A stretch of DNA of 64,000 nucleotides from Flavobacterium acetivorans (GTDB lineage Bacteria; Bacteroidota; Bacteroidia; Flavobacteriales; Flavobacteriaceae): contig NZ_CP087132.1 of NCBI RefSeq assembly GCF_020911885.1, forward strand, positions 3,100,001 to 3,164,000. The letters run 5' to 3'. This document shows positions 1 to 64,000 of the stretch, piece by piece; positions within the stretch are counted from its first letter, which is position 1, and every line of letters starts with the position of its first letter. The notes below the pieces were generated by a model that saw only the letters and a program-made list of their open reading frames with translations, was not told where the DNA came from and did not search any database. Both the position numbers and the translations under genes were made by a program.

Positions 1-1
1 T

Positions 2-511
2 TTATACAGTTTTAACAGATTTAATTATACAACTTCTGAAATAGTAAAGTTGAAAGAAATAAAAGAGATAAATGGGAAATGGGTTGGAGGACATTTCGGG
101 CCTGATCTGTTTGATAATAATAAGCTAATATATGCTTTTTTAGATGATTCAAAAATCACTGAAGTCAAGCAATACGGAAATAGAACATATAAAAGAGTTA
201 GAAATGGTATAAAAATGAGAAAGAATGGGTATGTTAATCCAAATCCATCAACATTTAATGGAGTTCATGTTAAAAATAAAGTTTTACATACTTGGGTTGA
301 AGGAATGAGTAGTAGAGAATTTCTTGAAGAAGTATCTTATGTGCATTCTAAAGGAGCAGATATTCCTTTTGATTCAAACGGAAGAAAGATTATTTCTTCA
401 CATTTCACTGATGGTTGTCCTGTGAAATTAGTTGTAGAAAGTGAAATTACTATAAATGGAATAAAATATTATAATTATACAACTACAATTTTATTAAATC
501 CAAAATTTTAA
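2..511 (+). CDS. C-terminal part of a larger protein, possible polymorphic toxin domain (partial, 5' end outside window)
   Basis: The frame is open to the left edge of the window. The first plausible internal start is only a TTG at 50, so this is best read as the tail of a longer protein. About 170 residues are visible. They include a GGHFG segment near the start of the module, a second His in STFNGVH, a third in LHTWVEG, and a C-terminal part rich in beta-strand-like residues. The spacing of histidines and the WVEGMSSREFLEE helix are loosely like bacterial EndoU-type nuclease toxins, but I cannot confirm this. A small gene starts 6 nt downstream, as expected for a toxin/immunity cassette. 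The identity as a toxin is inference from context; the open frame is seen directly. Confidence 0.5.
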   Translation, partial: LYSFNRFNYTTSEIVKLKEIKEINGKWVGGHFGPDLFDNNKLIYAFLDDSKITEVKQYGNRTYKRVRNGIKMRKNGYVNPNPSTFNGVHVKNKVLHTWVEGMSSREFLEEVSYVHSKGADIPFDSNGRKIISSHFTDGCPVKLVVESEITINGIKYYNYTTTILLNPKF

Positions 512-516
512 AAAAA

Positions 517-900
517 ATGAATAATCAAATTTTATCACAATATCATATTTCATTCATTATTAAAAATACTAACGAAGGAAAAGAAGCATGGGTACTACCA
601 ACTAAGAATAATTTGGTAAGCAGATATATTTCGGATTATTTTATAGGTGGAAATATTGAAGGTTTCCAAAGTAATATTTTAGATACAATATCAAGAGCTC
701 AAAATGGATTACCTTTTGATCCCTTAAATGATGGTTCTGCAATGATGGCATCTATTGAAATAGGATCAGAAACTTCATTTATAAATGATTTGAATGAAGA
801 AACTCCACCAATTTCTATTCCGACTAATGATATTAAAGAAATAATATTAACTTGGATCGATTGGGTAACGACAAATAAATTAGAAAAAATTACAGTATAA
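517..900 (+). CDS. Small cytosolic protein, candidate immunity protein
   Basis: 127 residues, acidic, with no signal peptide or membrane segment. It starts at an ATG 6 nt after the stop of the upstream toxin-like tail. It has a central SRAQNGLPFDPLNDGS stretch and a C-terminal helix with IDW. I do not recognise the family. Small size, acidity and position directly behind a possible toxin module suggest an immunity protein that neutralises it in the cytoplasm. It could also be an unrelated hypothetical protein. Confidence 0.5.
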   Translation: MNNQILSQYHISFIIKNTNEGKEAWVLPTKNNLVSRYISDYFIGGNIEGFQSNILDTISRAQNGLPFDPLNDGSAMMASIEIGSETSFINDLNEETPPISIPTNDIKEIILTWIDWVTTNKLEKITV

Positions 901-984
901 TTAAAAAATATTTTGTTAAATTGAAGTTTAATCTAAGATTCTATTTGTCTGCAGATTATAAAACACAAAGAATTAATTTATAGT

Positions 985-1521
985 ATGATAATGAAAAGCG
1001 AACAAATTATAGAAGCCATTGTTGATAAAATAAATGCTGGTTACGAGGATTATGACATTGAAAGATTTTTAAAGCAACAAGAAATAAATGAAGATGAATT
1101 TGATAGCCTGATTGAAGCTGCTAAAAATAAAATTTTGGAACATCAATTAAAAACATACCCAAAACAAAATAAAAGAACCTTCATTATTTGGCTGTCTTTG
1201 TTTGTCGTGTTTTTTCTTTTTTTTGCCATTATTCTGCCAACATTAAATATTGTTAATGGAATAATGCTACTTTCAATAGTGGGAGCAATAAGTATTAGTT
1301 TTTCTGGATTTAAATCTATATTATACTATAAAAGTTGGAAAGAAGACTTTATAGAAAGAGTTGGAAAACCCAAATTAGATTTACAAAACTTTTTTTTAGT
1401 AGCTAGTTTGCCAAGCATTTTGTTTTATTTCATAATTTCTTGGAGCTTTATAAGTGGTCCTGGTTATAATCTCTATAAACTAGATATGACTATCAAAGCA
1501 ATAAAATCTTTAATTCCCTGA
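985..1521 (+). CDS. Hypothetical membrane protein with cytosolic helical N-terminus
   Basis: 178 residues. Residues 1-60 are charged and helical. Hydrophobic segments lie at about 66-86, 89-108 and 135-155, so three membrane helices are likely, followed by a short tail. The start could be the ATG at 985 or the one at 991. It has its own gap of 84 nt from the upstream gene and is followed by a transposable element remnant. No family is recognised. It may be an orphan immunity or accessory gene of the toxin region, but nothing in the sequence proves that. Confidence 0.5.
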   Translation: MIMKSEQIIEAIVDKINAGYEDYDIERFLKQQEINEDEFDSLIEAAKNKILEHQLKTYPKQNKRTFIIWLSLFVVFFLFFAIILPTLNIVNGIMLLSIVGAISISFSGFKSILYYKSWKEDFIERVGKPKLDLQNFFLVASLPSILFYFIISWSFISGPGYNLYKLDMTIKAIKSLIP

Positions 1522-1604
1522 ATACTTACATATAAATATACTAATGCTATTTTATAAAACAAAGATGTGACGAAAAGGATTTTATTTTCCTCCGACCACC
1601 CCCC

Positions 1605-2148
1605 CCCCCCGCTACCGCACGAATCCTTTCGTGTGGTTCATTATCGTTAAACATCATACATTCTAAAAACTACTACATCGTCAATTAATCCTTTTTGCCC
1701 CGAATAATCTATGGCACTACTATATAGATAATCTTCTGCTTTATAAACTAAACCTTCTTCTACAGGATTATTATGTACTTAATCTATCTTTTGTTGAATA
1801 AGCTTATTGCTCCAAAGCTCAATTGTACACCAAGCATGAATTTCTAAACCTTTGCTTTTTTGACAAAAAATTAAACTCTCTAAAAACAAATCTTTATACT
1901 CATTTCTCGCAAATACATCCAACCAAGCTAACCACTGCACTTGAGCGAAGCGGATGCACGAATACCTATAAAAAACAATAAATATGTCATGAGTAAAGCT
2001 TATAAAATACAATCCCTCTGGATTTTGAAATTTATAATTTCTACTCATAATTATTAGTTTTTAGTTTTTACACAAATTTTGCACTTTAATCACGAACCAC
2101 ACGAAAGGATTAACTTCGCTGAATTTCATTTCGTGCGGTAGCGGGGGG
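1605..2148. mobile_element. RAYT-derived non-autonomous element, copy 1
   Basis: This 544-bp unit is bounded by inverted ends of the form CCCCCCGCTACCGCACGAA (left) and its complement (right, ending at 2148). An inner inverted repeat, ATCCTTTCGTGTGGTT, lies next to the left end, and its complement lies near the right end. Inside is an internally deleted Y1-type transposase reading frame on the minus strand. Six further C residues precede the left end (1599-1604), giving a 12-C run. A second copy with the same internal deletion lies at 4163-7333, so the deleted form has probably been copied in trans. Confidence 0.75.
1647..2048 (-). pseudogene. REP-associated tyrosine (Y1) transposase remnant, copy 1
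   Basis: It begins MSRNYKFQNPEGLYFISF, typical of REP-associated tyrosine transposases, and reads on to LEIHAWC. It then jumps to a C-terminal part reading VHNNPVEEGLVYKAEDYLYSS. The middle of the protein, including the expected MSNHVHLI (HUH) motif, is missing. An in-frame TAA at 1779-1781 stands where family members have Tyr before VHNNP. Compared with copy 2, this copy also has an insertion of about 57 nt near 1930-1990 that adds residues after FTHD. The gene cannot encode an active transposase. Confidence 0.8.
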
Positions 2149-2431
2149 ACATTATAATCTTAAAAAGGTCTTTTCAGTCCTTTCTTTTTTACAATATATT
2201 TTTCTATTTTGTTCTCTAAAATATTTAACCGTACTTTATTGATAGTTACGGAATGCAATTCTGTGCTATCAGGTTAAAAATCAGCGCTATCGGCTAGCTG
2301 ACCTAGATTTCCGAGCCATCGGGGGAGATTAGTACCTTTTTCATTGGCAGTTATGGAATGTAATGCTGTATTATCGGGATTACTGATCTTAATTAATTTT
2401 GTTTTCGGCACGAGCAAGATGCTCGCGCTAG
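2149..2431. other. Gene-free stretch with imperfect repeats and a REP-like hairpin
   Basis: No coding frame is supported. Two imperfect direct copies of a 30-nt segment (near 2247-2272 and 2347-2373, each with GTTAYGGAATG) are present. A hairpin CGAGCA-AGA-TGCTCG sits at 2411-2425, followed by GCTAGCAGGGGG, which resembles the ends of the RAYT element. This sequence appears to have replaced the 5' part of the following lipoprotein-like gene. Confidence 0.4.
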
Positions 2432-2860
2432 CAGGGGGATGTTTATTTAGAACGTAGAAAGAAAAAAAATGAAGTGATTTATAGTGGTTTTGCTTATGAT
2501 ATAAAAAATCATTTAATGTTTCAATCAGGGGCTTATTTTTATGATTTTTCCTTTGGATTTTTTAGAAGATATAATGGAAAAGGAGAATTAATTGAAGAAA
2601 TAAATAGAGATGAAAACTATCCGTTTTCTGTTTATGACTTAATAGAGAAAATAAAAGTAACACATCAAATAGATTTAAATAATACTAGTGAAAAGAGTTA
2701 TGTAACTAGAAATTTTGATAAGTCACGTAATATATATATGATTGTGTATGAAAAGGATAAAAATAAAATTCTTCAAAATGGACAATCTAAATACATTACT
2801 GTAAATGGACAAACGGGTGAAATAGTAAGTGAAGGAATTACAAAAATTAGTTTGAAATAA
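2432..2860 (+). pseudogene. 5'-truncated paralogue of the lipoprotein at 3097
   Basis: The frame is open from 2432 after a TAG at 2429-2431 and has no credible start (a GTG at 2474 is the first candidate). The protein matches the C-terminal two thirds of the 3097-3708 product: both carry the shared block DENYPFSVYDLI followed by THQ(I/M)DLN and a C-terminal VxGxTGxIxSEG. The N-terminal signal and lipobox are absent. The junction with repeat-like DNA around 2435 suggests that the 5' end was lost by insertion or recombination. Confidence 0.65.
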
Positions 2861-3107
2861 TACCACATTAGCTCATGAAATTTGCCATGGATTAGGGTTA
2901 CTTCATACTCATGTAGATGGCAGTATCAAACAACCAAACCAAAAATACACATATCATTATGGCTTAAATAATCCGGCTAGGACGGATAGTGACCCAACAA
3001 AATCTACTGACAATATTATGAGTTATACTCCAAATAAAAAAACAACTTTTAAATGGCAGTGGGATATTATGCATGAAAACCTAAAGAAAAATATTTATGA
3101 AAAATAA
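2856..3107 (+). pseudogene. C-terminal fragment of a zinc metalloprotease (HExxHxxGxxH)
   Basis: This frame is open from 2856 to the TAA at 3105-3107 but lacks a start. It reads TTLAHEICHGLGLLHTH, a clear HExxHxxGxxH zinc-binding signature, followed about 45 residues later by NIMSYTP, resembling the Met-turn of metzincins. Only about 83 residues remain. The upstream part of the protease is missing, because the previous gene fragment ends at 2860 in another frame. It overlaps the start of the next gene by 11 nt, the arrangement expected for a toxin tail and its immunity gene. Confidence 0.65.
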
Positions 3108-3708
3108 AGCAATAATGATAATATCCTGCATCTTTTTGATGGGATGCAATACATATAAAAAGCAAATAAAACCTATAAATAATAAAATTATTATGAAAAA
3201 ATTTGACCTAGAGAGTTTCAAAAAAAATAACAAAGGAAAAAAAGAATATGAAATTGTTAAAGGTGATAGCATTTTTAAAAGGAGTGATGAGAATGATTGT
3301 TTTTACGAGGAAGCTAAAAAAATGAATGGAAAATTTAAAACTATTTCTAATTACTATAAAGAAACCTTAATGATTAAAAATTCTGGAAACTATTTCGATC
3401 AAATGCCATATGGTGTTGCAAAATTCTATAATGAAAAAGGAGAAATAACTAAAGAAATAAATTATGATGAAAATTATCCTTTTTCTGTTTATGATTTAAT
3501 TGCTAGAATAAAAACAACACATCAAATGGACCTAAATGATGAAAAAAATAATATATCAGTTAGTAGAGAAATTGATAGAGAAACAGGCAAACATATTTAT
3601 GTGATTTTTTACGACAAAACAGATAATGGTTCTTATTGTTATAAATATATTAATGTTGATGGAGTTACAGGTCAGATTTTATCTGAAGGTAAAGGAAATT
3701 GTATGTAA
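3097..3708 (+). CDS. Lipoprotein, candidate immunity protein for a metalloprotease toxin
   Basis: 203 residues with a classical lipoprotein signal: basic MKNK, a hydrophobic stretch, and the lipobox LMGC at residues 14-17. The mature part contains a DENYPFSVYDLI block and ends with a YINVDGVTGQILSEG motif, which looks like a small beta-rich domain. It starts inside the end of the metalloprotease fragment (11-nt overlap). A truncated paralogue lies just upstream, so the locus carries two copies of this family around a toxin tail. Periplasmic immunity is inferred from context; the family is not recognised. Confidence 0.6.
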   Translation: MKNKAIMIISCIFLMGCNTYKKQIKPINNKIIMKKFDLESFKKNNKGKKEYEIVKGDSIFKRSDENDCFYEEAKKMNGKFKTISNYYKETLMIKNSGNYFDQMPYGVAKFYNEKGEITKEINYDENYPFSVYDLIARIKTTHQMDLNDEKNNISVSREIDRETGKHIYVIFYDKTDNGSYCYKYINVDGVTGQILSEGKGNCM

Positions 3709-3795
3709 TTACTATTTATAACCAATTACCTACTATCCTGTTTGTTTAGTTTATCTTATCTTACATGGATATGCAAATAAAACCTACAGTATAAG

Positions 3796-4045
3796 TTAAG
3801 CTACATTTTTGTAATTAATTTGATTGTTAAATTCTTCAATAGTTGCATAGTTCAAAGCAGAATGTCTCCTTTTTCTGTTGTACCAAATTTCAATGTATTG
3901 CTTCGCCTGTTCACTTCGCTCGGGTCAAAGATTTCCAGTTTCATTTGTTCTTTAGAAATCAGTTTGTTCCCATAAATCAATTCCGTTTTCAAGGATTTGA
4001 AGAAGCTTTCTGCTACAGCATTATCCCAGCAATTTCCTAAGATTT
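3796..4045 (-). pseudogene. IS3-family (IS150-like) transposase OrfB C-terminal remnant
   Basis: Translation of the minus strand gives GNCWDNAVAESFF and then LKTELIYGNKLISKEQM, the region around the last catalytic Glu of IS3-family DDE transposases. It ends with ATIEEFNNQINYKNVA and a stop at 3796. The frame is broken by an insertion of about 26 nt (GACCCGAGCGAAGTGAACAG and on) inside the codons that normally read EIFEYIEIW. Only about 80 codons survive, so this is a dead fragment. Confidence 0.75.
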
Positions 4046-4204
4046 TATTACATTCTAAAGTTTTTCGTTTTGGAATATAAAAATCTGTACTAGAAAAAGA
4101 ATTAAAAATGATGTTACAAAAAGGATAAATACAATGGAATAAATTACTTTTTTTTCATATCTCCCCCCGCTACCGCACGAATCCTTTCGTGTGGTTAATT
4201 ATCG

Positions 4205-4549
4205 TTAAACATCATACATTCTAAAAACTACTACATCGTCAATTAATCCTTTTTGCCCCGAATAATCTATGGCACTACTATATACATAATCTTCTGCTTT
4301 ATAAACTAAACCTTCTTCTACAGGATTATTATGTACTTAATCTATCTTTTGTTGAATAACCTTATTGCTCCAAAGCTCAATTGTACACCAAGCATGAATT
4401 TCTAAACCTTTGCTTTTTTGACAAAAAATTAAACTCTCTAAAAACAAATCTTTATATTCATTCCTCGTAAATACATCCAACCAAGCTACCACTGCAAAGC
4501 TTATAAAATACAATCCCTCTGGATTGTGAAATTTATAATTTCTACTCAT
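4205..4549 (-). pseudogene. REP-associated tyrosine (Y1) transposase remnant, copy 2
   Basis: Same structure as copy 1: MSRNYKFHNPEGLYFISF, then WLDVFTRNEYKDLF, LEIHAWC, an abrupt jump to IELWSNKVIQQKID, an in-frame TAA at 4337-4339, and the C-terminal VHNNPVEEGLVYKAEDYLY. It lacks the 57-nt insertion of copy 1 and therefore represents the older form. The IS21-family element has inserted at its ATG (target duplication CATAA), so the reading frame now continues upstream into insertion-sequence DNA. Confidence 0.8.
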
Positions 4550-4671
4550 AATAGATATTCCGAAGAAAGTACGCCAGCATTCCGCGCTAAAGGTCGCCAT
4601 TTATTCCGGAGCAAAGTACGCCAGTTAAACCGTCCTTTATCATCACTAAGTAAAGATGATATTTTTCAAAG

Positions 4672-5403
4672 TTAATGATTTTTTTTAGTCCTCAAAGATT
4701 TACCCGTTAATGCTATTCTGTGTGCTGAAGCTGACAATCTGTCCATTATCGCGTCGGCCAGAGTTGGTTCCTCAATGAAGTTGTACCAAGTATCCACTGG
4801 CAACTGTGAAGTAATCATAGTTGATCCTAAACCATATCTATCTTCGAGTATATCCAACAAGGCAATCCTTGCATCATTATTTAAGGCTTTCAATCCAAAG
4901 TCATCCAGGATCAGCAACTTGTTTGCAGAGATGCCCCTGATCCATTTCAGATATGAACCGTCAAGCCTAGCTTGGGTCACGGCATCCATGAACTTGTTCA
5001 TGCTAAAGTACTGGGTACGGTAACCAAGCAAACAAGCACTGCGCCCTAAGGCACAGGCCATAAAAGATTTGCCACAACCAGTGGCACCGGTGATCAGGAC
5101 ATTTTCGCCTTTTTCAATAAACATACCATCAGAAAGCCTTAAGACTTGTTCTCTTGTAATGCCTCTTTCTGCATTACAGATTATATCTTCCGGCAATGCA
5201 TGATAACGCAGTTTACTAGCCTTTAGATATTTTTGTGTTCTGGAATACTCTCTGTATTCTACTTCTGCCTGAGTAATCATAGCAATCAAAGAATGGACAT
5301 CTTCTATTTCATGCACAGGAAGTGATAATGCGGCTTCATACCTTTTAGCCATGCCCGTCAATTTAAGACCTTTAAGCTGTTCTAATGTGTTTTGTGTGTT
5401 CAT
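4672..5403 (-). CDS. istB: IS21-family ATPase/helper of transposition IstB
   Basis: 243 residues, usual length for IstB. An N-terminal helical domain is followed by an AAA+ core with Walker A GATGCGKSF (about residue 100) and Walker B LLILDDFG (about 165). It acts with the IstA transposase, using ATP to organise target DNA for strand transfer. The start ATG at 5403 lies 23 nt after the istA stop, so the two are co-transcribed. No damage is seen. Confidence 0.93.
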   Translation of the reverse strand: MNTQNTLEQLKGLKLTGMAKRYEAALSLPVHEIEDVHSLIAMITQAEVEYREYSRTQKYLKASKLRYHALPEDIICNAERGITREQVLRLSDGMFIEKGENVLITGATGCGKSFMACALGRSACLLGYRTQYFSMNKFMDAVTQARLDGSYLKWIRGISANKLLILDDFGLKALNNDARIALLDILEDRYGLGSTMITSQLPVDTWYNFIEEPTLADAIMDRLSASAHRIALTGKSLRTKKNH

Positions 5404-5425
5404 TTATTAAGGTTTTATAAGTTGT

Positions 5426-6991
5426 CTAATTATAGGCTTCAGGACCTCTGAGGTTACTGTGTTCGGGGATACGGAATTCAGCAAGAGCCTCTTCTTCGAG
5501 TAAATCCATATTGTTTTCCAGGATACTTTTAATGACCCCATAGCTGATCTTGTTACCCCTTGAACCCCGTTTACAGGCAGCTTCCATTCGTATACTGCCA
5601 TAAGTATTCATTAATCGCAGCAACCCCAGACAAGCGGTATAGGACTGGTCGATTATCAGCTTACTGTCCATTACTTTTTTGAAGAATTCAAAAGTATGCG
5701 GTCCATTTTCTGCTGCTTTTTTGAGATAGTATTCAGGGTTCCATCCACGTTGATTACTAATGGCCTGGTGTCTTTCGGGCATATGTTCCTTGGTACTGGT
5801 ATAGCCATGGCTGGTATAATTCCTAGTATGTACAGCAATTCTTTGTCCATCAGAATAGATCTCTACGATGTCTTGATCATAAGAAATACGTACCTCCTTT
5901 CCAATGTAGCGGTATGGAACAGAGTAAAAGTGCCAGTCTTCGCCCACAAGTACATGGTAGTGCTTTTGCACCTTTGCCTTGGTGTAATGTCTGATACTGT
6001 ATGAGGATTCCGGCAAAGGCTGTAATAGTATTTTCTCTTGGCTTTCAAACAACTCCAGCCTACTGAATACTTTCTTCTGAAAGTTCAACTGATGATGACT
6101 ATTGAGTTTCTCTCTAATGGCATTGTTAAGTTCGGAAAGGCTATGAAAAGTATCGTTACGCAGAGCGGCATAAATACGCCTATAAGTGATCTTTACATTA
6201 TTTTCAACGGAAGGCTTGTCTTTTGGTTTATAGGGCCGAGCTGCCAGCAAAGCGACATTATTGTGGTTTGCCCATTGTTCGAGCATATCAGTAAATATGG
6301 GTTCATATTTACAACTTTTAGACACCCATTGCCTCATGTTGTCTGATTTAACAGTCAGGGGAACCCCTCCAAAGTAGGCAATAGTATGGTTCAAAGCTTT
6401 AACCACTTGAGGTAGTTTTGCATCTGGTAAAGCCTCTACATAGCCATAACCACTAAAGGGAAGTACTGCAACATATACCGGACATGCTATTAGTTCACCT
6501 GTTGAAGTATCTACGTAGTGAAGCATATCACCCGCAAAGTCTACTTCGAGTAGCTTTGCAGGAGTATGGACAAAATGCATCACGGCATTGTTTACCTTCT
6601 CCTGATCCTGTAAAAGTTCACAGAATCTGGAATACTGAAAGCCTGATGGATATTCTTTAATATATTCTTCCCAAAGCAGTAGACGCGTTACACCGGTTCG
6701 ATTAAGCTCCTTACTAAAATACCCACTCAGATTGTTAAAATGAACTTTCCGGGGATCAGTATCCTCCACTAAAACAGGCTTTATAAGCCCTAGTATCCGC
6801 TCAAGTTCCTGATCGGAACGCTTTAATAATTCTTTAAAATCAACTCCAGTTTGCGCAAATTTTTGCAAATACAGTGCGATTGTTTTTCTAGAAATTTTGA
6901 CTTCTTTTTCTATAGAACGCTGTGAAGCACCACGTTCTAAGAATAAAAGTATCTGTCTTATCTTAATCATACTAAGTAGTTTATTTGCCAT
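5426..6991 (-). CDS. istA: IS21-family transposase IstA
   Basis: About 521 residues from the ATG at 6991; an upstream in-frame TTG at 7021 is less likely. An N-terminal helix-turn-helix (RGASQRSIEKEVKISRKT) precedes an rve-type DDE core with VDFAGD, VKSDN and SVENNV supplying D, D and E. A C-terminal beta-rich domain follows. It cuts and joins the element ends. It sits inside the terminal multi-repeat ends and directly before istB. The frame is intact. Confidence 0.93.
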   Translation of the reverse strand: MANKLLSMIKIRQILLFLERGASQRSIEKEVKISRKTIALYLQKFAQTGVDFKELLKRSDQELERILGLIKPVLVEDTDPRKVHFNNLSGYFSKELNRTGVTRLLLWEEYIKEYPSGFQYSRFCELLQDQEKVNNAVMHFVHTPAKLLEVDFAGDMLHYVDTSTGELIACPVYVAVLPFSGYGYVEALPDAKLPQVVKALNHTIAYFGGVPLTVKSDNMRQWVSKSCKYEPIFTDMLEQWANHNNVALLAARPYKPKDKPSVENNVKITYRRIYAALRNDTFHSLSELNNAIREKLNSHHQLNFQKKVFSRLELFESQEKILLQPLPESSYSIRHYTKAKVQKHYHVLVGEDWHFYSVPYRYIGKEVRISYDQDIVEIYSDGQRIAVHTRNYTSHGYTSTKEHMPERHQAISNQRGWNPEYYLKKAAENGPHTFEFFKKVMDSKLIIDQSYTACLGLLRLMNTYGSIRMEAACKRGSRGNKISYGVIKSILENNMDLLEEEALAEFRIPEHSNLRGPEAYN

Positions 6992-7388
6992 ACTGCAAGT
7001 GGTTTTTTGATTATAAACCAAACTTATAGTAATTGGCGGTTAAATCTCTACTTAGTGAGATAATGGACCCAGGATAGGTGGCGACCTTTATGCCGGAATG
7101 TCAGTCCGTTAAAAATGTTAAATCAAGAATAAAGTGGCGTACTTTGCTCCGGAATAAATGGCGACCTTTGCTCCGGAATGGGTGGCGTACTTTGTAGCGG
7201 AATCGTGGCGACCTTTGCAGCGGAATATCCACATAATTAATAGTTTTTAGTTTTTACCAAATTTTGCACTTTAATCACGAACCACACGAAAGGATTAGCT
7301 TCGCTGAATTTCATTTCGTGCAGCAGCGTGGGAGCCCGAAGAGCTGTGTATTTATTGAAAAACATGTAGTTCTAAAGGCATTCACGGA

Positions 7389-7749
7389 AAAAGTCAGGAG
7401 ACTTTTATTATGCTTATGGCTTTTAAGAACATTAAAAAAAAACGCAAAGTCATGAGACGTTTGCGCAGCGTAGAGACGAACACTTCGTGGAGCGGTTATC
7501 TCAAATGCGGATGCAACCACTTCATAGCTTTAAGACAACTGCTAGTAATTCGAGGTCAGGAGACCTCGAATAGCTGGGTTCGTGCGGTAGCGGGGGGAAC
7601 ACTTCCTACAGCGGGTTATTAAATGATTACTTCTACAAAGATATGAGTCAGGAGACTTTTATTATGTTTACGGCTTTTAAGAACATTATAAAAAAACGCA
7701 AAGTCAGGAGACATTTGCGTAGCGTAGAAACGAACACTTCGTGCAGCGG
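7389..7749. repeat. Cluster of five hairpins with conserved GTCAGGAGAC core, inside a direct repeat
   Basis: Five hairpins share a GTC-loop-GAC core with loop AGGA (ATGA in one) but have different, mostly self-complementary stems: 7389-7406 (AAAAGTC/GACTTTT), 7443-7465 (CGCAAAGTC), 7548-7571 (ATTCGAGGTC, perfect 10 bp), 7646-7657 and 7697-7719 (CGCAAAGTC again). The first two and last two belong to a direct repeat of about 106 bp (7389-7495 and 7645-7749). A lone copy of the RAYT element end (TTCGTGCGGTAGCGGGGGG, 7579-7597) lies between them. No gene is supported here. Confidence 0.7.
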
Positions 7750-7945
7750 ATTCTTTACTTGTTAGCGATAATGGAATTGAAGTAACTGTTATCATTGTTA
7801 GTTTTTTTGTTTCTATTTTAAAAGGATCTTTTACTTATGAGGTTCACGAGATTAAGGATTTTACACCCGTTATTTTCAGTTATAACGTAAATACTCATTA
7901 TATAAACGTAAATTACAATAAAGCTTTAATCTCACAAAATTTCAA
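7750..7945 (+). other. Short open frame of unknown origin next to the reverse transcriptase 3' end
   Basis: A plus-strand frame without a start runs to a TAA at 7947-7949 and reads NGIEVTVIIVSFF, then SFTYEVHEIKDFTP. It overlaps the stop of the reverse transcriptase on the other strand by a few bases. It may be the tail of a lost gene. No promoter or family is recognised, and it may be chance. Confidence 0.25.
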
Positions 7946-9703
7946 TTAAAATTTTTTATGATTATTTAAGTAATTATGATAACTATAAGGAGAGCCGAAA
8001 AACATATCTTTTTCGTGTAAATCAGGATTTTCACTCTTTTTACTTAAAGATTTTAATTCCTTTCTCAATCGCCAAATTTGTTTTTCTCTAAAGGAATCTA
8101 ACTGTTTAAGTTGTTTAGAAATACTTTTGTTATTTTTCCCTTTGACCATCTCAAAACCATTTGTCCAACACAAACCCTGTTCTGCCGATTTATAGTTATG
8201 CAATTTTATTCTTCCAACCGACATTGAACTTAATCTTGTTTGCAGACTAAAAATAAGCTGATTACTTGATTTCCTTGAAGTATTATTTAAATTCCCTTCT
8301 TTGATAGCAATGGCTTTCAAAACATTTTCCACTTGCATAACCTGTTTTCTTTTTTCTTTTCTAATGGCATCTCTTCTTAATCTTACATCCTGATCATACT
8401 TGATTTGATATCCAACAAAAGATAGCCAAGGAAAAGCATTATGTTCTTCTTTTGGATTTGCCCATAGATATGGTTCCTTTGATTTACTTTCCCTCCAAAA
8501 TTTTTTCCAATTTTCTTTTATAAGATAATCTCCACAATAGGTTGGTTCATGGTACAACAAAAAATTTTTTTTGAGTTCGGCTTTGTACACATCCAAACCT
8601 TGTTGACATTTAATTTTGTCCTCATGCATTAAAATCATGTCGTCACAAAAGCGAACATAGAAAATATCGCTGCAAACCTCTCTAACCTTTGAATCAATAT
8701 TATGCAGTAGAAGATTAGATATAAAACATGAAATGGCATTTCCTTGAGGCACACCGATTCTATTATCAAGATATTCAAGTCCATAGTCCTTTATTAGATC
8801 TTTTTCAATCCATTTGAAATACCCGTTCTCTTTTAATTTATTATCTTTCCAAAACTCTTTTATGTTATTCTTCGGATAGACATCTATGTTAAATGAAAAA
8901 GAATTTAAAAATTTATTAAAGATTAAAATTGCATCCTTATCGACAGCCTTGTTATGTAATAGCTCAATTGATTTTATGTGACCTGTAAAAACTTCCCTTA
9001 TGTGATTATGATTAACTGTATCGAAAAATTTTTGAATGTCGCATTCCGAGACCCAGATGTTTTTCTTCTGACTTCTATAATCAATGATTTTTTCGATAGA
9101 CTTATGATGGTTATATTTGACATCTCTCTTTGACGATCTAAAGGCAAATGAGCAATCGAAAAAATACTGATCAAAAAAATCAGTCAGATATCTTGAAGTT
9201 AAAGAACTTATCACTCTGTCTTGTAGTTCGTAAATTGCGATTGGCCTATATTCGGTCTTAACTTTTCCTAGTTTTTTAAGAATGCCGAAAATTTTTGGAC
9301 TTTCCATTTCATATGATTCTAGATTCTCAATTTTTTGTCTAATATCATTAACTAAAGAGATTAAATTTTGATACCATTCTTCACAATGTTCTAAAGGAAT
9401 TTTTTTTTTCTTGTAAAAGGCATAACATTTATATAATCTTTCGGCAACTCGCTTTATGCTGTTATCATACTTTTTCCTTTCTTGCTCATTTAGTTTTAAC
9501 CATTTTCTTCTTTTAGGAAAAACACTTTGTAATTTTTCAAATTCTATATTTGATTTACTAATTTGGATTTTTTTTGTACTGTAGTGTAAACTTATATCTC
9601 TCATCATATGAAGTTTATGTCTTCTATGGGAGTGTTTCGCTCTATAATTAGCGAGTAATTTTACTATATTTTCTTCTGAAAAACATTCTGGAAGTGAAAT
9701 CAT
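7946..9703 (-). CDS. Reverse transcriptase of unassigned class (candidate defence RT)
   Basis: 585 residues from the ATG at 9703, reading MISLPECFSE. A GTG at 9778 would add 25 odd residues and overlap the structured leader. A basic N-terminal region of about 150 residues is followed by the RT palm. It shows YRPIAIYELQDRV, SFAFRSSK, motif A CDIQKFFDTVNH, GVPQGNAISCF, and the catalytic box FCDD near residue 353 (Phe-Cys-Asp-Asp instead of the common YADD). A thumb-like part has FVGYQIKYDQDVRLR. The remaining 150 basic residues have no recognised domain. No maturase, HNH or group II intron RNA features are seen. This fits the unknown-group RTs that include anti-phage DRT systems, but the class cannot be fixed by eye. 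Confidence 0.85.
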   Translation of the reverse strand: MISLPECFSEENIVKLLANYRAKHSHRRHKLHMMRDISLHYSTKKIQISKSNIEFEKLQSVFPKRRKWLKLNEQERKKYDNSIKRVAERLYKCYAFYKKKKIPLEHCEEWYQNLISLVNDIRQKIENLESYEMESPKIFGILKKLGKVKTEYRPIAIYELQDRVISSLTSRYLTDFFDQYFFDCSFAFRSSKRDVKYNHHKSIEKIIDYRSQKKNIWVSECDIQKFFDTVNHNHIREVFTGHIKSIELLHNKAVDKDAILIFNKFLNSFSFNIDVYPKNNIKEFWKDNKLKENGYFKWIEKDLIKDYGLEYLDNRIGVPQGNAISCFISNLLLHNIDSKVREVCSDIFYVRFCDDMILMHEDKIKCQQGLDVYKAELKKNFLLYHEPTYCGDYLIKENWKKFWRESKSKEPYLWANPKEEHNAFPWLSFVGYQIKYDQDVRLRRDAIRKEKRKQVMQVENVLKAIAIKEGNLNNTSRKSSNQLIFSLQTRLSSMSVGRIKLHNYKSAEQGLCWTNGFEMVKGKNNKSISKQLKQLDSFREKQIWRLRKELKSLSKKSENPDLHEKDMFFGSPYSYHNYLNNHKKF

Positions 9704-9843
9704 AAAAAAAAGTGTCGGCGAATTAATTAATATGAAGATATAAATGTGAACTTTAAACAAACAGCAACATTGAGTCACTTATAATTAGAGCTGCTTCAAA
9801 TGAATGATCTGTACTAAAACAAACCACACCTACCTGACACTTT
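9704..9843 (-). ncRNA. Candidate structured leader/template RNA of the reverse transcriptase
   Basis: On the minus strand, AAAGTGTC at the 5' side (9836-9843) is perfectly complementary to GACACTTT (9709-9716). It is extended by two G-C pairs across a one-base bulge, so about 125 nt are closed by a terminal stem. An inner stem pairs AAGCAGC (9790-9796) with GCTGTTT (9759-9765). The stem is followed by a T run and then at once by the RT ATG. A TATATTTG -7 box lies 4 nt upstream of the stem. Position and layout resemble the RNAs found 5' of some DRT and retron RTs. The pairing is seen; the function is inferred. Confidence 0.5.
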
Positions 9844-9847
9844 ATTA

Positions 9848-9855
9848 CAAATATA
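9848..9855 (-). promoter_or_regulatory. -7 box (TATATTTG) of the RT transcript
   Basis: A perfect TANNTTTG box reads toward the RT. Transcription would begin within a few bases of the terminal stem of the candidate RNA. A clear TTG -33 element at the expected distance is not visible. Confidence 0.5.
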
Positions 9856-9882
9856 ATGTTAATTTTGAATAAAAAAAGGAAA

Positions 9883-10842
9883 ATGCTTAATTATAGACTG
9901 TCAATTTTTAACAATGCTTTTAATACAATAGGGAATGAAACCTCACTTCAACAGGAACTTGATGATATAAGGTCTGGCAAGTACAAATTGGAAATAAATA
10001 ACTGCAGAAAAACACTCATTAATGAAAAAAATAAAGAGCTATATAAAAAAAATAAATCTAAATTAAAAGCTGTCTCTTTTTGTGGATTGTTTGAGAATGG
10101 AAGGAAATTATCCAATTTATCTTCCTACAATAGTTTAATTGTTATTGATATAGATGAAATAGAGGATATTGATAAAGTCAAAGCTAAATTAGTTAAGGAC
10201 CCTTATATTATGGCACTGTGGGATTCTCCATCTTTTCAAGGATTAAAGGGACTTATAAAAGTCGATTCCACAATTGAAAATCATAAAGATTTCTTTTTTT
10301 CGTTAAGTATTTATTTTTTGCAAGAATATAACATTGAGTTGGATAAAAGTGGAAGTGATATTACAAGATTATGTTACGTTTCATGGGACCCAGATATATA
10401 CATCAATTATGATTCAGTAATTTTTGACGAATTAATTAATGTTCCCGACAAAAAACCTAACGAAAAGAAAAAAACAGTCGAGTCAACTAAAATTAAATCT
10501 GTACCAAAAAATGCGTTTGCTACTGAGGGACTTAATAACCAACTAGATCGTCAGTTATTAAAGAAAATAATTACTTTTCTCAATAGCAGAAATTTATCTA
10601 TAACTAATGATTTTTCAAGTTGGGTAAAGGTCGCAGTAATTATCGCTAATAGTTTTAGTTACGATTTAGGAGAAAATTACTTTCTTATACTTTGTAGAAT
10701 GGACGGTGAAAATTATAATGAATTCAAAAGCAAAGAATTACTTAAATATTGCTATGCTAACAGAGACTTAAATCGTTCTGATCGATTATCTTTTGCTAGT
10801 ATTATTTACTTTGCATCTCAAAAGGGTTTTGTAAAAAAATAG
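9883..10842 (+). CDS. VirE N-terminal/PriCT-like primase protein without helicase
   Basis: 319 residues from the ATG at 9883 (MLNYRLSIFNNAFN, matching the usual family start); an ATG at 9856 is an alternative. Residues about 40-180 look like the BT4734/VirE_N domain, an archaeo-eukaryotic-primase-like fold: VIDIDEIEDI, then LWDSPSFQGLKGLIKV and GSDITRLCYVSWDP. A lysine-rich linker follows. The C-terminal part (SSWVKVAVIIANSF, then SKELLKYCYANRDL) resembles PriCT-type primase C-terminal domains. The helicase usually attached in mobile-element VirE proteins is missing. It is divergent from the RT with only about 140 nt between, so shared regulation or function is possible. Confidence 0.7.
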   Translation: MLNYRLSIFNNAFNTIGNETSLQQELDDIRSGKYKLEINNCRKTLINEKNKELYKKNKSKLKAVSFCGLFENGRKLSNLSSYNSLIVIDIDEIEDIDKVKAKLVKDPYIMALWDSPSFQGLKGLIKVDSTIENHKDFFFSLSIYFLQEYNIELDKSGSDITRLCYVSWDPDIYINYDSVIFDELINVPDKKPNEKKKTVESTKIKSVPKNAFATEGLNNQLDRQLLKKIITFLNSRNLSITNDFSSWVKVAVIIANSFSYDLGENYFLILCRMDGENYNEFKSKELLKYCYANRDLNRSDRLSFASIIYFASQKGFVKK

Positions 10843-10936
10843 AATCAATTCCATCAATAAATTGCTTATTATTACCTTTCAATAGCTTTGTGATTAATAA
10901 TTACAAGATTTGAATTATTTCTAAAGAATTATCTTT

Positions 10937-10974
10937 CAAATTTATTGAATAATTGTAATTATTCAATAAATTTG
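10937..10974. repeat. Perfect 18-bp inverted repeat with 2-nt centre
   Basis: CAAATTTATTGAATAATT, then GT, then its exact complement. It lies 95 nt after the primase stop and 80 nt before the ATPase start. There is no T tract after it, so it is not a standard terminator. It is a candidate protein-binding site or cruciform. Confidence 0.7.
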
Positions 10975-11014
10975 GCATAAAAAATTGCATTTAAAAAAAA
11001 CACACAATCCAAAT

Positions 11015-11039
11015 TTGTTATTTTAAGTTAAAATAACAA
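11015..11039. promoter_or_regulatory. Perfect 12-bp palindrome just upstream of the ParB-ATPase gene
   Basis: TTGTTATTTTAA, then G, then TTAAAATAACAA, ending 15 nt before the ATG at 11055. The position suggests an operator or a ribosome-access hairpin controlling the two-gene unit. The product has a ParB-like DNA-binding-type domain, so self-regulation is conceivable. Confidence 0.55.
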
Positions 11040-11054
11040 TAAATAGACGCTAAC

Positions 11055-13184
11055 ATGGAATCAAAAAGAATCTCTAGACATATAGACCGTTTAATCTTAG
11101 ATCCTAATAATTATAGATTCATTGATCGTCAAGACTATAAAGTAGTTACTGATGAAGAAGCTGCGGATCAACGAGTACAACAACGCACTTTGAACTTTAT
11201 TTTAGGTAAGAATCAAGTTAACGTTCAAGATCTTATAAGTAGTTTTAAATCAAATGGTTTTATGGATATTGATCAAATCCAAGTTAAAGCTATTGGTGAC
11301 AAACATTTAGTATTAGAAGGTAATCGACGAACAGCAACATTAAAATTTTTATATGATGAATTTAAAAGTGGGAATGATGTTGGTAAATTAACTGAAATTG
11401 ATTTTAAAAGTATCAATTTAGTCGAAATCTCCGATGAAAACCCAGTACAGCATTTAATTACAATGGGGCTTCACCATATTAGCGGTAAAAAAAGATGGTC
11501 AGCTGTTAATGAAGCTCAATTAGTCAATGATTTAATAAGAAGTCATGGGCTATCGGAAGATGAAGTTTGCGATAAGTTAGGAATTACGAAACACAAATTA
11601 AGGAGAAGCAGAAGAACTTTATCATTTATTGAGCAATACAAAAAAAGTGATTTTGGAGATCAATTTGAACCGAACATGTTTACAATTTTTGAGACAATTG
11701 TAGGTACATCTTCTTTGAAATCCTGGATAGGATGGGATGATTATAATTACATTGCCACGAATAAGGAGAATCTTGAAAGATTTTTTACTTGGATTTCTAC
11801 AGATGAAGAAATTGAAATTGATGAAGATGGTAATGAAAGATCTAAAACAATTGATCCAATCATAACTCAGTACCGTCAAGTTAAAGAAATTTCAGAATTT
11901 ATAAATGATTCGAATGCTGTAAAAAAAATGGAAGAAAGTCGGAGTATTACTGAAGGGTATACTTACAGTGATGCTATAAGTGAAAATAGATTAAAAAATG
12001 CTCTTCAAAATATAGGTAGTGAAATCCAAGTAGCGTTTAATTTTAGTGAACATTTAAGTCCTGACGAATATCTAGAAATAGAAAAGCTCAAATCAAAACT
12101 TGATCGTTTAATTCCAAGCACACAATCTAACTTAGTGCTTAGTGGTAAATCTGCATCTTTATATTTTCCAAGCATTAGAAAACAATTTAGCGAAACATTT
12201 ATTCATCAATATAGAAAGTTAAAAAAAATTGATGTTAAAAATTTAAGTCAAGTAAACATATTTGTAGGTGGTAATAACATGGGGAAAACTTCGATTTTAG
12301 AAGCTTTTTACCTTTCTAGTCAGTTAAATGATCTAAATGCGTTTGTGCAATTAGAAAAATATCGCGGGAAATATATTGGCGAACTAAACTCAAATTGGGT
12401 GAGTAAGAACTTTAATACTTTTATTGAAATAGAAAGTAAATTTAATAAATCTGACTCTGTAATATATATATCCTCTGAAAAAACAGAAGAAGATATTGAC
12501 AAATCTGGGTATTTGTCCACAATATCTGTTCAAGCAAAAGTTGATAAGGAAACTTTTGAAAGTAATTTGCATTTATATGCAAATAAAGATGCGGATTTAA
12601 GATTTATTAAATCTTCAATTTTATGTCCCGCAACTTTTACAAGTCCATATAGATATAATAGTGAATTATTAAAAAAGGCACATGCTTTTGCAGTTGAAAA
12701 TAGATATTTTGATGAAATAATTAGCTTTATTAAAGAAAATTTAGATCCTCATATTGAGAAGATAGAGTTAATCAACGTAGATAATGAAAGTCGATTTGTT
12801 GTAACTTCTAGTGCATTAACTGATGTTTTAGATATTACTAAATATGGGGAAGGTCTTCAACGTATATTTGAAATAACATTATTCATGGTCTATAGTAAAG
12901 ATGGAATAATTTGTATTGACGAAATTGATAGTGCAATTCACAAAAAGTTATTGATAAAATTTACAGATTTTATTCAGCGTTTAGCAGCTAAATACAATGT
13001 TCAGGTATTTTTGACTACACATAGTAAAGAATGTATTGATGCTTTCGTCGAAAATAAATATCCTGATGATGAATTAATGGCATATGCACTAGAGCTTGAC
13101 GCGGAGGGAAATTTGGAATGTAATTTTTTAAGTGGAAATAAATTAAAGCAATTAGTTGAATCTATAAATATTGACATAAGATAA
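11055..13184 (+). CDS. ParB-like domain fused to an AAA (OLD/ABC-type) ATPase, candidate defence protein
   Basis: 709 residues. The N-terminus (RHIDRLILDPNNYRF, then LVLEGNRRTATLKFL near residue 95) matches the ParB/Srx N-terminal fold, including its conserved GxRR-type box. A predicted HTH follows (SEDEVCDKLGITKHKLRRS, about 165-185), as in ParB proteins. After a long middle region comes an ATPase of the AAA_15/OLD type: Walker A GGNNMGKTS (about 404), signature-like YGEGLQR (about 595), Walker B IICIDEIDSA (about 617), and switch His in TTHSKE (about 655). The next gene starts 2 nt after the stop and has TOPRIM features. ATPase plus TOPRIM pairs occur in PARIS and related defence systems, but a ParB-headed ATPase of this kind is not one I recognise. 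Confidence 0.8.
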   Translation: MESKRISRHIDRLILDPNNYRFIDRQDYKVVTDEEAADQRVQQRTLNFILGKNQVNVQDLISSFKSNGFMDIDQIQVKAIGDKHLVLEGNRRTATLKFLYDEFKSGNDVGKLTEIDFKSINLVEISDENPVQHLITMGLHHISGKKRWSAVNEAQLVNDLIRSHGLSEDEVCDKLGITKHKLRRSRRTLSFIEQYKKSDFGDQFEPNMFTIFETIVGTSSLKSWIGWDDYNYIATNKENLERFFTWISTDEEIEIDEDGNERSKTIDPIITQYRQVKEISEFINDSNAVKKMEESRSITEGYTYSDAISENRLKNALQNIGSEIQVAFNFSEHLSPDEYLEIEKLKSKLDRLIPSTQSNLVLSGKSASLYFPSIRKQFSETFIHQYRKLKKIDVKNLSQVNIFVGGNNMGKTSILEAFYLSSQLNDLNAFVQLEKYRGKYIGELNSNWVSKNFNTFIEIESKFNKSDSVIYISSEKTEEDIDKSGYLSTISVQAKVDKETFESNLHLYANKDADLRFIKSSILCPATFTSPYRYNSELLKKAHAFAVENRYFDEIISFIKENLDPHIEKIELINVDNESRFVVTSSALTDVLDITKYGEGLQRIFEITLFMVYSKDGIICIDEIDSAIHKKLLIKFTDFIQRLAAKYNVQVFLTTHSKECIDAFVENKYPDDELMAYALELDAEGNLECNFLSGNKLKQLVESINIDIR

Positions 13185-13186
13185 CG

Positions 13187-14080
13187 ATGGATAAAAATAT
13201 AATTTTAGCGCTTTGTGAAGGCCCGCATGATGTTGCGTTTTTGAACAAAATATTAAAAACTGACGGTTTTAAAAGTAATGATAGTGTAAAATTAGGTGAT
13301 TTTCCTTCACCAATGAATCATATGTTAGCTAGAGAAGCTTCCAAATCAGAAGTAAAAGATCTAAACATACAGGAAATTAGGCAAACTCTATTACCCACCA
13401 ATTCCTTGAAACGTGACGAAACATATCTGTTTTTGTATTCATTAGGCGGTGATGGAAAAAAAGCTTCTAGAAAGTCTTTATTAGAGAAAGTAAAGTCATA
13501 CATTCCAGCAAAAGGTGAAATAAAGCAAGGGCGTTTTACAGAAGACACTACGATAAAAATTGTTTATTTTTTTGATGCAGATAATAATGGTGTTGCAAGA
13601 AGATTATTAGAGGTCAAAAATGAGATAAAAGAAATATTGACTTCTTTAAATAAAGATTCTTTTACTGAAAATGGCAGCTATGAAGAATGTGAAGGATTAA
13701 AAACTGGTTGTTATATTTTTACTGGAGTTGATAATAATTTAGGTAAATTGGAAAACATACTATTACCATTGATGACAGTAGGAAATGAGCAAATATTTTC
13801 AAATGCTAATAGTTTTCTTGATGAAAATCATGACGAAAATAGATTGTTTCCGTTTAAAATTAAAATTGGAACTTCAGGTATATTTGAAGAAAGGAGTGCA
13901 AAGACCAGTGAGAAATATAAATTTGATAAAAGTAAATCATTAATTGGTACTGTAGGCCAATTACAACAGTCTGGTGGAGCAAATACTGTTTGTATTGGAT
14001 TTACAGATTATCTTACGCTAGAAAAAATTTCTACCAATCCTAAATGTAAAGAAATCATAGATTTCATTAACAATGCTTGA
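13187..14080 (+). CDS. TOPRIM-like nuclease/effector partner of the ParB-ATPase
   Basis: 297 residues. The N-terminus reads IILALCEGPHDVAFL, with the acidic residue and the GxxD of the TOPRIM first motif (Glu11). IKIVYFFDADNNG near residue 130 supplies the DxD motif. A third block, LENILLPLM, and a C-terminal TDYLTLEKI complete a protein similar in build to DUF3226/DUF4435-like TOPRIM proteins. It starts 2 nt after the ATPase stop, so translation is coupled. The likely role is an RNA or DNA nuclease released or controlled by the ATPase when an infection is sensed. Role and family subtype are inference. Confidence 0.7.
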   Translation: MDKNIILALCEGPHDVAFLNKILKTDGFKSNDSVKLGDFPSPMNHMLAREASKSEVKDLNIQEIRQTLLPTNSLKRDETYLFLYSLGGDGKKASRKSLLEKVKSYIPAKGEIKQGRFTEDTTIKIVYFFDADNNGVARRLLEVKNEIKEILTSLNKDSFTENGSYEECEGLKTGCYIFTGVDNNLGKLENILLPLMTVGNEQIFSNANSFLDENHDENRLFPFKIKIGTSGIFEERSAKTSEKYKFDKSKSLIGTVGQLQQSGGANTVCIGFTDYLTLEKISTNPKCKEIIDFINNA

Positions 14081-14122
14081 TAAAATTCAATAATTCAAAT
14101 TATCGTTTAAAATTTAAAACAA

Positions 14123-14146
14123 AAAAAGATGCCTAGGCATCTTTTT
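14123..14146. terminator. Bidirectional intrinsic terminator
   Basis: A 24-bp perfect palindrome AAAAAGATGCCTAGGCATC with T5, between the convergent TOPRIM and XRE genes. Confidence 0.85.
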
Positions 14147-14157
14147 CTATTTTTCTG

Positions 14158-14415
14158 TTATTTCATCTGTTTCAGCTTCTTAGTAAAGTCCTCATAAGTT
14201 TCTGATGTTTCGTATTTCCAATTAGTAGGAACTATCAAAGTGTGTATGTTTACACGTAAAAGTTTAGCTATTTGATATAGCTCCTCGAGGGTTGGTTGTC
14301 TTTTATTATTACGCCATAGGGATATGGTAGATTCTGACTTTCCAAGATATTTTGCGATCACGCGATTTTTAATTTTTTGATCGTCAAAGACTTTTTTTAA
14401 ACTATTTAATTTCAT
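14158..14415 (-). CDS. XRE-family transcriptional regulator
   Basis: 85 residues with a Cro/CI-type helix-turn-helix at about 15-60 (KNRVIAKYLGKSESTISLW, then LEELYQIAKLLRVNIHTL) and a short charged tail. The start ATG at 14415 lies 19 nt from a 29-bp palindrome that overlaps a divergent promoter. It probably represses that transcript and perhaps its own gene. Such small regulators often accompany defence or mobile-element loci. It is convergent to the ATPase/TOPRIM unit, not part of it. Confidence 0.85.
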   Translation of the reverse strand: MKLNSLKKVFDDQKIKNRVIAKYLGKSESTISLWRNNKRQPTLEELYQIAKLLRVNIHTLIVPTNWKYETSETYEDFTKKLKQMK

Positions 14416-14433
14416 TTTTGAAAAAATTAATCA

Positions 14434-14462
14434 AAAAGTTTTGCGTTAAACGTAAAACTTTT
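14434..14462. promoter_or_regulatory. 29-bp operator-like palindrome
   Basis: AAAAGTTTT-G-CGTT-A-AACG-T-AAAACTTTT has one mismatched pair. It lies between the XRE start and the divergent -7 box, covering the spacer of the plus-strand promoter. Binding by the XRE protein would block that promoter. Confidence 0.65.
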
Positions 14463-14471
14463 ATATATTTG
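14441..14471 (+). promoter_or_regulatory. Promoter of the structured RNA
   Basis: TTG at 14441-14443, 20-nt spacer, TATATTTG at 14464-14471. This is the standard Bacteroidota form. It reads away from the XRE gene toward the structured RNA. Confidence 0.6.
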
Positions 14472-14476
14472 TATAA

Positions 14477-14727
14477 ATATTAATGCGACATTAAACTTTA
14501 ATTAAGTATGATTATGACTTGATTAATGATGTCTCTCATGAAAGAAAACCGCTAAAATTCCACATGAGAAGATTTGAGTTCGCCACTATCTATTAGATTT
14601 TACTATTTTTGTAATATATCTAATAGGGCGGACTTCATGTAAATCTTTGTGGACTACAATTACGATTGTAGGGTTCTTAGCGGTACCACTTTTCAAAGTT
14701 TTGAAGTTCGCCTTATTTTTTTCTTCA
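14477..14727 (+). ncRNA. Structured RNA candidate with three-way junction
   Basis: The core (14548-14684) folds by nested complementarity. P1 is ACCGCTAA/TTAGCGGT (14548-14555 with 14677-14684). P2 is TCCACA/TGTGGA. P3 is AAGATTT/AAATCTT. P4 is GTTCGCC/GGCGGAC, extendable by two pairs. P5 is CTATTAGAT/ATCTAATAG. P6 is a separate hairpin CTACAAT-TACG-ATTGTAG. A competing pairing ACATGA/TCATGT is possible between the P2-P3 strands. A weak hairpin and a T tract at 14688-14721 look like a terminator. No protein frame explains this. The RNA family is not recognised; the function is unknown. Confidence 0.6.
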
Positions 14728-15150
14728 TTACTTTCCTGAAAGACGTCGTTCAATAACCATAAACCTATAAATTATGAGAACGATTTTTTTATGTATCAGC
14801 ACGATCAAACCACCTTAACCACGGGTTACAAGCTGTTTTACCCTCCCAAAACCGGAAACAATTAGGGCATCAAGCCAGAAAAACAACAAGCAGGATTGTA
14901 ATCCTGCAGCGTTTAACCCTGCCTTGACACATAAAAAAAGGAATTACATAAAATAATCCCATTTATAGCCAATCTCAAAAAACCTAAAATGTCTTTGGCA
15001 TCTAGATCGAAGCCCTTCCTCTTTAAACTCGCACTTTAAAAGTATTGTCTTTATTTCTATTTTCCAAATGCGATCCCAAAGTTTTCAGACTTTGTTTCAA
15101 TAAGACAGCTAAAAGCAGCTTCTTAACCCCCAAACCCATAATTCATCATT

Positions 15151-15375
15151 CCCAGTCAGGAAAATACACTTTTCTAAACCGGTCAGGAATCCCTATGCCA
15201 ATTTTAAACGATGAACTACTCACTATTAACCATTAACTATAAAAGCCCATGAATAAAATAACAAAGCCCCCTAAAAAAAACAACGCCTTGCTTTAAACGT
15301 GGTTACTGTCACTAAACCACATAATCCCAGTCAGGAAAATGCACTTTTCTGAACCGGTCAGGAATTCCTATGCCA
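15151..15375. repeat. Two direct copies of a 50-bp repeat
   Basis: Copies at 15151-15200 and 15326-15375 share CCCAGTCAGGAAAAT and then CACTTTTCT, AACCGGTCAGGAAT and CCTATGCCAA, with four to five differences. Each contains a small hairpin (TCAG-AAAA against TTTT-CTGA). Confidence 0.7.
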
Positions 15376-15600
15376 ACTTCTCGATACAATTTTATAAAAA
15401 TGCTGTCGCTATTTTATAAAATCACTCGAAGTGACGGAGATCAACGGAGAACAGACTTCTCGATACAATTTTATAAAAATGCTGTCACTATTTTATAAAA
15501 TCACTCGAAGTGACGGAGATCAACGGAGAACCAACTTCTCGATACAATTTTATAAAAAGGCTATCGCTATTTTATAAAATCACTCGAAGTGACGGAAATT
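15376..15600. repeat. Triple tandem repeat of a 79-bp unit
   Basis: Units start at 15376, 15455 and 15534 with ACTTCTCGATACAATTTTAT. Each unit has a hairpin with ATTTTATAAAA arms around GCTGTCGCT, then TCACTCGAAGTGACGGA. The third copy is shorter at its end and has a few substitutions. There are no unique spacers, so this is not a CRISPR array. Confidence 0.85.
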
Positions 15601-15793
15601 AAACGATAATCCATCCCGATAGCTATCGGGACTAAAAAAACGCCTATGATGAAATAAACTAAGTAAAAGCGAGATTGCTTCGTTCCGATAGCTATCGAAA
15701 CTCGCAATGACACTCCTGCACCGCACGATCCTTTGAGCAATTGATCTCATTAATTTAATTTGAATTTATTAATGGTGCAGGATGTTTTTTATC

Positions 15794-15941
15794 GTGAGAT
15801 GTGAGTTGTGAGATGTGAGTCGTGAGATGTGAGTTGTGTTATTCGACCCTTCGATCCTTCGACCCTTCGATCCTTCGACAAAAGCTCAGGACTGGCTCAG
15901 CTCAGGACTGGCTCAGCTCAGGATAAACTCAGCTCAGGATG
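15794..15941. repeat. Adjacent simple-sequence tracts
   Basis: Three tracts follow one another: GTGAGATGTGAGTT repeats, then (CGACCCTTCGATCCTT)2-like repeats, then GCTCAGGACTGGCTCA repeats. They probably vary by slippage. Confidence 0.7.
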
Positions 15942-16547
15942 ACGATGAGATGTGAGAATATAGAGTATAGAATTAAGATAGACGATGGACGAAATACGAT
16001 GGACGAACAACCATTAACAATCGTGATAACTATCTGGACTGACAACCCATAACCCATAACCGATAACCGATAACTAATAACCTACTAAATAACATGAAAT
16101 ATTACAGACAAATACAAGCCTTATTAATACTAGCATTTATAACATTGATATGCCTTTATATTTATGGTTGATGAAGAAAGAGCTTAAGCAAAGATGCTAG
16201 AAACAAGAGCCAAGAACGGATAAAAAAACGCCTAATCGCTACTTAATTAGCCTGTAACACTTAACTCAAAGCCTCTAATATGTCACCTTTAATCATACCC
16301 TTAACCATACCTCATTGCCTATGATAGAATAACACCGTTAATTGTTTTGCTCCCTGCCTAGCAGTGGTATAACAGAAAAAGCCCTCTACCACGTCGCCAA
16401 ACAGAAATAGAGGACCATCGCTAATAAAACTAATGTTCCATTAGACTAAACCAATATTATGAAATGAGCATAATGCTAATACGATGCAAGCATCAAAAGC
16501 TATTTGCGAATTACATAAGACCGATAAAAAACATTAAATATAAAATT

Positions 16548-19500
16548 ATGAAAAATTATTCATTTTACAAAGCGGCTTCGGCTTTATGTTACCTAATCCT
16601 TATTGGGTTCATACTAAGCAGCAGTCCAGCCCGAGCCAATAAGCTACTGAGGCCACTACTGTCTGAACGACAGCAAAACCAAATAAGCGGTACCATAACC
16701 GATGGCAGAGTGCCCTTACCAGGTGTGACGATAGCCATAAAAAACCGTGTCAATTATGCCGTCCTATCCGACTTTGATGGCAAATACACCCTCCTAGCCA
16801 AAGCCAATGATACCTTAGTCGTGAGCTACATAGGCTATAAAACAGCCATAATCCCTATAAACTACCGCAAAAACATCCACATCCAGCTACAGGAAGACAT
16901 CACCTCCTTGCAGGAAGTCCGCATCAATGCCGGCTACTATTCCGTCAAAGAAAAAGAACGCACCGGAAGCATCGCCCGCATCACATCTAAGGATATAGAA
17001 ACCCAGCCAGTAACCAATGTTTTGGCTACGATGCAGGGCAGAATGGCAGGAGTGAATATTACGCAAAGTTCTGGTATTGCAGGTAGCGGTTTCGACATTA
17101 AAATACGGGGCCAAAACAGCTTGAGAACCGACGGTAATGAACCGCTCTACATTATTGATGGCGTGCCCTATGCTTCTGATCCTATTGGCGTAGGCTATAC
17201 CGCGACCGTTATGCCATTACCCACAAGTCCGCTGAATAATTTCAATCCCGGCGACATTGAGAGCATTGAAATTCTAAAGGATGCCGATGCTACCGCCATA
17301 TACGGCTCAAGGGGTGCGAATGGCGTGGTGCTACTGACTACCAAAAAGGGAAAAGCAGGCAAAACAACTTTCTCTGCCAACTTACAACGCGGAACGGCTC
17401 AAGTGACCCGATTTGCCGACTTGATGAAGACCGAACAATATCTTGAAATGCGCAAAGAGGCTTTCGCTAACGATGGAGTTACAAATTATCCTGCCAATGC
17501 CTATGATGTGAACGGTACTTGGGATCCCAATCGATATACTGATTGGCAAAAGAAATTGACCGGAGGAACAGCACAAATAACCAATGTGCAAACAGCTATT
17601 TCAGGAGGTTCTGGCTTAACACAGTTTCTCATCAGTGGCAATTACGGTAAAGAAACCACCGTATTTCCCGGTGATTTCAACTATCAAAAAGGAAACATTA
17701 GAGCCAACCTGAACCATACTTCACAGGACAAACGTTTCAAAACCAACTTTGCTGCCGGATATACGCTTCAAGATAACGACCAACCAGCAAAGAATTATAC
17801 TGGAGAATCACGAACACTGGCTCCCAATGCACCAGCATTGTATGATGAAGAAGGCAAGCTCAATTGGGAAAATGGCACATTCAACAATCCATTACGCAAT
17901 TTAAAAGGGGAGTTCCTGGCTAAGACCTATGATTTAGTGACCAACCTAGGTCTTTCCTACCAATTACTGCCGAGTTTGGAAATCAAATCTAACTTTGGCT
18001 TCACTGATTTAAAACACCAAGAAAGCAGTTCGCAACCCTCCACCATTTACAACCCTGCTTGGGAAATAGGCCCTGAATATTCCTTAATTTCTATTGGTAA
18101 TACGACACGTCAATCTTGGATTATCGAACCTCAACTCCATTATAAACAAAATCTAAATAAAGATCTTGCACTCGATGTAGTACTGGGAAGTACGTTTCAG
18201 AAACAAACAGCTCGTCAACTGGTGCAACGCGCGAGTGGTTTTACCAGTAACAGTCTCATCAACAACCTTGCAGCAGCCTCGGATGTAACGGTAGACATTG
18301 ATGATAACTCCGTTTACAAATACCAAGCCTTCTTTGGTCGTGTCAACTTGAATTGGAACAAGAAATACATCCTCAATTTGACCGGCAGACGTGATGGTTC
18401 CAGTCGGTTTGGTCCAGGAAAACAGTTTGCTACTTTTGGAGCCCTTGGCGCGGCATGGCTCTTTAGCGAAGAAAATTTCTTCAAGAATAGCGTATTGAGC
18501 TTTGGAAAACTAAGAGCCAGTTATGGTATTACGGGGAGTGACCAAATTGGTAATTACCAGTTCTTAGACACCTATAGCGCTACGGGTGGCAATTACCAAG
18601 GAGTGATTGGCTTACTACCTACCCGATTGTTCAATCCCAATTTTGCTTGGGAAACCAACCGCAAATTAGAAGTCGCACTGGAAACGGGCGTACTAAAGGA
18701 TCGAATATTTTTGACATTAGCTGCTTTCCGAAACCGATCTTCGAATCAATTGGTAGGCATCCCTTTACCCTCCACTACAGGTTTTACTTCCATACAAGCC
18801 AACTTGGATGCTACCGTACAGAATACTGGTATAGAAACCACGCTACGAACCCTAAACCTAGAGACCAAAAATTTTACGTGGAGTACGAACTTTAATATTA
18901 GCGTGCTTCGGAATGAATTAGTATCCTTCCCGGATTTAGAAGGTTCCACTTATCGCAATCAATTTGTTATTGGATCGCCACTTAACATCCGTAAAATGTA
19001 CCACTTCGAAGGAGTAAACCCTCAAACGGGTTTGTATCAATTTAAGGATGTCAACGGGGACGGAAAAATTACGGCCGACGCTGACAAAACAGCAATTGTA
19101 GACCTTAACCCAAAATTCTATGGAGGCTTGCAAAATCAGATAAAATATAAAAATTGGCAGTTGGATTTATTGTTTCATTTTGTACAAAAACAAAGCATCA
19201 ATAACGCCCTGTTAGGGAATCCTGGAACCCTGACCAACCAATCAACAGCATTAGCGGATCATTGGCAAAACCCGGGTGATATTGCGACTTACCAACTTTT
19301 TACCAGTGGAAAAAAGACAGACGCTGTTAAAGCTTTTTCCAACTTCTATGCCAGTGATGGTGCAATAACCGATGCCTCTTTCATAAGACTAAAAAATATA
19401 GCCTTAAGCTACAGTTTACCAAAGGAATGGCTCAAAGGTGCAGGATGTAGAATAGTATTGGAAGGACAGAACCTATTGACCTTTACCCCTTACAAAGGAG

Positions 19501-19577
19501 CTGACCCTGAATTTTTAATTACCAATTCATTACCTCCTTTAAAAATTATAACGACAGCGATACAATTTAATTTCTAA
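16548..19577 (+). CDS. SusC/RagA-family TonB-dependent outer membrane transporter
   Basis: 1009 residues from the ATG at 16548 (MKNYSFYKAASALC), which gives a proper signal peptide ending near PARA; an upstream start at 16464 would bury it. Residues about 45-120 form the carboxypeptidase-regulatory-like domain (ISGTITDGRVPLPGV). The plug follows with VLATMQGRMAGVNI, RGQNSL, PLYIIDGVPY and GANGVVLLTTKKGK. The rest is the 22-strand barrel, ending in the aromatic NF. It imports a nutrient with the SusD lipoprotein encoded 11 nt downstream. The following S9 peptidase suggests peptides as substrate. The region has visibly higher GC than the defence genes before it. Confidence 0.93.
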   Translation: MKNYSFYKAASALCYLILIGFILSSSPARANKLLRPLLSERQQNQISGTITDGRVPLPGVTIAIKNRVNYAVLSDFDGKYTLLAKANDTLVVSYIGYKTAIIPINYRKNIHIQLQEDITSLQEVRINAGYYSVKEKERTGSIARITSKDIETQPVTNVLATMQGRMAGVNITQSSGIAGSGFDIKIRGQNSLRTDGNEPLYIIDGVPYASDPIGVGYTATVMPLPTSPLNNFNPGDIESIEILKDADATAIYGSRGANGVVLLTTKKGKAGKTTFSANLQRGTAQVTRFADLMKTEQYLEMRKEAFANDGVTNYPANAYDVNGTWDPNRYTDWQKKLTGGTAQITNVQTAISGGSGLTQFLISGNYGKETTVFPGDFNYQKGNIRANLNHTSQDKRFKTNFAAGYTLQDNDQPAKNYTGESRTLAPNAPALYDEEGKLNWENGTFNNPLRNLKGEFLAKTYDLVTNLGLSYQLLPSLEIKSNFGFTDLKHQESSSQPSTIYNPAWEIGPEYSLISIGNTTRQSWIIEPQLHYKQNLNKDLALDVVLGSTFQKQTARQLVQRASGFTSNSLINNLAAASDVTVDIDDNSVYKYQAFFGRVNLNWNKKYILNLTGRRDGSSRFGPGKQFATFGALGAAWLFSEENFFKNSVLSFGKLRASYGITGSDQIGNYQFLDTYSATGGNYQGVIGLLPTRLFNPNFAWETNRKLEVALETGVLKDRIFLTLAAFRNRSSNQLVGIPLPSTTGFTSIQANLDATVQNTGIETTLRTLNLETKNFTWSTNFNISVLRNELVSFPDLEGSTYRNQFVIGSPLNIRKMYHFEGVNPQTGLYQFKDVNGDGKITADADKTAIVDLNPKFYGGLQNQIKYKNWQLDLLFHFVQKQSINNALLGNPGTLTNQSTALADHWQNPGDIATYQLFTSGKKTDAVKAFSNFYASDGAITDASFIRLKNIALSYSLPKEWLKGAGCRIVLEGQNLLTFTPYKGADPEFLITNSLPPLKIITTAIQFNF

Positions 19578-19588
19578 TACTATTGATC

Positions 19589-21001
19589 ATGAAAAATATT
19601 ATCCAAAAAAGCAAGTCTCACTACTTTGTGACAACTGCTATACGGTTCTTTTCTATTTGCATTCCGCTATTAATGCTTTCCTGTGATGATTTCGTACAAG
19701 TCGATGTTCCATCTACCCAACTTTCGTCTCCACTGGTTTTTGAAAACAACAGCACAGCCACGGCTGCCTTAGGTGCAATATATGCACAAATAAGAGATAA
19801 CGGCTTGCTGACCGGAAATCCAAATGGCATGCAGTCAAAATTAGGCGAATACACCGATGAACTGACTTTTTATGGTGCAGGAGGTCAAACAGATGCATCC
19901 TTTTACAATAATATTCTGTTGCCCACTAATATGGATGTTAAAAACTGGTGGAACACGACTTATCAGCAACTGTATACTACCAATGCCCTATTGGAAGGTG
20001 TTGAAAACTCCAAATCCCTCACAGCATTTCAAAAGGAGCGGCTTAGAGGTGAAGGGCTTTTCATCCGAGCCCTATTGCATTTTCATTTGACCAACCTTTA
20101 TGGTGCCATACCCTATGTAAAAACCACCGATTATACAGCTAACACCAAAATTAGTAAAATGGGAACTACAAAGGTGTATGAAAATGTAGAAGTGGATTTA
20201 CTAGAATCCGAAGCATTATTGGATGTAGAATACATTAGTTCGGAACGCATACGTCCCAATAAAGCCACGGTGCAAGCACTATTGGCACGACTGTATTTGT
20301 ACAGTGGTAGGTGGGCCGAAGCGGCTAATAGCGCTTCAGCAGTACTTAACAATAGCCTGCTGTATGTAGATGATGGCAACCTAGAAACCGTTTTCCTGAA
20401 AAATAACTTGGGTAACATTTGGCAATTATTGCCTGACACCGATGGACGTAATACCTTAGAAGCTGAAACCCATGTGTTTTTACAAGGACCACCACCAGTT
20501 TCAGCCTTAAGTTTGGACTTCGTCAATTCTTTTGAAGCAGGAGATCTCAGAAGAACACAGTGGATAAAGGAAGTGACGAATGGAACAAACGTATGGTACC
20601 ATGCCTATAAATACAAAGCCTATAACAATTCCCAGGGCTCCTTAGAATATTCTATTGTGTTTCGAATTGCAGAATTGTACTTGATTCGGGCTGAAGCAAG
20701 AGCCCAACAGGGAGAGCTGATCACTGCGCTAGAAGACCTCAACAAAATACGAAATAAAGCGGGGCTATCGAACACATTAGCTGTAACCAAGGAACAAATT
20801 ATCAGCGCCATTGTAAAAGAACGAAAAAGCGAACTATTTACAGAAGGGCATCGCTTTTTTGATTTAAAAAGAAATATGCTGCTCGATGAAACACTGACCG
20901 CTACAAAACCAGGATGGGATACAAATGACCAACTCCTGCCACTACCCGAAACAGAACTGCTACTCAATCCCAATTTAAAACCACAAAACACTGGCTATTA
21001 A
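19589..21001 (+). CDS. SusD/RagB-family nutrient-binding outer membrane lipoprotein
   Basis: 470 residues from the ATG at 19589. The signal ends in the lipobox LLMLSC, with Cys anchoring at about residue 31. The family SusD-like N-terminal region shows STATAALGAIYAQIRDNG, TPR-like helices (LLHFHLTNLYGAIPYV, LLARLYLYSGRW) and the C-terminal RIAELYLIRAEARAQ and ERKSELFTEGHRFFDLKR. It caps the SusC pore and captures substrate at the cell surface. Confidence 0.93.
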   Translation: MKNIIQKSKSHYFVTTAIRFFSICIPLLMLSCDDFVQVDVPSTQLSSPLVFENNSTATAALGAIYAQIRDNGLLTGNPNGMQSKLGEYTDELTFYGAGGQTDASFYNNILLPTNMDVKNWWNTTYQQLYTTNALLEGVENSKSLTAFQKERLRGEGLFIRALLHFHLTNLYGAIPYVKTTDYTANTKISKMGTTKVYENVEVDLLESEALLDVEYISSERIRPNKATVQALLARLYLYSGRWAEAANSASAVLNNSLLYVDDGNLETVFLKNNLGNIWQLLPDTDGRNTLEAETHVFLQGPPPVSALSLDFVNSFEAGDLRRTQWIKEVTNGTNVWYHAYKYKAYNNSQGSLEYSIVFRIAELYLIRAEARAQQGELITALEDLNKIRNKAGLSNTLAVTKEQIISAIVKERKSELFTEGHRFFDLKRNMLLDETLTATKPGWDTNDQLLPLPETELLLNPNLKPQNTGY

Positions 21002-21002
21002 A

Positions 21003-23642
21003 ATGAAAAGATATCAATACTACCTACTGTACTTAATAGTAATCCTATCCTGCCTCCACTCCCTCCATGCTCAAATGAAGCAAAAAAGAGAGTTATCGCC
21101 CAACGATTATGGTCGTTGGCACCAACTCTTTACAAAGGGCATTTCGCAGCTGGGAAATTGGATAACTTATACCCATCATTATAATTCCAAAGCTGATACG
21201 CTTTTTGTAAAAAACACCACGTCCTTGAAAGCGCATGCTTTTGCAAAAGGATTCAAACCAAACTTTGTGTTAGAGTCCAAATTAATTTACCAACAGCCCG
21301 GAAATACCCTTAGTATTTTCGATTTGACAAAAGAAAGTAGTGTCTTATTAGAACAGGTATCCGAATATGCAGTATCAAGAAACAATCAGCATCTCGTACT
21401 CAAACGGCTGCTAAATGAAAAGGCTGCCCTTTTGATTACCGATGTTAATGGGAAGCCAGAGCAAGAAATACCCAACCTCTTGTCTTGGAGAATGGATCCG
21501 ACACAAAGCAAAGTCGCCTGCGTCACGCAAGAAGCAGACCATTTTACAGTGATTCTCATTGCCCTGGATAAAAAATTAAAAAGGACCATCCTTTTTAAAA
21601 ATGCAACTACACTGGGACAATTAGAATGGAATGCCACGGGAACCACCTTGGCCTTCTTGAGTCCGAGTACTGCAACGATAGAAAAGAATGCTAGAGGAGC
21701 AGTATATGCCTACGATACACAAACGCAAAAGTTGGCTACACTTTATCTTTCTGAACATCCAACGCTCGTTCCTAAGCATGCTATAGGGGCATCCTACCCT
21801 ACAGAATTAATAATTTCAGAAGACGGTGAACGGGTATTTTTTGGAATGGAAGAAAAAACGGAGCGAGCGATGCCAGAGCCAGCGTCGGTTCAAGTCTGGA
21901 ATACGTCTGACAAGAGCATTTATCCGGGAAAAATAGATATGAATGACTGGAGGAAACGACCCATTATTTCAGTTTGGTGGCCTGCCATTGGAAAAGCAAT
22001 ACCCATTACAGACCAAAATCTCCCTTTTATTCAATTGGATGCAAAAATGAAGTACGCCATCACCAGCAATCCACTGGCGTATGAACCCCAATTCAAATAC
22101 CAAGGGGATCGTGATTATTACATTACAAATTTGGAAACAGCAGAAAAAAAGTTACTACTTGAAGCAGCTTCGGGCGAGCCTTCCGACCTCGTATCCTCTC
22201 CGGATGGCAAATATCTATTGTATTATAAAAATGACGCTTGGTGGTCGTATGATTTTGCATCAGAGAAGCATCGCTTACTGACTAAAGGAATCAACTTTGT
22301 GGAGACCGAAATAAATGATACTAACGCTATTAATGCACTCAACTCAAGATTGGTAGCCTTTACAATGCATGACAAAGAGGTTCTCATTTACGATAGCTAT
22401 GACATTTGGAAGGTAAGAACGGATGGGACTTCGACCGAAAGAATCACTAAAGGTCGTGAAACACAAACCCGATTTAGTCTAGTAACTCAATCACAATTAA
22501 CAGACGACACCTACATTTATGATGGATTGCAAGCCGCACAGGTGGATCTCAAGCAACCTTTATATTTTAAAACAATAGAGGAACCAACTCAGAAAAATGG
22601 AATTCTCATTTACCATAAAAATCAGCCTGCAAAACCATTGGTCATTAAAGATAAATTGATCAACGATATTTCGCTGACAAAAGACCGAAAAAAAATAATG
22701 TACAAGGAACAAGATTTTGATGAACCGCCGCAAGTTGTGCTATTCGATCCCATTACTAAAAAGGAAAATATAGTACATCAAAGCAATCCGCAACACAACG
22801 AATACTATTATGGGAAATCAGAATTGTTTTCCTTCGAAGTCCTAGGAAAATCGGTAGGAGGTGTTTTGCTTTATCCTGCGAATTACGATCCAAAGAAAAA
22901 ATATCCGATGATTGTGCATGTGTATCAAAAACAAACCTCAGACCTTCACTTGTATCAAAAGCCGTCATTACATGGTTTTAGAGGGTTCAATGTGAGCCAT
23001 TTCACCGCACAAGGGTATTTTGTATGTTTACCCAATATGCTTTACGAAATAGGCAATACTGGGGAAGTGGCCACAAAATGCATCAATGCCGCTGTACAAA
23101 GTATTACAGAAAAAGGGATCATCGATAAAGACCGGATTGGATTGATTGGACATTCTTACGGTGGTTATGAAACTAATTTTATCGTTACTCAAAAAAATCC
23201 TTTTAAAACAGCGGTTTCCGGAGCGTCCTATAGCGACTTGGCTGCTGATTTTCTACATGTGGCTTGGGATTTTAGAACTGCCGATTACAGAAGGTATGAA
23301 TACGGGCAAATGCGTATGGGGAAAACACTCTTTGAAGATCCAGCGCGTTACCACCGTAATTCCCCCATCCTATTGGCACAAGGCGTATCTATACCGTTAC
23401 TTTTATGGACGGGTGCAGAAGATCGTCATGTGGATGTTGACCACAGTTACAAATTCCACATGGCCCTCCGCCGATTGCAGAAAGACAATGTCATGCTCGT
23501 TTATCCGAACGAAAGACATGTAGTGCAAAATCCCAAAAACCAAGTCGACCTAAGCACAAGAATAAATCAATGGTTTGATTACCATCTAAAAGACGGTGAA
23601 TATAAACCGTGGATGGCTCCTAACTTTATGGCTGAGCAGTAA
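21003..23642 (+). CDS. S9-family (prolyl oligopeptidase/DPP-type) serine peptidase
   Basis: 879 residues with an N-terminal signal (ILSCLHSLHAQ). Residues about 50-600 are a WD40-like beta-propeller (LTKGINFVETE, SPDGKYLLYYKNDAWWSYD). The alpha/beta hydrolase domain follows, with nucleophile Ser in GHSYGGYE (about 718), Asp in TGAEDRHVD (about 806) and His in NERHVV (about 838), in the expected order. It starts 1 nt after the SusD stop, so it belongs to the same operon. It probably cuts peptides in the periplasm after uptake by the SusC/D pair. Confidence 0.92.
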   Translation: MKRYQYYLLYLIVILSCLHSLHAQMKQKRELSPNDYGRWHQLFTKGISQLGNWITYTHHYNSKADTLFVKNTTSLKAHAFAKGFKPNFVLESKLIYQQPGNTLSIFDLTKESSVLLEQVSEYAVSRNNQHLVLKRLLNEKAALLITDVNGKPEQEIPNLLSWRMDPTQSKVACVTQEADHFTVILIALDKKLKRTILFKNATTLGQLEWNATGTTLAFLSPSTATIEKNARGAVYAYDTQTQKLATLYLSEHPTLVPKHAIGASYPTELIISEDGERVFFGMEEKTERAMPEPASVQVWNTSDKSIYPGKIDMNDWRKRPIISVWWPAIGKAIPITDQNLPFIQLDAKMKYAITSNPLAYEPQFKYQGDRDYYITNLETAEKKLLLEAASGEPSDLVSSPDGKYLLYYKNDAWWSYDFASEKHRLLTKGINFVETEINDTNAINALNSRLVAFTMHDKEVLIYDSYDIWKVRTDGTSTERITKGRETQTRFSLVTQSQLTDDTYIYDGLQAAQVDLKQPLYFKTIEEPTQKNGILIYHKNQPAKPLVIKDKLINDISLTKDRKKIMYKEQDFDEPPQVVLFDPITKKENIVHQSNPQHNEYYYGKSELFSFEVLGKSVGGVLLYPANYDPKKKYPMIVHVYQKQTSDLHLYQKPSLHGFRGFNVSHFTAQGYFVCLPNMLYEIGNTGEVATKCINAAVQSITEKGIIDKDRIGLIGHSYGGYETNFIVTQKNPFKTAVSGASYSDLAADFLHVAWDFRTADYRRYEYGQMRMGKTLFEDPARYHRNSPILLAQGVSIPLLLWTGAEDRHVDVDHSYKFHMALRRLQKDNVMLVYPNERHVVQNPKNQVDLSTRINQWFDYHLKDGEYKPWMAPNFMAEQ

Positions 23643-23664
23643 AAAAGGTGAAAAATGAAAATGA

Positions 23665-23694
23665 TAATGCAGTTCCCGTTAGAGAACTGCATTA
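23665..23694 (+). terminator. Intrinsic terminator of the SusC-SusD-peptidase operon
   Basis: TAATGCAGTTC and GAACTGCATTA pair around an 8-nt loop, followed by TTTTT. Confidence 0.8.
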
Positions 23695-23714
23695 TTTTTA
23701 GAAGTTAAAAACAA

Positions 23715-23969
23715 CTAATCAATCGGTCTATACAACGTAATCTCACAAGCCGTGTTAGCAGTCTTACGAAACAATTGTTGTCCTGGCTCATCATTAACCG
23801 TACATACCTCTGTACCTTGCTCATTACACATGGTAGAAGCGATACAAGGTTCTGTAGGGCTCAAATGATACCAGCCCTTCACATCAGGAGCAAGCGCACC
23901 ATCCTTAGCAATGGAGTCAGTACTTGCTGCTCCGAAAATGGCAAATGCAACTACTACTGCACTAAGCAA
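23715..23969 (-). CDS. Small exported DUF6520-like protein with damaged 5' end
   Basis: About 84 residues: a hydrophobic signal (LLSAVVVAFAIFGAAS) and a mature part with four Cys (CIASTMC, EVCTV, ACEITLY), like small Bacteroidota secreted proteins of the DUF6520 type. No ATG is present. The frame continues upstream as KNKFIF, the expected basic signal start, but meets a TAG at 23997-23999 before any start codon, exactly where the neighbouring divergent gene begins. Either a TTG at 23969 is used, or the gene lost its start at a recombination junction. Confidence 0.55.
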   Translation of the reverse strand: MLSAVVVAFAIFGAASTDSIAKDGALAPDVKGWYHLSPTEPCIASTMCNEQGTEVCTVNDEPGQQLFRKTANTACEITLYRPID

Positions 23970-24001
23970 AAAAATAAACTTATTTTTGCTAAAAAACTAT
24001 T

Positions 24002-25807
24002 ATGAATATGTCATTTCGTATTAAAAGAAGTTGGAAAAATTATGGATTAACTTTGTTAACCTTAACTCTTGTTTTTTCTATTTGGATCATTTTATATTTT
24101 ATTCCCCTTTCCTTTATACCTGACTATTTAGATTTAGGAAATTACTCTAAAACTTACGAACTCTTAACTCTTATAATTAGTTCACTTACTTCATTAATTG
24201 GGATATATGTTACAGTCACTTTGGTTGCTTATGAATTTTTCAAGCAAAAATCTGGAATCGACTTTCATAAATCTTTTTTGGTCAATCAGACAAATTCTAT
24301 ATTTATAGCATTCTGTGTTTGTACTGTAATCACTTCTTTTATTTCGAGCTTATTAATCCCATTTGAAACTCTACTTGACAGAGATGTTTCAATCATTTAC
24401 TATAATGCTTTTTTATTTTTGGCCGCTATATTTTTTCTTTTCCCAGTAGCATTTAATCACTTTTCGTCGCTGAAACCTGGAAAATTAGCTGATCAGGAAA
24501 TTGAAAAAATAAATAACAACACAATTTTTATTAATCTTGCTAAAAAAAACAATATAGACATTGAGGCTGAAGCATTTGAGAATGATCACTTAGTAAAGGT
24601 ACAGAATATTGCCATTGCATTAATATCAGTATCTGACAGAATTAAGGCGCAGCTTATCATTATTAAATGTTCAAAAAAATTAGGCCAATTAATTATTGAA
24701 AATAAAGATACGCAAGAAAGAAAATATATAACTGAACGTCTGATAAGCTTCTATTTGAATATAATTGATTTCACTCTTCTGCAGCCAAATAATTCAGCTA
24801 TTCTTAACTGTGTGTGGCACTCCATAGAAGAAATATACAAGCAGCTAATTCCTGAAAAAAGATATGCTTATTATTTAAAGGATTTTAGAAATGACTTTTT
24901 CCAAAGGTATTTTAACCGTCTTAGGGAATATAATAAAGAGGAATTAATTTTCCATGGTATTGAAACCTTAAAAAATATAATGTCAGCACAGCTAAAAGAA
25001 AATACGGCAAATGAGTCAGAAATAGTATTTTTAAATTCGATCAGGTCAGATTTCGAACCTGATTTTCAGGTCCCAGAATACACTGACGGATCCTATGAGG
25101 TATCGGAACATCTGAAGGAAATTACGATTGAATTCTTATATATTTTTTCATATAATATGGATAAAGCTATAAAGAATCGCAATAAAGATATATTAAATAA
25201 ATGCAATAAAGAGTTGAATGGACTGATGTCCGTTTTTTCTTCAAGCGAAAATCTTAAATATACAGAACTTTTTCTGCGTCTAAAGTGCGCAGACTTGATA
25301 TATGACAGCGCATACGAGGCGTTTAAAAAAAATGTCTATGACAGAAGTAGTGAAGCCGAAGGACTTATGCCTTATATTCTTGATTTTGAAATTGAACATG
25401 ACAAGCTCTACTCTAGAGGACTTCTTCAAAAATATTGCAACTTTCTTCTACGTTTGCAAAAAATAAATAAAGTAGACTACTGGTTTCTTGGTGATTATGA
25501 AGTTGGTTTTCTGATAATGGAAGGCGATTTGGGAAGTATAGCTCGTAGATGCGTATTTAATTACAAAAAGAATAAAAATGTACAAAACTGTCTGGATGAC
25601 ATTGTTTTGACATTTAAATATTTAAAAGAAAACTATGAAAAAAATACAATAAAGTACTTTGCTCAATACAATATTGTGAAAAAGCGAATGGAAGTTATTC
25701 TTGAGCTGATGAAAGAAAATAATCCATATAACACTAATTTTATTACTTCCCTTGAGACAGTCTTAGAAACCTTTAAGTTGCAGGAAGAATTTGAAAAGAC
25801 ACTTTAA
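24002..25807 (+). CDS. Four-TM membrane protein with large helical cytosolic domain, unknown function
   Basis: 601 residues. Membrane helices lie at about 14-38, 52-78, 97-121 and 130-152. The remaining 450 residues are charged and helical, with Lys/Glu/Asn-rich segments and no recognised catalytic motif. Low GC compared with the SusC operon before it and a junction through the 5' end of the preceding gene suggest a later arrival. The family is not recognised. A membrane-anchored sensor or effector is possible but unsupported. A strong terminator follows. Confidence 0.6.
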   Translation: MNMSFRIKRSWKNYGLTLLTLTLVFSIWIILYFIPLSFIPDYLDLGNYSKTYELLTLIISSLTSLIGIYVTVTLVAYEFFKQKSGIDFHKSFLVNQTNSIFIAFCVCTVITSFISSLLIPFETLLDRDVSIIYYNAFLFLAAIFFLFPVAFNHFSSLKPGKLADQEIEKINNNTIFINLAKKNNIDIEAEAFENDHLVKVQNIAIALISVSDRIKAQLIIIKCSKKLGQLIIENKDTQERKYITERLISFYLNIIDFTLLQPNNSAILNCVWHSIEEIYKQLIPEKRYAYYLKDFRNDFFQRYFNRLREYNKEELIFHGIETLKNIMSAQLKENTANESEIVFLNSIRSDFEPDFQVPEYTDGSYEVSEHLKEITIEFLYIFSYNMDKAIKNRNKDILNKCNKELNGLMSVFSSSENLKYTELFLRLKCADLIYDSAYEAFKKNVYDRSSEAEGLMPYILDFEIEHDKLYSRGLLQKYCNFLLRLQKINKVDYWFLGDYEVGFLIMEGDLGSIARRCVFNYKKNKNVQNCLDDIVLTFKYLKENYEKNTIKYFAQYNIVKKRMEVILELMKENNPYNTNFITSLETVLETFKLQEEFEKTL

Positions 25808-25901
25808 AACACATCTTTTAATTTCCAAATTAATCCAACAACCTCTTCAAATCCGGATTTCTTAAACAGCTTTTAGATATAAAAACAACCAATTCAAAAC
25901 C

Positions 25902-25936
25902 TGCGGTGAATAATCTACTTAATCACCGCATTTTTT
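25902..25936 (+). terminator. Intrinsic terminator
   Basis: TGCGGTGA/TCACCGCA stem with a 13-nt loop followed by T6. Confidence 0.75.
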
Positions 25937-25978
25937 GCGGAGAATATTTTGAAGGCAACTTCAATACACCATTATGTT

Positions 25979-26437
25979 TTAAGAACGTGGTTTAGGCAAG
26001 TTTCTGTCGTACATAATAATGCTGCCCGCGACAGCTACGTTTAAGCTTTTTTCTGATTTAAATTTTACTAAATGGTGGCATTTATCCATTGCTTTTGTGG
26101 ACAAGCCATGATCTTCTGCTCCCAATAAATAAACACAGCGTCTTGGATGTTCAAAGGTCTCTAAATCTAAAGCTTTTTCATTTAATTCAACTCCAACCAA
26201 TCGCGCTCCTTTGGGTAAGTTTTCAAAAAAAGCTTCAAAAGTTTCATAATGAAAATATGGAATGGCTTTTACTGCATTATGCGTATCGCAGGCTTGTTTG
26301 GCATATCGATTACCTATGGTAAATATAAAAGTAGCACCTAAGTTTTGAGCCGTTCGCCACAAAACACCTAAATTTTCAGGCGTTTTACCATTTTGTATCC
26401 CTATCCCAAAATATTCATTAATAAAGTTATCATTCAT
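25979..26437 (-). CDS. SpoU/TrmH-family RNA 2'-O-methyltransferase
   Basis: 153 residues from the ATG at 26437 (MNDNFINEYFGIGI); upstream in-frame codons are not needed. Shows the SPOUT motifs: NLGVLWRTAQNLGATFIF (motif 1, with N and R), VYLLGAEDHGLS (motif 2) and SLNVAVAGSIIMYDR (motif 3). These form the knotted SAM-binding site. It methylates ribose in tRNA or rRNA; the exact target cannot be read from the sequence. It stands alone, upstream of a toxin-antitoxin cluster. Confidence 0.88.
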   Translation of the reverse strand: MNDNFINEYFGIGIQNGKTPENLGVLWRTAQNLGATFIFTIGNRYAKQACDTHNAVKAIPYFHYETFEAFFENLPKGARLVGVELNEKALDLETFEHPRRCVYLLGAEDHGLSTKAMDKCHHLVKFKSEKSLNVAVAGSIIMYDRNLPKPRS

Positions 26438-26610
26438 AAGGGCAAAAGTACAAACTGTAAGTACATAAATCAATTTTTATTGAGATGAAGGAAGATTCAG
26501 TATTGGTATGTTTTTGATATTTCGCTGAAAGTTTCCCATCATTACACGCTTTGTAGCGGAGTACCCGGTATGTTAGCGTAGCTGAAAATTACGACCTTTT
26601 TAAATCTAGA

Positions 26611-27537
26611 TTATTGAAACATCCCTACTCTACTTTCCAACAACTCCAAATACTTCTCTTTCATATCCCCTGACAGAAAAGAGATTTCAAGTAATTCTTT
26701 CCATTTTGGAATTGCTTCTTGCATTTGTTGCAGTATGTTAGCAATTGTTTTCTCGTTGAGTTCTAATCTTTCTTTAGCATAATAGTCAACAAAATCAGCT
26801 GCTTTTAGATTACTTTTTTTTCCTTTCAAGGTCAGTGCAATTTCTTCTTCAGGATTTTTTACAGCTATCGTAGAATTTAAAAAATCATATACTGATGTAA
26901 GGGTTGTTTTACCATTTTTAGTTATCAAGGAAAAGTTTTTCAAATGCATATCTTCATTTCCAGTCACATAACAAAAAAGAATTCTTTTAAAGAAATCTGC
27001 TTTTTCGATAGCTGGAAAAGAACAAAATTCGTCAAGTACAGGAATCAATTTCTCCATTGTAAAACGATATTTTGTATCTCGTGTATTTGCTGTTAATTGG
27101 GCAAAATCTTCTGTTGCTAATTTTTTTCCTTTACCATATCGGTCAAAACGCTTAATAAAATAGGACAAACTACCATCTTTAGCATATAGCATCCCGTGAA
27201 AAGGAACTTCTAAACCAAAGACTTTAGCCATTCGCATGGTTAGATCTTCATTTTCCGGTAATTGTGGAAATAAATCGTTCTGTGGTTTTATAATGTAGGT
27301 TCCAAATTGATCTACAATTTTAAATTCCTGATCCACTATCGAGATAGCTGCACTAAGCTTTGGTTGCACACCCTGTATAGACAGCTTTTTAGCCCTGTTA
27401 GCAGCTTCCTGACGAAGTTCGACTGCTGTATAAGGTAAATCCTTTAAAAAAGTCAATTTAGGAGCTATCAACCGAAGTCCTTTTTCACTGTACTTATCTG
27501 TTCCGCATAATTCATAAGTAATGGGACATCTATTCAT
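26611..27537 (-). CDS. hipT: HipT-type serine/threonine kinase toxin (HipA C-terminal part)
   Basis: 308 residues. LSIQGVQPKLSA near residue 52 is the flexible Ser-containing loop that HipA-type kinases autophosphorylate. YFIKRFDR, the catalytic loop GNEDMHLKNFSLI (about 190) and the metal-binding VYDFLN (about 215) complete the kinase core. It lacks HipA's N-terminal subdomain, which is encoded by the preceding small gene, the layout of HipBST systems. E. coli HipT phosphorylates tryptophanyl-tRNA synthetase; the target here is unknown. It overlaps hipS by 8 nt. Confidence 0.88.
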   Translation of the reverse strand: MNRCPITYELCGTDKYSEKGLRLIAPKLTFLKDLPYTAVELRQEAANRAKKLSIQGVQPKLSAAISIVDQEFKIVDQFGTYIIKPQNDLFPQLPENEDLTMRMAKVFGLEVPFHGMLYAKDGSLSYFIKRFDRYGKGKKLATEDFAQLTANTRDTKYRFTMEKLIPVLDEFCSFPAIEKADFFKRILFCYVTGNEDMHLKNFSLITKNGKTTLTSVYDFLNSTIAVKNPEEEIALTLKGKKSNLKAADFVDYYAKERLELNEKTIANILQQMQEAIPKWKELLEISFLSGDMKEKYLELLESRVGMFQ

Positions 27538-27844
27538 CTTCCATTAATTTAACTGTTACTGCTCCTACTAAATCATTTCCAGTTGCTATCAGTTGAGAGA
27601 AATAATCTTTTTTGTCAATTTTTACAATACGTAGTAATCCCTCTAGCATTACACCTTCAGGTAATACGCCTTCAAAAAATGGAGGAAAGGATGTATAACT
27701 ATATTTTTTATGACTTACAGGCATAGTCAATGAAACGGCATCACCTTCATAATTTTCATCATACTCGAAATGATAATCATTAGAAGTTGTTTCTGTTAAA
27801 ATCCCAGCTCTTTTCCCGTGTACCAAAACAATTGCTTTTCTCAT
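27530..27844 (-). CDS. hipS: HipS-type antitoxin (HipA N-terminal subdomain)
   Basis: 104 residues matching HipA N-terminal subdomain 1: RKAIVLVHGKRAGILTE, SLTMPVSH, FPPFFEGVLPEG and GNDLVGAVTV. In HipBST systems this separate protein, not HipB, neutralises the kinase. It overlaps hipT by 8 nt and follows hipB by 2 nt, so all three are translated together. Confidence 0.87.
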   Translation of the reverse strand: MRKAIVLVHGKRAGILTETTSNDYHFEYDENYEGDAVSLTMPVSHKKYSYTSFPPFFEGVLPEGVMLEGLLRIVKIDKKDYFSQLIATGNDLVGAVTVKLMEDE

Positions 27845-27846
27845 TT

Positions 27847-28056
27847 TTATTTAGTTAACGGACTTTTGAATTCTACTTTAATATTTAACACACGGAGTAC
27901 TGCTAAAAGATTGCTCCAGCGTACTGTTTCTTTATTTTTTTCAATATCAAAAACAGTGGTCTTCCCTACTCCTGCTAAGTTGGCTAATTCAAGTTGAGTT
28001 AATCCGGCTTTTTTTCGATGCTCTTTAATTAAAGTACCTAAATCAAAATCATTCAT
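27847..28056 (-). CDS. hipB: HipB-type XRE regulator
   Basis: 69 residues, nearly all a Cro/CI helix-turn-helix: RKKAGLTQLELANLAGVGKTT followed by FDIEKNKETVRWSNL. First gene of the hipB-hipS-hipT operon. Three similar palindromes lie upstream at 28061-28217, the nearest only 5 nt from the start codon, so strong autorepression is likely. Confidence 0.9.
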   Translation of the reverse strand: MNDFDLGTLIKEHRKKAGLTQLELANLAGVGKTTVFDIEKNKETVRWSNLLAVLRVLNIKVEFKSPLTK

Positions 28057-28060
28057 TCTA

Positions 28061-28217
28061 TACTGTTTTAACGGTAAAAATAATCAATTTATTAATACTG
28101 AAGGATATTTTAATTCAAAAAGCGCATTATTACTGCTATAACAGTAATAAAATGATTAAAAATAGTATTTGACCTTGCAAAATGAACAAACAACTTAAAT
28201 TACTGTTATTGCGGTAA
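28061..28217 (-). promoter_or_regulatory. Three operator-like palindromes upstream of hipBST
   Basis: O1 28061-28076 TACTGTTTTAACGGTA, O2 28130-28147 TTACTGCTATAACAGTAA (perfect), O3 28200-28217 TTACTGTTATTGCGGTAA. The common form is TTACTG-N6-C(A/G)GTAA. They are spaced about 70 bp apart, allowing DNA looping by HipB or the HipBST complex. Confidence 0.75.
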
Positions 28218-28259
28218 AATTAAGATGAAGTATCAAAATTAGAAAGGTCAATACAAAAG

Positions 28260-28283
28260 TATAAACAAAATTGTTTATATTTG
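28260..28283 (+). promoter_or_regulatory. Palindromic operator overlapping the -7 box of the AbiE-like operon
   Basis: TATAAACAA-AA-TTGTTTATA (28260-28279) overlaps TATATTTG (28276-28283). The ATG follows 4 nt later, so the transcript has almost no leader. Autoregulation by the HTH antitoxin is likely. Confidence 0.65.
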
Positions 28284-28287
28284 TATT

Positions 28288-28785
28288 ATGAATACATTAA
28301 TAGAAAAATACAAAGGTATCCACCCTGGAATAATATTGGAACGCTTACTTAAGAAAAAAGCGATTTCACAGCGTCCTTTTGCCCTTTCTATTGGTGAACA
28401 TCCGCAAACATTAAATGCAATTACTAAAGGCAAAAGGAAACTCAATGTAGCGCTGGCTTTGAAAATTGAAGAAAAATTAAGTTTAGAAGAAGGATCTCTT
28501 GCACTTTTACAAACTTATTTTGATATCAACGACGAAAAAAGCAAAACAAAGCAAAATACTCCAGATCTAACTCTTTTAAGGAAATCTTTATTTTGGGATA
28601 CAGACATTTCTAAAATTGATTGGCAAAAACAAAGTATAGCCGTTATTAAACGGGTATTTGAGCGTGGTAATGCTATTGAAATAGAAGAAATTAAACGTTT
28701 CTATAAAAGTGATCAAATAAAAAAAGTACTTGATCAAACAGTTCGTAAACCATACACTATTTATAAAAATAAAGAAAATACATAA
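28288..28785 (+). CDS. HTH antitoxin partner of an AbiEii-like nucleotidyltransferase
   Basis: 165 residues. N-terminal XRE/HigA-like HTH: GIILERLLKKKAISQRPFA followed by HPQTLNAITKGKRKLNV. The C-terminal half (FWDTDISKIDWQKQS, then VIKRVFERGNAIEIEEI) resembles the small domain found in antitoxins paired with nucleotidyltransferase toxins. Its stop overlaps the next ATG by one base, which indicates translational coupling. It probably represses the operon through the palindrome at 28260-28279 and counters the toxin. Confidence 0.8.
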   Translation: MNTLIEKYKGIHPGIILERLLKKKAISQRPFALSIGEHPQTLNAITKGKRKLNVALALKIEEKLSLEEGSLALLQTYFDINDEKSKTKQNTPDLTLLRKSLFWDTDISKIDWQKQSIAVIKRVFERGNAIEIEEIKRFYKSDQIKKVLDQTVRKPYTIYKNKENT

Positions 28786-29432
28786 TGCTATATTATAATA
28801 CTGTAAACGATTTATTGAAAAACAGTTTAATAAAATTAATGCAATCTGATGTATTCAATGATTTTAGGCTTGTTGGCGGTACAGCATTGAGTTTACAAAT
28901 AGGTCACAGAGAATCGATTGATATTGATCTATTTAGTGATTCAGAATATGGAACACTAGATTTTAATTCGATTGAAAACTATTTAAAAGCAAACTTTGAA
29001 TATGTAGATTTTTTGAATACAATTCCAGCAATGGGAAAATCCTATTTTATTGGAGAAAATAAACAAAATACGGTTAAGTTAGATGTATATTATACTGATA
29101 CTTATATCCAACCTTATATTGAAGTTGAAGGTGTTAGAATGGCAACAATTGAGGAAATTATTGCAATGAAAATAGATGTTGTACAACGAGGAGGAAGAAA
29201 AAAAGACTTTTGGGATTTACATGATTTATTACAATCATACAATATCAATCAAATGTTAGATTTACACAAGCAAAGATACCCCTACACACATGATAGAGAT
29301 TTAATAATCAAGAATTTCACATCCTTTCAACAAGCTGATGAAGATTTTAATCCTATTTGTTTCAAAGGCAAATATTGGGAATTTATCAAAGAAGATTTTG
29401 AAGAAATCATTAATGATTTTAAAAAGGCGTAA
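28785..29432 (+). CDS. AbiEii/AbiGii-like nucleotidyltransferase toxin
   Basis: 215 residues of the nucleotidyltransferase fold: LVGGTALSLQIGHRESIDIDLFS (split as GGTALSLQ and DIDLFS) carries the GG and DxD motifs near residues 29-50. KLDVYY supplies the third acidic position and EEIIAMKIDVVQRGGRKKDFWDL the typical KxxDxxxRxxxKDxxDL-like helix. Related enzymes add nucleotides to tRNA or other RNA and stop growth, giving abortive phage defence or a toxin-antitoxin effect. Coupled to the upstream HTH gene. Confidence 0.87.
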   Translation: MLYYNTVNDLLKNSLIKLMQSDVFNDFRLVGGTALSLQIGHRESIDIDLFSDSEYGTLDFNSIENYLKANFEYVDFLNTIPAMGKSYFIGENKQNTVKLDVYYTDTYIQPYIEVEGVRMATIEEIIAMKIDVVQRGGRKKDFWDLHDLLQSYNINQMLDLHKQRYPYTHDRDLIIKNFTSFQQADEDFNPICFKGKYWEFIKEDFEEIINDFKKA

Positions 29433-29453
29433 TTTCTTTTTGACACCTTTAAT

Positions 29454-29597
29454 ATAGTTTTTCTGTCAGGAAATGATTTTAGACTAGTTGTTTCATTCAA
29501 CTTTAGACGAAAAACCTGTTATTCCATTTGGTTTGGCACACACAAAGAATATGATAAAATTGATGTTTAAACTATTGAATTTGACGAAAAATCATAA
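29454..29597 (+). pseudogene. higB toxin relic
   Basis: A start-less frame reads SGNDFRLVVSFNFRRK and then GTHKEYDKIDV, the conserved C-terminal half of HigB-type mRNA interferases (usual N-x-RL-V and GTHxEYDKI). The 5' half is missing and an in-frame TAA follows DKIDV before the last codons. It precedes higA by 17 nt in the usual higB-higA order, so the toxin has decayed and the antitoxin remains. Confidence 0.7.
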
Positions 29598-29614
29598 TAT
29601 TTAAAACTGGAAAA

Positions 29615-29971
29615 ATGAACTGGAAAGTAATAAAAACAGAAGCAGAACATAAGATAGCCGTAAAGCGTGCAATGGAAATATTTCACGCAGAACCCGACAC
29701 GCCCGAAGATGACGAACTAGGTGTTTTACTTATTCTGATAAAAGACTTTGAAGATAAAAATTATCCTATGCCCGAACTCGATGCCTTGGAAGTTATCAAA
29801 ATAAAAATGCAACAAATGGGAATGAAAAACAAAGATTTAGAACCAATTATTGGGAGTAAAGGACACGTATCAGCAATACTATCTGGCAAACGTGAAATGA
29901 CCTTAAAGATAGCTCAAAAGCTTAAAAACTATTTTGGTATTCCAGCAGAAGCCTTCTTAAATGGTGCGTAA
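29615..29971 (+). CDS. higA: HigA-type antitoxin, orphaned
   Basis: 118 residues. The N-terminal region (EDDELGVLLILIKDFEDKNYPMP) and C-terminal HTH (KIKMQQMGMKNKDLEPIIG, then VSAILSGKREMTLKIAQKL) match HigA antitoxins of the larger type. The ATG at 29615 follows a degenerate higB. It may still act as a repressor or protect against a related toxin from elsewhere. Confidence 0.85.
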   Translation: MNWKVIKTEAEHKIAVKRAMEIFHAEPDTPEDDELGVLLILIKDFEDKNYPMPELDALEVIKIKMQQMGMKNKDLEPIIGSKGHVSAILSGKREMTLKIAQKLKNYFGIPAEAFLNGA

Positions 29972-30322
29972 AACAGGTTTATGTTTATTAAAATCACACT
30001 TATAAAATAAATATTGTTATTTTTAATAACAATAACTACTCTCATTTTAACTAAAACGGTACTCCTTTTGTACACCTCTACCCTACTAACCCCTTATAAA
30101 TAAAGAAAAGCTAGATATTGCATCGGGAAGTAATATCGAAGAAGCCTACCGTAAAATAGGCAGAGTATACTATTTTAGGTTCTCAGAAACTTAAGCTATG
30201 CTATTCTGATTCGAGGTTAGTATAGCAAATAAAGAGTGACAAATCTCTAAGAGAATTGAATTGTTACAACAATAAAATTGCAACAAAACATTAATTTTTT
30301 GTTACAAACAAAAAAAAGTCTA
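29972..30322. other. Gene-free interval between the toxin-antitoxin cluster and the arginine operon
   Basis: It contains a hairpin ATTGTTAT/ATAACAAT (30013-30033), an inverted pair around 30194-30230 (GCTATGCTA against TAGTATAGC), and about 30 codons of an orphan frame (LDIASGSNIEEAYRKIGR) that may be a gene relic. No intact gene is seen. Confidence 0.4.
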
Positions 30323-30350
30323 TTGTGTTTCAAAAATATGTGTACTTTTG
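30323..30350 (+). promoter_or_regulatory. Promoter of the arginine operon
   Basis: TTG at 30323-30325, 17-nt spacer, TACTTTTG (TANNTTTG) at 30343-30350. The leader ORF begins 5 nt downstream. Confidence 0.6.
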
Positions 30351-30355
30351 CACCA

Positions 30356-30442
30356 ATGAATAATACAAGTTTACATATAACTTCTATCTCACGGAAAAAC
30401 ACGACATCTACTTCACCCGAAGTACGGATACTATCTCTATAG
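30356..30442 (+). CDS. Possible 28-residue leader peptide of the arginine operon
   Basis: ATG at 30356 only 5 nt after a good -7 box, 28 codons to a TAG, reading MNNTSLHITSISRKN to RILSL. Both Arg codons are CGG, which should be rare in this AT-rich genome. A 240-nt untranslated stretch follows before the first structural gene. These are the features of an attenuator leader sensing arginine, but conservation has not been tested. Confidence 0.4.
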   Translation: MNNTSLHITSISRKNTTSTSPEVRILSL

Positions 30443-30682
30443 TACCCAAATTGTGATTCGTTCTATTTTATTCATTTTTCATTTTTCTTATTTTGAAATT
30501 TCAATTGTTATCCTTTGGATTAACTTATCCTAAAAGCAATATTTCATATTATTTATTTACAAACACATTAAGCTGTTTTACAATAACTTATAAGCTATTT
30601 TTCTCATTTAATTGGAGTAACTTTAGCTTTTCAAGTAGCCCATTATATCACTTACTTTTTAACTCAAAATTCAGTTCTTGAA

Positions 30683-31300
30683 ATGAATATCTCTATTATT
30701 ATAGCTCAGGAAGAACATTTTAAGTATGCACAAATTATTTGTGATACTATAGAAACATCTGCCTTATTGAGAGGAACCGGAATTGCTAAAAGAACTCCTG
30801 AATACATCCAGAAAAAAATGGAAAACCAGGATGCCATTATAGCATTGGATAACGGAAAATTTGCCGGTTTTTGTTATATCGAAAGTTGGCAAGACCATAA
30901 TTATGTTGCACACTCAGGACTAATTGTACATCCCGATTATAGAAATTTAGGCTTAGCCAAACAAATCAAATCAAAAGTATTTGACTATTCTCTGAAAAAA
31001 TATCCAAATGCCAAAGTATTTGGGATCACTACCGGTCTGGCGGTGATGAAAATAAATTCTGAACTGGGATACAAACCCGTTCCGTTTTCTGAACTCACTT
31101 CCGATCCTAGTTTCTGGAAAGGATGCCAAACCTGTACGAATTATGAAATTCTAAAAAGCAAAGACAACAAGATGTGCTTATGTACCGGCATGCTTTATGA
31201 TCCTAAAGAAAAGCCAAAAACACCTCCGAAGCACCCTTTCAATGTTAGGATTTGGAACCGTTTAAAAAAGATCAAACAAGCACTTTTCTTAGAGAAGTAA
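30683..31300 (+). CDS. GNAT acyltransferase at the head of the arginine operon (N-acylglutamate synthase-like)
   Basis: 205 residues. GNAT core: FAGFCYIESWQ, LIVHPDYRNLGLAKQI (acetyl-CoA binding motif A, R/Q-x-x-G-x-G/A type) and KVFGITTGLAVMKINSELGY. A C-terminal extension has a Cys-rich segment (GCQTCTNYE, MCLC) that might bind metal. As the first gene of an arginine operon lacking another argA or argJ, it probably acylates glutamate (acetyl or succinyl). That step is inferred from context. Start at 30683; the hydrophobic frame just upstream is not counted. Confidence 0.75.
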   Translation: MNISIIIAQEEHFKYAQIICDTIETSALLRGTGIAKRTPEYIQKKMENQDAIIALDNGKFAGFCYIESWQDHNYVAHSGLIVHPDYRNLGLAKQIKSKVFDYSLKKYPNAKVFGITTGLAVMKINSELGYKPVPFSELTSDPSFWKGCQTCTNYEILKSKDNKMCLCTGMLYDPKEKPKTPPKHPFNVRIWNRLKKIKQALFLEK

Positions 31301-31383
31301 TAGAAAATAAAACAAAAAATATAATCTGCTAAAAGCTAATCCGTATAAAAACAAATAGCCAATAGCCCATAATAGATCAAAAA

Positions 31384-32577
31384 ATGAAAAAAGTAGTATT
31401 AGCTTATAGTGGAGGTTTAGACACCTCATATTGCCTTAAATATTTAAAAAATGAAAAAGGATATGAAGTTCACACTGTATTAATCAATACAGGAGGATTT
31501 GACGATGAAGAATTAAAAGCAATAGAAGACAGAGCCTACGAATTAGGAAGCGCTAAACATGCCAACCTGACTATTTTAGATAAATATTACGACAAGGCCA
31601 TCAAATATTTGATTTATGGCAATGTATTAAAAAACAACACCTACCCTTTATCAGTAAGTGCCGAGCGTGTTTTTCAGGCCATAGAAGCCATAAAATACGC
31701 CAAATCTGTTGGTGCCACAGCCATTGCTCACGGAAGTACAGGCGCAGGAAACGACCAAATCCGTTTTGATTTGATTTTCCAAACTATTGCTCCCGAAATC
31801 GAAATCATCACTCCTATTCGTGACTTGAAATTATCCAGACAAGAAGAAGTAGATTATTTGGCTAAAAACGGAGTTCATTATTCTTGGGAAAAAGCACAAT
31901 ATTCGATTAACAAAGGGCTTTGGGGAACCAGTGTAGGAGGAAAAGAAACTCTAACTTCCGGACAACCTTTACCTAGCGAGGCCTACCCTTCTCAATTAAC
32001 AAAAGAAGGCGAAGAAAAAGTGACTTTGGAATTCAAAAAAGGAGAATTAATTGCCGTAAACGGCGTGAGTGACAAACCTTCTAACAACATTGTTGCTTTA
32101 GAAAAATTGGCCAGTGCTTACGCCATTGGTAGAGACATTCACGTAGGTGATACTATTATCGGGATTAAAGGAAGAGTTGGTTTTGAAGCCGCTGCTCCAA
32201 TAATCATCATCAAAGCACACCATTTGCTGGAGAAACACACTCTTGGAAAATGGCAGCAATACTGGAAAGAACAACTAGGAAACTGGTACGGAATGTTATT
32301 CCACGAAGGACAATTCTTAGATCCGGTGATGAGAAACATTGAAACTTTCCTTGAAGACACTCAAAAAACAGTAAACGGAACCGTAACTGTTTCATTAAAA
32401 CCTTACCACTTCTCGTTAGACGGAATTGAATCTCCGAATGATTTGATGAATACCGGTTTTGGTCAATATGGCGAAATGAATAATGCTTGGACATCTGACG
32501 ATGCCAAAGGATTTATCAAAATTTTAGGGAATGCTCAAAACATATTTTCATCTGTGAATAATGAAACTTACGAGTAA
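31384..32577 (+). CDS. argG: Argininosuccinate synthase
   Basis: 397 residues, normal length. N-terminal ATP pyrophosphatase motif AYSGGLDTSYCL (residues 6-17), GSTGAGNDQIRFD near 120 and KGLWGTSVGG near 180. It joins citrulline and aspartate using ATP. Second structural gene of the operon. Confidence 0.96.
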   Translation: MKKVVLAYSGGLDTSYCLKYLKNEKGYEVHTVLINTGGFDDEELKAIEDRAYELGSAKHANLTILDKYYDKAIKYLIYGNVLKNNTYPLSVSAERVFQAIEAIKYAKSVGATAIAHGSTGAGNDQIRFDLIFQTIAPEIEIITPIRDLKLSRQEEVDYLAKNGVHYSWEKAQYSINKGLWGTSVGGKETLTSGQPLPSEAYPSQLTKEGEEKVTLEFKKGELIAVNGVSDKPSNNIVALEKLASAYAIGRDIHVGDTIIGIKGRVGFEAAAPIIIIKAHHLLEKHTLGKWQQYWKEQLGNWYGMLFHEGQFLDPVMRNIETFLEDTQKTVNGTVTVSLKPYHFSLDGIESPNDLMNTGFGQYGEMNNAWTSDDAKGFIKILGNAQNIFSSVNNETYE

Positions 32578-32751
32578 AAAGGTTTTACCGCAAAGTTCGC
32601 TAAGAAGACACAAAGCACACTAAGCTTTGTGAACTTTGAGCCTTCTTTGAGTTCTTTGTGGTTAATATTTTATTTCTTATAAAAAATTAAGTAATTAAAA
32701 GACATTTAGCTTAATGAAACTTAATTTCTTAATGGTTTAAAACAAACGATT

Positions 32752-33729
32752 ATGATTACTATTGGAATAATTGGCGGTTCAGGCTACACAGCGGGGGAAT
32801 TAATCAGAATTCTGATGTTTCACCCGAATACAAAATTAGATTTTATATATAGCACTACGAATGCCGGAAAACCGCTTTCGGTAGCACACCACGATTTGTT
32901 GGGCGACATCGAGATGAATTTTACCGACACGGTGAATCCTAACGTAGATGTGGTCTTCTTGTGTTTAGGTCACGGAAAATCAATTTCTTTCTTAGAGAAC
33001 AACAAATTCTCTGACGCCACAAAAATCATCGATTTAGGGAACGATTTCCGTTTGACCAAAGACAAAGATTTTGAAGGAAAAACTTTTGTTTACGGATTGC
33101 CCGAACTGAATAAATCCAGCATCAAAAAAGCCCAATACATTGCCAACCCCGGCTGTTTTGCAACTGCTATTCAATTAGCCTTGTTGCCGCTTGCTGCAAA
33201 TGGTTTATTGAATGAAGATGTGCATATCAATGCCACAACCGGAAGTACCGGTGCCGGAGTTAGCCTTTCGGAAACTTCGCATTTCAGCTGGAGAAACAAC
33301 AATATGTCGCATTACAAGGCTTTTGACCATCAACATTTAGGAGAAATCAACCAAAGTTTGAATCAATTGCAAGAAGATTACACTAACGAATTGATTTTTA
33401 TCCCAAACAGAGGTGATTTTCCAAGAGGAATTTTTGCCACTTTATATACCAAGTCAGAAGAAAGTCTAGAAGATTTGGTTGCCAAATACGAAGCTTTTTA
33501 CGCTGACCAACCATTTGTGACAGTGACCACTACCAACATCAACATGAAGCAAGTAGTACAAACCAACAAATGCATCATCAGTTTAATGAAAAAAGGAAAC
33601 CGGGTTTTAATAACTTCTGTTATTGATAATTTACTCAAAGGCGCCTCTGGTCAAGCCGTTCAAAACATGAATTTGATGTTTGGACTAGAAGAAACCATAG
33701 GATTGCATTTGAAACCATCTGGATTTTAA
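32752..33729 (+). CDS. argC: N-acyl-gamma-glutamyl-phosphate reductase
   Basis: 325 residues. Rossmann start IGIIGGSGYTAGELIRIL, catalytic Cys in NPGCFAT (about 134), and HLGEINQSL near 195 with the active-site His region. Reduces the acyl-phosphate made by ArgB with NADPH. A 174-nt gap from argG contains a copy of the widespread motif CCGCAAAGTTCGC with its partial inverse CTTTGTGG. Confidence 0.95.
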   Translation: MITIGIIGGSGYTAGELIRILMFHPNTKLDFIYSTTNAGKPLSVAHHDLLGDIEMNFTDTVNPNVDVVFLCLGHGKSISFLENNKFSDATKIIDLGNDFRLTKDKDFEGKTFVYGLPELNKSSIKKAQYIANPGCFATAIQLALLPLAANGLLNEDVHINATTGSTGAGVSLSETSHFSWRNNNMSHYKAFDHQHLGEINQSLNQLQEDYTNELIFIPNRGDFPRGIFATLYTKSEESLEDLVAKYEAFYADQPFVTVTTTNINMKQVVQTNKCIISLMKKGNRVLITSVIDNLLKGASGQAVQNMNLMFGLEETIGLHLKPSGF

Positions 33730-33827
33730 AAAAGATTAATATTAGAAGAAAGAAACAAGAAGAAAGATTATAGACTAAGTCTTACCTCTTTTATCTTGTC
33801 TCTTTCCTCTTTCAAAAAACTAAAAAA

Positions 33828-34967
33828 ATGAACTTATTTGACGTTTACCCTCTATACAATATTACTCCTGTAAAAGCACTAGATTGCACGATTACGGACA
33901 ACAACGAAGTAGAATATTTAGACTTATACTCCGGACATGGCGTGATCTCTATTGGACACACTCAGCCGGATTACGTTGCTAAATTGAAAGACCAATTAGA
34001 CAACATCAGTTTTTATTCCAATGCCATTCAAAATCCATTGCAAATTGAATTAGCAGAGAAATTAGGCAAACTTTCCGGTTTAACTGATTACAGCTTGTTT
34101 TTGTGTAGTTCTGGGGCTGAAGCCAACGAAAATGCATTAAAATTAGCTTCTTTCCATAACGGAAAATCCAGAATTGTGGCTTTTGACAATTCTTTCCACG
34201 GAAGAACTTCGGCAGCAGTTGCAGCAACGGACAACAAGAAAATCGTTGCTCCCTTAAACGCCCAACAAGAAGTAACATTTTTACCATTAAACAATATTGA
34301 TTTAGTAGAAGCCGAATTGCAAAAAGGCGATGTTTGCTGCGTTATCATCGAAGGAATCCAGGGTGTTGGCGGATTGGACGAAGGAACAACTGAATTTTTT
34401 CAAGCTTTGGAAAAAGTTTGTAAAACTTATGAAGCCGTATTGATTTTAGACGAGGTACAATCCGGATATGGAAGAAGCGGTAAATTCTTTGCTTTTCAAC
34501 ATCATGGAATCAATCCTGATGTCATTACAACAGCAAAAGGAATGGGTAATGGTTTCCCTATAGGCGGCGTTATTATTTCACCTAAATTCAAAGCAAGCCA
34601 CGGATTACTAGGAACCACTTTTGGCGGAAGCCACTTAGCTTGTGCTGCCGGAATTGCTGTTTTGGATGTGATCGAAAATCAAAAATTAATCGACAATGTA
34701 AATACGGTTTCAGCATACTTTTTTGAAGCCATCAAACAAATTCCGGAAATCAGAAAGGTAAAAGGAAAAGGATTAATGCTGGGAGTTGAATTTGAATTTG
34801 ATGTTGCCGCGCTTAGAAAAAAGATGATTGTCGAGAAGCATATTTTTACCGGAAGTGCCAATAACAAAAATCTATTAAGAATACTTCCACCACTGACTAT
34901 CAATAAAGAAGGCATCGATACTTTCATCTTTGCTTTAAAGGAATCTTTGATTGAATTAAAACAATAA
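33828..34967 (+). CDS. argD: Acylornithine aminotransferase (class III, PLP-dependent)
   Basis: 379 residues. SGAEANENALKLA binds the PLP phosphate, FHGRTSAA follows, LILDEVQSGYGRSG holds the Asp contacting the PLP nitrogen, and TTAKGMGNGFPIGG carries the Schiff-base Lys (about 237). Converts N-acyl-glutamate semialdehyde to N-acyl-ornithine. Slightly short but complete. Confidence 0.93.
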   Translation: MNLFDVYPLYNITPVKALDCTITDNNEVEYLDLYSGHGVISIGHTQPDYVAKLKDQLDNISFYSNAIQNPLQIELAEKLGKLSGLTDYSLFLCSSGAEANENALKLASFHNGKSRIVAFDNSFHGRTSAAVAATDNKKIVAPLNAQQEVTFLPLNNIDLVEAELQKGDVCCVIIEGIQGVGGLDEGTTEFFQALEKVCKTYEAVLILDEVQSGYGRSGKFFAFQHHGINPDVITTAKGMGNGFPIGGVIISPKFKASHGLLGTTFGGSHLACAAGIAVLDVIENQKLIDNVNTVSAYFFEAIKQIPEIRKVKGKGLMLGVEFEFDVAALRKKMIVEKHIFTGSANNKNLLRILPPLTINKEGIDTFIFALKESLIELKQ

Positions 34968-35083
34968 TTCAACTAATTTACAGTTTATAAAAATTAATTC
35001 AAGCCCTAAAACGATGTCCAAACCAACTTAGATATTTTATGGTTTGAATTAATTTCATCAGCCAACCACTAACCAAAAAAACC

Positions 35084-36280
35084 ATGAACCAATTATTAGC
35101 CATAGAAAAACGAAACGCTGTCCTGAACCTAATGGCTTTTCTTTTGGAACAAGAAAGAAAAAGTATTCAAGTCATCAATCAGCAAGACCTTTCTAACTAT
35201 GTTGGCGATGATTTAGCTATGGAAAAACGATTGTTGGTTGATGATGCCAAGATTGACGCGATGATTCTTTCCTTGCAGCAATTAAGTAATCAGGAAGACC
35301 CTGTGGGGAAACTGCGTTTTGATTTCACCCATGAAAACGGAATGAAAATCCACAATAAAACGGCCGCTTTTGGTACTATTTTAATCATCTATGAATCCAG
35401 ACCTGATGTCACTGTGGAAGCAGGCGGAATCGCTTTTAAATCAGGAAACAAAATCCTTTTGAAAGGCGGTAAAGAATCCTTACTCTCTAATCAAAAGATT
35501 GTGAGTTTGTGGCATCAAGCACTGACTGATAATGGAATTTCTAATTCCTGGGTAGAATATTTGAATTATGACAGAATTGAAACACAGGCTTTTCTGGAAA
35601 AACCAACACAAAAAGTAGATTTAATCGTTCCTCGTGGTGGTGAAAACCTGATTAATTTTGTCAAAAAACACGCAACTTGTCCCGTAATCGTAAGCGGACG
35701 AGGGAACAACTTTGTGTACGTAAATGCAGAAGCTGATTTAGACCAGGCACTTGCTATTATTATCAACGGAAAAACCTCAAACATATCGGTTTGTAATGCT
35801 TTGGATAAAGTTTTAATTGACACTAATTTACCCAACTGGGAAGCTTTTGCCAGCAAAATCATTAGCGCATTACAACAACAAAAAGTCACTGTTTTAGGCG
35901 ATGAAAATATTTCAAAAGCAACAAATGTTCCGCAGATAGAGTCGGACTTGATTTGGTACGAAGAATTTTTAGATTATAAGATTGTCATTGGAACAGTCAA
36001 TTCAACCCAAGAAGCGATTGACAAAATCAACAAATATTGTGGCGGCCATTCGGCTTCCATAATTACAAAAAACAATATTGTGGCACAAGAATTCATGGAG
36101 AATGTGGATACGGCAGCCGTTTATCAAAATGCCTCTACTCGCTTTACAGATGGCGGCCAATTTGGCTTAGGAGGCGAATTAGCGATAAGTACAGACAAAT
36201 TACATCAAAGAGGACCAATAGGGCTCCAACATTTAGTTACAAATAAGTGGTATATTTATGGTGACGGACAGCTTAGATAG
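35084..36280 (+). CDS. proA: Glutamate-5-semialdehyde dehydrogenase (gamma-glutamyl phosphate reductase)
   Basis: 398 residues. ESRPDVTVEAGGIAFKSGNKILLKGG is split here by an ALDH-type fold, the catalytic Cys lies in NISVCNALDK (about 236), and the C-terminal RFTDGGQFGLGGELAIST is typical of ProA. Proline pathway gene placed within the arginine operon, before proB. The leading residues match the family, so the ATG at 35084 is preferred. Confidence 0.95.
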   Translation: MNQLLAIEKRNAVLNLMAFLLEQERKSIQVINQQDLSNYVGDDLAMEKRLLVDDAKIDAMILSLQQLSNQEDPVGKLRFDFTHENGMKIHNKTAAFGTILIIYESRPDVTVEAGGIAFKSGNKILLKGGKESLLSNQKIVSLWHQALTDNGISNSWVEYLNYDRIETQAFLEKPTQKVDLIVPRGGENLINFVKKHATCPVIVSGRGNNFVYVNAEADLDQALAIIINGKTSNISVCNALDKVLIDTNLPNWEAFASKIISALQQQKVTVLGDENISKATNVPQIESDLIWYEEFLDYKIVIGTVNSTQEAIDKINKYCGGHSASIITKNNIVAQEFMENVDTAAVYQNASTRFTDGGQFGLGGELAISTDKLHQRGPIGLQHLVTNKWYIYGDGQLR

Positions 36281-36478
36281 CAGTTGGCAGTGTTCAGTTG
36301 TCAGTTCGATTGCAGTCGAGAACAAATTAATGATTATTGATTTTAGATTACTGAATTAAAGAAAGAAAAGAAAAAGTAAAGATTTAAAGATTGAGACAAA
36401 GCACTACGAACTTTGCATTTTTAAACATTTCTATTATTAAAAACTTTGCGCCCTTTGCGGTTAAAAAGAAAGCATAAA

Positions 36479-37240
36479 ATGAGTAAGAAAAGAATATTAT
36501 TAAAACTGGGAAGCAATACCTTAACAAAGGAAACTAATTTTATTTCGAGAGGAAAAATCGAAGATATCGGTATCCAAATAGCAGCGCTCAAGGACGATTA
36601 TGAGTTCGTAATTGTGAGCTCTGGCGCCATTGCTGCGGCAAAACAATTTGTAAAACTGGAAAGTCAGGATCAAGAAGTTTTTGTCAAACAAGCACTGGCC
36701 TCTATTGGTCAACCTCAATTGATGCGGATTTACCAAGAGAATTTCAGTGATTTGGGCTTACTCACTTCACAATGTTTATTATCCTATTCTGATTTTGAGA
36801 AAGAACAATCTAGAATCAATATTGTAAACACGATTAATGTATTGGTCAAAAACGATTATATCCCAATCATTAATGAAAATGATACGGTGGCAACGGACGA
36901 AATCCAGTTTGGCGACAACGACAAATTAGCTGCTTTAACAGCCGTTTTATTGAATGCAGACCTATTAATTATTGCAACCAATACCAATGGAATTTACACC
37001 AAATCGACTATAAACAATAAAACCCCTGAAACAATTCCTGTGGTAAGTGATCTGGGATCTTTGCAAAAAGAAATTGGTGATTCTAAGTCCTCACATGGAA
37101 CTGGAGGAATGCAATCTAAAATTGAAGCTTCGGCTATTGCCAAAGAAGCCAATATAGAGACTTGGATTGTAAATGGTTTAGAAGATCATTTTATTTTGAA
37201 AGCATTAAAAAACGAAATTTCATTTACAAAGATTGTATAA
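36479..37240 (+). CDS. proB: Glutamate 5-kinase without PUA domain
   Basis: 253 residues from the ATG at 36479 (MSKKRILLKLGSNTLT); an upstream frame extension is less likely. Amino-acid-kinase core: LKLGSNTLT, VIVSSGAIAAAK, INENDTVATDEIQFGDNDKLAAL and SHGTGGMQSKIEAS. The C-terminal PUA domain of longer ProB proteins is absent, as in several Bacteroidota. With ProA it supplies the glutamate semialdehyde for proline. The 198-nt gap before it holds a copy of the CTTTGCGCCCTTTGCGGTT intergenic motif. Confidence 0.92.
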   Translation: MSKKRILLKLGSNTLTKETNFISRGKIEDIGIQIAALKDDYEFVIVSSGAIAAAKQFVKLESQDQEVFVKQALASIGQPQLMRIYQENFSDLGLLTSQCLLSYSDFEKEQSRINIVNTINVLVKNDYIPIINENDTVATDEIQFGDNDKLAALTAVLLNADLLIIATNTNGIYTKSTINNKTPETIPVVSDLGSLQKEIGDSKSSHGTGGMQSKIEASAIAKEANIETWIVNGLEDHFILKALKNEISFTKIV

Positions 37241-37334
37241 ATGTTGATCCGGTTAATCGTTAATTCGGTTAATCGACTCAACATCACGAGCAAAGTAAAT
37301 TGACGAAATAAAGAACTGATTAAACAACAAAACA

Positions 37335-38327
37335 ATGAACTATACAGCAATAAAAGACATTGATTCACTCGAAACATGGGTGAAACAAGCGTTAAAAATC
37401 AAAAAAAATCCGCTTAAAAATAAAAAGCTAGGAAAAAACAAAACATTAGTAATGTTGTTTTTCAATTCCAGTTTAAGAACGCGTTTGAGTACTCAAAAGG
37501 CAGCCATCAATTTAGGAATGAACGTGATGGTCATGAACTTTGGCAGCGAGGGTTGGACACTTGAATATGAAGATGGAGCTATAATGAATCAAGGCGCTTC
37601 AGAGCACATCAAAGAAGCTGCAGCAGTAGTTTCTCAATATGCTGATATTATTGCCATTAGAGCATTTGCCGGATTAGTAGACAAAGAAAAAGACAATGCC
37701 GAAACGGTGATGGCTGGTTTTCTAAAACACGCTACTGTGCCTATTGTAAATATGGAAAGCTGTACCGGTCACCCATTACAATCTTTGGCAGATGCTATCA
37801 CAATGGAAGAACACAAAACCAAGCACAAACCTAAAGTAGTTTTAACTTGGGCACCACATCCAAGAGCTTTGCCTCAGGCGGTTCCAAACTCTTTTGTAGA
37901 AATGATGCAAAAGCAGGAGGAGATGGATTTTGTAATTACACATCCTGAAGGTTACGAGCTTAATCCTGAAATCACCAAGGATTCTAAAATTGAATACGAT
38001 CAAAACAAGGCGTTTGAAAATGCCGATTTTATCTATGCCAAAAACTGGAGTAATTATAAACAATACGGACAAATTACCAATTCTGACCCAAACTGGACGG
38101 TTACTGCAGAGAAAATGGCCTTGACTAACAATGCTAAATTCATGCACTGTTTGCCCGTAAGACGTAATGTAATTGTTACCGATGAAGTTATTGACAGCGA
38201 AAACTCGATCGTCATTCAACAAGCGAACAACAGAACCTATGCCGCTCAACTCGTATTGCAAAAAATATTGAAAAATAGTTCAGCATCCCTAGAAAAAAGC
38301 AAATCGAAAGCTAAAAAAGACAAATAA
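37335..38327 (+). CDS. argF': N-acylornithine carbamoyltransferase (N-succinylornithine type likely)
   Basis: 330 residues. Carbamoyl-phosphate motif FNSSLRTRLSTQKA near residues 43-56, in place of the STRT box of ordinary ArgF. MNQGASEHIKEAA is near 85-96, and ESCTGHPLQSLADA and MHCLPVRRNV follow. These are features of the acetyl- or succinylornithine enzymes of Xanthomonas and Bacteroides. It acts on acylated ornithine, so deacylation comes after it, through ArgE. Acetyl versus succinyl specificity depends on a residue in the 87-91 region that I cannot align safely. Ends with an unusual Lys/Ser-rich tail. Confidence 0.88.
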   Translation: MNYTAIKDIDSLETWVKQALKIKKNPLKNKKLGKNKTLVMLFFNSSLRTRLSTQKAAINLGMNVMVMNFGSEGWTLEYEDGAIMNQGASEHIKEAAAVVSQYADIIAIRAFAGLVDKEKDNAETVMAGFLKHATVPIVNMESCTGHPLQSLADAITMEEHKTKHKPKVVLTWAPHPRALPQAVPNSFVEMMQKQEEMDFVITHPEGYELNPEITKDSKIEYDQNKAFENADFIYAKNWSNYKQYGQITNSDPNWTVTAEKMALTNNAKFMHCLPVRRNVIVTDEVIDSENSIVIQQANNRTYAAQLVLQKILKNSSASLEKSKSKAKKDK

Positions 38328-39131
38328 ATGAATTCAGAAGCCAAAAGCCCAAAGCTACAAGCCATCTCTATCATAAAAATTGGCGGAAACATCATTGACG
38401 ATCCTGCCGAATTGAAACAATTTTTAAGTGATTTTTCACAAATTGAAGGGCATAAGATATTGGTTCACGGCGGAGGAAAGTCCGCAACCAAAATGGCTCA
38501 AAGTATTGGATTAACGCCGCAAATGATTGATGGACGCCGCATTACCGATGCCGCCATGCTGGATGTAGCGGTGATGATTTATGCCGGTCAAATCAACAAA
38601 AATATTGTTGCTCAATTACAGGCTCAGGATACCAATGCAATGGGATTTTCAGGTGCAGACGGCAATTTAATCCAATCGGACAAAAGAAACCACCCCACCA
38701 TTGATTATGGCTTTGTAGGAGATGTAAAGAAAATAAATACTGGCCTTCTGGAAACATTAGTCTCAAATGGAATTGTTCCTGTGTTTTGCGCCATTACGCA
38801 CGACAAACAAGGGCAGTTATTAAACACCAATGCAGACACCATTGCCAGTGAATTAGCAATAGCGCTATCGACAATTTTTGAAGTGACTTTGAACTATTGT
38901 TTTGAAAAACCCGGAGTATTATTCGATTCAGAAGACGATTCTTCAGTAATTGCAACAATTGACACTGTCTTGTATTCAAAATTGAAAGAGGAGAAAGCCA
39001 TTCACTCTGGAATGATTCCAAAACTCGACAACTGTTTTAACAGCCTTTCCCAAGGAGTTCAAAAAATCCGAATAGGCCATCATCGGATGTTGCAAAATAA
39101 AAATACAGTTTGCACAACGATACAACTATAA
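38328..39131 (+). CDS. argB: N-acylglutamate kinase
   Basis: 267 residues. Amino-acid-kinase motifs IIKIGGNIID, HGGGKSATKMA (phosphate loop), GMIPKLDNC near the C-terminus with the catalytic Lys, and NTNADTIASELAIAL. Starts immediately after the argF' stop (no gap), which shows translational coupling. Phosphorylates N-acylglutamate. Confidence 0.93.
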   Translation: MNSEAKSPKLQAISIIKIGGNIIDDPAELKQFLSDFSQIEGHKILVHGGGKSATKMAQSIGLTPQMIDGRRITDAAMLDVAVMIYAGQINKNIVAQLQAQDTNAMGFSGADGNLIQSDKRNHPTIDYGFVGDVKKINTGLLETLVSNGIVPVFCAITHDKQGQLLNTNADTIASELAIALSTIFEVTLNYCFEKPGVLFDSEDDSSVIATIDTVLYSKLKEEKAIHSGMIPKLDNCFNSLSQGVQKIRIGHHRMLQNKNTVCTTIQL

Positions 39132-39219
39132 ACTATTAAACACGAATTCCTCTACTTTTACATTTTTAATTCAATAAAATAATTCGTGTCTTTGTGCTTT
39201 AGTAGCAAAAAAAGAATAA

Positions 39220-40290
39220 ATGAAAAACATAGAAACTCTAACACAAGAAGCCATTTCGCTATTAAAAGCGCTGATTGAAACCCCTTCCTTTTCAAGCGAA
39301 GAAGACCAAACGGCTCTTTTGATCGAAAACTGGTTCCATCAAAACGAAATTCCATTCAACAGAGAAAACAATAATGTTTGGGCTTTCAATAAACATTTTG
39401 ACAAAGCTAAACCTACACTTTTACTCAATTCTCACCACGATACCGTTAAACCCAATCAGGCGTACACCAATGATCCTTTTAAAGCGATTGTAAAAGACGG
39501 TAAATTATTCGGCCTCGGTAGCAATGATGCCGGAGGTTGTCTGGTTTCCTTATTGGCTACTTTTGTTCATTTCTATGCTCATGAAAACTTGCCTTACAAT
39601 ATTGTAATCGTAGCTTCAGCCGAAGAAGAAAGCAGCGGTAAAAACGGACTAAACAGCGTGTTGCAACACTTACCGGTCTTGGATTGTGCCATCGTAGGCG
39701 AACCTACTTTGATGCAATTGGCTATAGCCGAAAAAGGACTGTTGGTATTAGACGTAAAAGTAAAAGGAACTGCCAGTCACGCAGCACATCAAAACGATGA
39801 CAACTCAATATACAATGCGATCCCGGTGATGCAATGGTTCAAAACCTTTGAATTTGATAAAATATCAGAGCAATTAGGTCCTGTAAAAATGACCGTAACC
39901 CAGATCAGTGCCGGAAAACAACACAATGTAGTTCCATCAGAATGTGATTTAGTAATTGACATTCGAGTGAATGATTGCTATTCTAATCCTGAAATTTTAG
40001 CCATTGTCAAAAAACATGTAGCAGCCCAGATAACACCCCGTTCCATGCACTTAAACGCCTCTTCCATTCCTGCAACCCACGGTTTGGTTCAAGCTGGAAT
40101 TGCCTTGGGAAGAACAACCTATGGCTCACCTACCCTTTCAGACCAATCGGTTTTGAGCTGTCAATCCTTAAAATTAGGGCCTGGTGAAACCCTGAGGTCG
40201 CATTCGGCTAATGAATTCATATATTTACATGAAATAGAAGAAGGAATCCAATTATATATCAAAATACTGACTGATTTTTTCAAACAATAA
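39220..40290 (+). CDS. argE: M20-family deacylase (N-acylcitrulline/acylornithine deacetylase)
   Basis: 356 residues. Zinc ligands in NSHHDTVKP (H), GSNDAGG (D) and VASAEEESSGKNGL (E-E). The dimerisation domain follows (GTASHAAHQNDDNS). Since carbamoylation acts on acylated ornithine here, this enzyme should release citrulline from N-acylcitrulline. The last zinc ligand region is SAHSANEF-like (RSHSANEFIYL). Confidence 0.9.
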   Translation: MKNIETLTQEAISLLKALIETPSFSSEEDQTALLIENWFHQNEIPFNRENNNVWAFNKHFDKAKPTLLLNSHHDTVKPNQAYTNDPFKAIVKDGKLFGLGSNDAGGCLVSLLATFVHFYAHENLPYNIVIVASAEEESSGKNGLNSVLQHLPVLDCAIVGEPTLMQLAIAEKGLLVLDVKVKGTASHAAHQNDDNSIYNAIPVMQWFKTFEFDKISEQLGPVKMTVTQISAGKQHNVVPSECDLVIDIRVNDCYSNPEILAIVKKHVAAQITPRSMHLNASSIPATHGLVQAGIALGRTTYGSPTLSDQSVLSCQSLKLGPGETLRSHSANEFIYLHEIEEGIQLYIKILTDFFKQ

Positions 40291-40324
40291 AATAATTAGG
40301 AGCTAATCCCGCTATATGCTATAT

Positions 40325-40351
40325 CTCTTGTGGCGAACTCCGCCACAAGAG
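40325..40351. repeat. REP-like hairpin between argE and argH
   Basis: CTCTTGTGGCG-AACTC-CGCCACAAGAG, a perfect 11-bp stem. It is flanked by AGCTAATCCCGCTA and ATCGGGGCTAAAAAT, which can form an outer stem. It resembles a repeat found widely in Flavobacterium intergenic regions, from memory. It may attenuate argH. Confidence 0.7.
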
Positions 40352-40410
40352 GATGCCGCTACTATCGGGGCTAAAAATAGAAATGGAAACATTTCATAAA
40401 ACATCAAGAT

Positions 40411-41691
40411 ATGAAACTTTGGGAAAAAGGAATACCTACCGATAAGCAAATTGAGCAATTTACCGTAGGAAATGACAGAGAATTGGATTTGGTATTGGCA
40501 AAATATGATGCACTGGGCTCCATTGCTCACGCCAAAATGCTGGGACAAATAGGCCTTCTAACCGATTCTGAAACCATTTCACTGGTTTTGGCTTTGGAAG
40601 ATATTATTTCTGATATCGAGAAAGACAAATTTGAAATTGAAGACAGCTTTGAAGACGTTCATTCTAAAATTGAATATTTACTAACAGCAAAACTAGGCGA
40701 TGCCGGTAAAAAAATTCATACTGCACGTTCTCGCAATGACCAAGTATTAGTTGATGTTAATTTGTACCTCAAAGACGTCGTAAAAGACTTTAAAGCACAG
40801 GTTAAAATCCTTTTTGACCTAATGATGGAATCGGCAGAGAAACACCAAAATGTACTATTACCGGGCTATACGCATTTGCAAATTGCCATGCCTTCCTCTT
40901 TCGGAATGTGGTTCTCTGCTTATGCTGAAACCTTAATTGACGACATAACGATGCTAAATGCAGCACTCAAAGTAGTCGATCAAAATCCGTTGGGTTCCGC
41001 AGCGGGCTACGGAAGTTCGTTTCCTATCAATAGGACTTTCACCACAAAAGAATTAGGCTTCGAAACACTAAAATACAATGCCGTTGCCGCACAGATGAGC
41101 CGTGGAAAATCCGAAAAAACAGTAGCTTTTGCGATGAGCAGTGTGGCTGCTACCCTATCGAAGTTTTCTATGGATGTGTGTTTGTATATGAGTCAGAACT
41201 TTGATTTCATCAGCTTACCCGCTCATCTTACAACAGGTTCCAGCATCATGCCACACAAGAAAAACCCAGATGTTTTTGAGTTGATCCGTGGGAAATGCAA
41301 CAAAATCCAAGCCTTACCTTACGAAATAACCTTAATTACAAACAATTTGCCTAGTGGCTACCACAGGGATTTACAATTATTGAAAGAAGGATTATTTCCA
41401 GCGATTCAAAACTTGAAAGCCTGTCTGGATATTGCGATTTTCTCTATCAAGGACATCAAAGTAAAAGACGAAATTCTAGCCGATAAAAAATACAATTACC
41501 TGTTTACTGTTGATACTTTAAACGAAATGGTAGTTGCAGGAATGCCTTTTAGAGATGCGTATAAAGCGGTAGCCGAACAATTAGAAAACGGCACTTACAA
41601 ATCTCCCAAAGAAACCAAACACACCCATGAAGGAAGTATTAATAACCTTTGTTTGGCTGAGATTAAAGAAAAGATGAAATTGGCCTACTAA
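40411..41691 (+). CDS. argH: Argininosuccinate lyase
   Basis: 426 residues. Fumarase/aspartase superfamily: DVHSKIEYLLT, TARSRNDQVLVD, LPGYTHLQIAMPSSF, and the signature TGSSIMPHKKNPD with the catalytic Ser. Last gene of the operon, releasing arginine and fumarate. Followed by a clear terminator. Confidence 0.96.
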   Translation: MKLWEKGIPTDKQIEQFTVGNDRELDLVLAKYDALGSIAHAKMLGQIGLLTDSETISLVLALEDIISDIEKDKFEIEDSFEDVHSKIEYLLTAKLGDAGKKIHTARSRNDQVLVDVNLYLKDVVKDFKAQVKILFDLMMESAEKHQNVLLPGYTHLQIAMPSSFGMWFSAYAETLIDDITMLNAALKVVDQNPLGSAAGYGSSFPINRTFTTKELGFETLKYNAVAAQMSRGKSEKTVAFAMSSVAATLSKFSMDVCLYMSQNFDFISLPAHLTTGSSIMPHKKNPDVFELIRGKCNKIQALPYEITLITNNLPSGYHRDLQLLKEGLFPAIQNLKACLDIAIFSIKDIKVKDEILADKKYNYLFTVDTLNEMVVAGMPFRDAYKAVAEQLENGTYKSPKETKHTHEGSINNLCLAEIKEKMKLAY

Positions 41692-41710
41692 AATACAAAC
41701 TTAAAATGCT

Positions 41711-41745
41711 AAAAAATCCATTCTTTAAATGAATGGATTTTTTTT
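41711..41745 (+). terminator. Intrinsic terminator of the arginine operon
   Basis: AAATCCATTC/GAATGGATTT stem with 7-nt loop and a long T run; A-rich on the left, so it may also serve the convergent ytxJ-like gene. Confidence 0.85.
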
Positions 41746-41761
41746 AAATAACATTCATTGC

Positions 41762-42151
41762 TTATACAATTGATTTCAACTCCTCAGCGTCAATATCACT
41801 GTGAGAAGCATTATAAACCGCCTTTCCTTCCTTAATTAATACTAATTGAGGCGATTGATGTTGTACCCCAAAACGAATGGCAATTTCATCAGAAACATCA
41901 CGATACGCTATTAAATCCAAAAAATAAGCTGTAACTTTATCTGATAAATCAAACTCTTTTTCAAATTGTCTCAAAGCCATTCTACTCACACTACAACGCG
42001 TACTATGTTTGAAGATAGCAACTGGTTTTTCATGCGATAAAGATATAATTTCGTTTAGCTGTCCCAAATCAGTCAAATTAATCCAATTGATTTTAGTATT
42101 AGAATCGTTTTGGTTTTCTGAACCGTTAAAAATATTTGTAAAAAAACTCAT
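41762..42151 (-). CDS. ytxJ: Monothiol bacilliredoxin (YtxJ/BrxC family)
   Basis: 129 residues with a thioredoxin fold: KPVAIFKHSTRCSVSRMALRQFE has the single redox Cys in TRCSVS, followed by FGVQHQSPQLVLIKEGK with the cis-Pro. It reduces bacillithiol mixed disulfides. Convergent with argH, divergent from clpB. Confidence 0.85.
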   Translation of the reverse strand: MSFFTNIFNGSENQNDSNTKINWINLTDLGQLNEIISLSHEKPVAIFKHSTRCSVSRMALRQFEKEFDLSDKVTAYFLDLIAYRDVSDEIAIRFGVQHQSPQLVLIKEGKAVYNASHSDIDAEELKSIV

Positions 42152-42294
42152 AATTGTCTTAATTTAAGTCATTTTGTCTTGGTTTAATGATAAAAATCAT
42201 ATAAAACAAGTCATTTTGTCCGTAATTTTAATATGGAATATATATTGAATATTCATTCGCAAAGTTAGCTAAATAACACAAACAATATAAAATC

Positions 42295-44898
42295 ATGAAT
42301 ATAAATAAATTTACTATTAAATCACAAGAGGCAATCCAGGCGTCTCAACAGCTGGCTCAAAGTTTAGGGCAACAACAAATAGAGAATGAACACGTTTTTA
42401 AATCGATATTCGAAGTCGATGAAAATGTAGCGCCTTTTATTTTGAAAAAACTCAATGTTAATGTGCCTTTATTTCTTCAGATTTTAGACAGCACCATTCA
42501 GAGTTTTCCTAAAGTTTCCGGCGGCGAAATTATGTTGTCAAGATCAGCAAATTCAGCTTTGAATGAGGCTGAAATTATCGCCAAAAAAATGAATGATGAA
42601 TATGTTTCTATCGAACATTTAATATTGGCTATTTTTGATTCGAAAAGTAAAGTAGCCCAAATATTAAAAGACCAGGGAGTTACATCAAAAGGTCTTAAGG
42701 CTGCTATTGAAGAATTGAGAAAAGGCGAAAGAGTCACCTCAGCCTCAGCCGAAGAAACCTATAATTCACTAAACAAATATGCTAAAAACCTCAACGAATT
42801 AGCCAAATCAGGAAAACTGGATCCCGTAATTGGCCGTGATGAGGAAATCAGGAGAGTTTTACAAATACTAACTCGACGAACAAAAAACAACCCAATGCTC
42901 GTGGGAGAACCCGGAGTAGGTAAAACCGCTATTGCCGAAGGATTGGCACATCGAATCGTGGATGGTGACGTCCCTGAAAATCTGAAAAATAAAATTGTTT
43001 ACTCCCTTGATATGGGAGCACTTATTGCGGGTGCCAAATACAAAGGAGAATTTGAGGAACGATTAAAAGCCGTGGTTAAAGAAGTTACTTCTGCCGAAGG
43101 TGATATTGTACTATTTATTGACGAAATTCACACCCTTGTGGGTGCTGGAGGTGGCGAGGGCGCTATGGATGCCGCAAATATTTTGAAACCGGCCTTAGCT
43201 CGTGGAGAGTTAAGAGCCATTGGGGCAACCACCTTGGACGAATACCAAAAATATTTCGAAAAAGACAAGGCACTTGAACGTCGTTTCCAAAAAATAATGA
43301 TTGAAGAACCCGATACTGAAAGTGCCATTTCGATCCTGCGTGGTATCAAGGAAAAATATGAAACTCACCATAAAGTACAAATCAAGGATGAAGCCATTAT
43401 TGCAGCGGTAGAACTTTCTCAACGTTATATAAGCAACCGTTTTCTACCGGATAAAGCGATTGATTTAATGGACGAGGCAGCTTCTAAAATTCGTATGGAG
43501 ATCAATTCGAAACCAGAAGAATTGGATGTCTTGGATCGAAAAGTGATGCAACTGGAAATTGAAATCGAAGCCATCAAAAGAGAAAAAGACGAAAGCAAGC
43601 TCAAAATTTTGGGAATGGATTTGGCCAATCTGAAAGAAGATCGAAACAAAATATTCGCCAAATGGAAGTCCGAGAAAGACGTAGTCGATACTATTCAGGC
43701 AGTAAAAACGGAAATAGAGGATTTCAAATACGAGGCTGAACGCGCCGAGCGTGACGGAGACTATGGAAAAGTAGCCGAAATCCGTTACGGAAAAATCAAG
43801 GAAGCCCAAGAACGTTTGGATGCTTTAACGAAGCAATTACAGGAAAACCAATCCGGAACCTCTCTGATAAAAGAAGAAGTAACCCGCGAAGACATTGCCG
43901 AAGTGGTTGCCAAATGGACCGGAATACCCGTAATGAAAATGCTACAAGGAGAACGCGAAAAACTCTTGCATCTGGAAGAAGAGCTGCATCGCCGTGTGGT
44001 AGGTCAGGAAGAAGCCATCGAAGCCGTGAGTGATGCGGTTCGCAGAAGCCGTGCGGGATTGCAGGATATGAAAAAACCGGTAGGAACCTTCCTTTTTCTG
44101 GGAACAACTGGTGTGGGTAAAACCGAATTGGCAAAAGCCTTGGCCGAATACTTATTCGATGACGAAAACGCCATGACCCGTATCGATATGAGTGAATACC
44201 AAGAGCGCCACAGTGTAAGCCGATTAGTAGGTGCGCCTCCGGGATATGTGGGCTATGATGAAGGTGGGCAATTGACCGAAGCCGTGCGCAGAAAACCCTA
44301 TTCTGTAATCTTACTCGATGAAATCGAAAAAGCCCATCCGGACACCTTTAATATTCTTTTACAGGTCTTGGATGAAGGACGTTTGACCGATAACAAAGGG
44401 CGTTTGGCTGACTTTAAAAATACGATTATCATCATGACTTCGAATATGGGAAGTCAGATTATTCAGGATAAATTCGAGAACCTAAAAGGAAGCATGGAAG
44501 CAGCAACAGAAGCAGCGAAAGTCGAAGTCCTAGGCTTATTGAAACAAACGGTGCGTCCTGAATTTATCAATCGTATCGATGAAATCGTAATGTTCACACC
44601 TTTAAGCAGTGAAAATATCACTAAAATTGTGAGCCTGCAACTGAAAAACGTGACTAAAATGTTGGCCCTACAAGGTATTACCATGGATGCTACACCAGAA
44701 GCTATTGCGTACTTATCCGAAAAAGGATTTGACCCGCAATTTGGAGCCAGACCGGTAAAAAGAGTGATACAAAGAGACGTCTTAAATAAATTGTCTAAAG
44801 AAATTCTAGCGGCTAATATCGCCACAGATAGCATTATTCTGCTGGATGCCTTTGACGGCGAATTGGTTTTTAGAAATCAGACGGAAATCACAGAATAA
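42295..44898 (+). CDS. clpB: ATP-dependent chaperone ClpB
   Basis: 867 residues. N-domain (1-145) and NBD1 with Walker [14 protein letters not shown] (about 203) and Walker [13 protein letters not shown]. The coiled-coil M domain spans about 400-530. NBD2 has Walker [13 protein letters not shown] (about 602), GPPG-like loop [13 protein letters not shown] and a final RPVKRVIQR sensor. Disaggregates proteins with DnaK. Followed by a terminator. Confidence 0.97.
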
Positions 44899-44915
44899 AT
44901 AGTAGGATTAGATAG

Positions 44916-44947
44916 AAAACACCAGTCTAAAGGCTGGTGTTTTTTTT
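44916..44947 (+). terminator. Intrinsic terminator of clpB
   Basis: AAAACACCAG/CTGGTGTTTT stem with an 8-nt loop, then T8. Confidence 0.9.
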
Positions 44948-45104
44948 AGGAACATAACTATAGATTTTTGCTAAAAAACCAATCGATGGATTCAATAAAA
45001 GATGGCATACGAAAATCATCAACATAAAAGAACAACATTTTTCCCTAGCCCCCATTTTCTACTCATTATAAAATTACCTATTTTTGCAATCTAAAATTTT
45101 AGTC

Positions 45105-45992
45105 ATGCCAAACAAGAAATACAAAATAGCGGTTATTCAATTGAACCTAAATGACGTTGCAGAAAACAATCTAAAAAAATGTTTAAGCTGGGTTCGTGAT
45201 GCAGCTAAGCTTGGTGCCGAGGTGATCTCGTTACCGGAATTATACAGCAGTCATTATTTTTGCCAAAGTGAAGACGTAGACAATTTTGCCTTGGCAGAGC
45301 CATTATACAGTACTTCTTTTATTGCTTTTAGCGCTTTGGCAAAAGAATTAGGCGTGGTTATCATCGTTCCTTTCTTCGAAAAAAGAATGGCAGGAATCTA
45401 TCACAATAGTGCTTACATCATTGATACCGATGGAACCGAAGCGGGATTGTATCGCAAAATGCACATTCCGGATGATCCTCATTTCTATGAAAAATTCTAT
45501 TTTACACCGGGAGATTTGGGTTTCAAAACCATTCCTACTCAAAAAGGAAAAATCGGAACATTAATCTGTTGGGACCAATGGTATCCTGAAGCAGCTCGTT
45601 TGACTGCTCTACAAGGGGCTGAAGTTTTATTTTACCCAACAGCAATTGGTTGGCATCCGCAAGAAAAAGAGCAATATGGTGAGAACCAATATGGTGCTTG
45701 GATGAACGTAATGAAAGGACATGCAGTTGCTAACGGCGTTTATGTCGCTGCTGCAAACAGAATTGGTTTAGAACAATATTTACCGGATACAGCCGGAATT
45801 GAATTCTGGGGAGCTTCGTTTATTGCGGGACCGCAAGGCGAAATTTTGGCGCAAGCCTCACACGATAAGGAAGAGATCTTGATTGCTGAGGTAGACCTGG
45901 ATTTACAGGAAAATGTGCGTCAGAACTGGCCGTTCTTCAGAGACAGACGAATTGATGCTTTTGGAGATATCACTAAAAGAGCAATCGACTAA
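45105..45992 (+). CDS. aguB: N-carbamoylputrescine amidohydrolase
   Basis: 295 residues from the ATG at 45105 (MPNKKYKIAVIQLN). Nitrilase-family catalytic triad: Glu in SLPELYSS, Lys in YRKMHIPDD, Cys in LICWDQWYPEAAR. The AguB-type features HIPDDPHFYEKFYFTPGD and GWHPQEKEQYG are present. Converts N-carbamoylputrescine to putrescine. The partner enzyme AguA is encoded at 47786, beyond a gene on the opposite strand. Confidence 0.92.
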   Translation: MPNKKYKIAVIQLNLNDVAENNLKKCLSWVRDAAKLGAEVISLPELYSSHYFCQSEDVDNFALAEPLYSTSFIAFSALAKELGVVIIVPFFEKRMAGIYHNSAYIIDTDGTEAGLYRKMHIPDDPHFYEKFYFTPGDLGFKTIPTQKGKIGTLICWDQWYPEAARLTALQGAEVLFYPTAIGWHPQEKEQYGENQYGAWMNVMKGHAVANGVYVAAANRIGLEQYLPDTAGIEFWGASFIAGPQGEILAQASHDKEEILIAEVDLDLQENVRQNWPFFRDRRIDAFGDITKRAID

Positions 45993-46011
45993 TTTCATTT
46001 TATATAAATGC

Positions 46012-46042
46012 AAAAAAGCTACCAAATTGGTAGCTTTTTTTT
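46012..46042. terminator. Bidirectional intrinsic terminator
   Basis: AAAAAAGCTACCAA/TTGGTAGCTTTTTT stem between the convergent aguB and lipoprotein genes. Confidence 0.9.
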
Positions 46043-46066
46043 GTCTAGAAACAATGATCTTAATTC

Positions 46067-47590
46067 TTAATTCAAATTAGGCTGAAAAAATTTAACAACT
46101 CCATCCCCTTCGCTACTTACTACAAGCAAACTTTTTTTCGTTGGACTTTTTGAAGCAGGAATAAAAAGTAATCCCTCAGGAGCATCACCCGTTTTGATGC
46201 TTTGCAAATATTGTGGAGCCGATGGATTCGTGATATCATAAACCATAACCGTATCAGTTCTTTCTAAGCCAACAAACAAAATTTGTTTGCTTCCCATTTG
46301 GGCAACCACAACTGATTCAGGCTCTGAACCTTTGTCATCACTTCGACCATCATCATAAGTTCCAAAATCATTCGAACGCTTGTCTAAGTCGTTTTTACTA
46401 TCAAAAACCAAACTTCCCGAGTTTCCATTCCAAATTGTAAATGAACGGGCACCGAAACTTATCAATTCATCTAAATCACCGTCGGCATCGGTATCGCCTT
46501 CTGTAGAAATCAAATTCAAACGCCCCATTTTGTCATCCGTCTTAAAAGTGGCTGCATCTGGAAAAACAGTTGCGTCAAAAGTCATTTTGGCCAATCTTTT
46601 TACGTCAGCATAACTGCCGTATTCTCTAGCATCACCTTCATTGGCGGTGATAAAATAAGGAGTCCCATTTACAGTATAACTCGCAATTGCATCCGGCATA
46701 AACAGCCCTTTTACTTTCCAAGGCTTGAATACAACTGCTCCGTCTTTATCGCTGATATCAATTCCGTTTTCTGCCATATTGAAATCTTTATACCCCAAGC
46801 CAAAAATGGACGAAATGGTTTTGTTTGTCAAATCCACTTTGGCAACTCCATTATTTTCTTGTAAAGTAACCCAAGCCGTTTTCGAGTCGGCTGAAATCGT
46901 AATGTATTCCGGTTCAATATCAGCCGCAAAGCTTTTAGCGGTTTTAGAAACTCTAAATCCTTTGGTCTTCAACGTTGCCAACTGACTTTCGAAACCTGCA
47001 AAATTCAATGTAGTCACCGCATAATTATTAGAAACATCAATTATAGAAATAGAACCATTGGGATCAATAGTATAATCAGCATTGGGCTCTCCTTCATTGG
47101 CTGTCATAATAAATTTGCCGTCAGGCGAAAATACGACCATATCCGGCAAAGCTCCCACGGTAATTTCTTTAATCAAACTATAATCAGCGGTATTAAAAAC
47201 AACCACCTTACCATTGGCTTGTTTGTCAATGGTAGATTCTAAAGCTACAGCAAGTTTACCATTGTATGTAGCTACACTGTTTGAAGCTCCGTTATAAATT
47301 GACAAATCAATGCTTGTAATACGTTTTGGATTGCTTGGATCGGTCAAATCAATCACATCAATTTTATTCGTATCACTATTATTTACCGTAAAAAGTTTCT
47401 TAGAAACTTCATCATAAGCACTTATTTCGGCAGCTCCTTCGCCTCCTATAGTTATTGAACCAATTTCTTTAAAAGTAGAAGGATTTTCATTTATCATTCC
47501 TTCCGGTATTTCATTCTCATTAGTGTTTTCATTTGCGCAAGCTGTCAATAAAAAAATTGATGCAAATAAGGCTAATCCATAGTTTTTCAT
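46067..47590 (-). CDS. Choice-of-anchor I family lipoprotein with beta-propeller
   Basis: About 507 residues from the ATG at 47590 (MKNYGLALFASIFLLTAC), which places a lipobox Cys at residue 18. Repeated propeller blades read KIDVIDLTDPSNPKRI, PDMVVFSPDGKFIMTANEGEPN and SISIIDVSNN. EGDTDADGDLDELISFG looks like a calcium-binding loop. TANEGDAREYG repeats the family signature. Surface or periplasmic protein of unclear role, sometimes linked to alkaline phosphatase-like proteins. Convergent with aguB. Confidence 0.85.
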   Translation of the reverse strand: MKNYGLALFASIFLLTACANENTNENEIPEGMINENPSTFKEIGSITIGGEGAAEISAYDEVSKKLFTVNNSDTNKIDVIDLTDPSNPKRITSIDLSIYNGASNSVATYNGKLAVALESTIDKQANGKVVVFNTADYSLIKEITVGALPDMVVFSPDGKFIMTANEGEPNADYTIDPNGSISIIDVSNNYAVTTLNFAGFESQLATLKTKGFRVSKTAKSFAADIEPEYITISADSKTAWVTLQENNGVAKVDLTNKTISSIFGLGYKDFNMAENGIDISDKDGAVVFKPWKVKGLFMPDAIASYTVNGTPYFITANEGDAREYGSYADVKRLAKMTFDATVFPDAATFKTDDKMGRLNLISTEGDTDADGDLDELISFGARSFTIWNGNSGSLVFDSKNDLDKRSNDFGTYDDGRSDDKGSEPESVVVAQMGSKQILFVGLERTDTVMVYDITNPSAPQYLQSIKTGDAPEGLLFIPASKSPTKKSLLVVSSEGDGVVKFFQPNLN

Positions 47591-47785
47591 AATTCTATTT
47601 TTAGTTTTTCCAAAAATAAAGAGATCCAATCGAAGCTAGATTAAAACAATATTATCGAATGATTAACAAACCTACTCTGCTTAAAAAATTTAAAATGATT
47701 AAGTTTATTTGGTTTCAAGCATTCAAAAACAATTTAAAAATTGCTCCTTAATGTTTACCTTTGTCCTTTATAATCGAAAAAAATC

Positions 47786-48826
47786 ATGACTGAAAATAAC
47801 AGAAGATTTCCTGCAGAATGGGAAAATCAACAAGGCATTTTACTTTGTTTTCCACATAACGGAAAAGATTGGCCCGGAAAATACGAAGCCATTCAATGGG
47901 CTTTTGTTGAATTTATAAAAAAAGTAGCCACATACGAGACTGTTTTTTTGATGGTTGCCGATGAAAAATTAAAAGAAAAAGTAAGCGATATGCTTGACAG
48001 AGCGAGAGTTAATCTCGATGCTGTTTCGTTTATTATCCAGAAAACCAACAGAAGTTGGATGCGTGACTCCGGTCCTATTGTAGTTTACAATGGTTCTCAG
48101 AGAGAGGCCCTAAACTTCAACTTTAATGGTTGGGCAAAATACTCCAATTACCAACTAGACAAACACGTTCCTGCCAAAGTTGCTGAAGAATTAAACATTC
48201 CTCTAACACAAGTAATGTATAAAGGCAAACCTGTAATTGTTGAAGGTGGCGCGATTGATTCAAACGGAAAAGGGACTTTACTCACTTCAGAGGAATGCTT
48301 GATGCATCCGGATATTCAGGTAAGAAATCCAAATTTCACAAAAGCAGATTACGAAGCGGTTTTCAAGGAATACCTGGGAATTACTAATGTGATTTGGTTA
48401 GGCGACGGTGTTGAAGGTGACGATACTCATGGACATATTGACGATTTGTGTCGTTTTATCAACGAAGACACCATTGTAACTATTGTAGAAACAGATCCAA
48501 ATGACAGTAACTATGCTCCTTTGCAAGACAATTTAAAGCGTTTGCAAAATGCCAAATTGGAAAACGGCAAATCTCCAAAAATTGTCGAATTACCAATGCC
48601 AAAGCGAATCGATTTTGAAGATTTAAGATTACCTGCAAGTTATGCTAATTTCTTGATTTTAAATCAATGTGTCTTAGTCCCAACTTTCAATGATCCTAAT
48701 GACCGTCAAGCACTCAACATTCTTGCGGACTGTTTCCCAGACCGAGAAGTGATAGGAATCAGCGCTATTGACTTAATCTGGGGATTTGGAACCTTACATT
48801 GCTTAAGTCAGCAAATTCCCGCTTAA
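47786..48826 (+). CDS. aguA: Agmatine deiminase
   Basis: 346 residues of the PAD_porph family: SWMRDSGPIVV (Asp), GDDTHGHIDDLCRF (His and Asp), and the catalytic Cys in GTLHCLSQQ near residue 339. Hydrolyses agmatine to N-carbamoylputrescine, the substrate of AguB at 45105. A TACCTTTG -7 box lies near 47756. Confidence 0.94.
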   Translation: MTENNRRFPAEWENQQGILLCFPHNGKDWPGKYEAIQWAFVEFIKKVATYETVFLMVADEKLKEKVSDMLDRARVNLDAVSFIIQKTNRSWMRDSGPIVVYNGSQREALNFNFNGWAKYSNYQLDKHVPAKVAEELNIPLTQVMYKGKPVIVEGGAIDSNGKGTLLTSEECLMHPDIQVRNPNFTKADYEAVFKEYLGITNVIWLGDGVEGDDTHGHIDDLCRFINEDTIVTIVETDPNDSNYAPLQDNLKRLQNAKLENGKSPKIVELPMPKRIDFEDLRLPASYANFLILNQCVLVPTFNDPNDRQALNILADCFPDREVIGISAIDLIWGFGTLHCLSQQIPA

Positions 48827-48853
48827 CATAGCAATTTGAACTATTCTTGTATA

Positions 48854-48884
48854 AAAAAAACACCAGCAATTGCTGGTGTTTTTT
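48854..48884. terminator. Bidirectional intrinsic terminator
   Basis: AAACACCAGCAA/TTGCTGGTGTTT stem with flanking A and T runs between convergent aguA and the M1 peptidase gene. Confidence 0.9.
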
Positions 48885-48903
48885 GTTTAGAACTTTAAAT
48901 AGC

Positions 48904-51177
48904 CTAATTGTTTTTTGTAAAAGGTATTTTTTGACCATTATCGATAATGATCATATCAAATCCGGTTTGGCTTTCATTAAATTGAAATTGAAGCCCCGCT
49001 CTTTTAGATTCAAAAAGATCTTTAGCTACTGGTTCTACTGAAAATTTTGGATAGTCAGTTATTTCTACATTAAGCACGCTATTTTTCTCTGTAAAAACAA
49101 TTTTCATAGGTGCTTTTGGATTGGAATAACTTCCTAAATAACCATCTAAAATAACATCTTTTTCTAGCACACCTTTGCCAGCTGTCCAAACATTATTTCC
49201 TTCGTTGCTGTCTGGAAAAACATGATCCGGATCTAAAGTGATGCTTTCTATTTCCTCAGTAGAATTGTGCTTAAACGACCAAACTGTATTTCTTTGCCAA
49301 ATCTCAACCGGCAATTTCACTCTTTCTACTTTCCCGCTTTTGGTTTTCACCTCCAAAATTACCGGCATCGGCATTTTTTCAAAATTCTCAACAGTAATGA
49401 CAACTCCTTGTTTAGGATCGTTTTTGACATATTTTATAGCCTTAATTCCTTGATCAAAACGCCAATTGTATTGGAACCAACCTCTCCAAAACCAACTTAA
49501 ATCTTCCCCAGCAACATTCTCCATCGTTCTAAAGAAATCATCCGGTGTAGGATGTTTGTATGCCCAACGATCCATATAGGTTCGGAAAGCTTTGTCGAAA
49601 CGCTCTTCACCTAAAATTTGCTCGCGTAAAATAATCAAACCAGAACTTGGTTTAAAATAACACAGCATGCCAATATTTGCTTCTTTCATGTTATCAGGAG
49701 AACTCATGATGGTTTCTAAACTTGGGCTCGTGAATGCCTCCGCCATTTTATGCAAATCCGTTGGTGGGGCTTTATACTCCCCGTTATTGAATTCAGCAGT
49801 ACTCAATGAATTGATAAAAGTATTGAATCCTTCATCCATCCATCCAAATAAACGCTCATTCGATCCCACAATCATAGGAAACCAAATATGACCAAATTCA
49901 TGATCAGTTACTCCCCATAAATCCTCTCCTTTTGATTCCCAACTGCAAAAAACAATTCCAGGATACTCCATTCCACCCTCATTTCCTGCTACGTTTACAG
50001 CTTCCGGATAAGGATATTCTAACCATCTTTTAGAATAGTTTTCAATCGATGCTTTCGTATATTCTGTAGAACGCCCCCAAGCATCATTGCCTGCACTTTC
50101 AACCGGATAAACAGACAGTGCCAGTGATTTTTTGCCACTAGGCAAATTAATTTTGGCACCATCTAAAATAAATGCCGCAGAAGAAGCCCAAGAAACGTCG
50201 CGAGAATTCTTCATTTTATAATGCCAGGTTTTAGTAGCAGTTGTAGCCGCTTTATTTGCTAAAGTATTTACTTCATCGGCAGTACGTATAAAAACCGTTT
50301 TATCGCTTTTTTTTGCTTGCGCTAATCTATTTTGTTCTAATGTAGAATATACAGCTGTTGGATTCACTAGTTCGCCTGAACAAACCACAATATGATTGGA
50401 TGGTGCCGTAATTTTTACATCAAAATCGCCATATTCTAAATAAAACTCAGAAGCTCCTAAATACGGGTGCGTATTCCAACCTCTTACGTCATCGTATACA
50501 CACATACGTGGGTACCATTGCGCAATGGTAAAAATTTTACCATTCTTAGTTTCAAGAACACCTGTGCGGTCTGAACCTTCTTCTGGTGAAATATAAGAAA
50601 AGTCAATTTTAACTTTTACATTTCCTCCTTTGGCCTTCAATTCCTGCGGAAGAAAAACTTGCATTCTGGTATCAGTAATTAAATATTTAACATCTGTTTC
50701 ACTGCTTTTACCTTTAACTGTAGTGATAACTTTTACCGATTTTATTTTATGTCCGCCATCAAATACTTGCCCTTGAGCACCGTTGCGACTTCCTGTCAAA
50801 GGCACAACAGCATTACCGCGTGAATCGGCTTTGAATAAATTTTGATCCAAATGCATCCACAAAAAAGACATTTTATCAGGACTATTATTAGTGTAGCTTA
50901 TTATTGCGTTTCCACTAATTTCGTTCTTTTCTTCATTTAAACTTGCTGTCAATTGATAATCAGCTCTATTCTGCCAATATTCAGCACCCGGCTGTCCACT
51001 CGCTGAACGCGTAGTTGTACCATTTTTCGAATAAAAAAACGGAGCAAAGGCGTCGTGATAATTATAATTTGACACTGGGCCATTCCCTGAAACAGCAGGA
51101 GCTTGCTGTGCCCATAGGGAAGAAATTGCCAATAACAAAGCCAACTGAAACAGGCTTTTAAAACAATTGATTTTCAT
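48904..51177 (-). CDS. M1-family metallopeptidase (exported aminopeptidase)
   Basis: 757 residues with signal [14 protein letters not shown]-terminal beta-saddle domain, then [15 protein letters not shown] (exopeptidase GxMEx motif), zinc site [12 protein letters not shown] (HExxH, about 424) and the distant Glu in [10 protein letters not shown]. Residues after 630 form a C-terminal beta-rich domain. It probably trims peptides in the periplasm or at the surface. Confidence 0.92.
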
Positions 51178-51330
51178 AAAGATGTGTTTTTTGATAAGTA
51201 AAATTTTAGACTTGTACTTCTAAGTACCCAATCTAAATATCTTTCTTTAAATTTAAACAACGAATTTAGCTAAATTTTAAGAATATCATAATTCAACAAG
51301 GCTTTTTATTAAAAAATTAAGATAATAAAA

Positions 51331-51355
51331 AAAATCAACTGAAGAGTTGATTTTT
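51331..51355 (-). terminator. Intrinsic terminator of the 93-residue gene
   Basis: AAATCAACT/AGTTGATTT stem with GAAG loop; A-run on the left gives the T tract on the minus strand. Confidence 0.75.
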
Positions 51356-51364
51356 AGATTAAAC

Positions 51365-51643
51365 CTATATTATTTTAATAATTCTGTTTATGGGAATTCC
51401 CACCCCTTTTTTGAGAACAACACTGTAGTCAGTTACTGCCCAAACCGTAGTTTCGACGACTTTTCTCGATTCCTCATCCTCAAAGAAAATTTTTATTTTT
51501 GTATGTTCTAAATTCCCTAAAGATTGCGCTCGCTCTAAATCAATTCGCCTTTGTACAATTGCGTCTGAATCTTTGAGAATCTCTTCGGGAGGAAATTTTA
51601 AAACATGAATATCCTCTTTTTCTATCAGTTGAAAATTTGCCAT
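51365..51643 (-). CDS. Conserved hypothetical small protein
   Basis: 92 residues (start at the second Met, 51643), without signal or membrane segment. Contains LERAQSLGNLEHTKIKIFFED and ends PINRIIKII, a beta-rich small fold. I do not recognise a named family. It has its own terminator and probably its own promoter. Confidence 0.65.
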   Translation of the reverse strand: MANFQLIEKEDIHVLKFPPEEILKDSDAIVQRRIDLERAQSLGNLEHTKIKIFFEDEESRKVVETTVWAVTDYSVVLKKGVGIPINRIIKII

Positions 51644-51740
51644 CATACTATTTCTTTTTTCAGTTTACAACCAGTATTTGTCTTAGTGAATTTAATGAAA
51701 TATATTTACAAATCAAAAAGAACACAAACTTATATTTATA

Positions 51741-52589
51741 GTGCATACAACAATTAAACTAGCCGATTTATCTGCTACAATAAACCACAAAGGGGCCGAA
51801 TTAATTTCTTTCAAAAGAAATACTCGTGAATATATTTGGGAAGGCAATCCCGAGTTTTGGGGGAAACACTCCCCTGTTTTATTTCCAATTGTAGGAACTC
51901 TTAAAAACAATAGCTATCAATTTAACAATACAGCCTATTCCTTATCCAGACACGGTTTTGCTCGAGAAATGCAATTTGATTTACTTGAGCAAAAAGAAAA
52001 TAGCGCTACTTTTTCACTACAATCAACAATTGAAACTTTAAAAGTTTACCCTTTTGATTTTGAACTACAGATCACTTATTCATTGCAGCAAAATAAGCTT
52101 GATATTAAATATAATGTCATTAATAAAGGTAAATCCAAAATGCCTTTTTCTATTGGAGCGCATCCCGCCTTTGCATTGACTGCTAATTTTGAGGATCATT
52201 CCCTTGAATTTGAAAAAGAAGAGGTTTTAGAGTATTATCTTTTAGAAGACGGCTTAATTTCTAACAAAACAATAAAACATAGGCTTCAAAACAAGAGTAT
52301 TCCTTTGACGTACCAATTGTTCGAAAATGACGCCTTGGTTTTCAAAAAAAAAGAATCTAAAGCAGTAACTATCTTAGAAAATCAAAATCCAATACTAAGA
52401 ATCCGGTTCGAAGATTTTCCTAATTTAGGAATCTGGACTGTAGCAAATGCTCCTTTTCTATGTATAGAACCTTGGTATGGCTACTCGGACACAACAAATA
52501 GCAGCGGTGATCTTTTTACAAAAGAAGGCATCCAAATTTTAAACCCAAATGAAAAATTTCAACCAAAATTCAGTATTGAACTTTTATAA
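51741..52589 (+). CDS. Aldose 1-epimerase family protein (LacX-like)
   Basis: 282 residues with a GTG start; TATATTTA, close to a -7 box, lies just upstream, so the leader is very short. Galactose-mutarotase fold: GAELISFKRNTREYIWEGNPEFW, PVLFPIVG, SRHGFAREM and IGAHPAFAL (catalytic His), CIEPWYG (Glu region). It resembles the LacX branch, whose sugar substrate is uncertain. Confidence 0.85.
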   Translation: MHTTIKLADLSATINHKGAELISFKRNTREYIWEGNPEFWGKHSPVLFPIVGTLKNNSYQFNNTAYSLSRHGFAREMQFDLLEQKENSATFSLQSTIETLKVYPFDFELQITYSLQQNKLDIKYNVINKGKSKMPFSIGAHPAFALTANFEDHSLEFEKEEVLEYYLLEDGLISNKTIKHRLQNKSIPLTYQLFENDALVFKKKESKAVTILENQNPILRIRFEDFPNLGIWTVANAPFLCIEPWYGYSDTTNSSGDLFTKEGIQILNPNEKFQPKFSIELL

Positions 52590-52613
52590 ACTCCAATAAA
52601 AAAACATCTAATT

Positions 52614-53165
52614 ATGCTAACCATCAATTTCACTCCTTTTCCAAATTTAGAAACCGAACGCTTATTATTAAGACGCGTTAATAATACTGATGTGAATGAA
52701 ATTTTCGAATTAAGATCCAATCCCGAAACGATGAAATACATCCCAAGACCTTTAGTTACAACTACAGAGGAGGCCTTGGAACACATAGCTATGATTGATG
52801 CCAAGATAGACAGTAATGAAGGAATCAATTGGGCAATAACATTAAAAGGCGATTCTAAATTGATTGGGATTATTGGTCATTACCGAATCAAACCTGAGCA
52901 TTATCGTGCAGAAATTGGGTATATGTTGTTACCAGAATACAGCGGCAAAGGTATTGTCAGCGAAGCCGTTGAGGAAGCTGTTAAATATGGTTTCGAGATT
53001 ATGAAACTGCATTCTATTGAAGCTGTTATTGATCCTGAAAATAATGGTTCAGCGCGAGTTTTGGAAAAATTACAGTTTGTAAAAGAAGCCCATTTGAAAG
53101 AAAATGAATTCTTTGATGGTCGTTTTTTGGACAGCGTTATTTATTCAATTTTAAACAAGCATTAA
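52614..53165 (+). CDS. GNAT N-acetyltransferase (RimJ/RimL type)
   Basis: 183 residues: ETERLLLRRVNNTDVNEIFELR, IGIIGHYRI, AEIGYMLLPEYSGKGIVSEAVEEAVKYGFE (acetyl-CoA site) and ENNGSARVLEKLQFVKE. Starts 24 nt after the epimerase gene and may share its transcript. Acetylates an amino group; target unknown. Its 3' end overlaps the convergent VF530 gene by 4 nt. Confidence 0.9.
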   Translation: MLTINFTPFPNLETERLLLRRVNNTDVNEIFELRSNPETMKYIPRPLVTTTEEALEHIAMIDAKIDSNEGINWAITLKGDSKLIGIIGHYRIKPEHYRAEIGYMLLPEYSGKGIVSEAVEEAVKYGFEIMKLHSIEAVIDPENNGSARVLEKLQFVKEAHLKENEFFDGRFLDSVIYSILNKH

Positions 53166-53392
53166 TTAGAAAACTGATTTACAGATCTAACATACAACTC
53201 TTCTACTTCTTTTCTAGCCCAATCAGTTTTTCTTAAAAAGGTGAGACTCGATTTAATACTTGGATTATCATTAAAGCATTTAATTTTAATTAATTCTCCC
53301 AAAGTGTCAAATCCATAATGAGCTACTAATTTCTCTAAAATAACCTTTAGGGTTATTCCGTGAAGAGGATCTTTTGAATGCTGCTTTTCCAT
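53162..53392 (-). CDS. VF530 family (DUF2132) DNA-binding-like protein
   Basis: 76 residues from the ATG at 53392 ([19 protein letters not shown]). The DPLHG(I/V)TL start, [34 protein letters not shown]-like block (here [10 protein letters not shown]) defines the family. A TATATTTG box lies immediately before the ATG on this strand, so the mRNA is probably nearly leaderless. Function unknown. Confidence 0.85.
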   Translation of the reverse strand: [76 protein letters not shown]

Positions 53393-53441
53393 ATTGCAAA
53401 TATATAAAACTGGACCTATAAGACCTCTTAAATTAATCCAA

Positions 53442-53927
53442 ATGAAAAAGTTTTTATTAATAATCGCTTTATTTGTTTTACAAAATAGTTTTGGGCAACA
53501 AAACACTACTACTTATTATTTTATTCGTCATGCAGAGAAAGCTGATAATTCTAAAAACCCTGTATTGTCTGAAATAGGTATTCAAAGAGCAAAAATGTGG
53601 AATAATCTATTCTCTGAAATTGATTTCGACTAAATTTATACTACCGATTATATTCGAACTCAGCAAACAGGCTCTCCAACTGCAGTCACAAGAAAAATAA
53701 ATATTAAACTTTATGATCCCAAAACAATCGTTATTGACTCATTTAAAAAAGAAACAGTGGGTAAAAAAATATTAATTGTTGGCCATAGCAATTCCACGCC
53801 TGATTTTGTAAATAAAATCATCAATAAGGATAAATATACTGCTATTGATGAAAATACTTTTGGCAATCTTTATATAATAACTGTCAGCGGAAACACGATT
53901 ACGCATCAGCAATTGAAATTACCTTAA
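53442..53927 (+). pseudogene. Exported histidine phosphatase (phosphoglycerate mutase-like) with in-frame stop
   Basis: A signal (MKKFLLIIALFVLQNSFG) leads to TYYFIRHAEKADNS with the catalytic RHxE. After SEIDFD a TAA at 53631-53633 interrupts. The same frame continues as IYTTDYIRTQQTGSPTA, then LIVGHSNSTPDFVNKI with the second catalytic His, to a stop at 53925. One base change (for example AAA to TAA) would explain it. Without readthrough the product is truncated and inactive. Confidence 0.8.
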
Positions 53928-53931
53928 TTTA

Positions 53932-53961
53932 TTGCGAAAAATTTAATTTTTGTTACCTTTG
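53932..53961 (+). promoter_or_regulatory. smpB promoter
   Basis: TTG at 53932-53934, spacer exactly 19 nt, TACCTTTG at 53954-53961: a perfect Bacteroidota promoter. The smpB ATG begins 7 nt after the -7 box, so the mRNA is probably leaderless. Confidence 0.8.
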
Positions 53962-53967
53962 TTGCTT

Positions 53968-54423
53968 ATGCTAAAAACAGTCAACATACTTAATAAAAGA
54001 GCTCGATTCGATTATGAAATAATCGAAAAGTTCACCGCAGGAATTGTTTTGGCGGGAACCGAAATAAAATCCATACGTTTAGGAAAAGCGAATATTACCG
54101 AGAGTTTCTGCGAGTTTAGTGGTACGGAACTTTTTGCCATCAATACCTATATCGAAGAATATGCTTTTGGGAATCAATTTAACCATAAAGCCCGAAGCGA
54201 AAGAAAACTTTTACTCAATAAACGCGAACTGAAAAGTTTAGCACGAAGTGTACAATCCAAGGGGTTAACCATAGTTCCTTTAAAATTATTCACTAACGAA
54301 AAAGGAATGGCTAAATTGGAAATAGGACTTTGCCGAGGTAAAAAAACCTATGACAAACGCGAATCATTAAAAGAACAAGATACCAAACGCGATTTAGACC
54401 GAATTAAAAAAGCGTACAAATAG
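53968..54423 (+). CDS. smpB: SsrA-binding protein SmpB
   Basis: 151 residues from the ATG at 53968 (MLKTVNILNKRARFDYEI). Family blocks: AGIVLAGTEIKSIR, ITESFCEF, LNKRELKSL, VPLKLFTNEKGMAKLEIGLCRGKKTYDKRE and the basic tail KRDLDRIKKAY. Delivers tmRNA to stalled ribosomes. Followed by a terminator. Confidence 0.96.
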   Translation: MLKTVNILNKRARFDYEIIEKFTAGIVLAGTEIKSIRLGKANITESFCEFSGTELFAINTYIEEYAFGNQFNHKARSERKLLLNKRELKSLARSVQSKGLTIVPLKLFTNEKGMAKLEIGLCRGKKTYDKRESLKEQDTKRDLDRIKKAYK

Positions 54424-54424
54424 C

Positions 54425-54454
54425 AAAAAGGGTAATTGATTTTACCCTTTTTTA
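54425..54454 (+). terminator. Intrinsic terminator of smpB
   Basis: AAAAAGGGTAA/TTACCCTTTTT stem with a short loop and T run. Confidence 0.9.
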
Positions 54455-54501
54455 TTATTTAAAATGATGACTATATTTGTCAAGACTTCATAAATCTTAA
54501 T

Positions 54502-55557
54502 ATGGAAACAAAAACGCTCCTCAAAAACGCAAGAGAACAAAAAGGACTCAAAACCAGAGAAGTGGCACAAATTCTAGGCATCGATCAGGCTTTAATCAGT
54601 AAATTTGAAACTGGAACCAGAAAACCTACAAAAGAACAAGTCGTAAAAATTGCCACATTACTAGAAATCGATCTGGAATCTCTTATGATTAGCTGGCTAA
54701 AAGAAAAAATAATACATGAAATTGGCAACGACGAATTTGCATTGCAAGCATTAAAAGCAGCCGAAGAAGAAATTAAATCGAATAAAAATGCTTCTGCTAA
54801 GAAAGTTTCTACTTTACTTCAAAAACTTTTGGATGAAATAGATCTTTTCAAGGCAAAACTGAATCCTTTCCGACCTATTGAAAATAGTCCTCTGAATCAA
54901 GCTTTCGAATTAGAATACACACATGCGAGCAATTGCATTGAAGGAAATACGCTTACTCTAGCCGAAACGGATCTTGTTATCAATGAAGGACAAACTATTT
55001 CGGGCAAGAGCATGAGAGAACATTTGGAAGCCATAAACCACCAAGAAGCCATTGCTTTTATTAAAAATGCAATCCAAAAAAATACAATTCTTAGTGAAAA
55101 AGAACTCATTTCCTTACATGGAATTATTTTGAGAGGAATTTTGCCAAAAGAAGCCGGTCAATACAGAAATGTATCTATTACAATAAAAAACAACAGTTTT
55201 AATCCTGCTGACCCACTGACTATTCCCAAAGAAATTGAAACATTGTTTAATTGGTATGAATTAAATAAAAACAATACACATCCTATTATTTTGGCAGCCA
55301 CAATAAAAGAGCGACTTTTAACTATTCATCCTTTTATAAATGGCAACGGAAAAGTATCGAGACTGATTATGAACCTGATTCTCTTGCAACACGGTTATCC
55401 AATAGCAAACATAAAAGCGACCGAAGATAAACGAATGCACTATTACCAAACTCTAAAAGCTTCTTTAGCACAAGAAAACAAAGAAGATTTTATAATGTTT
55501 ATTGCCCAAACTGAAAAAGAAAATATCCAAAGATTTCTTGAAGTTATCAATCAATAA
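54502..55557 (+). CDS. HTH-Fic family protein (predicted AMPylase with inhibitory motif)
   Basis: 351 residues. The N-terminal XRE HTH (REVAQILGIDQALISKFE) is fused to a Fic protein. ASNCIEGNTLT fits the inhibitory (S/T)xxxE(G/N) motif placed before the core (class II Fic). The catalytic loop is HPFINGNGKVSRL near residue 275, with Lys where many have Arg. Probably transfers AMP to a protein, held in check by its own helix; the HTH suggests it also binds DNA. A TATATTTG box is at 54472-54479. Confidence 0.88.
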   Translation: METKTLLKNAREQKGLKTREVAQILGIDQALISKFETGTRKPTKEQVVKIATLLEIDLESLMISWLKEKIIHEIGNDEFALQALKAAEEEIKSNKNASAKKVSTLLQKLLDEIDLFKAKLNPFRPIENSPLNQAFELEYTHASNCIEGNTLTLAETDLVINEGQTISGKSMREHLEAINHQEAIAFIKNAIQKNTILSEKELISLHGIILRGILPKEAGQYRNVSITIKNNSFNPADPLTIPKEIETLFNWYELNKNNTHPIILAATIKERLLTIHPFINGNGKVSRLIMNLILLQHGYPIANIKATEDKRMHYYQTLKASLAQENKEDFIMFIAQTEKENIQRFLEVINQ

Positions 55558-55584
55558 AAAACCATTCTGTTTTTGAATGGTTTT
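55557..55584. terminator. Bidirectional intrinsic terminator
   Basis: AAAACCATTC/GAATGGTTTT stem with a 7-nt loop, between convergent fic and pcm. Confidence 0.85.
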
Positions 55585-55586
55585 AT

Positions 55587-56228
55587 TTAATTTTTATCTT
55601 CCAGTAGAGGCACAAATCTACATTCCCCGAGTTCATGTTTCTCAAATTGGGTCTCATTCTTGCGAATCAACAGCGTCATTTCTTGCACATCATCTCCCAA
55701 CGGAATAACTAATCTTCCACCTATTTTTAGCTGTGCCATTAAAGGTTTTGGTATAAATGGCGCGCCAGCAGTCACAATAATGCTGTCAAAAGGAGCATAA
55801 CCCGGTAACCCTTTGTAACCATCGCCAAAAGAAAGATGTTTGGGACGAATCCCCAACTTAGGCAACAAAACCGAAGTTTGTTTAAACAGTTCGTTTTGTC
55901 TCTCCACACTATAAACTTTGGCACCCATCAAACACAAAACAGCGGTTTGGTAACCGGAGCCGGTTCCAATTTCCAAAATTTTATGATCTTTTTTTATTTC
56001 CAATAATTGCGATTGAAAAGCAACAGTATAAGGTTGCGAAATCGTTTGGCCTGCAGCAATAGGAAATGCCTTGTCTTGATAAGCATAATCTTCAAAACTG
56101 GAATTCAAAAAAAGGTGTCTTGGGATTTTTTTGATCGCTTCCAAAACATTTTTATCCGTGATCCCTTTTTGCTCTAAAACGCTTACTAATTGATTCCGAA
56201 GTCCTTGATGTTTGGCTGTGTCTTTCAA
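55587..56228 (-). CDS. pcm: Protein-L-isoaspartate O-methyltransferase
   Basis: 213 residues. SAM site LEIGTGSGYQTAVL, AAGQTISQPYTVAFQ substrate loop, and GLPGYAPFDSIIVTAGAP. Repairs isoaspartyl residues in aged proteins. The start codon is TTG at 56228; the reading MKDTAKHQGLRNQL matches the usual N-terminus, so it is preferred to any internal Met. Confidence 0.93.
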   Translation of the reverse strand: MKDTAKHQGLRNQLVSVLEQKGITDKNVLEAIKKIPRHLFLNSSFEDYAYQDKAFPIAAGQTISQPYTVAFQSQLLEIKKDHKILEIGTGSGYQTAVLCLMGAKVYSVERQNELFKQTSVLLPKLGIRPKHLSFGDGYKGLPGYAPFDSIIVTAGAPFIPKPLMAQLKIGGRLVIPLGDDVQEMTLLIRKNETQFEKHELGECRFVPLLEDKN

Positions 56229-56314
56229 AATTTGTAGATTTTATTTTGGTAAAAATAGAAGTAAAAACATCATTTTCCAAATGCAAAATTCAACTTCAAA
56301 AGTCATTATTTTAA

Positions 56315-56343
56315 TTGGAATTTGGTATTTATTGTTATTTTTG
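56315..56343 (+). promoter_or_regulatory. Promoter of the oxidoreductase gene
   Basis: TTG at 56315-56317, 18-nt spacer, TATTTTTG at 56336-56343; ATG follows at 56360. Confidence 0.6.
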
Positions 56344-56359
56344 TAGAAATTACATCACT

Positions 56360-57325
56360 ATGCTGAAAATTGGAGTATTAGGTGCTGGTCACCTAGGAAA
56401 AATACATTTGCGATTATTACAACAATCTGAAAAATACGAATTAGTTGGTTTTTATGACCCTAATCAAGAAAATGCGGAGAAAGTTTCTAAAGAATTTGGA
56501 TACAAACATTTCAGCACGATAGCAACACTTATCCACGCCGTAGATGTCATAGATATCGTTACGCCTACACTTTCTCATTATAAATGTGCCAAAGTTGCCA
56601 TCAAATCCGGTAAACACGTTTTTATTGAAAAACCCATTTCAAATACATTAGAAGAAGCCGAAGAAATTATCGCTTTGGCTAATGAATACAATGTAAAAGG
56701 GCAAGTAGGCCATGTTGAAAGATTCAATCCTGCCTTTATTGCTACCAAAAACATGATTGAGAATCCCATGTTTATTGAAACCCATCGTTTGGCCGAATTC
56801 AATCCGCGCGGAACAGATGTTCCCGTAGTTTTGGACTTAATGATACACGACATCGACGTTATTCTCAGTGTGGTGAAATCAAAAGTAAAAAATGTTAGCG
56901 CCAGCGGTGTCTCGGTTATAAGCGAAACTCCGGATATTGCCAATGCCCGAATCGAATTTGAAAATGGCTGTGTTGCTAATTTGACTGCCAGCAGAATTTC
57001 GATGAAAAACATGCGTAAAACCCGTTTTTTTCAAAAAGACGCCTACATCTCTGTTGACTTTTTGGAGAAAAAATGTGAAGTCGTAAAAATGAAAGATGCT
57101 CCTGAAATCCCTGGTGATTTTGATATGATTTTGCAAAATGCAGAAGGCGTAAAAAAACAGATCTATTTTTCTAATCCCGATGTCGAACAAAACAACGCCA
57201 TATTGGAAGAATTAGACACCTTTGCCGATGCAATAAATAACAATACAACTCCAATTGTAACCTTGGAACAAGCTACCGAAGCGTTAAAAGTTGCCTATCA
57301 GATTATCGATTGTTTTAAGAAATAA
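56360..57325 (+). CDS. Gfo/Idh/MocA-family oxidoreductase
   Basis: 321 residues from the ATG at 56360 (MLKIGVLGAGHLGKIHL). Rossmann GAGHLG, then HVFIEKPISNTLEEA with the family EKP motif, and VGHVERFNPAF. NAD(P)-dependent dehydrogenase; the sugar or cyclitol substrate is not clear. It may be transcribed with the next gene, 52 nt downstream. Confidence 0.9.
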   Translation: MLKIGVLGAGHLGKIHLRLLQQSEKYELVGFYDPNQENAEKVSKEFGYKHFSTIATLIHAVDVIDIVTPTLSHYKCAKVAIKSGKHVFIEKPISNTLEEAEEIIALANEYNVKGQVGHVERFNPAFIATKNMIENPMFIETHRLAEFNPRGTDVPVVLDLMIHDIDVILSVVKSKVKNVSASGVSVISETPDIANARIEFENGCVANLTASRISMKNMRKTRFFQKDAYISVDFLEKKCEVVKMKDAPEIPGDFDMILQNAEGVKKQIYFSNPDVEQNNAILEELDTFADAINNNTTPIVTLEQATEALKVAYQIIDCFKK

Positions 57326-57377
57326 ATAAACCTTAGCATTTAAAAGTTAAACGAGAAAACTTTAAAATTATAATTAA

Positions 57378-58265
57378 ATGAAAATAATAGCAGTAATAGG
57401 TGCAGGAACAATGGGGAACGGAATTGCCCATACTTTTGCCCAAAGTGGTTTTACCGTAAAATTAATTGATGTTTCCGAAAAATCACTAGACAAAGGAATG
57501 GCGACCATTGCCGCTAATTTAGACCGAATGGTTACAAAAGGAACCATAACCGAAGAGGATAAAATGAAAACTATTACTAATATCATCACTTATACTGACA
57601 TCAAAGATGGCGTTGTAGGAGCTGATTTAGTGGTGGAAGCCGCTACTGAAAACGTAGAATTGAAACTTAATATTTTCAAGCAATTGAATGAGGCTTGTTC
57701 CCATAATACCATATTGGCAACTAATACTTCTTCTATTTCCATTACGCAAATAGGAGCTGTTGTTTCGCATCCGGAACGCGTTATTGGGATGCACTTTATG
57801 AATCCGGTGCCAATTATGAAATTGGTCGAAATTATTCGTGGTTACAACACTTCTGACGAGGTAACGAAAATCATAATGACATTATCTGAAAAATTAGGAA
57901 AAGTTCCAACAGAAGTTAATGATTACCCCGGTTTTGTAGCCAACAGAATTTTGATGCCTATGATCAATGAATCTATCGAAACACTATACAATGGCGTTGC
58001 AGGAGTTCAAGAAATTGATACCGTAATGAAATTAGGAATGGGACATCCGATGGGACCGCTACAATTGGCTGATTTTATTGGGCTTGACGTATGTTTAGCA
58101 ATATTAAATGTAATGTACGACGGTTTCAAAAACCCAAAATATGCACCTTGTCCTTTATTGGTAAATATGGTTCGTGCGGGCAAATTGGGAGTGAAATCCG
58201 GAGAAGGTTTCTACGATTATGCTGAAAGCAAAAAAGCAGAGAAAGTTTCTAAACAATTTATTTAA
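57378..58265 (+). CDS. 3-hydroxybutyryl-CoA dehydrogenase
   Basis: 295 residues. NAD site IAVIGAGTMGNGIAHTFAQ, VVEAATENVELK, NTSSISITQI, catalytic His in GMHFMNPVPIMKLVE, and PGFVANRILMPMINE. Oxidises or forms (3S)-hydroxybutyryl-CoA in short-chain acyl-CoA metabolism. Probably in a series with the DUF1015 gene. Confidence 0.93.
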   Translation: MKIIAVIGAGTMGNGIAHTFAQSGFTVKLIDVSEKSLDKGMATIAANLDRMVTKGTITEEDKMKTITNIITYTDIKDGVVGADLVVEAATENVELKLNIFKQLNEACSHNTILATNTSSISITQIGAVVSHPERVIGMHFMNPVPIMKLVEIIRGYNTSDEVTKIIMTLSEKLGKVPTEVNDYPGFVANRILMPMINESIETLYNGVAGVQEIDTVMKLGMGHPMGPLQLADFIGLDVCLAILNVMYDGFKNPKYAPCPLLVNMVRAGKLGVKSGEGFYDYAESKKAEKVSKQFI

Positions 58266-58331
58266 AAAAGTCACAGTTTCGGTTTCCAGCAAATTAACAT
58301 TCCTGAAAACTGAAACTGAAAACCAAATCCG

Positions 58332-59552
58332 ATGGCCAAAATAAGTCCTTTTAAAGCAGTTCGGCCTACCTCTGACAAAGTGAGCTTAGTTACTTCGCGT
58401 TCCTATGATGACTATGGAGCTGCAGAACTTGCCGCCTATTTAGAATTCAATCCGTTTTCATTTTTACACATTCTCAATCCGGCCTATGTCAACCAACAAA
58501 AATTGGGTTGGGACAAGCGATTTAAAATGGTAAAACACAAATACCATGATTTTAAAAAAGACGGTGTTTTAGTCCAGGAAGAAAAAGCTGTTTTTTATCT
58601 GTATGAAATTCAATCAAAAAACCATTCCTTTACTGGGATTTTGGCAGGAATTTCAATTGAAGATTATCAAAATAATATAATCAAAAAACACGAGGACACC
58701 TTGCAATATCGTGTTGATTTGTTCAAGGACTATTTGCATCAAACCGGTTTTAATACCGAGCCTGTTTTGATAACTTATAATGACAACCAGGAACTTTCTG
58801 AATGGATTTCGACAAAAAAAACAGCTCGACCAATTTACGAATTTGCAACTACCAATAAAGAAAAGCACATCCTTTGGACTATTGAAAGTGAAGACGAAAT
58901 CAATTGGTTAAAAATGCAATTTGAAAAAATAGGCGACTTGTATATTGCCGACGGACATCATCGATCCGCATCAGCCGAATTGCTTTTTAAAGAAGATAAA
59001 GAGTTGGAAAATGAAAACCTGAATTCTTTCATGAGTTTTCTTATCGCCGAAAGCAATGTTAAAATTTACGAATATAATAGAATCATCAGAGATTTAAACA
59101 ACTATTCGAAAGACGAATTTATCAAGAAAATTTCTGAACATTTTGTCATCAAAAGCAAAAAACAGGAACTCTGGAAACCAAAACACAAGTTTGAATTCGG
59201 AATGTATCTTGATGGCGAGTTTTATGCTTTGCGATTAAAAGAAGAGTTTTTCGTTTTCGAAAATGAATTATCAAAACTTGATGCGCAAATCATATACGAC
59301 ACGGTTTTAAAGCCAATTTTAGGCATAGACGATCTGCGTACCGATGACAGAATTGAGTATGTACCGGGAACAAAATCCATCACAACCATAAAAGAATTGG
59401 TAGATAGTGGTGAGTTTAAAGTTGGTTTTATCATGTTTCCTTCAAATATTAATGAAATAAAAGCTTTGGCTGATGCTAATTTAATCATGCCTCCAAAAAG
59501 CACTTACATCGAACCCAAATTCAGAAGTGGTTTGGTGATTTATGAGCTTTAA
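58332..59552 (+). CDS. DUF1015 family protein
   Basis: 406 residues. ISPFKAVRPTSDKVSLVTSRSYDDY at the start, YIADGHHRSASAELL in the middle (the family's ADGHHR motif) and LRTDDRIEYVPGT near the end. Function unknown; in other bacteria it lies near D-3-phosphoglycerate dehydrogenase genes and resembles a kinase-like or SerK-like fold. Followed by yggS 20 nt on. Confidence 0.9.
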   Translation: MAKISPFKAVRPTSDKVSLVTSRSYDDYGAAELAAYLEFNPFSFLHILNPAYVNQQKLGWDKRFKMVKHKYHDFKKDGVLVQEEKAVFYLYEIQSKNHSFTGILAGISIEDYQNNIIKKHEDTLQYRVDLFKDYLHQTGFNTEPVLITYNDNQELSEWISTKKTARPIYEFATTNKEKHILWTIESEDEINWLKMQFEKIGDLYIADGHHRSASAELLFKEDKELENENLNSFMSFLIAESNVKIYEYNRIIRDLNNYSKDEFIKKISEHFVIKSKKQELWKPKHKFEFGMYLDGEFYALRLKEEFFVFENELSKLDAQIIYDTVLKPILGIDDLRTDDRIEYVPGTKSITTIKELVDSGEFKVGFIMFPSNINEIKALADANLIMPPKSTYIEPKFRSGLVIYEL

Positions 59553-59572
59553 ATCTGTTTAAAAATTAAAAA

Positions 59573-60232
59573 ATGTCAATAGCAACCAATTTACAATCCA
59601 TAAAATCTTCTTTGGCTGAAAACGTAACACTTGTTGCCGTTTCTAAAACCAAACCCATCGCTGATTTGATGGAGGCCTATGATGCAGGACAACGCATTTT
59701 TGGTGAAAACAAAATCCAGGAAATGGCCGAGAAATGGGAACAAATGCCCAAAGACATCCAATGGCATATGATTGGACATGTTCAAACCAATAAGGTCAAA
59801 TTTATGGCACAATTTGTGAGCCTGATTCACGGTGTAGACAGTTTGAAATTATTGCAGGAAATTAACAAACAAGCTCTTAAAAACAATCGAATTATTGACT
59901 GTTTACTACAAATACATATTGCCGAAGAGGAAACGAAATTTGGTCTTGATGAAAAGGAATTGGCTTCCCTACTTTCTTCAAATGAATTTCAGCAAATGAA
60001 GAACATTCGAATTACAGGATTAATGGGAATGGCCACTTTTACAGATAATCAAAACCAGATTAGAAAAGAATTTTTACATCTAAAATCGATTTTTGATCAA
60101 TTAAAAAAACTGCAAACTGCAAACTGCGAACTGCAAACTATTTCAATGGGAATGTCTGGGGATTATCAAATTGCCATTGAATGCGGAAGCACAATGGTTC
60201 GAATAGGAAGTAGTATCTTTGGGAACAGATAA
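59573..60232 (+). CDS. YggS-family pyridoxal phosphate homeostasis protein
   Basis: 219 residues of the alanine-racemase-like TIM barrel: LVAVSKTKPI with the PLP Lys (about 24), FGENKIQEM, WHMIGHVQTNK, GLMGMATF, and MSGDYQIAIECGSTMVRIGSSIFG. Keeps free PLP low. Short spacing from the gene before it suggests one operon. Confidence 0.95.
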   Translation: MSIATNLQSIKSSLAENVTLVAVSKTKPIADLMEAYDAGQRIFGENKIQEMAEKWEQMPKDIQWHMIGHVQTNKVKFMAQFVSLIHGVDSLKLLQEINKQALKNNRIIDCLLQIHIAEEETKFGLDEKELASLLSSNEFQQMKNIRITGLMGMATFTDNQNQIRKEFLHLKSIFDQLKKLQTANCELQTISMGMSGDYQIAIECGSTMVRIGSSIFGNR

Positions 60233-60287
60233 AAGAAAATAGGAAAAAGGCTGAACACAATAAACTGAACACTGAATACTAAAGAAT

Positions 60288-61649
60288 TTGTACGCAATAT
60301 TAGACATAGAAACCACAGGAGGGCAATTCAATGAAGAAGGAATTACCGAAATCGCCATTTATAAATTTGATGGCCATGAAATCGTGGACCAATTTATCAG
60401 TTTAGTCAATCCCGAAATTCCAATTCAGCCTTTTGTTGTTAAATTGACTGGTATAAATAATGCTATGCTCCGATCGGCACCCAAATTTTTTGAGGTGGCT
60501 AAACGCATCATCGAAATAACAAATGATTGTGTACTAGTTGCTCATAATGCTGATTTTGATTACAGAATTTTAAGAACCGAGTTCAGACGTTTAGGATATG
60601 ATTTCAACCAAAAAACGCTTTGTACTGTTGAACTGTCTAAAAAATTATTGCCAGAACAAGTCTCACATAGTTTAGGCAAATTAGTGCGTGCTTTAGGAAT
60701 TCCAATGGCTGACAGGCATCGTGCCAGCGGTGATGCTATGGCAACGGTAAAACTATTCAAGATGCTTCTGGACAAAGACTTGGAAAAAGAAATTGTCAGG
60801 GAACTCATTAAAACAGAAGTCCAAAAAGGAATTGCACCAAAATTATTTAGTATCATTGAAAAACTCCCTTCAAAAACAGGAGTATATTACATTCATAACC
60901 AAGAAGGTAAGATTATTTTTATTGGCAAAAGCAAAAATATAAAAAAGAGAGTCAATCAACATTTCACAGGAATCACTCGCAGTGCTAAAAAAATTCAAGC
61001 CGAAGTCTTTACCGTAACCTATGAAGAAACGGGCAGTGAATTAATCGGCATATTGAAAGAAATAGAAGAAATAAAAATTAATAGACCTATTTACAACAGA
61101 ATGTCTCGTAAGAATAATTATTCTTGGGCCATCTATTCTGAAAAAAATACCGAAGGCTATTTGACTCTAAAACTTCAAAAAGCAGATGGTAGAAAAAAAG
61201 AAATCACCTCTTATCTTACTATGCAGGAAGGTAAAAATGCCTTATCTCATATTACATCTGAATTCAAATTATGTCAAAAACTAACCGGATTATATGAAAC
61301 CAAAACCCATTGCTTTCAATATAATATCAACGAATGTGACGGCACTTGTGTAGGTTCGGTTTCTCCGACAGAGTACAATCAAAGAGTAAGCGACTTTATT
61401 TCTAAAAACAGTTTTGAAAATAAAAGTATGGTTATCGTTGATCGAGGTCGAAATATAAATGAGCGAAGTGCAATTCTGGTGGAAAATGGCGAATACAAAG
61501 GGTATGCTTTCTTTGATTTGAATTATCAAATACATCAAATAGAAATTTTGAAAAACATCATTATTCCGATGCAAAATAGCCGCGATACTCGTAAAACAAT
61601 TCAAGCTTATCTTAGAAAAAATAAAGGTTTTAAGATTATAAATTTCTAA
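60288..61649 (+). CDS. DnaQ-like 3'-5' exonuclease fused to a UvrC-type GIY-YIG domain
   Basis: 453 residues. The TTG at 60288 is the likely start, because YAILDIETTGG at residue 2 is the Exo I motif with no earlier Met. DEDDh residues: D and E in DIETTG, D in HNADFDYR, H and D in HRASGDA. GIY-YIG domain at about 198-280 (GVYYIHNQEGKIIFIGKSKN, with I-F-I-G for the second half). A C-terminal Cys-containing region follows (CFQYNINECDGTC). It resembles the Cho/UvrC-like repair nucleases of Bacteroidota and may cut near DNA lesions. Confidence 0.9.
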   Translation: MYAILDIETTGGQFNEEGITEIAIYKFDGHEIVDQFISLVNPEIPIQPFVVKLTGINNAMLRSAPKFFEVAKRIIEITNDCVLVAHNADFDYRILRTEFRRLGYDFNQKTLCTVELSKKLLPEQVSHSLGKLVRALGIPMADRHRASGDAMATVKLFKMLLDKDLEKEIVRELIKTEVQKGIAPKLFSIIEKLPSKTGVYYIHNQEGKIIFIGKSKNIKKRVNQHFTGITRSAKKIQAEVFTVTYEETGSELIGILKEIEEIKINRPIYNRMSRKNNYSWAIYSEKNTEGYLTLKLQKADGRKKEITSYLTMQEGKNALSHITSEFKLCQKLTGLYETKTHCFQYNINECDGTCVGSVSPTEYNQRVSDFISKNSFENKSMVIVDRGRNINERSAILVENGEYKGYAFFDLNYQIHQIEILKNIIIPMQNSRDTRKTIQAYLRKNKGFKIINF

Positions 61650-61676
61650 TAGGACATCTAAAAGTCTCCATTGCTT

Positions 61677-62513
61677 ATGCCTGAATTAAAATCAAAATAT
61701 GCCCGTTTTAGGCAAAAAGTAAACATAGTAATCTATGGAACAAGCACCAAAGCGGGGCGATTATTTGATTTAATCCTTCTGGGGCTTATTCTATTGAGTG
61801 TCTTTTTAGTGATGATGGATACCGTTGCCGGATTTAACCAAAAATACCATTATTACCTAGTACTTCTGGAGTGGATTATCACCGGATTATTTACCATTGA
61901 ATACATTTTAAGAATCATTTCAATCAACAAACCCTTCAAATACATTTTTAGTTTTTATGGTATTGTAGATTTTCTGGCCATTGTTCCAATGTATTTGTCT
62001 TTTTTCGTAGTTGGAAGCAGCATCTTATCGGTTATTCGTTCTTTGAGATTATTACGGTTATTTAAAATTTTAAACCATCCACAGTTTACAGGTCATTACT
62101 TTCAATTAAAGCAAGCAATTCATGCCAGTAAGGGAAAAATAGCGGTTTTTATCTACTTTGTCCTTATCAGTACCATAATTATTGGTTCATTAATGTATGT
62201 TGTTGAAGGTAAGCAAAGTGGTTTCACTAGTATTCCAATGAGTATTTATTGGACAATTGTAACCTTGACCACCGTTGGCTACGGAGATATTTCTCCTGCA
62301 ACGCCACTAGGACAGTTTATTGCCTCATTTGTAATGATATTGGGATACGGGATCATTGCCGTTCCCACAGGAATTGTTACTGCCGAAATAGCAAAAAAAA
62401 CAAATCCTAAAAATTCAAATCCTAAAACCCCATGTAGTGAATGTGGCGCGGAAGATTATCCGGATAATGCCAATTTTTGCCATCATTGTGGACATTCATT
62501 AGAAAAAAATTAA
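61677..62513 (+). CDS. Voltage-gated-type potassium channel with C-terminal zinc ribbon
   Basis: 278 residues from the ATG at 61677 (MPELKSKYARF). Six membrane helices; S4-like VIRSLRLLRLFKIL with spaced Arg, and the selectivity filter TVGYGD (about 200). After S6 comes a Lys/Asn linker and a C4-type zinc ribbon CSECG-x10-CHHCG in the last 30 residues, an uncommon addition. Inner membrane K+ channel. The miaA start follows 1 nt after its stop. Confidence 0.92.
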   Translation: MPELKSKYARFRQKVNIVIYGTSTKAGRLFDLILLGLILLSVFLVMMDTVAGFNQKYHYYLVLLEWIITGLFTIEYILRIISINKPFKYIFSFYGIVDFLAIVPMYLSFFVVGSSILSVIRSLRLLRLFKILNHPQFTGHYFQLKQAIHASKGKIAVFIYFVLISTIIIGSLMYVVEGKQSGFTSIPMSIYWTIVTLTTVGYGDISPATPLGQFIASFVMILGYGIIAVPTGIVTAEIAKKTNPKNSNPKTPCSECGAEDYPDNANFCHHCGHSLEKN

Positions 62514-62514
62514 A

Positions 62515-63432
62515 ATGAAATACCTAATTACCATAATCGGACCAACAGCTATCGGGAAAACATCCTTAAGTATTCTGCTGGCAAATCATTTTAATTGCGA
62601 AATTATTTCTTGCGACAGCAGACAATTTTTCAAGGAAATGACTATTGGTACCGCGGTTCCAAATGCAAATGAATTAGCGGCTGTTCCGCACCATTTTATC
62701 CAGAACAAATCCATTTTCGAGAATTATACCGTTGGAGATTTTGAAAAAGAAGCAATTGCAAAGATTGAACAATTGTTCGAAACAAATAATTATGTTGTTC
62801 TTGTAGGAGGTTCCGGACTGTATGTCAACGCCATTTTAAAAGGATTTGATGAATTTCCGGAAATTGACCCTTCGGTTCGTACAAATGTAAATACCAATTA
62901 TGAAAAACTTGGAATTGCCTATTTACAAGAACAATTAAAAAACCTTGATCCTGCTTATTTTGAGAAAATAACTACCGAAAATCCACAAACTTTACAAAAT
63001 CCACAGCGCATGATGCGATTTGTAGAAGTTTGCATTGGCTCAAGAAAACCCTATTCGTCTTTTTTAAACCAAAAAAAGAATGAACGCAACTTCACTCCGA
63101 TTCTTATTGGACTTGAAGCTGATAGAAATGTAATGTACAACAGAATAAACCAGCGTGTGGATATTATGATGAACGAAGGCTTGCTCCAAGAAGCTAAAAA
63201 ATTATACTCAAACAAAGACCTAAACGCGTTACAAACGGTGGGTTATAGAGAACTTTTCAGTTATTTCGACAACGAATTCTCTTTGGAATTTGCCATCGAA
63301 GAAATCAAGAAAAATACAAGGCGTTTTGCAAAACGGCAACTTACCTGGTTCAAACGTGATGAAAACACAAAATGGTTTGATTTTGAAACTCCTTTTGAGA
63401 AAATTATCGAATATATCAATTCAAAAAAATAG
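62515..63432 (+). CDS. miaA: tRNA dimethylallyltransferase
   Basis: 305 residues. P-loop GPTAIGKTSLSI (about 8-19), CDSRQFFKEM (substrate tRNA contact) and VLVGGSGLYVNAIL. LNALQTVGYRELF and RRFAKRQLTWFKRD near the end are diagnostic. Adds dimethylallyl to A37 of UNN-reading tRNAs. Coupled to the channel gene upstream. Confidence 0.96.
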   Translation: MKYLITIIGPTAIGKTSLSILLANHFNCEIISCDSRQFFKEMTIGTAVPNANELAAVPHHFIQNKSIFENYTVGDFEKEAIAKIEQLFETNNYVVLVGGSGLYVNAILKGFDEFPEIDPSVRTNVNTNYEKLGIAYLQEQLKNLDPAYFEKITTENPQTLQNPQRMMRFVEVCIGSRKPYSSFLNQKKNERNFTPILIGLEADRNVMYNRINQRVDIMMNEGLLQEAKKLYSNKDLNALQTVGYRELFSYFDNEFSLEFAIEEIKKNTRRFAKRQLTWFKRDENTKWFDFETPFEKIIEYINSKK

Positions 63433-63474
63433 ACCTTAATTTTAAATTTAAAAAAAACTAATTCTAAAATTCAC

Positions 63475-64000
63475 ATGCCAATAGCTTCAAATTTCACCTC
63501 AGTTCTAAGTAAAGATTGGGAAATCAATTTCACCCAATGCATGCCCAACGGTTACTTAAAATACACGGATTTGTGCAATATTTTACAATTGACTGCAGCA
63601 GCACATTCTGATCTGGGTGGAATCAGTTTTACGGATATGCAGGAATTTGATCAGGCTTGGGTTTTGAGTAGAATGCGTGTAGAAATTACAGAATTACCGC
63701 AGTGGAGAGACATTGTAACAGTAAAAACATGGATCATTAGTTTAGAAAATTCCCGTTCGGTGCGTGCTTTGGAAGTGTATCTCAATGGAAATAAAATTGT
63801 GGGTTCGGAGACTTTTTGGGCAGTTTTCAATACTAAAAAACGTCGTCCGGAACCCTTAGCTTTGCCTTATAAACATTTTGAATTGTATCCTGATACTAAA
63901 GCTACACAAGAAAATTTTTCTAAAATAACGATAAATCCAGAAAAAGAAATTGTCTTTGAAAAAACAGTTTTTTTATCCGATTTAGACATTGTAAATCATG
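63475..64000 (+). CDS. Acyl-ACP thioesterase (partial, 3' end outside window)
   Basis: The ATG at 63475 opens a frame that stays open to the window edge (175 codons). The product has MPNGYLKYTDLCNILQLTAAAHSD, the hot-dog helix region, then WVLSRMRVEI, VTVKTWIISLENSRSVRALEV and GSETFWAVFNTKKRRP. These are blocks of bacterial acyl-ACP thioesterases (PF01643 type). Releases fatty acids from ACP. About half to two thirds of the protein is visible. Confidence 0.88.
   Translation, partial: MPIASNFTSVLSKDWEINFTQCMPNGYLKYTDLCNILQLTAAAHSDLGGISFTDMQEFDQAWVLSRMRVEITELPQWRDIVTVKTWIISLENSRSVRALEVYLNGNKIVGSETFWAVFNTKKRRPEPLALPYKHFELYPDTKATQENFSKITINPEKEIVFEKTVFLSDLDIVNH

Follow-up and report, generated by a model that had tools for sequence, protein, structure and literature searches.

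A candidate cis-encoded structured RNA in front of a UG39 reverse transcriptase with a PrimPol-like neighbour in Flavobacterium acetivorans

The UG groups of reverse transcriptases (RTs) were reportedly defined by Mestre et al. 2022. In the retron layout a leader closed by complementary ends lies 5' of the RT, and NAxxH and VTG are the motifs of retron RTs. Moreover, the Class 2 DRTs studied so far use cis-encoded ncRNAs as templates for repetitive cDNA, according to the available portions of the reports that describe them (PMC13174585, PMC12632851, PMC12483538). In the case of DRT9 (UG28), the portion available places the ncRNA immediately upstream of the RT and describes conserved C-terminal tyrosines near the active site, from which the enzyme probably primes (PMC12483538). 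DRT10 (UG17) appears, again in the accessible part of its report, as a tripartite system (PMC12632851). Small stem-loops branch off the central stem of its RNA, and the template follows a stem-loop, after the last hairpin; DRT10 probably primes from a C-terminal Ser or Tyr.

The pairing of an RT with a primase-polymerase is found in DRT7 (UG10), where the two are fused and DNA synthesis is reported to be protein-templated (PMC13213688, available in part). PADLOC, in turn, holds a system of RT_UG39 with RTasVirE-PriCT2. The myRT group 'UG28b', which is probably the same group as UG39, co-occurs with VirE_N in 46% of cases; in the available portion of this account of UG28b/RT_UG39 an ncRNA is not mentioned (PMC8934634). 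In the literature we searched, RNAs are known for a few defence RT groups only (DRT2, 3, 9 and 10), and neither there nor in Rfam did we find a description of a UG39 RNA; our coverage of the literature was partial, and an earlier description may exist.

Here we describe a locus of Flavobacterium acetivorans which looks like a little-studied antivirus system of three parts: a UG39 RT, a cis ncRNA and a PrimPol. The locus lies in what we call the window, that is the whole 64,000-nt stretch of DNA analysed, and both of its proteins match the families of the PADLOC system mentioned above:

7946..9703, minus strand: UG39 reverse transcriptase of 585 aa, with an FCDD active site and Tyr575 (profile and alignment)
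9883..10842, plus strand: PrimPol-like partner RTasVirE-PriCT2, with a BT4734-like N domain (profile)

An earlier reading of this DNA, hereafter the first-pass annotation, had held that neither half fits a class that it could name, a view that the profile searches overturn: the RT matches PADLOC RT_UG39 over its length (1.6e-165, 550 bits, residues 6-581) and the divergent gene matches RTasVirE-PriCT2 (1.4e-101). The next-best DRT profiles were Drt9 (89.7 bits), Drt2, Drt3a and UG17 (51.9 bits). When the RT was ranked against PDB profiles, retron-named and group II intron RTs came first (74.9 bits and below) and the DRT relatives scored 60.5 (DRT9), 46.6 (DRT2) and 32.4 bits (Drt3a), DRT9 being at once the best named DRT profile after UG39 and a solved relative. 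A group II intron was rejected, since TIGR04416 gave 89.5 bits with a cut-off of 300 and Rfam, at gathering threshold, matches nothing in the window except Flavo-1.

The leader described below lies 5' of the RT and has complementary closing ends as in retrons, so that it could be read as an msr-msd, the closing stem acting as the a1/a2 repeat and the RT making branched RNA-linked DNA. We regard this as very improbable: the best retron profile reached 36.8 bits against 550 for UG39, NCBIfam retron St85 gave 39.4 bits with a cut-off of 235, the NAxxH and VTG motifs are absent from the window RT, and Rfam has no match at the leader at gathering threshold.

Tyr575 is invariant across 30 aligned RTs, and the C-terminal pattern [AP][FYH][SG]Y was found in 116 of 121 proteins; one of the remaining five is truncated and the other four keep the tyrosine at that place. 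This conserved C-terminal tyrosine is a likeness to DRT9 as well as to DRT10 with its C-terminal priming residue. Among 75 locus RTs the strict tyrosine pattern is absent from 15, which comprise truncated or extended readings, RTs with another residue before [SG]Y, and three (L061, L063 and L082) in which Phe replaces the equivalent of Tyr575. Priming may differ in this last subgroup.

As for the divergent gene, its ORF opens at 9856, the ATG at 9883, which follows TAATTTTG (9860-9867), being the likelier start. A PrimPol homologue, which the first-pass annotation had not connected with the RT, was found at 79 of 95 UG39 RT loci (duplicates and short contigs counted). Orientation was scored in 72 loci, 25 of which have it divergent from the RT and 47 codirectional with it. 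Residues were compared in 65 proteins plus that of the window, at least two of which (L056 and L067) entered as short C-terminal pieces under the start-codon rule: Asp89, Asp91, Asp154, Asp159 and Asp169 are kept in 63-64 of the 66, with Asp89 and Asp91 together in 63, and we take these residues to be the primase metal ligands. The identities of RT and PrimPol correlate (rho 0.71, n = 56, 0/999), which may equally be due to a common history of the species. With DRT7 this locus has in common that an RT goes together with a primase-polymerase; the fusion of the latter is here replaced by two separate, divergent genes. The PrimPol partner, as well as membership in UG39 and not UG28, also sets the locus apart from DRT9.

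On the minus strand 144 nt (9704-9847, read directly) separate the -7 box from the RT ATG; the candidate ncRNA and its parts lie in this interval, and the box precedes it:

9704..9846, minus strand: candidate ncRNA of ~140 nt, directly 5' of the RT (match of the covariance model R1, identity to L009, covariation in relatives)
9848..9855, minus strand: -7 box TATATTTG of the ncRNA/RT transcript (read directly; the motif recurs in relatives)
9836..9843, minus strand: 5' arm of the terminal stem P1, AAAGTGTC (read directly and by fold)
9709..9716, minus strand: 3' arm of P1, GACACTTT (read directly and by fold)
9804..9827, minus strand: inner hairpin of 9 bp (9827-9819 with 9812-9804) and a 6-nt loop (MFE fold and centroid)
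9763..9795, minus strand: second inner hairpin AGCAGC/GTTGCT (9795-9790 with 9768-9763), its arms identical in L009
9721..9748, minus strand: candidate 3' (template-position) loop with TTTATATCTTCATATTAATTAATT, which in the R1 match lines up with a stretch that is conserved and unpaired in the model
9711-9704, minus strand: U-run, continuing the 3' arm of P1 up to the RT start codon

Direct reading agrees with the first-pass annotation on the box, the arms and the two G-C pairs past the bulge, which lie where it had located them; beyond the bulged A9835, P1 is extended by the pairs G9834-C9717 and G9833-C9718. Taken singly, the leader folds weakly (z = -1.58, with 13 of 200 shuffles equally good), and dinucleotide shuffling of the upstream region gives an equally good terminal helix in 29% of cases (p = 0.29; the window is L088 in this series). 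Since the stem of the window is thus no better than chance, its sequence alone is no proof, and the claim rests on the relatives. At gathering threshold Rfam gave 0 matches at the leader, and at an E-value setting two plus-strand snoRNA matches far below the gathering score.

The leader of L009 (Flavobacterium difficile), which is the same as that of another genome of the genus (G602), is 81.4% identical to that of the window at ungapped positions, compared with 71.4% for the RT gene and 71.1% for the PrimPol gene; with gaps counted it stands, at 72.6%, only slightly above the RT gene (69.2%) and the PrimPol gene (67.8%). The L009 region aligned to the hairpin at 9804..9827 also folds into a hairpin, with its letters changed, and the counterpart of the 9721..9748 loop reads TGTCAATATCTTTGTATT. 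The AGCAGC/GTTGCT hairpin is known from these two sequences, and the MFE fold of the window picks another structure there. Compared by eye with L013, the P1 core shows matched double changes at three of its eight pairs.

Relatives were collected by a GTDB contig scan with a 30-protein RT alignment, which returned 100 relatives, 80 of them kept, at 79 loci; further loci came from an order search (395 genomes) and a genus search (398 genomes). The RT is rare in the genus, as expected of accessory genes, matching at 1e-60 in 9 of the 398 genomes with the window's own genome counted. All of ten RTs checked, nine of them from loci without PrimPol, were RT_UG39. No relative was found in viral contigs, phage records gave 8 partial matches, and at least 80% of the RT was covered in one of 109 matching plasmid records. 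A 33-kb plasmid of Thiospirochaeta perfilievii (NZ_CP035808.1, 21294-23008) carries a UG39-like RT 35.6% identical over 94% of the query.

The closing stem was scored in 76 of 87 loci (L009-L095), after exclusion of ten duplicates or near-duplicates and of L071, which has almost no upstream DNA, some close relatives being kept. It was found at p <= 0.05 against shuffles in 58 of these 76 upstream regions, and at the floor of p = 0.0099 in 33. The arms of P1 are widely different and yet complementary, as in TAAGGCGTAGAC/GTCTACGCCTTA, GCTAGAGTAGC/GCTACTCTAGC, GAGGGTAGTG/CACTGCCCTC and AAGGGGTTCC/GGAACCCCTT.

To these counts we added alignments. Fourteen divergent leaders, trimmed at the stem and aligned with MAFFT (alignment A4), gave a five-helix structure of 34 pairs, in which 88.3% of cells were paired (75.9% in shuffles), 20 of the 34 pairs were doubly changed (11.3 in shuffles) and the covariation score was 0.352 (0.172 in shuffles); 0 of 500 shuffles reached these values. 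In slid versions the paired cells drop to 36-49%, a comparison in which the structure is favoured because it was drawn from the same sequences. Trimming the leaders of A4 and A5 at the stem ends, moreover, lets the arms align more easily. With the same 14 divergent leaders untrimmed, the nine pairs of P1 were 94.4% paired, with a covariation score of 0.368 vs 0.206 (0/500) and five pairs doubly changed (3/500 shuffles).

In the case of the codirectional type, the ten pairs of P1 in 32 untrimmed leaders were 75.6% paired, covariation being 0.393 vs 0.206 (0/500); the six doubly changed pairs are not above shuffles, and one pair is mostly unpaired (12/32). The register taken from L054 proved to be off by one (60.5% paired), and the final one, from L101, was chosen after the slide control. 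Alifold returned no structure on the untrimmed codirectional leaders. An inner helix present in 15 of the 32 had all five pairs doubly changed (1/500 shuffles). A second proposed helix did not covary in its stated register (when it is shifted by one column, 93% of cells are paired with 0 double changes), and a third gave a marginal signal only.

The comparison of homologues, which the first-pass annotation had named as the check, supports its proposal: they keep, with compensatory changes, a structured RNA that lies immediately 5' of the RT and carries a -7 box at the 5' end. A constant length is not kept, the leaders varying roughly between 110 and 240 nt. From these sequence comparisons we hold with high confidence that this is a real RNA and that it is the RNA of the UG39 RT. 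A cis-encoded structured ncRNA beside the RT, which is a feature of Class 2 DRTs, is found here in the form of a predicted RNA.

A covariance model, R1, was built from A4 with the window and L009 excluded, and searched against the window plus 30 loci (352,889 bases). Five matches were obtained at E <= 1, four of them at the leader (L020, the window, L076 and L009) and one stray (L038, 15.3 bits); that of the window spans 9845-9702 with 23.7 bits and E 0.005. Having found the leaders of the window and of three of the 30 other loci and missed the rest, R1 is a narrow model. Over the whole genome of the window (a single contig, 3.56 Mb) the leader was the sole match at E <= 1 (E 0.05; 150 of 4220 candidates scored). 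Over 299 genomes of the genus there were eight matches at E <= 0.05, two of them UG39 leaders at 115-128 bits; for the other six, at 25-30 bits, the sequence retrieved (roughly 3 kb) held no UG39-like RT. Under the stricter filters of this genus-wide search the window leader was missed. With off-target matches at 25-30 bits, the 23.7 bits of the window are no genome-wide proof, and the match counts through its exact position at a locus named beforehand.

Promoters and RNA ends were compared in 23 of the 25 divergent and 39 of the 47 codirectional loci, the helix used being the best one per locus, which at least for L043 is not P1. The motif TAnnTTTG, which we take to be the Bacteroidota -7 consensus, precedes the stem by at most 18 nt in 13 of the 23 divergent loci (1.1 expected) and in 0 of the 39 codirectional ones, in which a single transcript would carry the RNA between its two genes. 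The 3' arm of P1 is 4-24 nt from the RT start codon in divergent loci (median 8) and 0-23 nt in codirectional loci (median 11), and a T-rich 3' end follows the stem in 19 of 23 and 15 of 39, respectively.

An arm so close to the RT ATG should, when folded, hide the ribosome site; with the closing stem over the ribosome-binding region, folding of the RNA may compete with translation of the RT. Together with the T-rich end, by which folding could also terminate transcription, this agrees with a structure whose only function, as 5' leader of the RT mRNA, is to control translation or termination, and which is neither RNA partner nor template. A simple attenuator would nevertheless not need conserved unpaired motifs or several helices that covary over 140-240 nt; in the codirectional type the structure lies between two genes, and a -7 box immediately in front of it is absent (0/39); and related RT families use such RNAs as templates in the available portions of their reports (PMC13174585, PMC12632851, PMC12483538); we consider a purely regulatory leader unlikely.

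A partner RNA may also serve in another way, as a scaffold on which the RT is assembled or by which it is held in check, DNA synthesis then being protein-templated or untemplated, as reported for DRT7. The PrimPol partner is shared with DRT7 as described in the accessible text (PMC13213688), no template motif is universal, and the repeat test was without signal. Run on 75 loci, from which duplicates had been removed and several near-identical sets reduced by one member, it looked for direct repeats in the last 45 nt upstream of the 3' arm; these reached p <= 0.05 in 4 loci (Fisher 0.55; 5 of 75 in the 5' control). The test has low power, since the A of a DRT10-type A-B-A' repeat can be 2 nt. 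An A-B-A' pattern is apparent by eye in codirectional loops (TGTCAGTAT-CTT-TGTCAATAT), with no statistical support. Set against the scaffold explanation, UG39 is closer to the Class 2 RNA-templated RTs than to other DRT profiles, and the absence of a motif is weak evidence because the template loops of DRT10 are also poorly conserved, as far as the available part of the report goes (PMC12632851). A scaffold of this kind is, in our judgement, quite unlikely.

We favour instead a leader RNA that works as in the Class 2 DRTs (DRT2, DRT9 and DRT10), which by analogy is probable. The likeness to DRT10 includes the tripartite make-up, the central stem with small stem-loops and a candidate unpaired stretch of the UG39 leader at the place of the DRT10 template, after the last hairpin (PMC12632851, portion available). 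The differences are a SLATT partner in DRT10 as against PrimPol and PDC-M38A/B as neighbours in the window, the lack of a significant A-B-A' here, and a UG17 profile score of only 51.9 bits. The universally conserved poly-U template tract of DRT9 was not seen in the 3' loop of the window, where the U-run follows the closing stem.

Motifs were counted in 66 PrimPol loci and 15 other loci. Of the PrimPol loci, 28 of 66 have TCAGTAT near the RT and 0 of 66 have it in the stretch that lies further upstream; it is absent from the other 38, the window among them. In three Flavobacterium loci (L100, L102 and L103) the number of ATCAGT-like units in the 3' loop of the leader varies, a difference that slippage within a repeat template could produce. 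A different leader was found in seven UG39 loci without PrimPol (L026, L028, L032, L034, L041, L051 and L078), all seven of them with CGATTCGATT, a 5-nt unit in two or more copies, located some 50-70 nt upstream of the RT ATG; CGATTCGATT is present in 0 of the 66 PrimPol loci and in 7 of the 15 others. An OLD-type ATPase-TOPRIM (nuclease) gene lies upstream in L028, L034 and L051. The leader with CGATTCGATT resembles a repeat template and is the best hint that UG39 RNAs template repeats.

The mechanism that we propose would begin with transcription of the leader from its own -7 box, giving a closed stem that carries small hairpins and ends near the RT start codon. The RT would bind this RNA, which may serve as scaffold and probably as template, and would copy an unpaired stretch near its 3' side into DNA; the cDNA probably starts from the hydroxyl of the RT C-terminal tyrosine, as in DRT9 and DRT10. 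The PrimPol may then act on that DNA and make a second strand or a primer, and the DNA product would give phage defence. As a whole, we judge it likely that the leader is the cis ncRNA of the UG39 RT, copied into DNA, with the PrimPol acting on the product in phage defence; we are less sure of the role of the PrimPol in the system than of the Class 2-like working of the RNA.

More tentatively, and with some doubt, UG39 might be a three-part DNA-writing defence, in which protein-linked repeat DNA is made from the cis ncRNA and a separate PrimPol makes it duplex or extends it, combining RNA-templated and primase-made strands. This view would comprise at least two RNA types, a PrimPol type and a PrimPol-less one having a conserved CGAUUCGAUU tandem unit as likely template. 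A defined UG39 RNA, for which ends, helices and loop are predicted and which has a PrimPol partner, opens an unstudied group to direct experiment. It would show whether more of the Class 2-like RTs use cis ncRNAs, and in what way recruitment of a primase-polymerase in trans takes place, compared with the fusion in DRT7.

The surroundings of the locus in the window include the following features:

11055..14080, plus strand: candidate defence pair PDC-M38A (AAA ATPase) / PDC-M38B (DUF3226), adjoining and outside the RT system (PADLOC)
26611-27537, minus strand: HipA C-terminal domain protein
40301-40376, minus strand: Flavo-1 RNA (RF01705), 67 bits (Rfam)
4672-7021 (minus strand) and 7060-7230: IS21-type istA/istB pair, bordering the islet

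Seven further window proteins (985-27537) had no PADLOC match at 1e-15, and among ten neighbour proteins from ten relatives two had PADLOC matches at this threshold (L010 and L019). Beside istA/istB there are GTGGCG...CCTTTG...CCGGAAT repeats which, by eye, look like IS end repeats.
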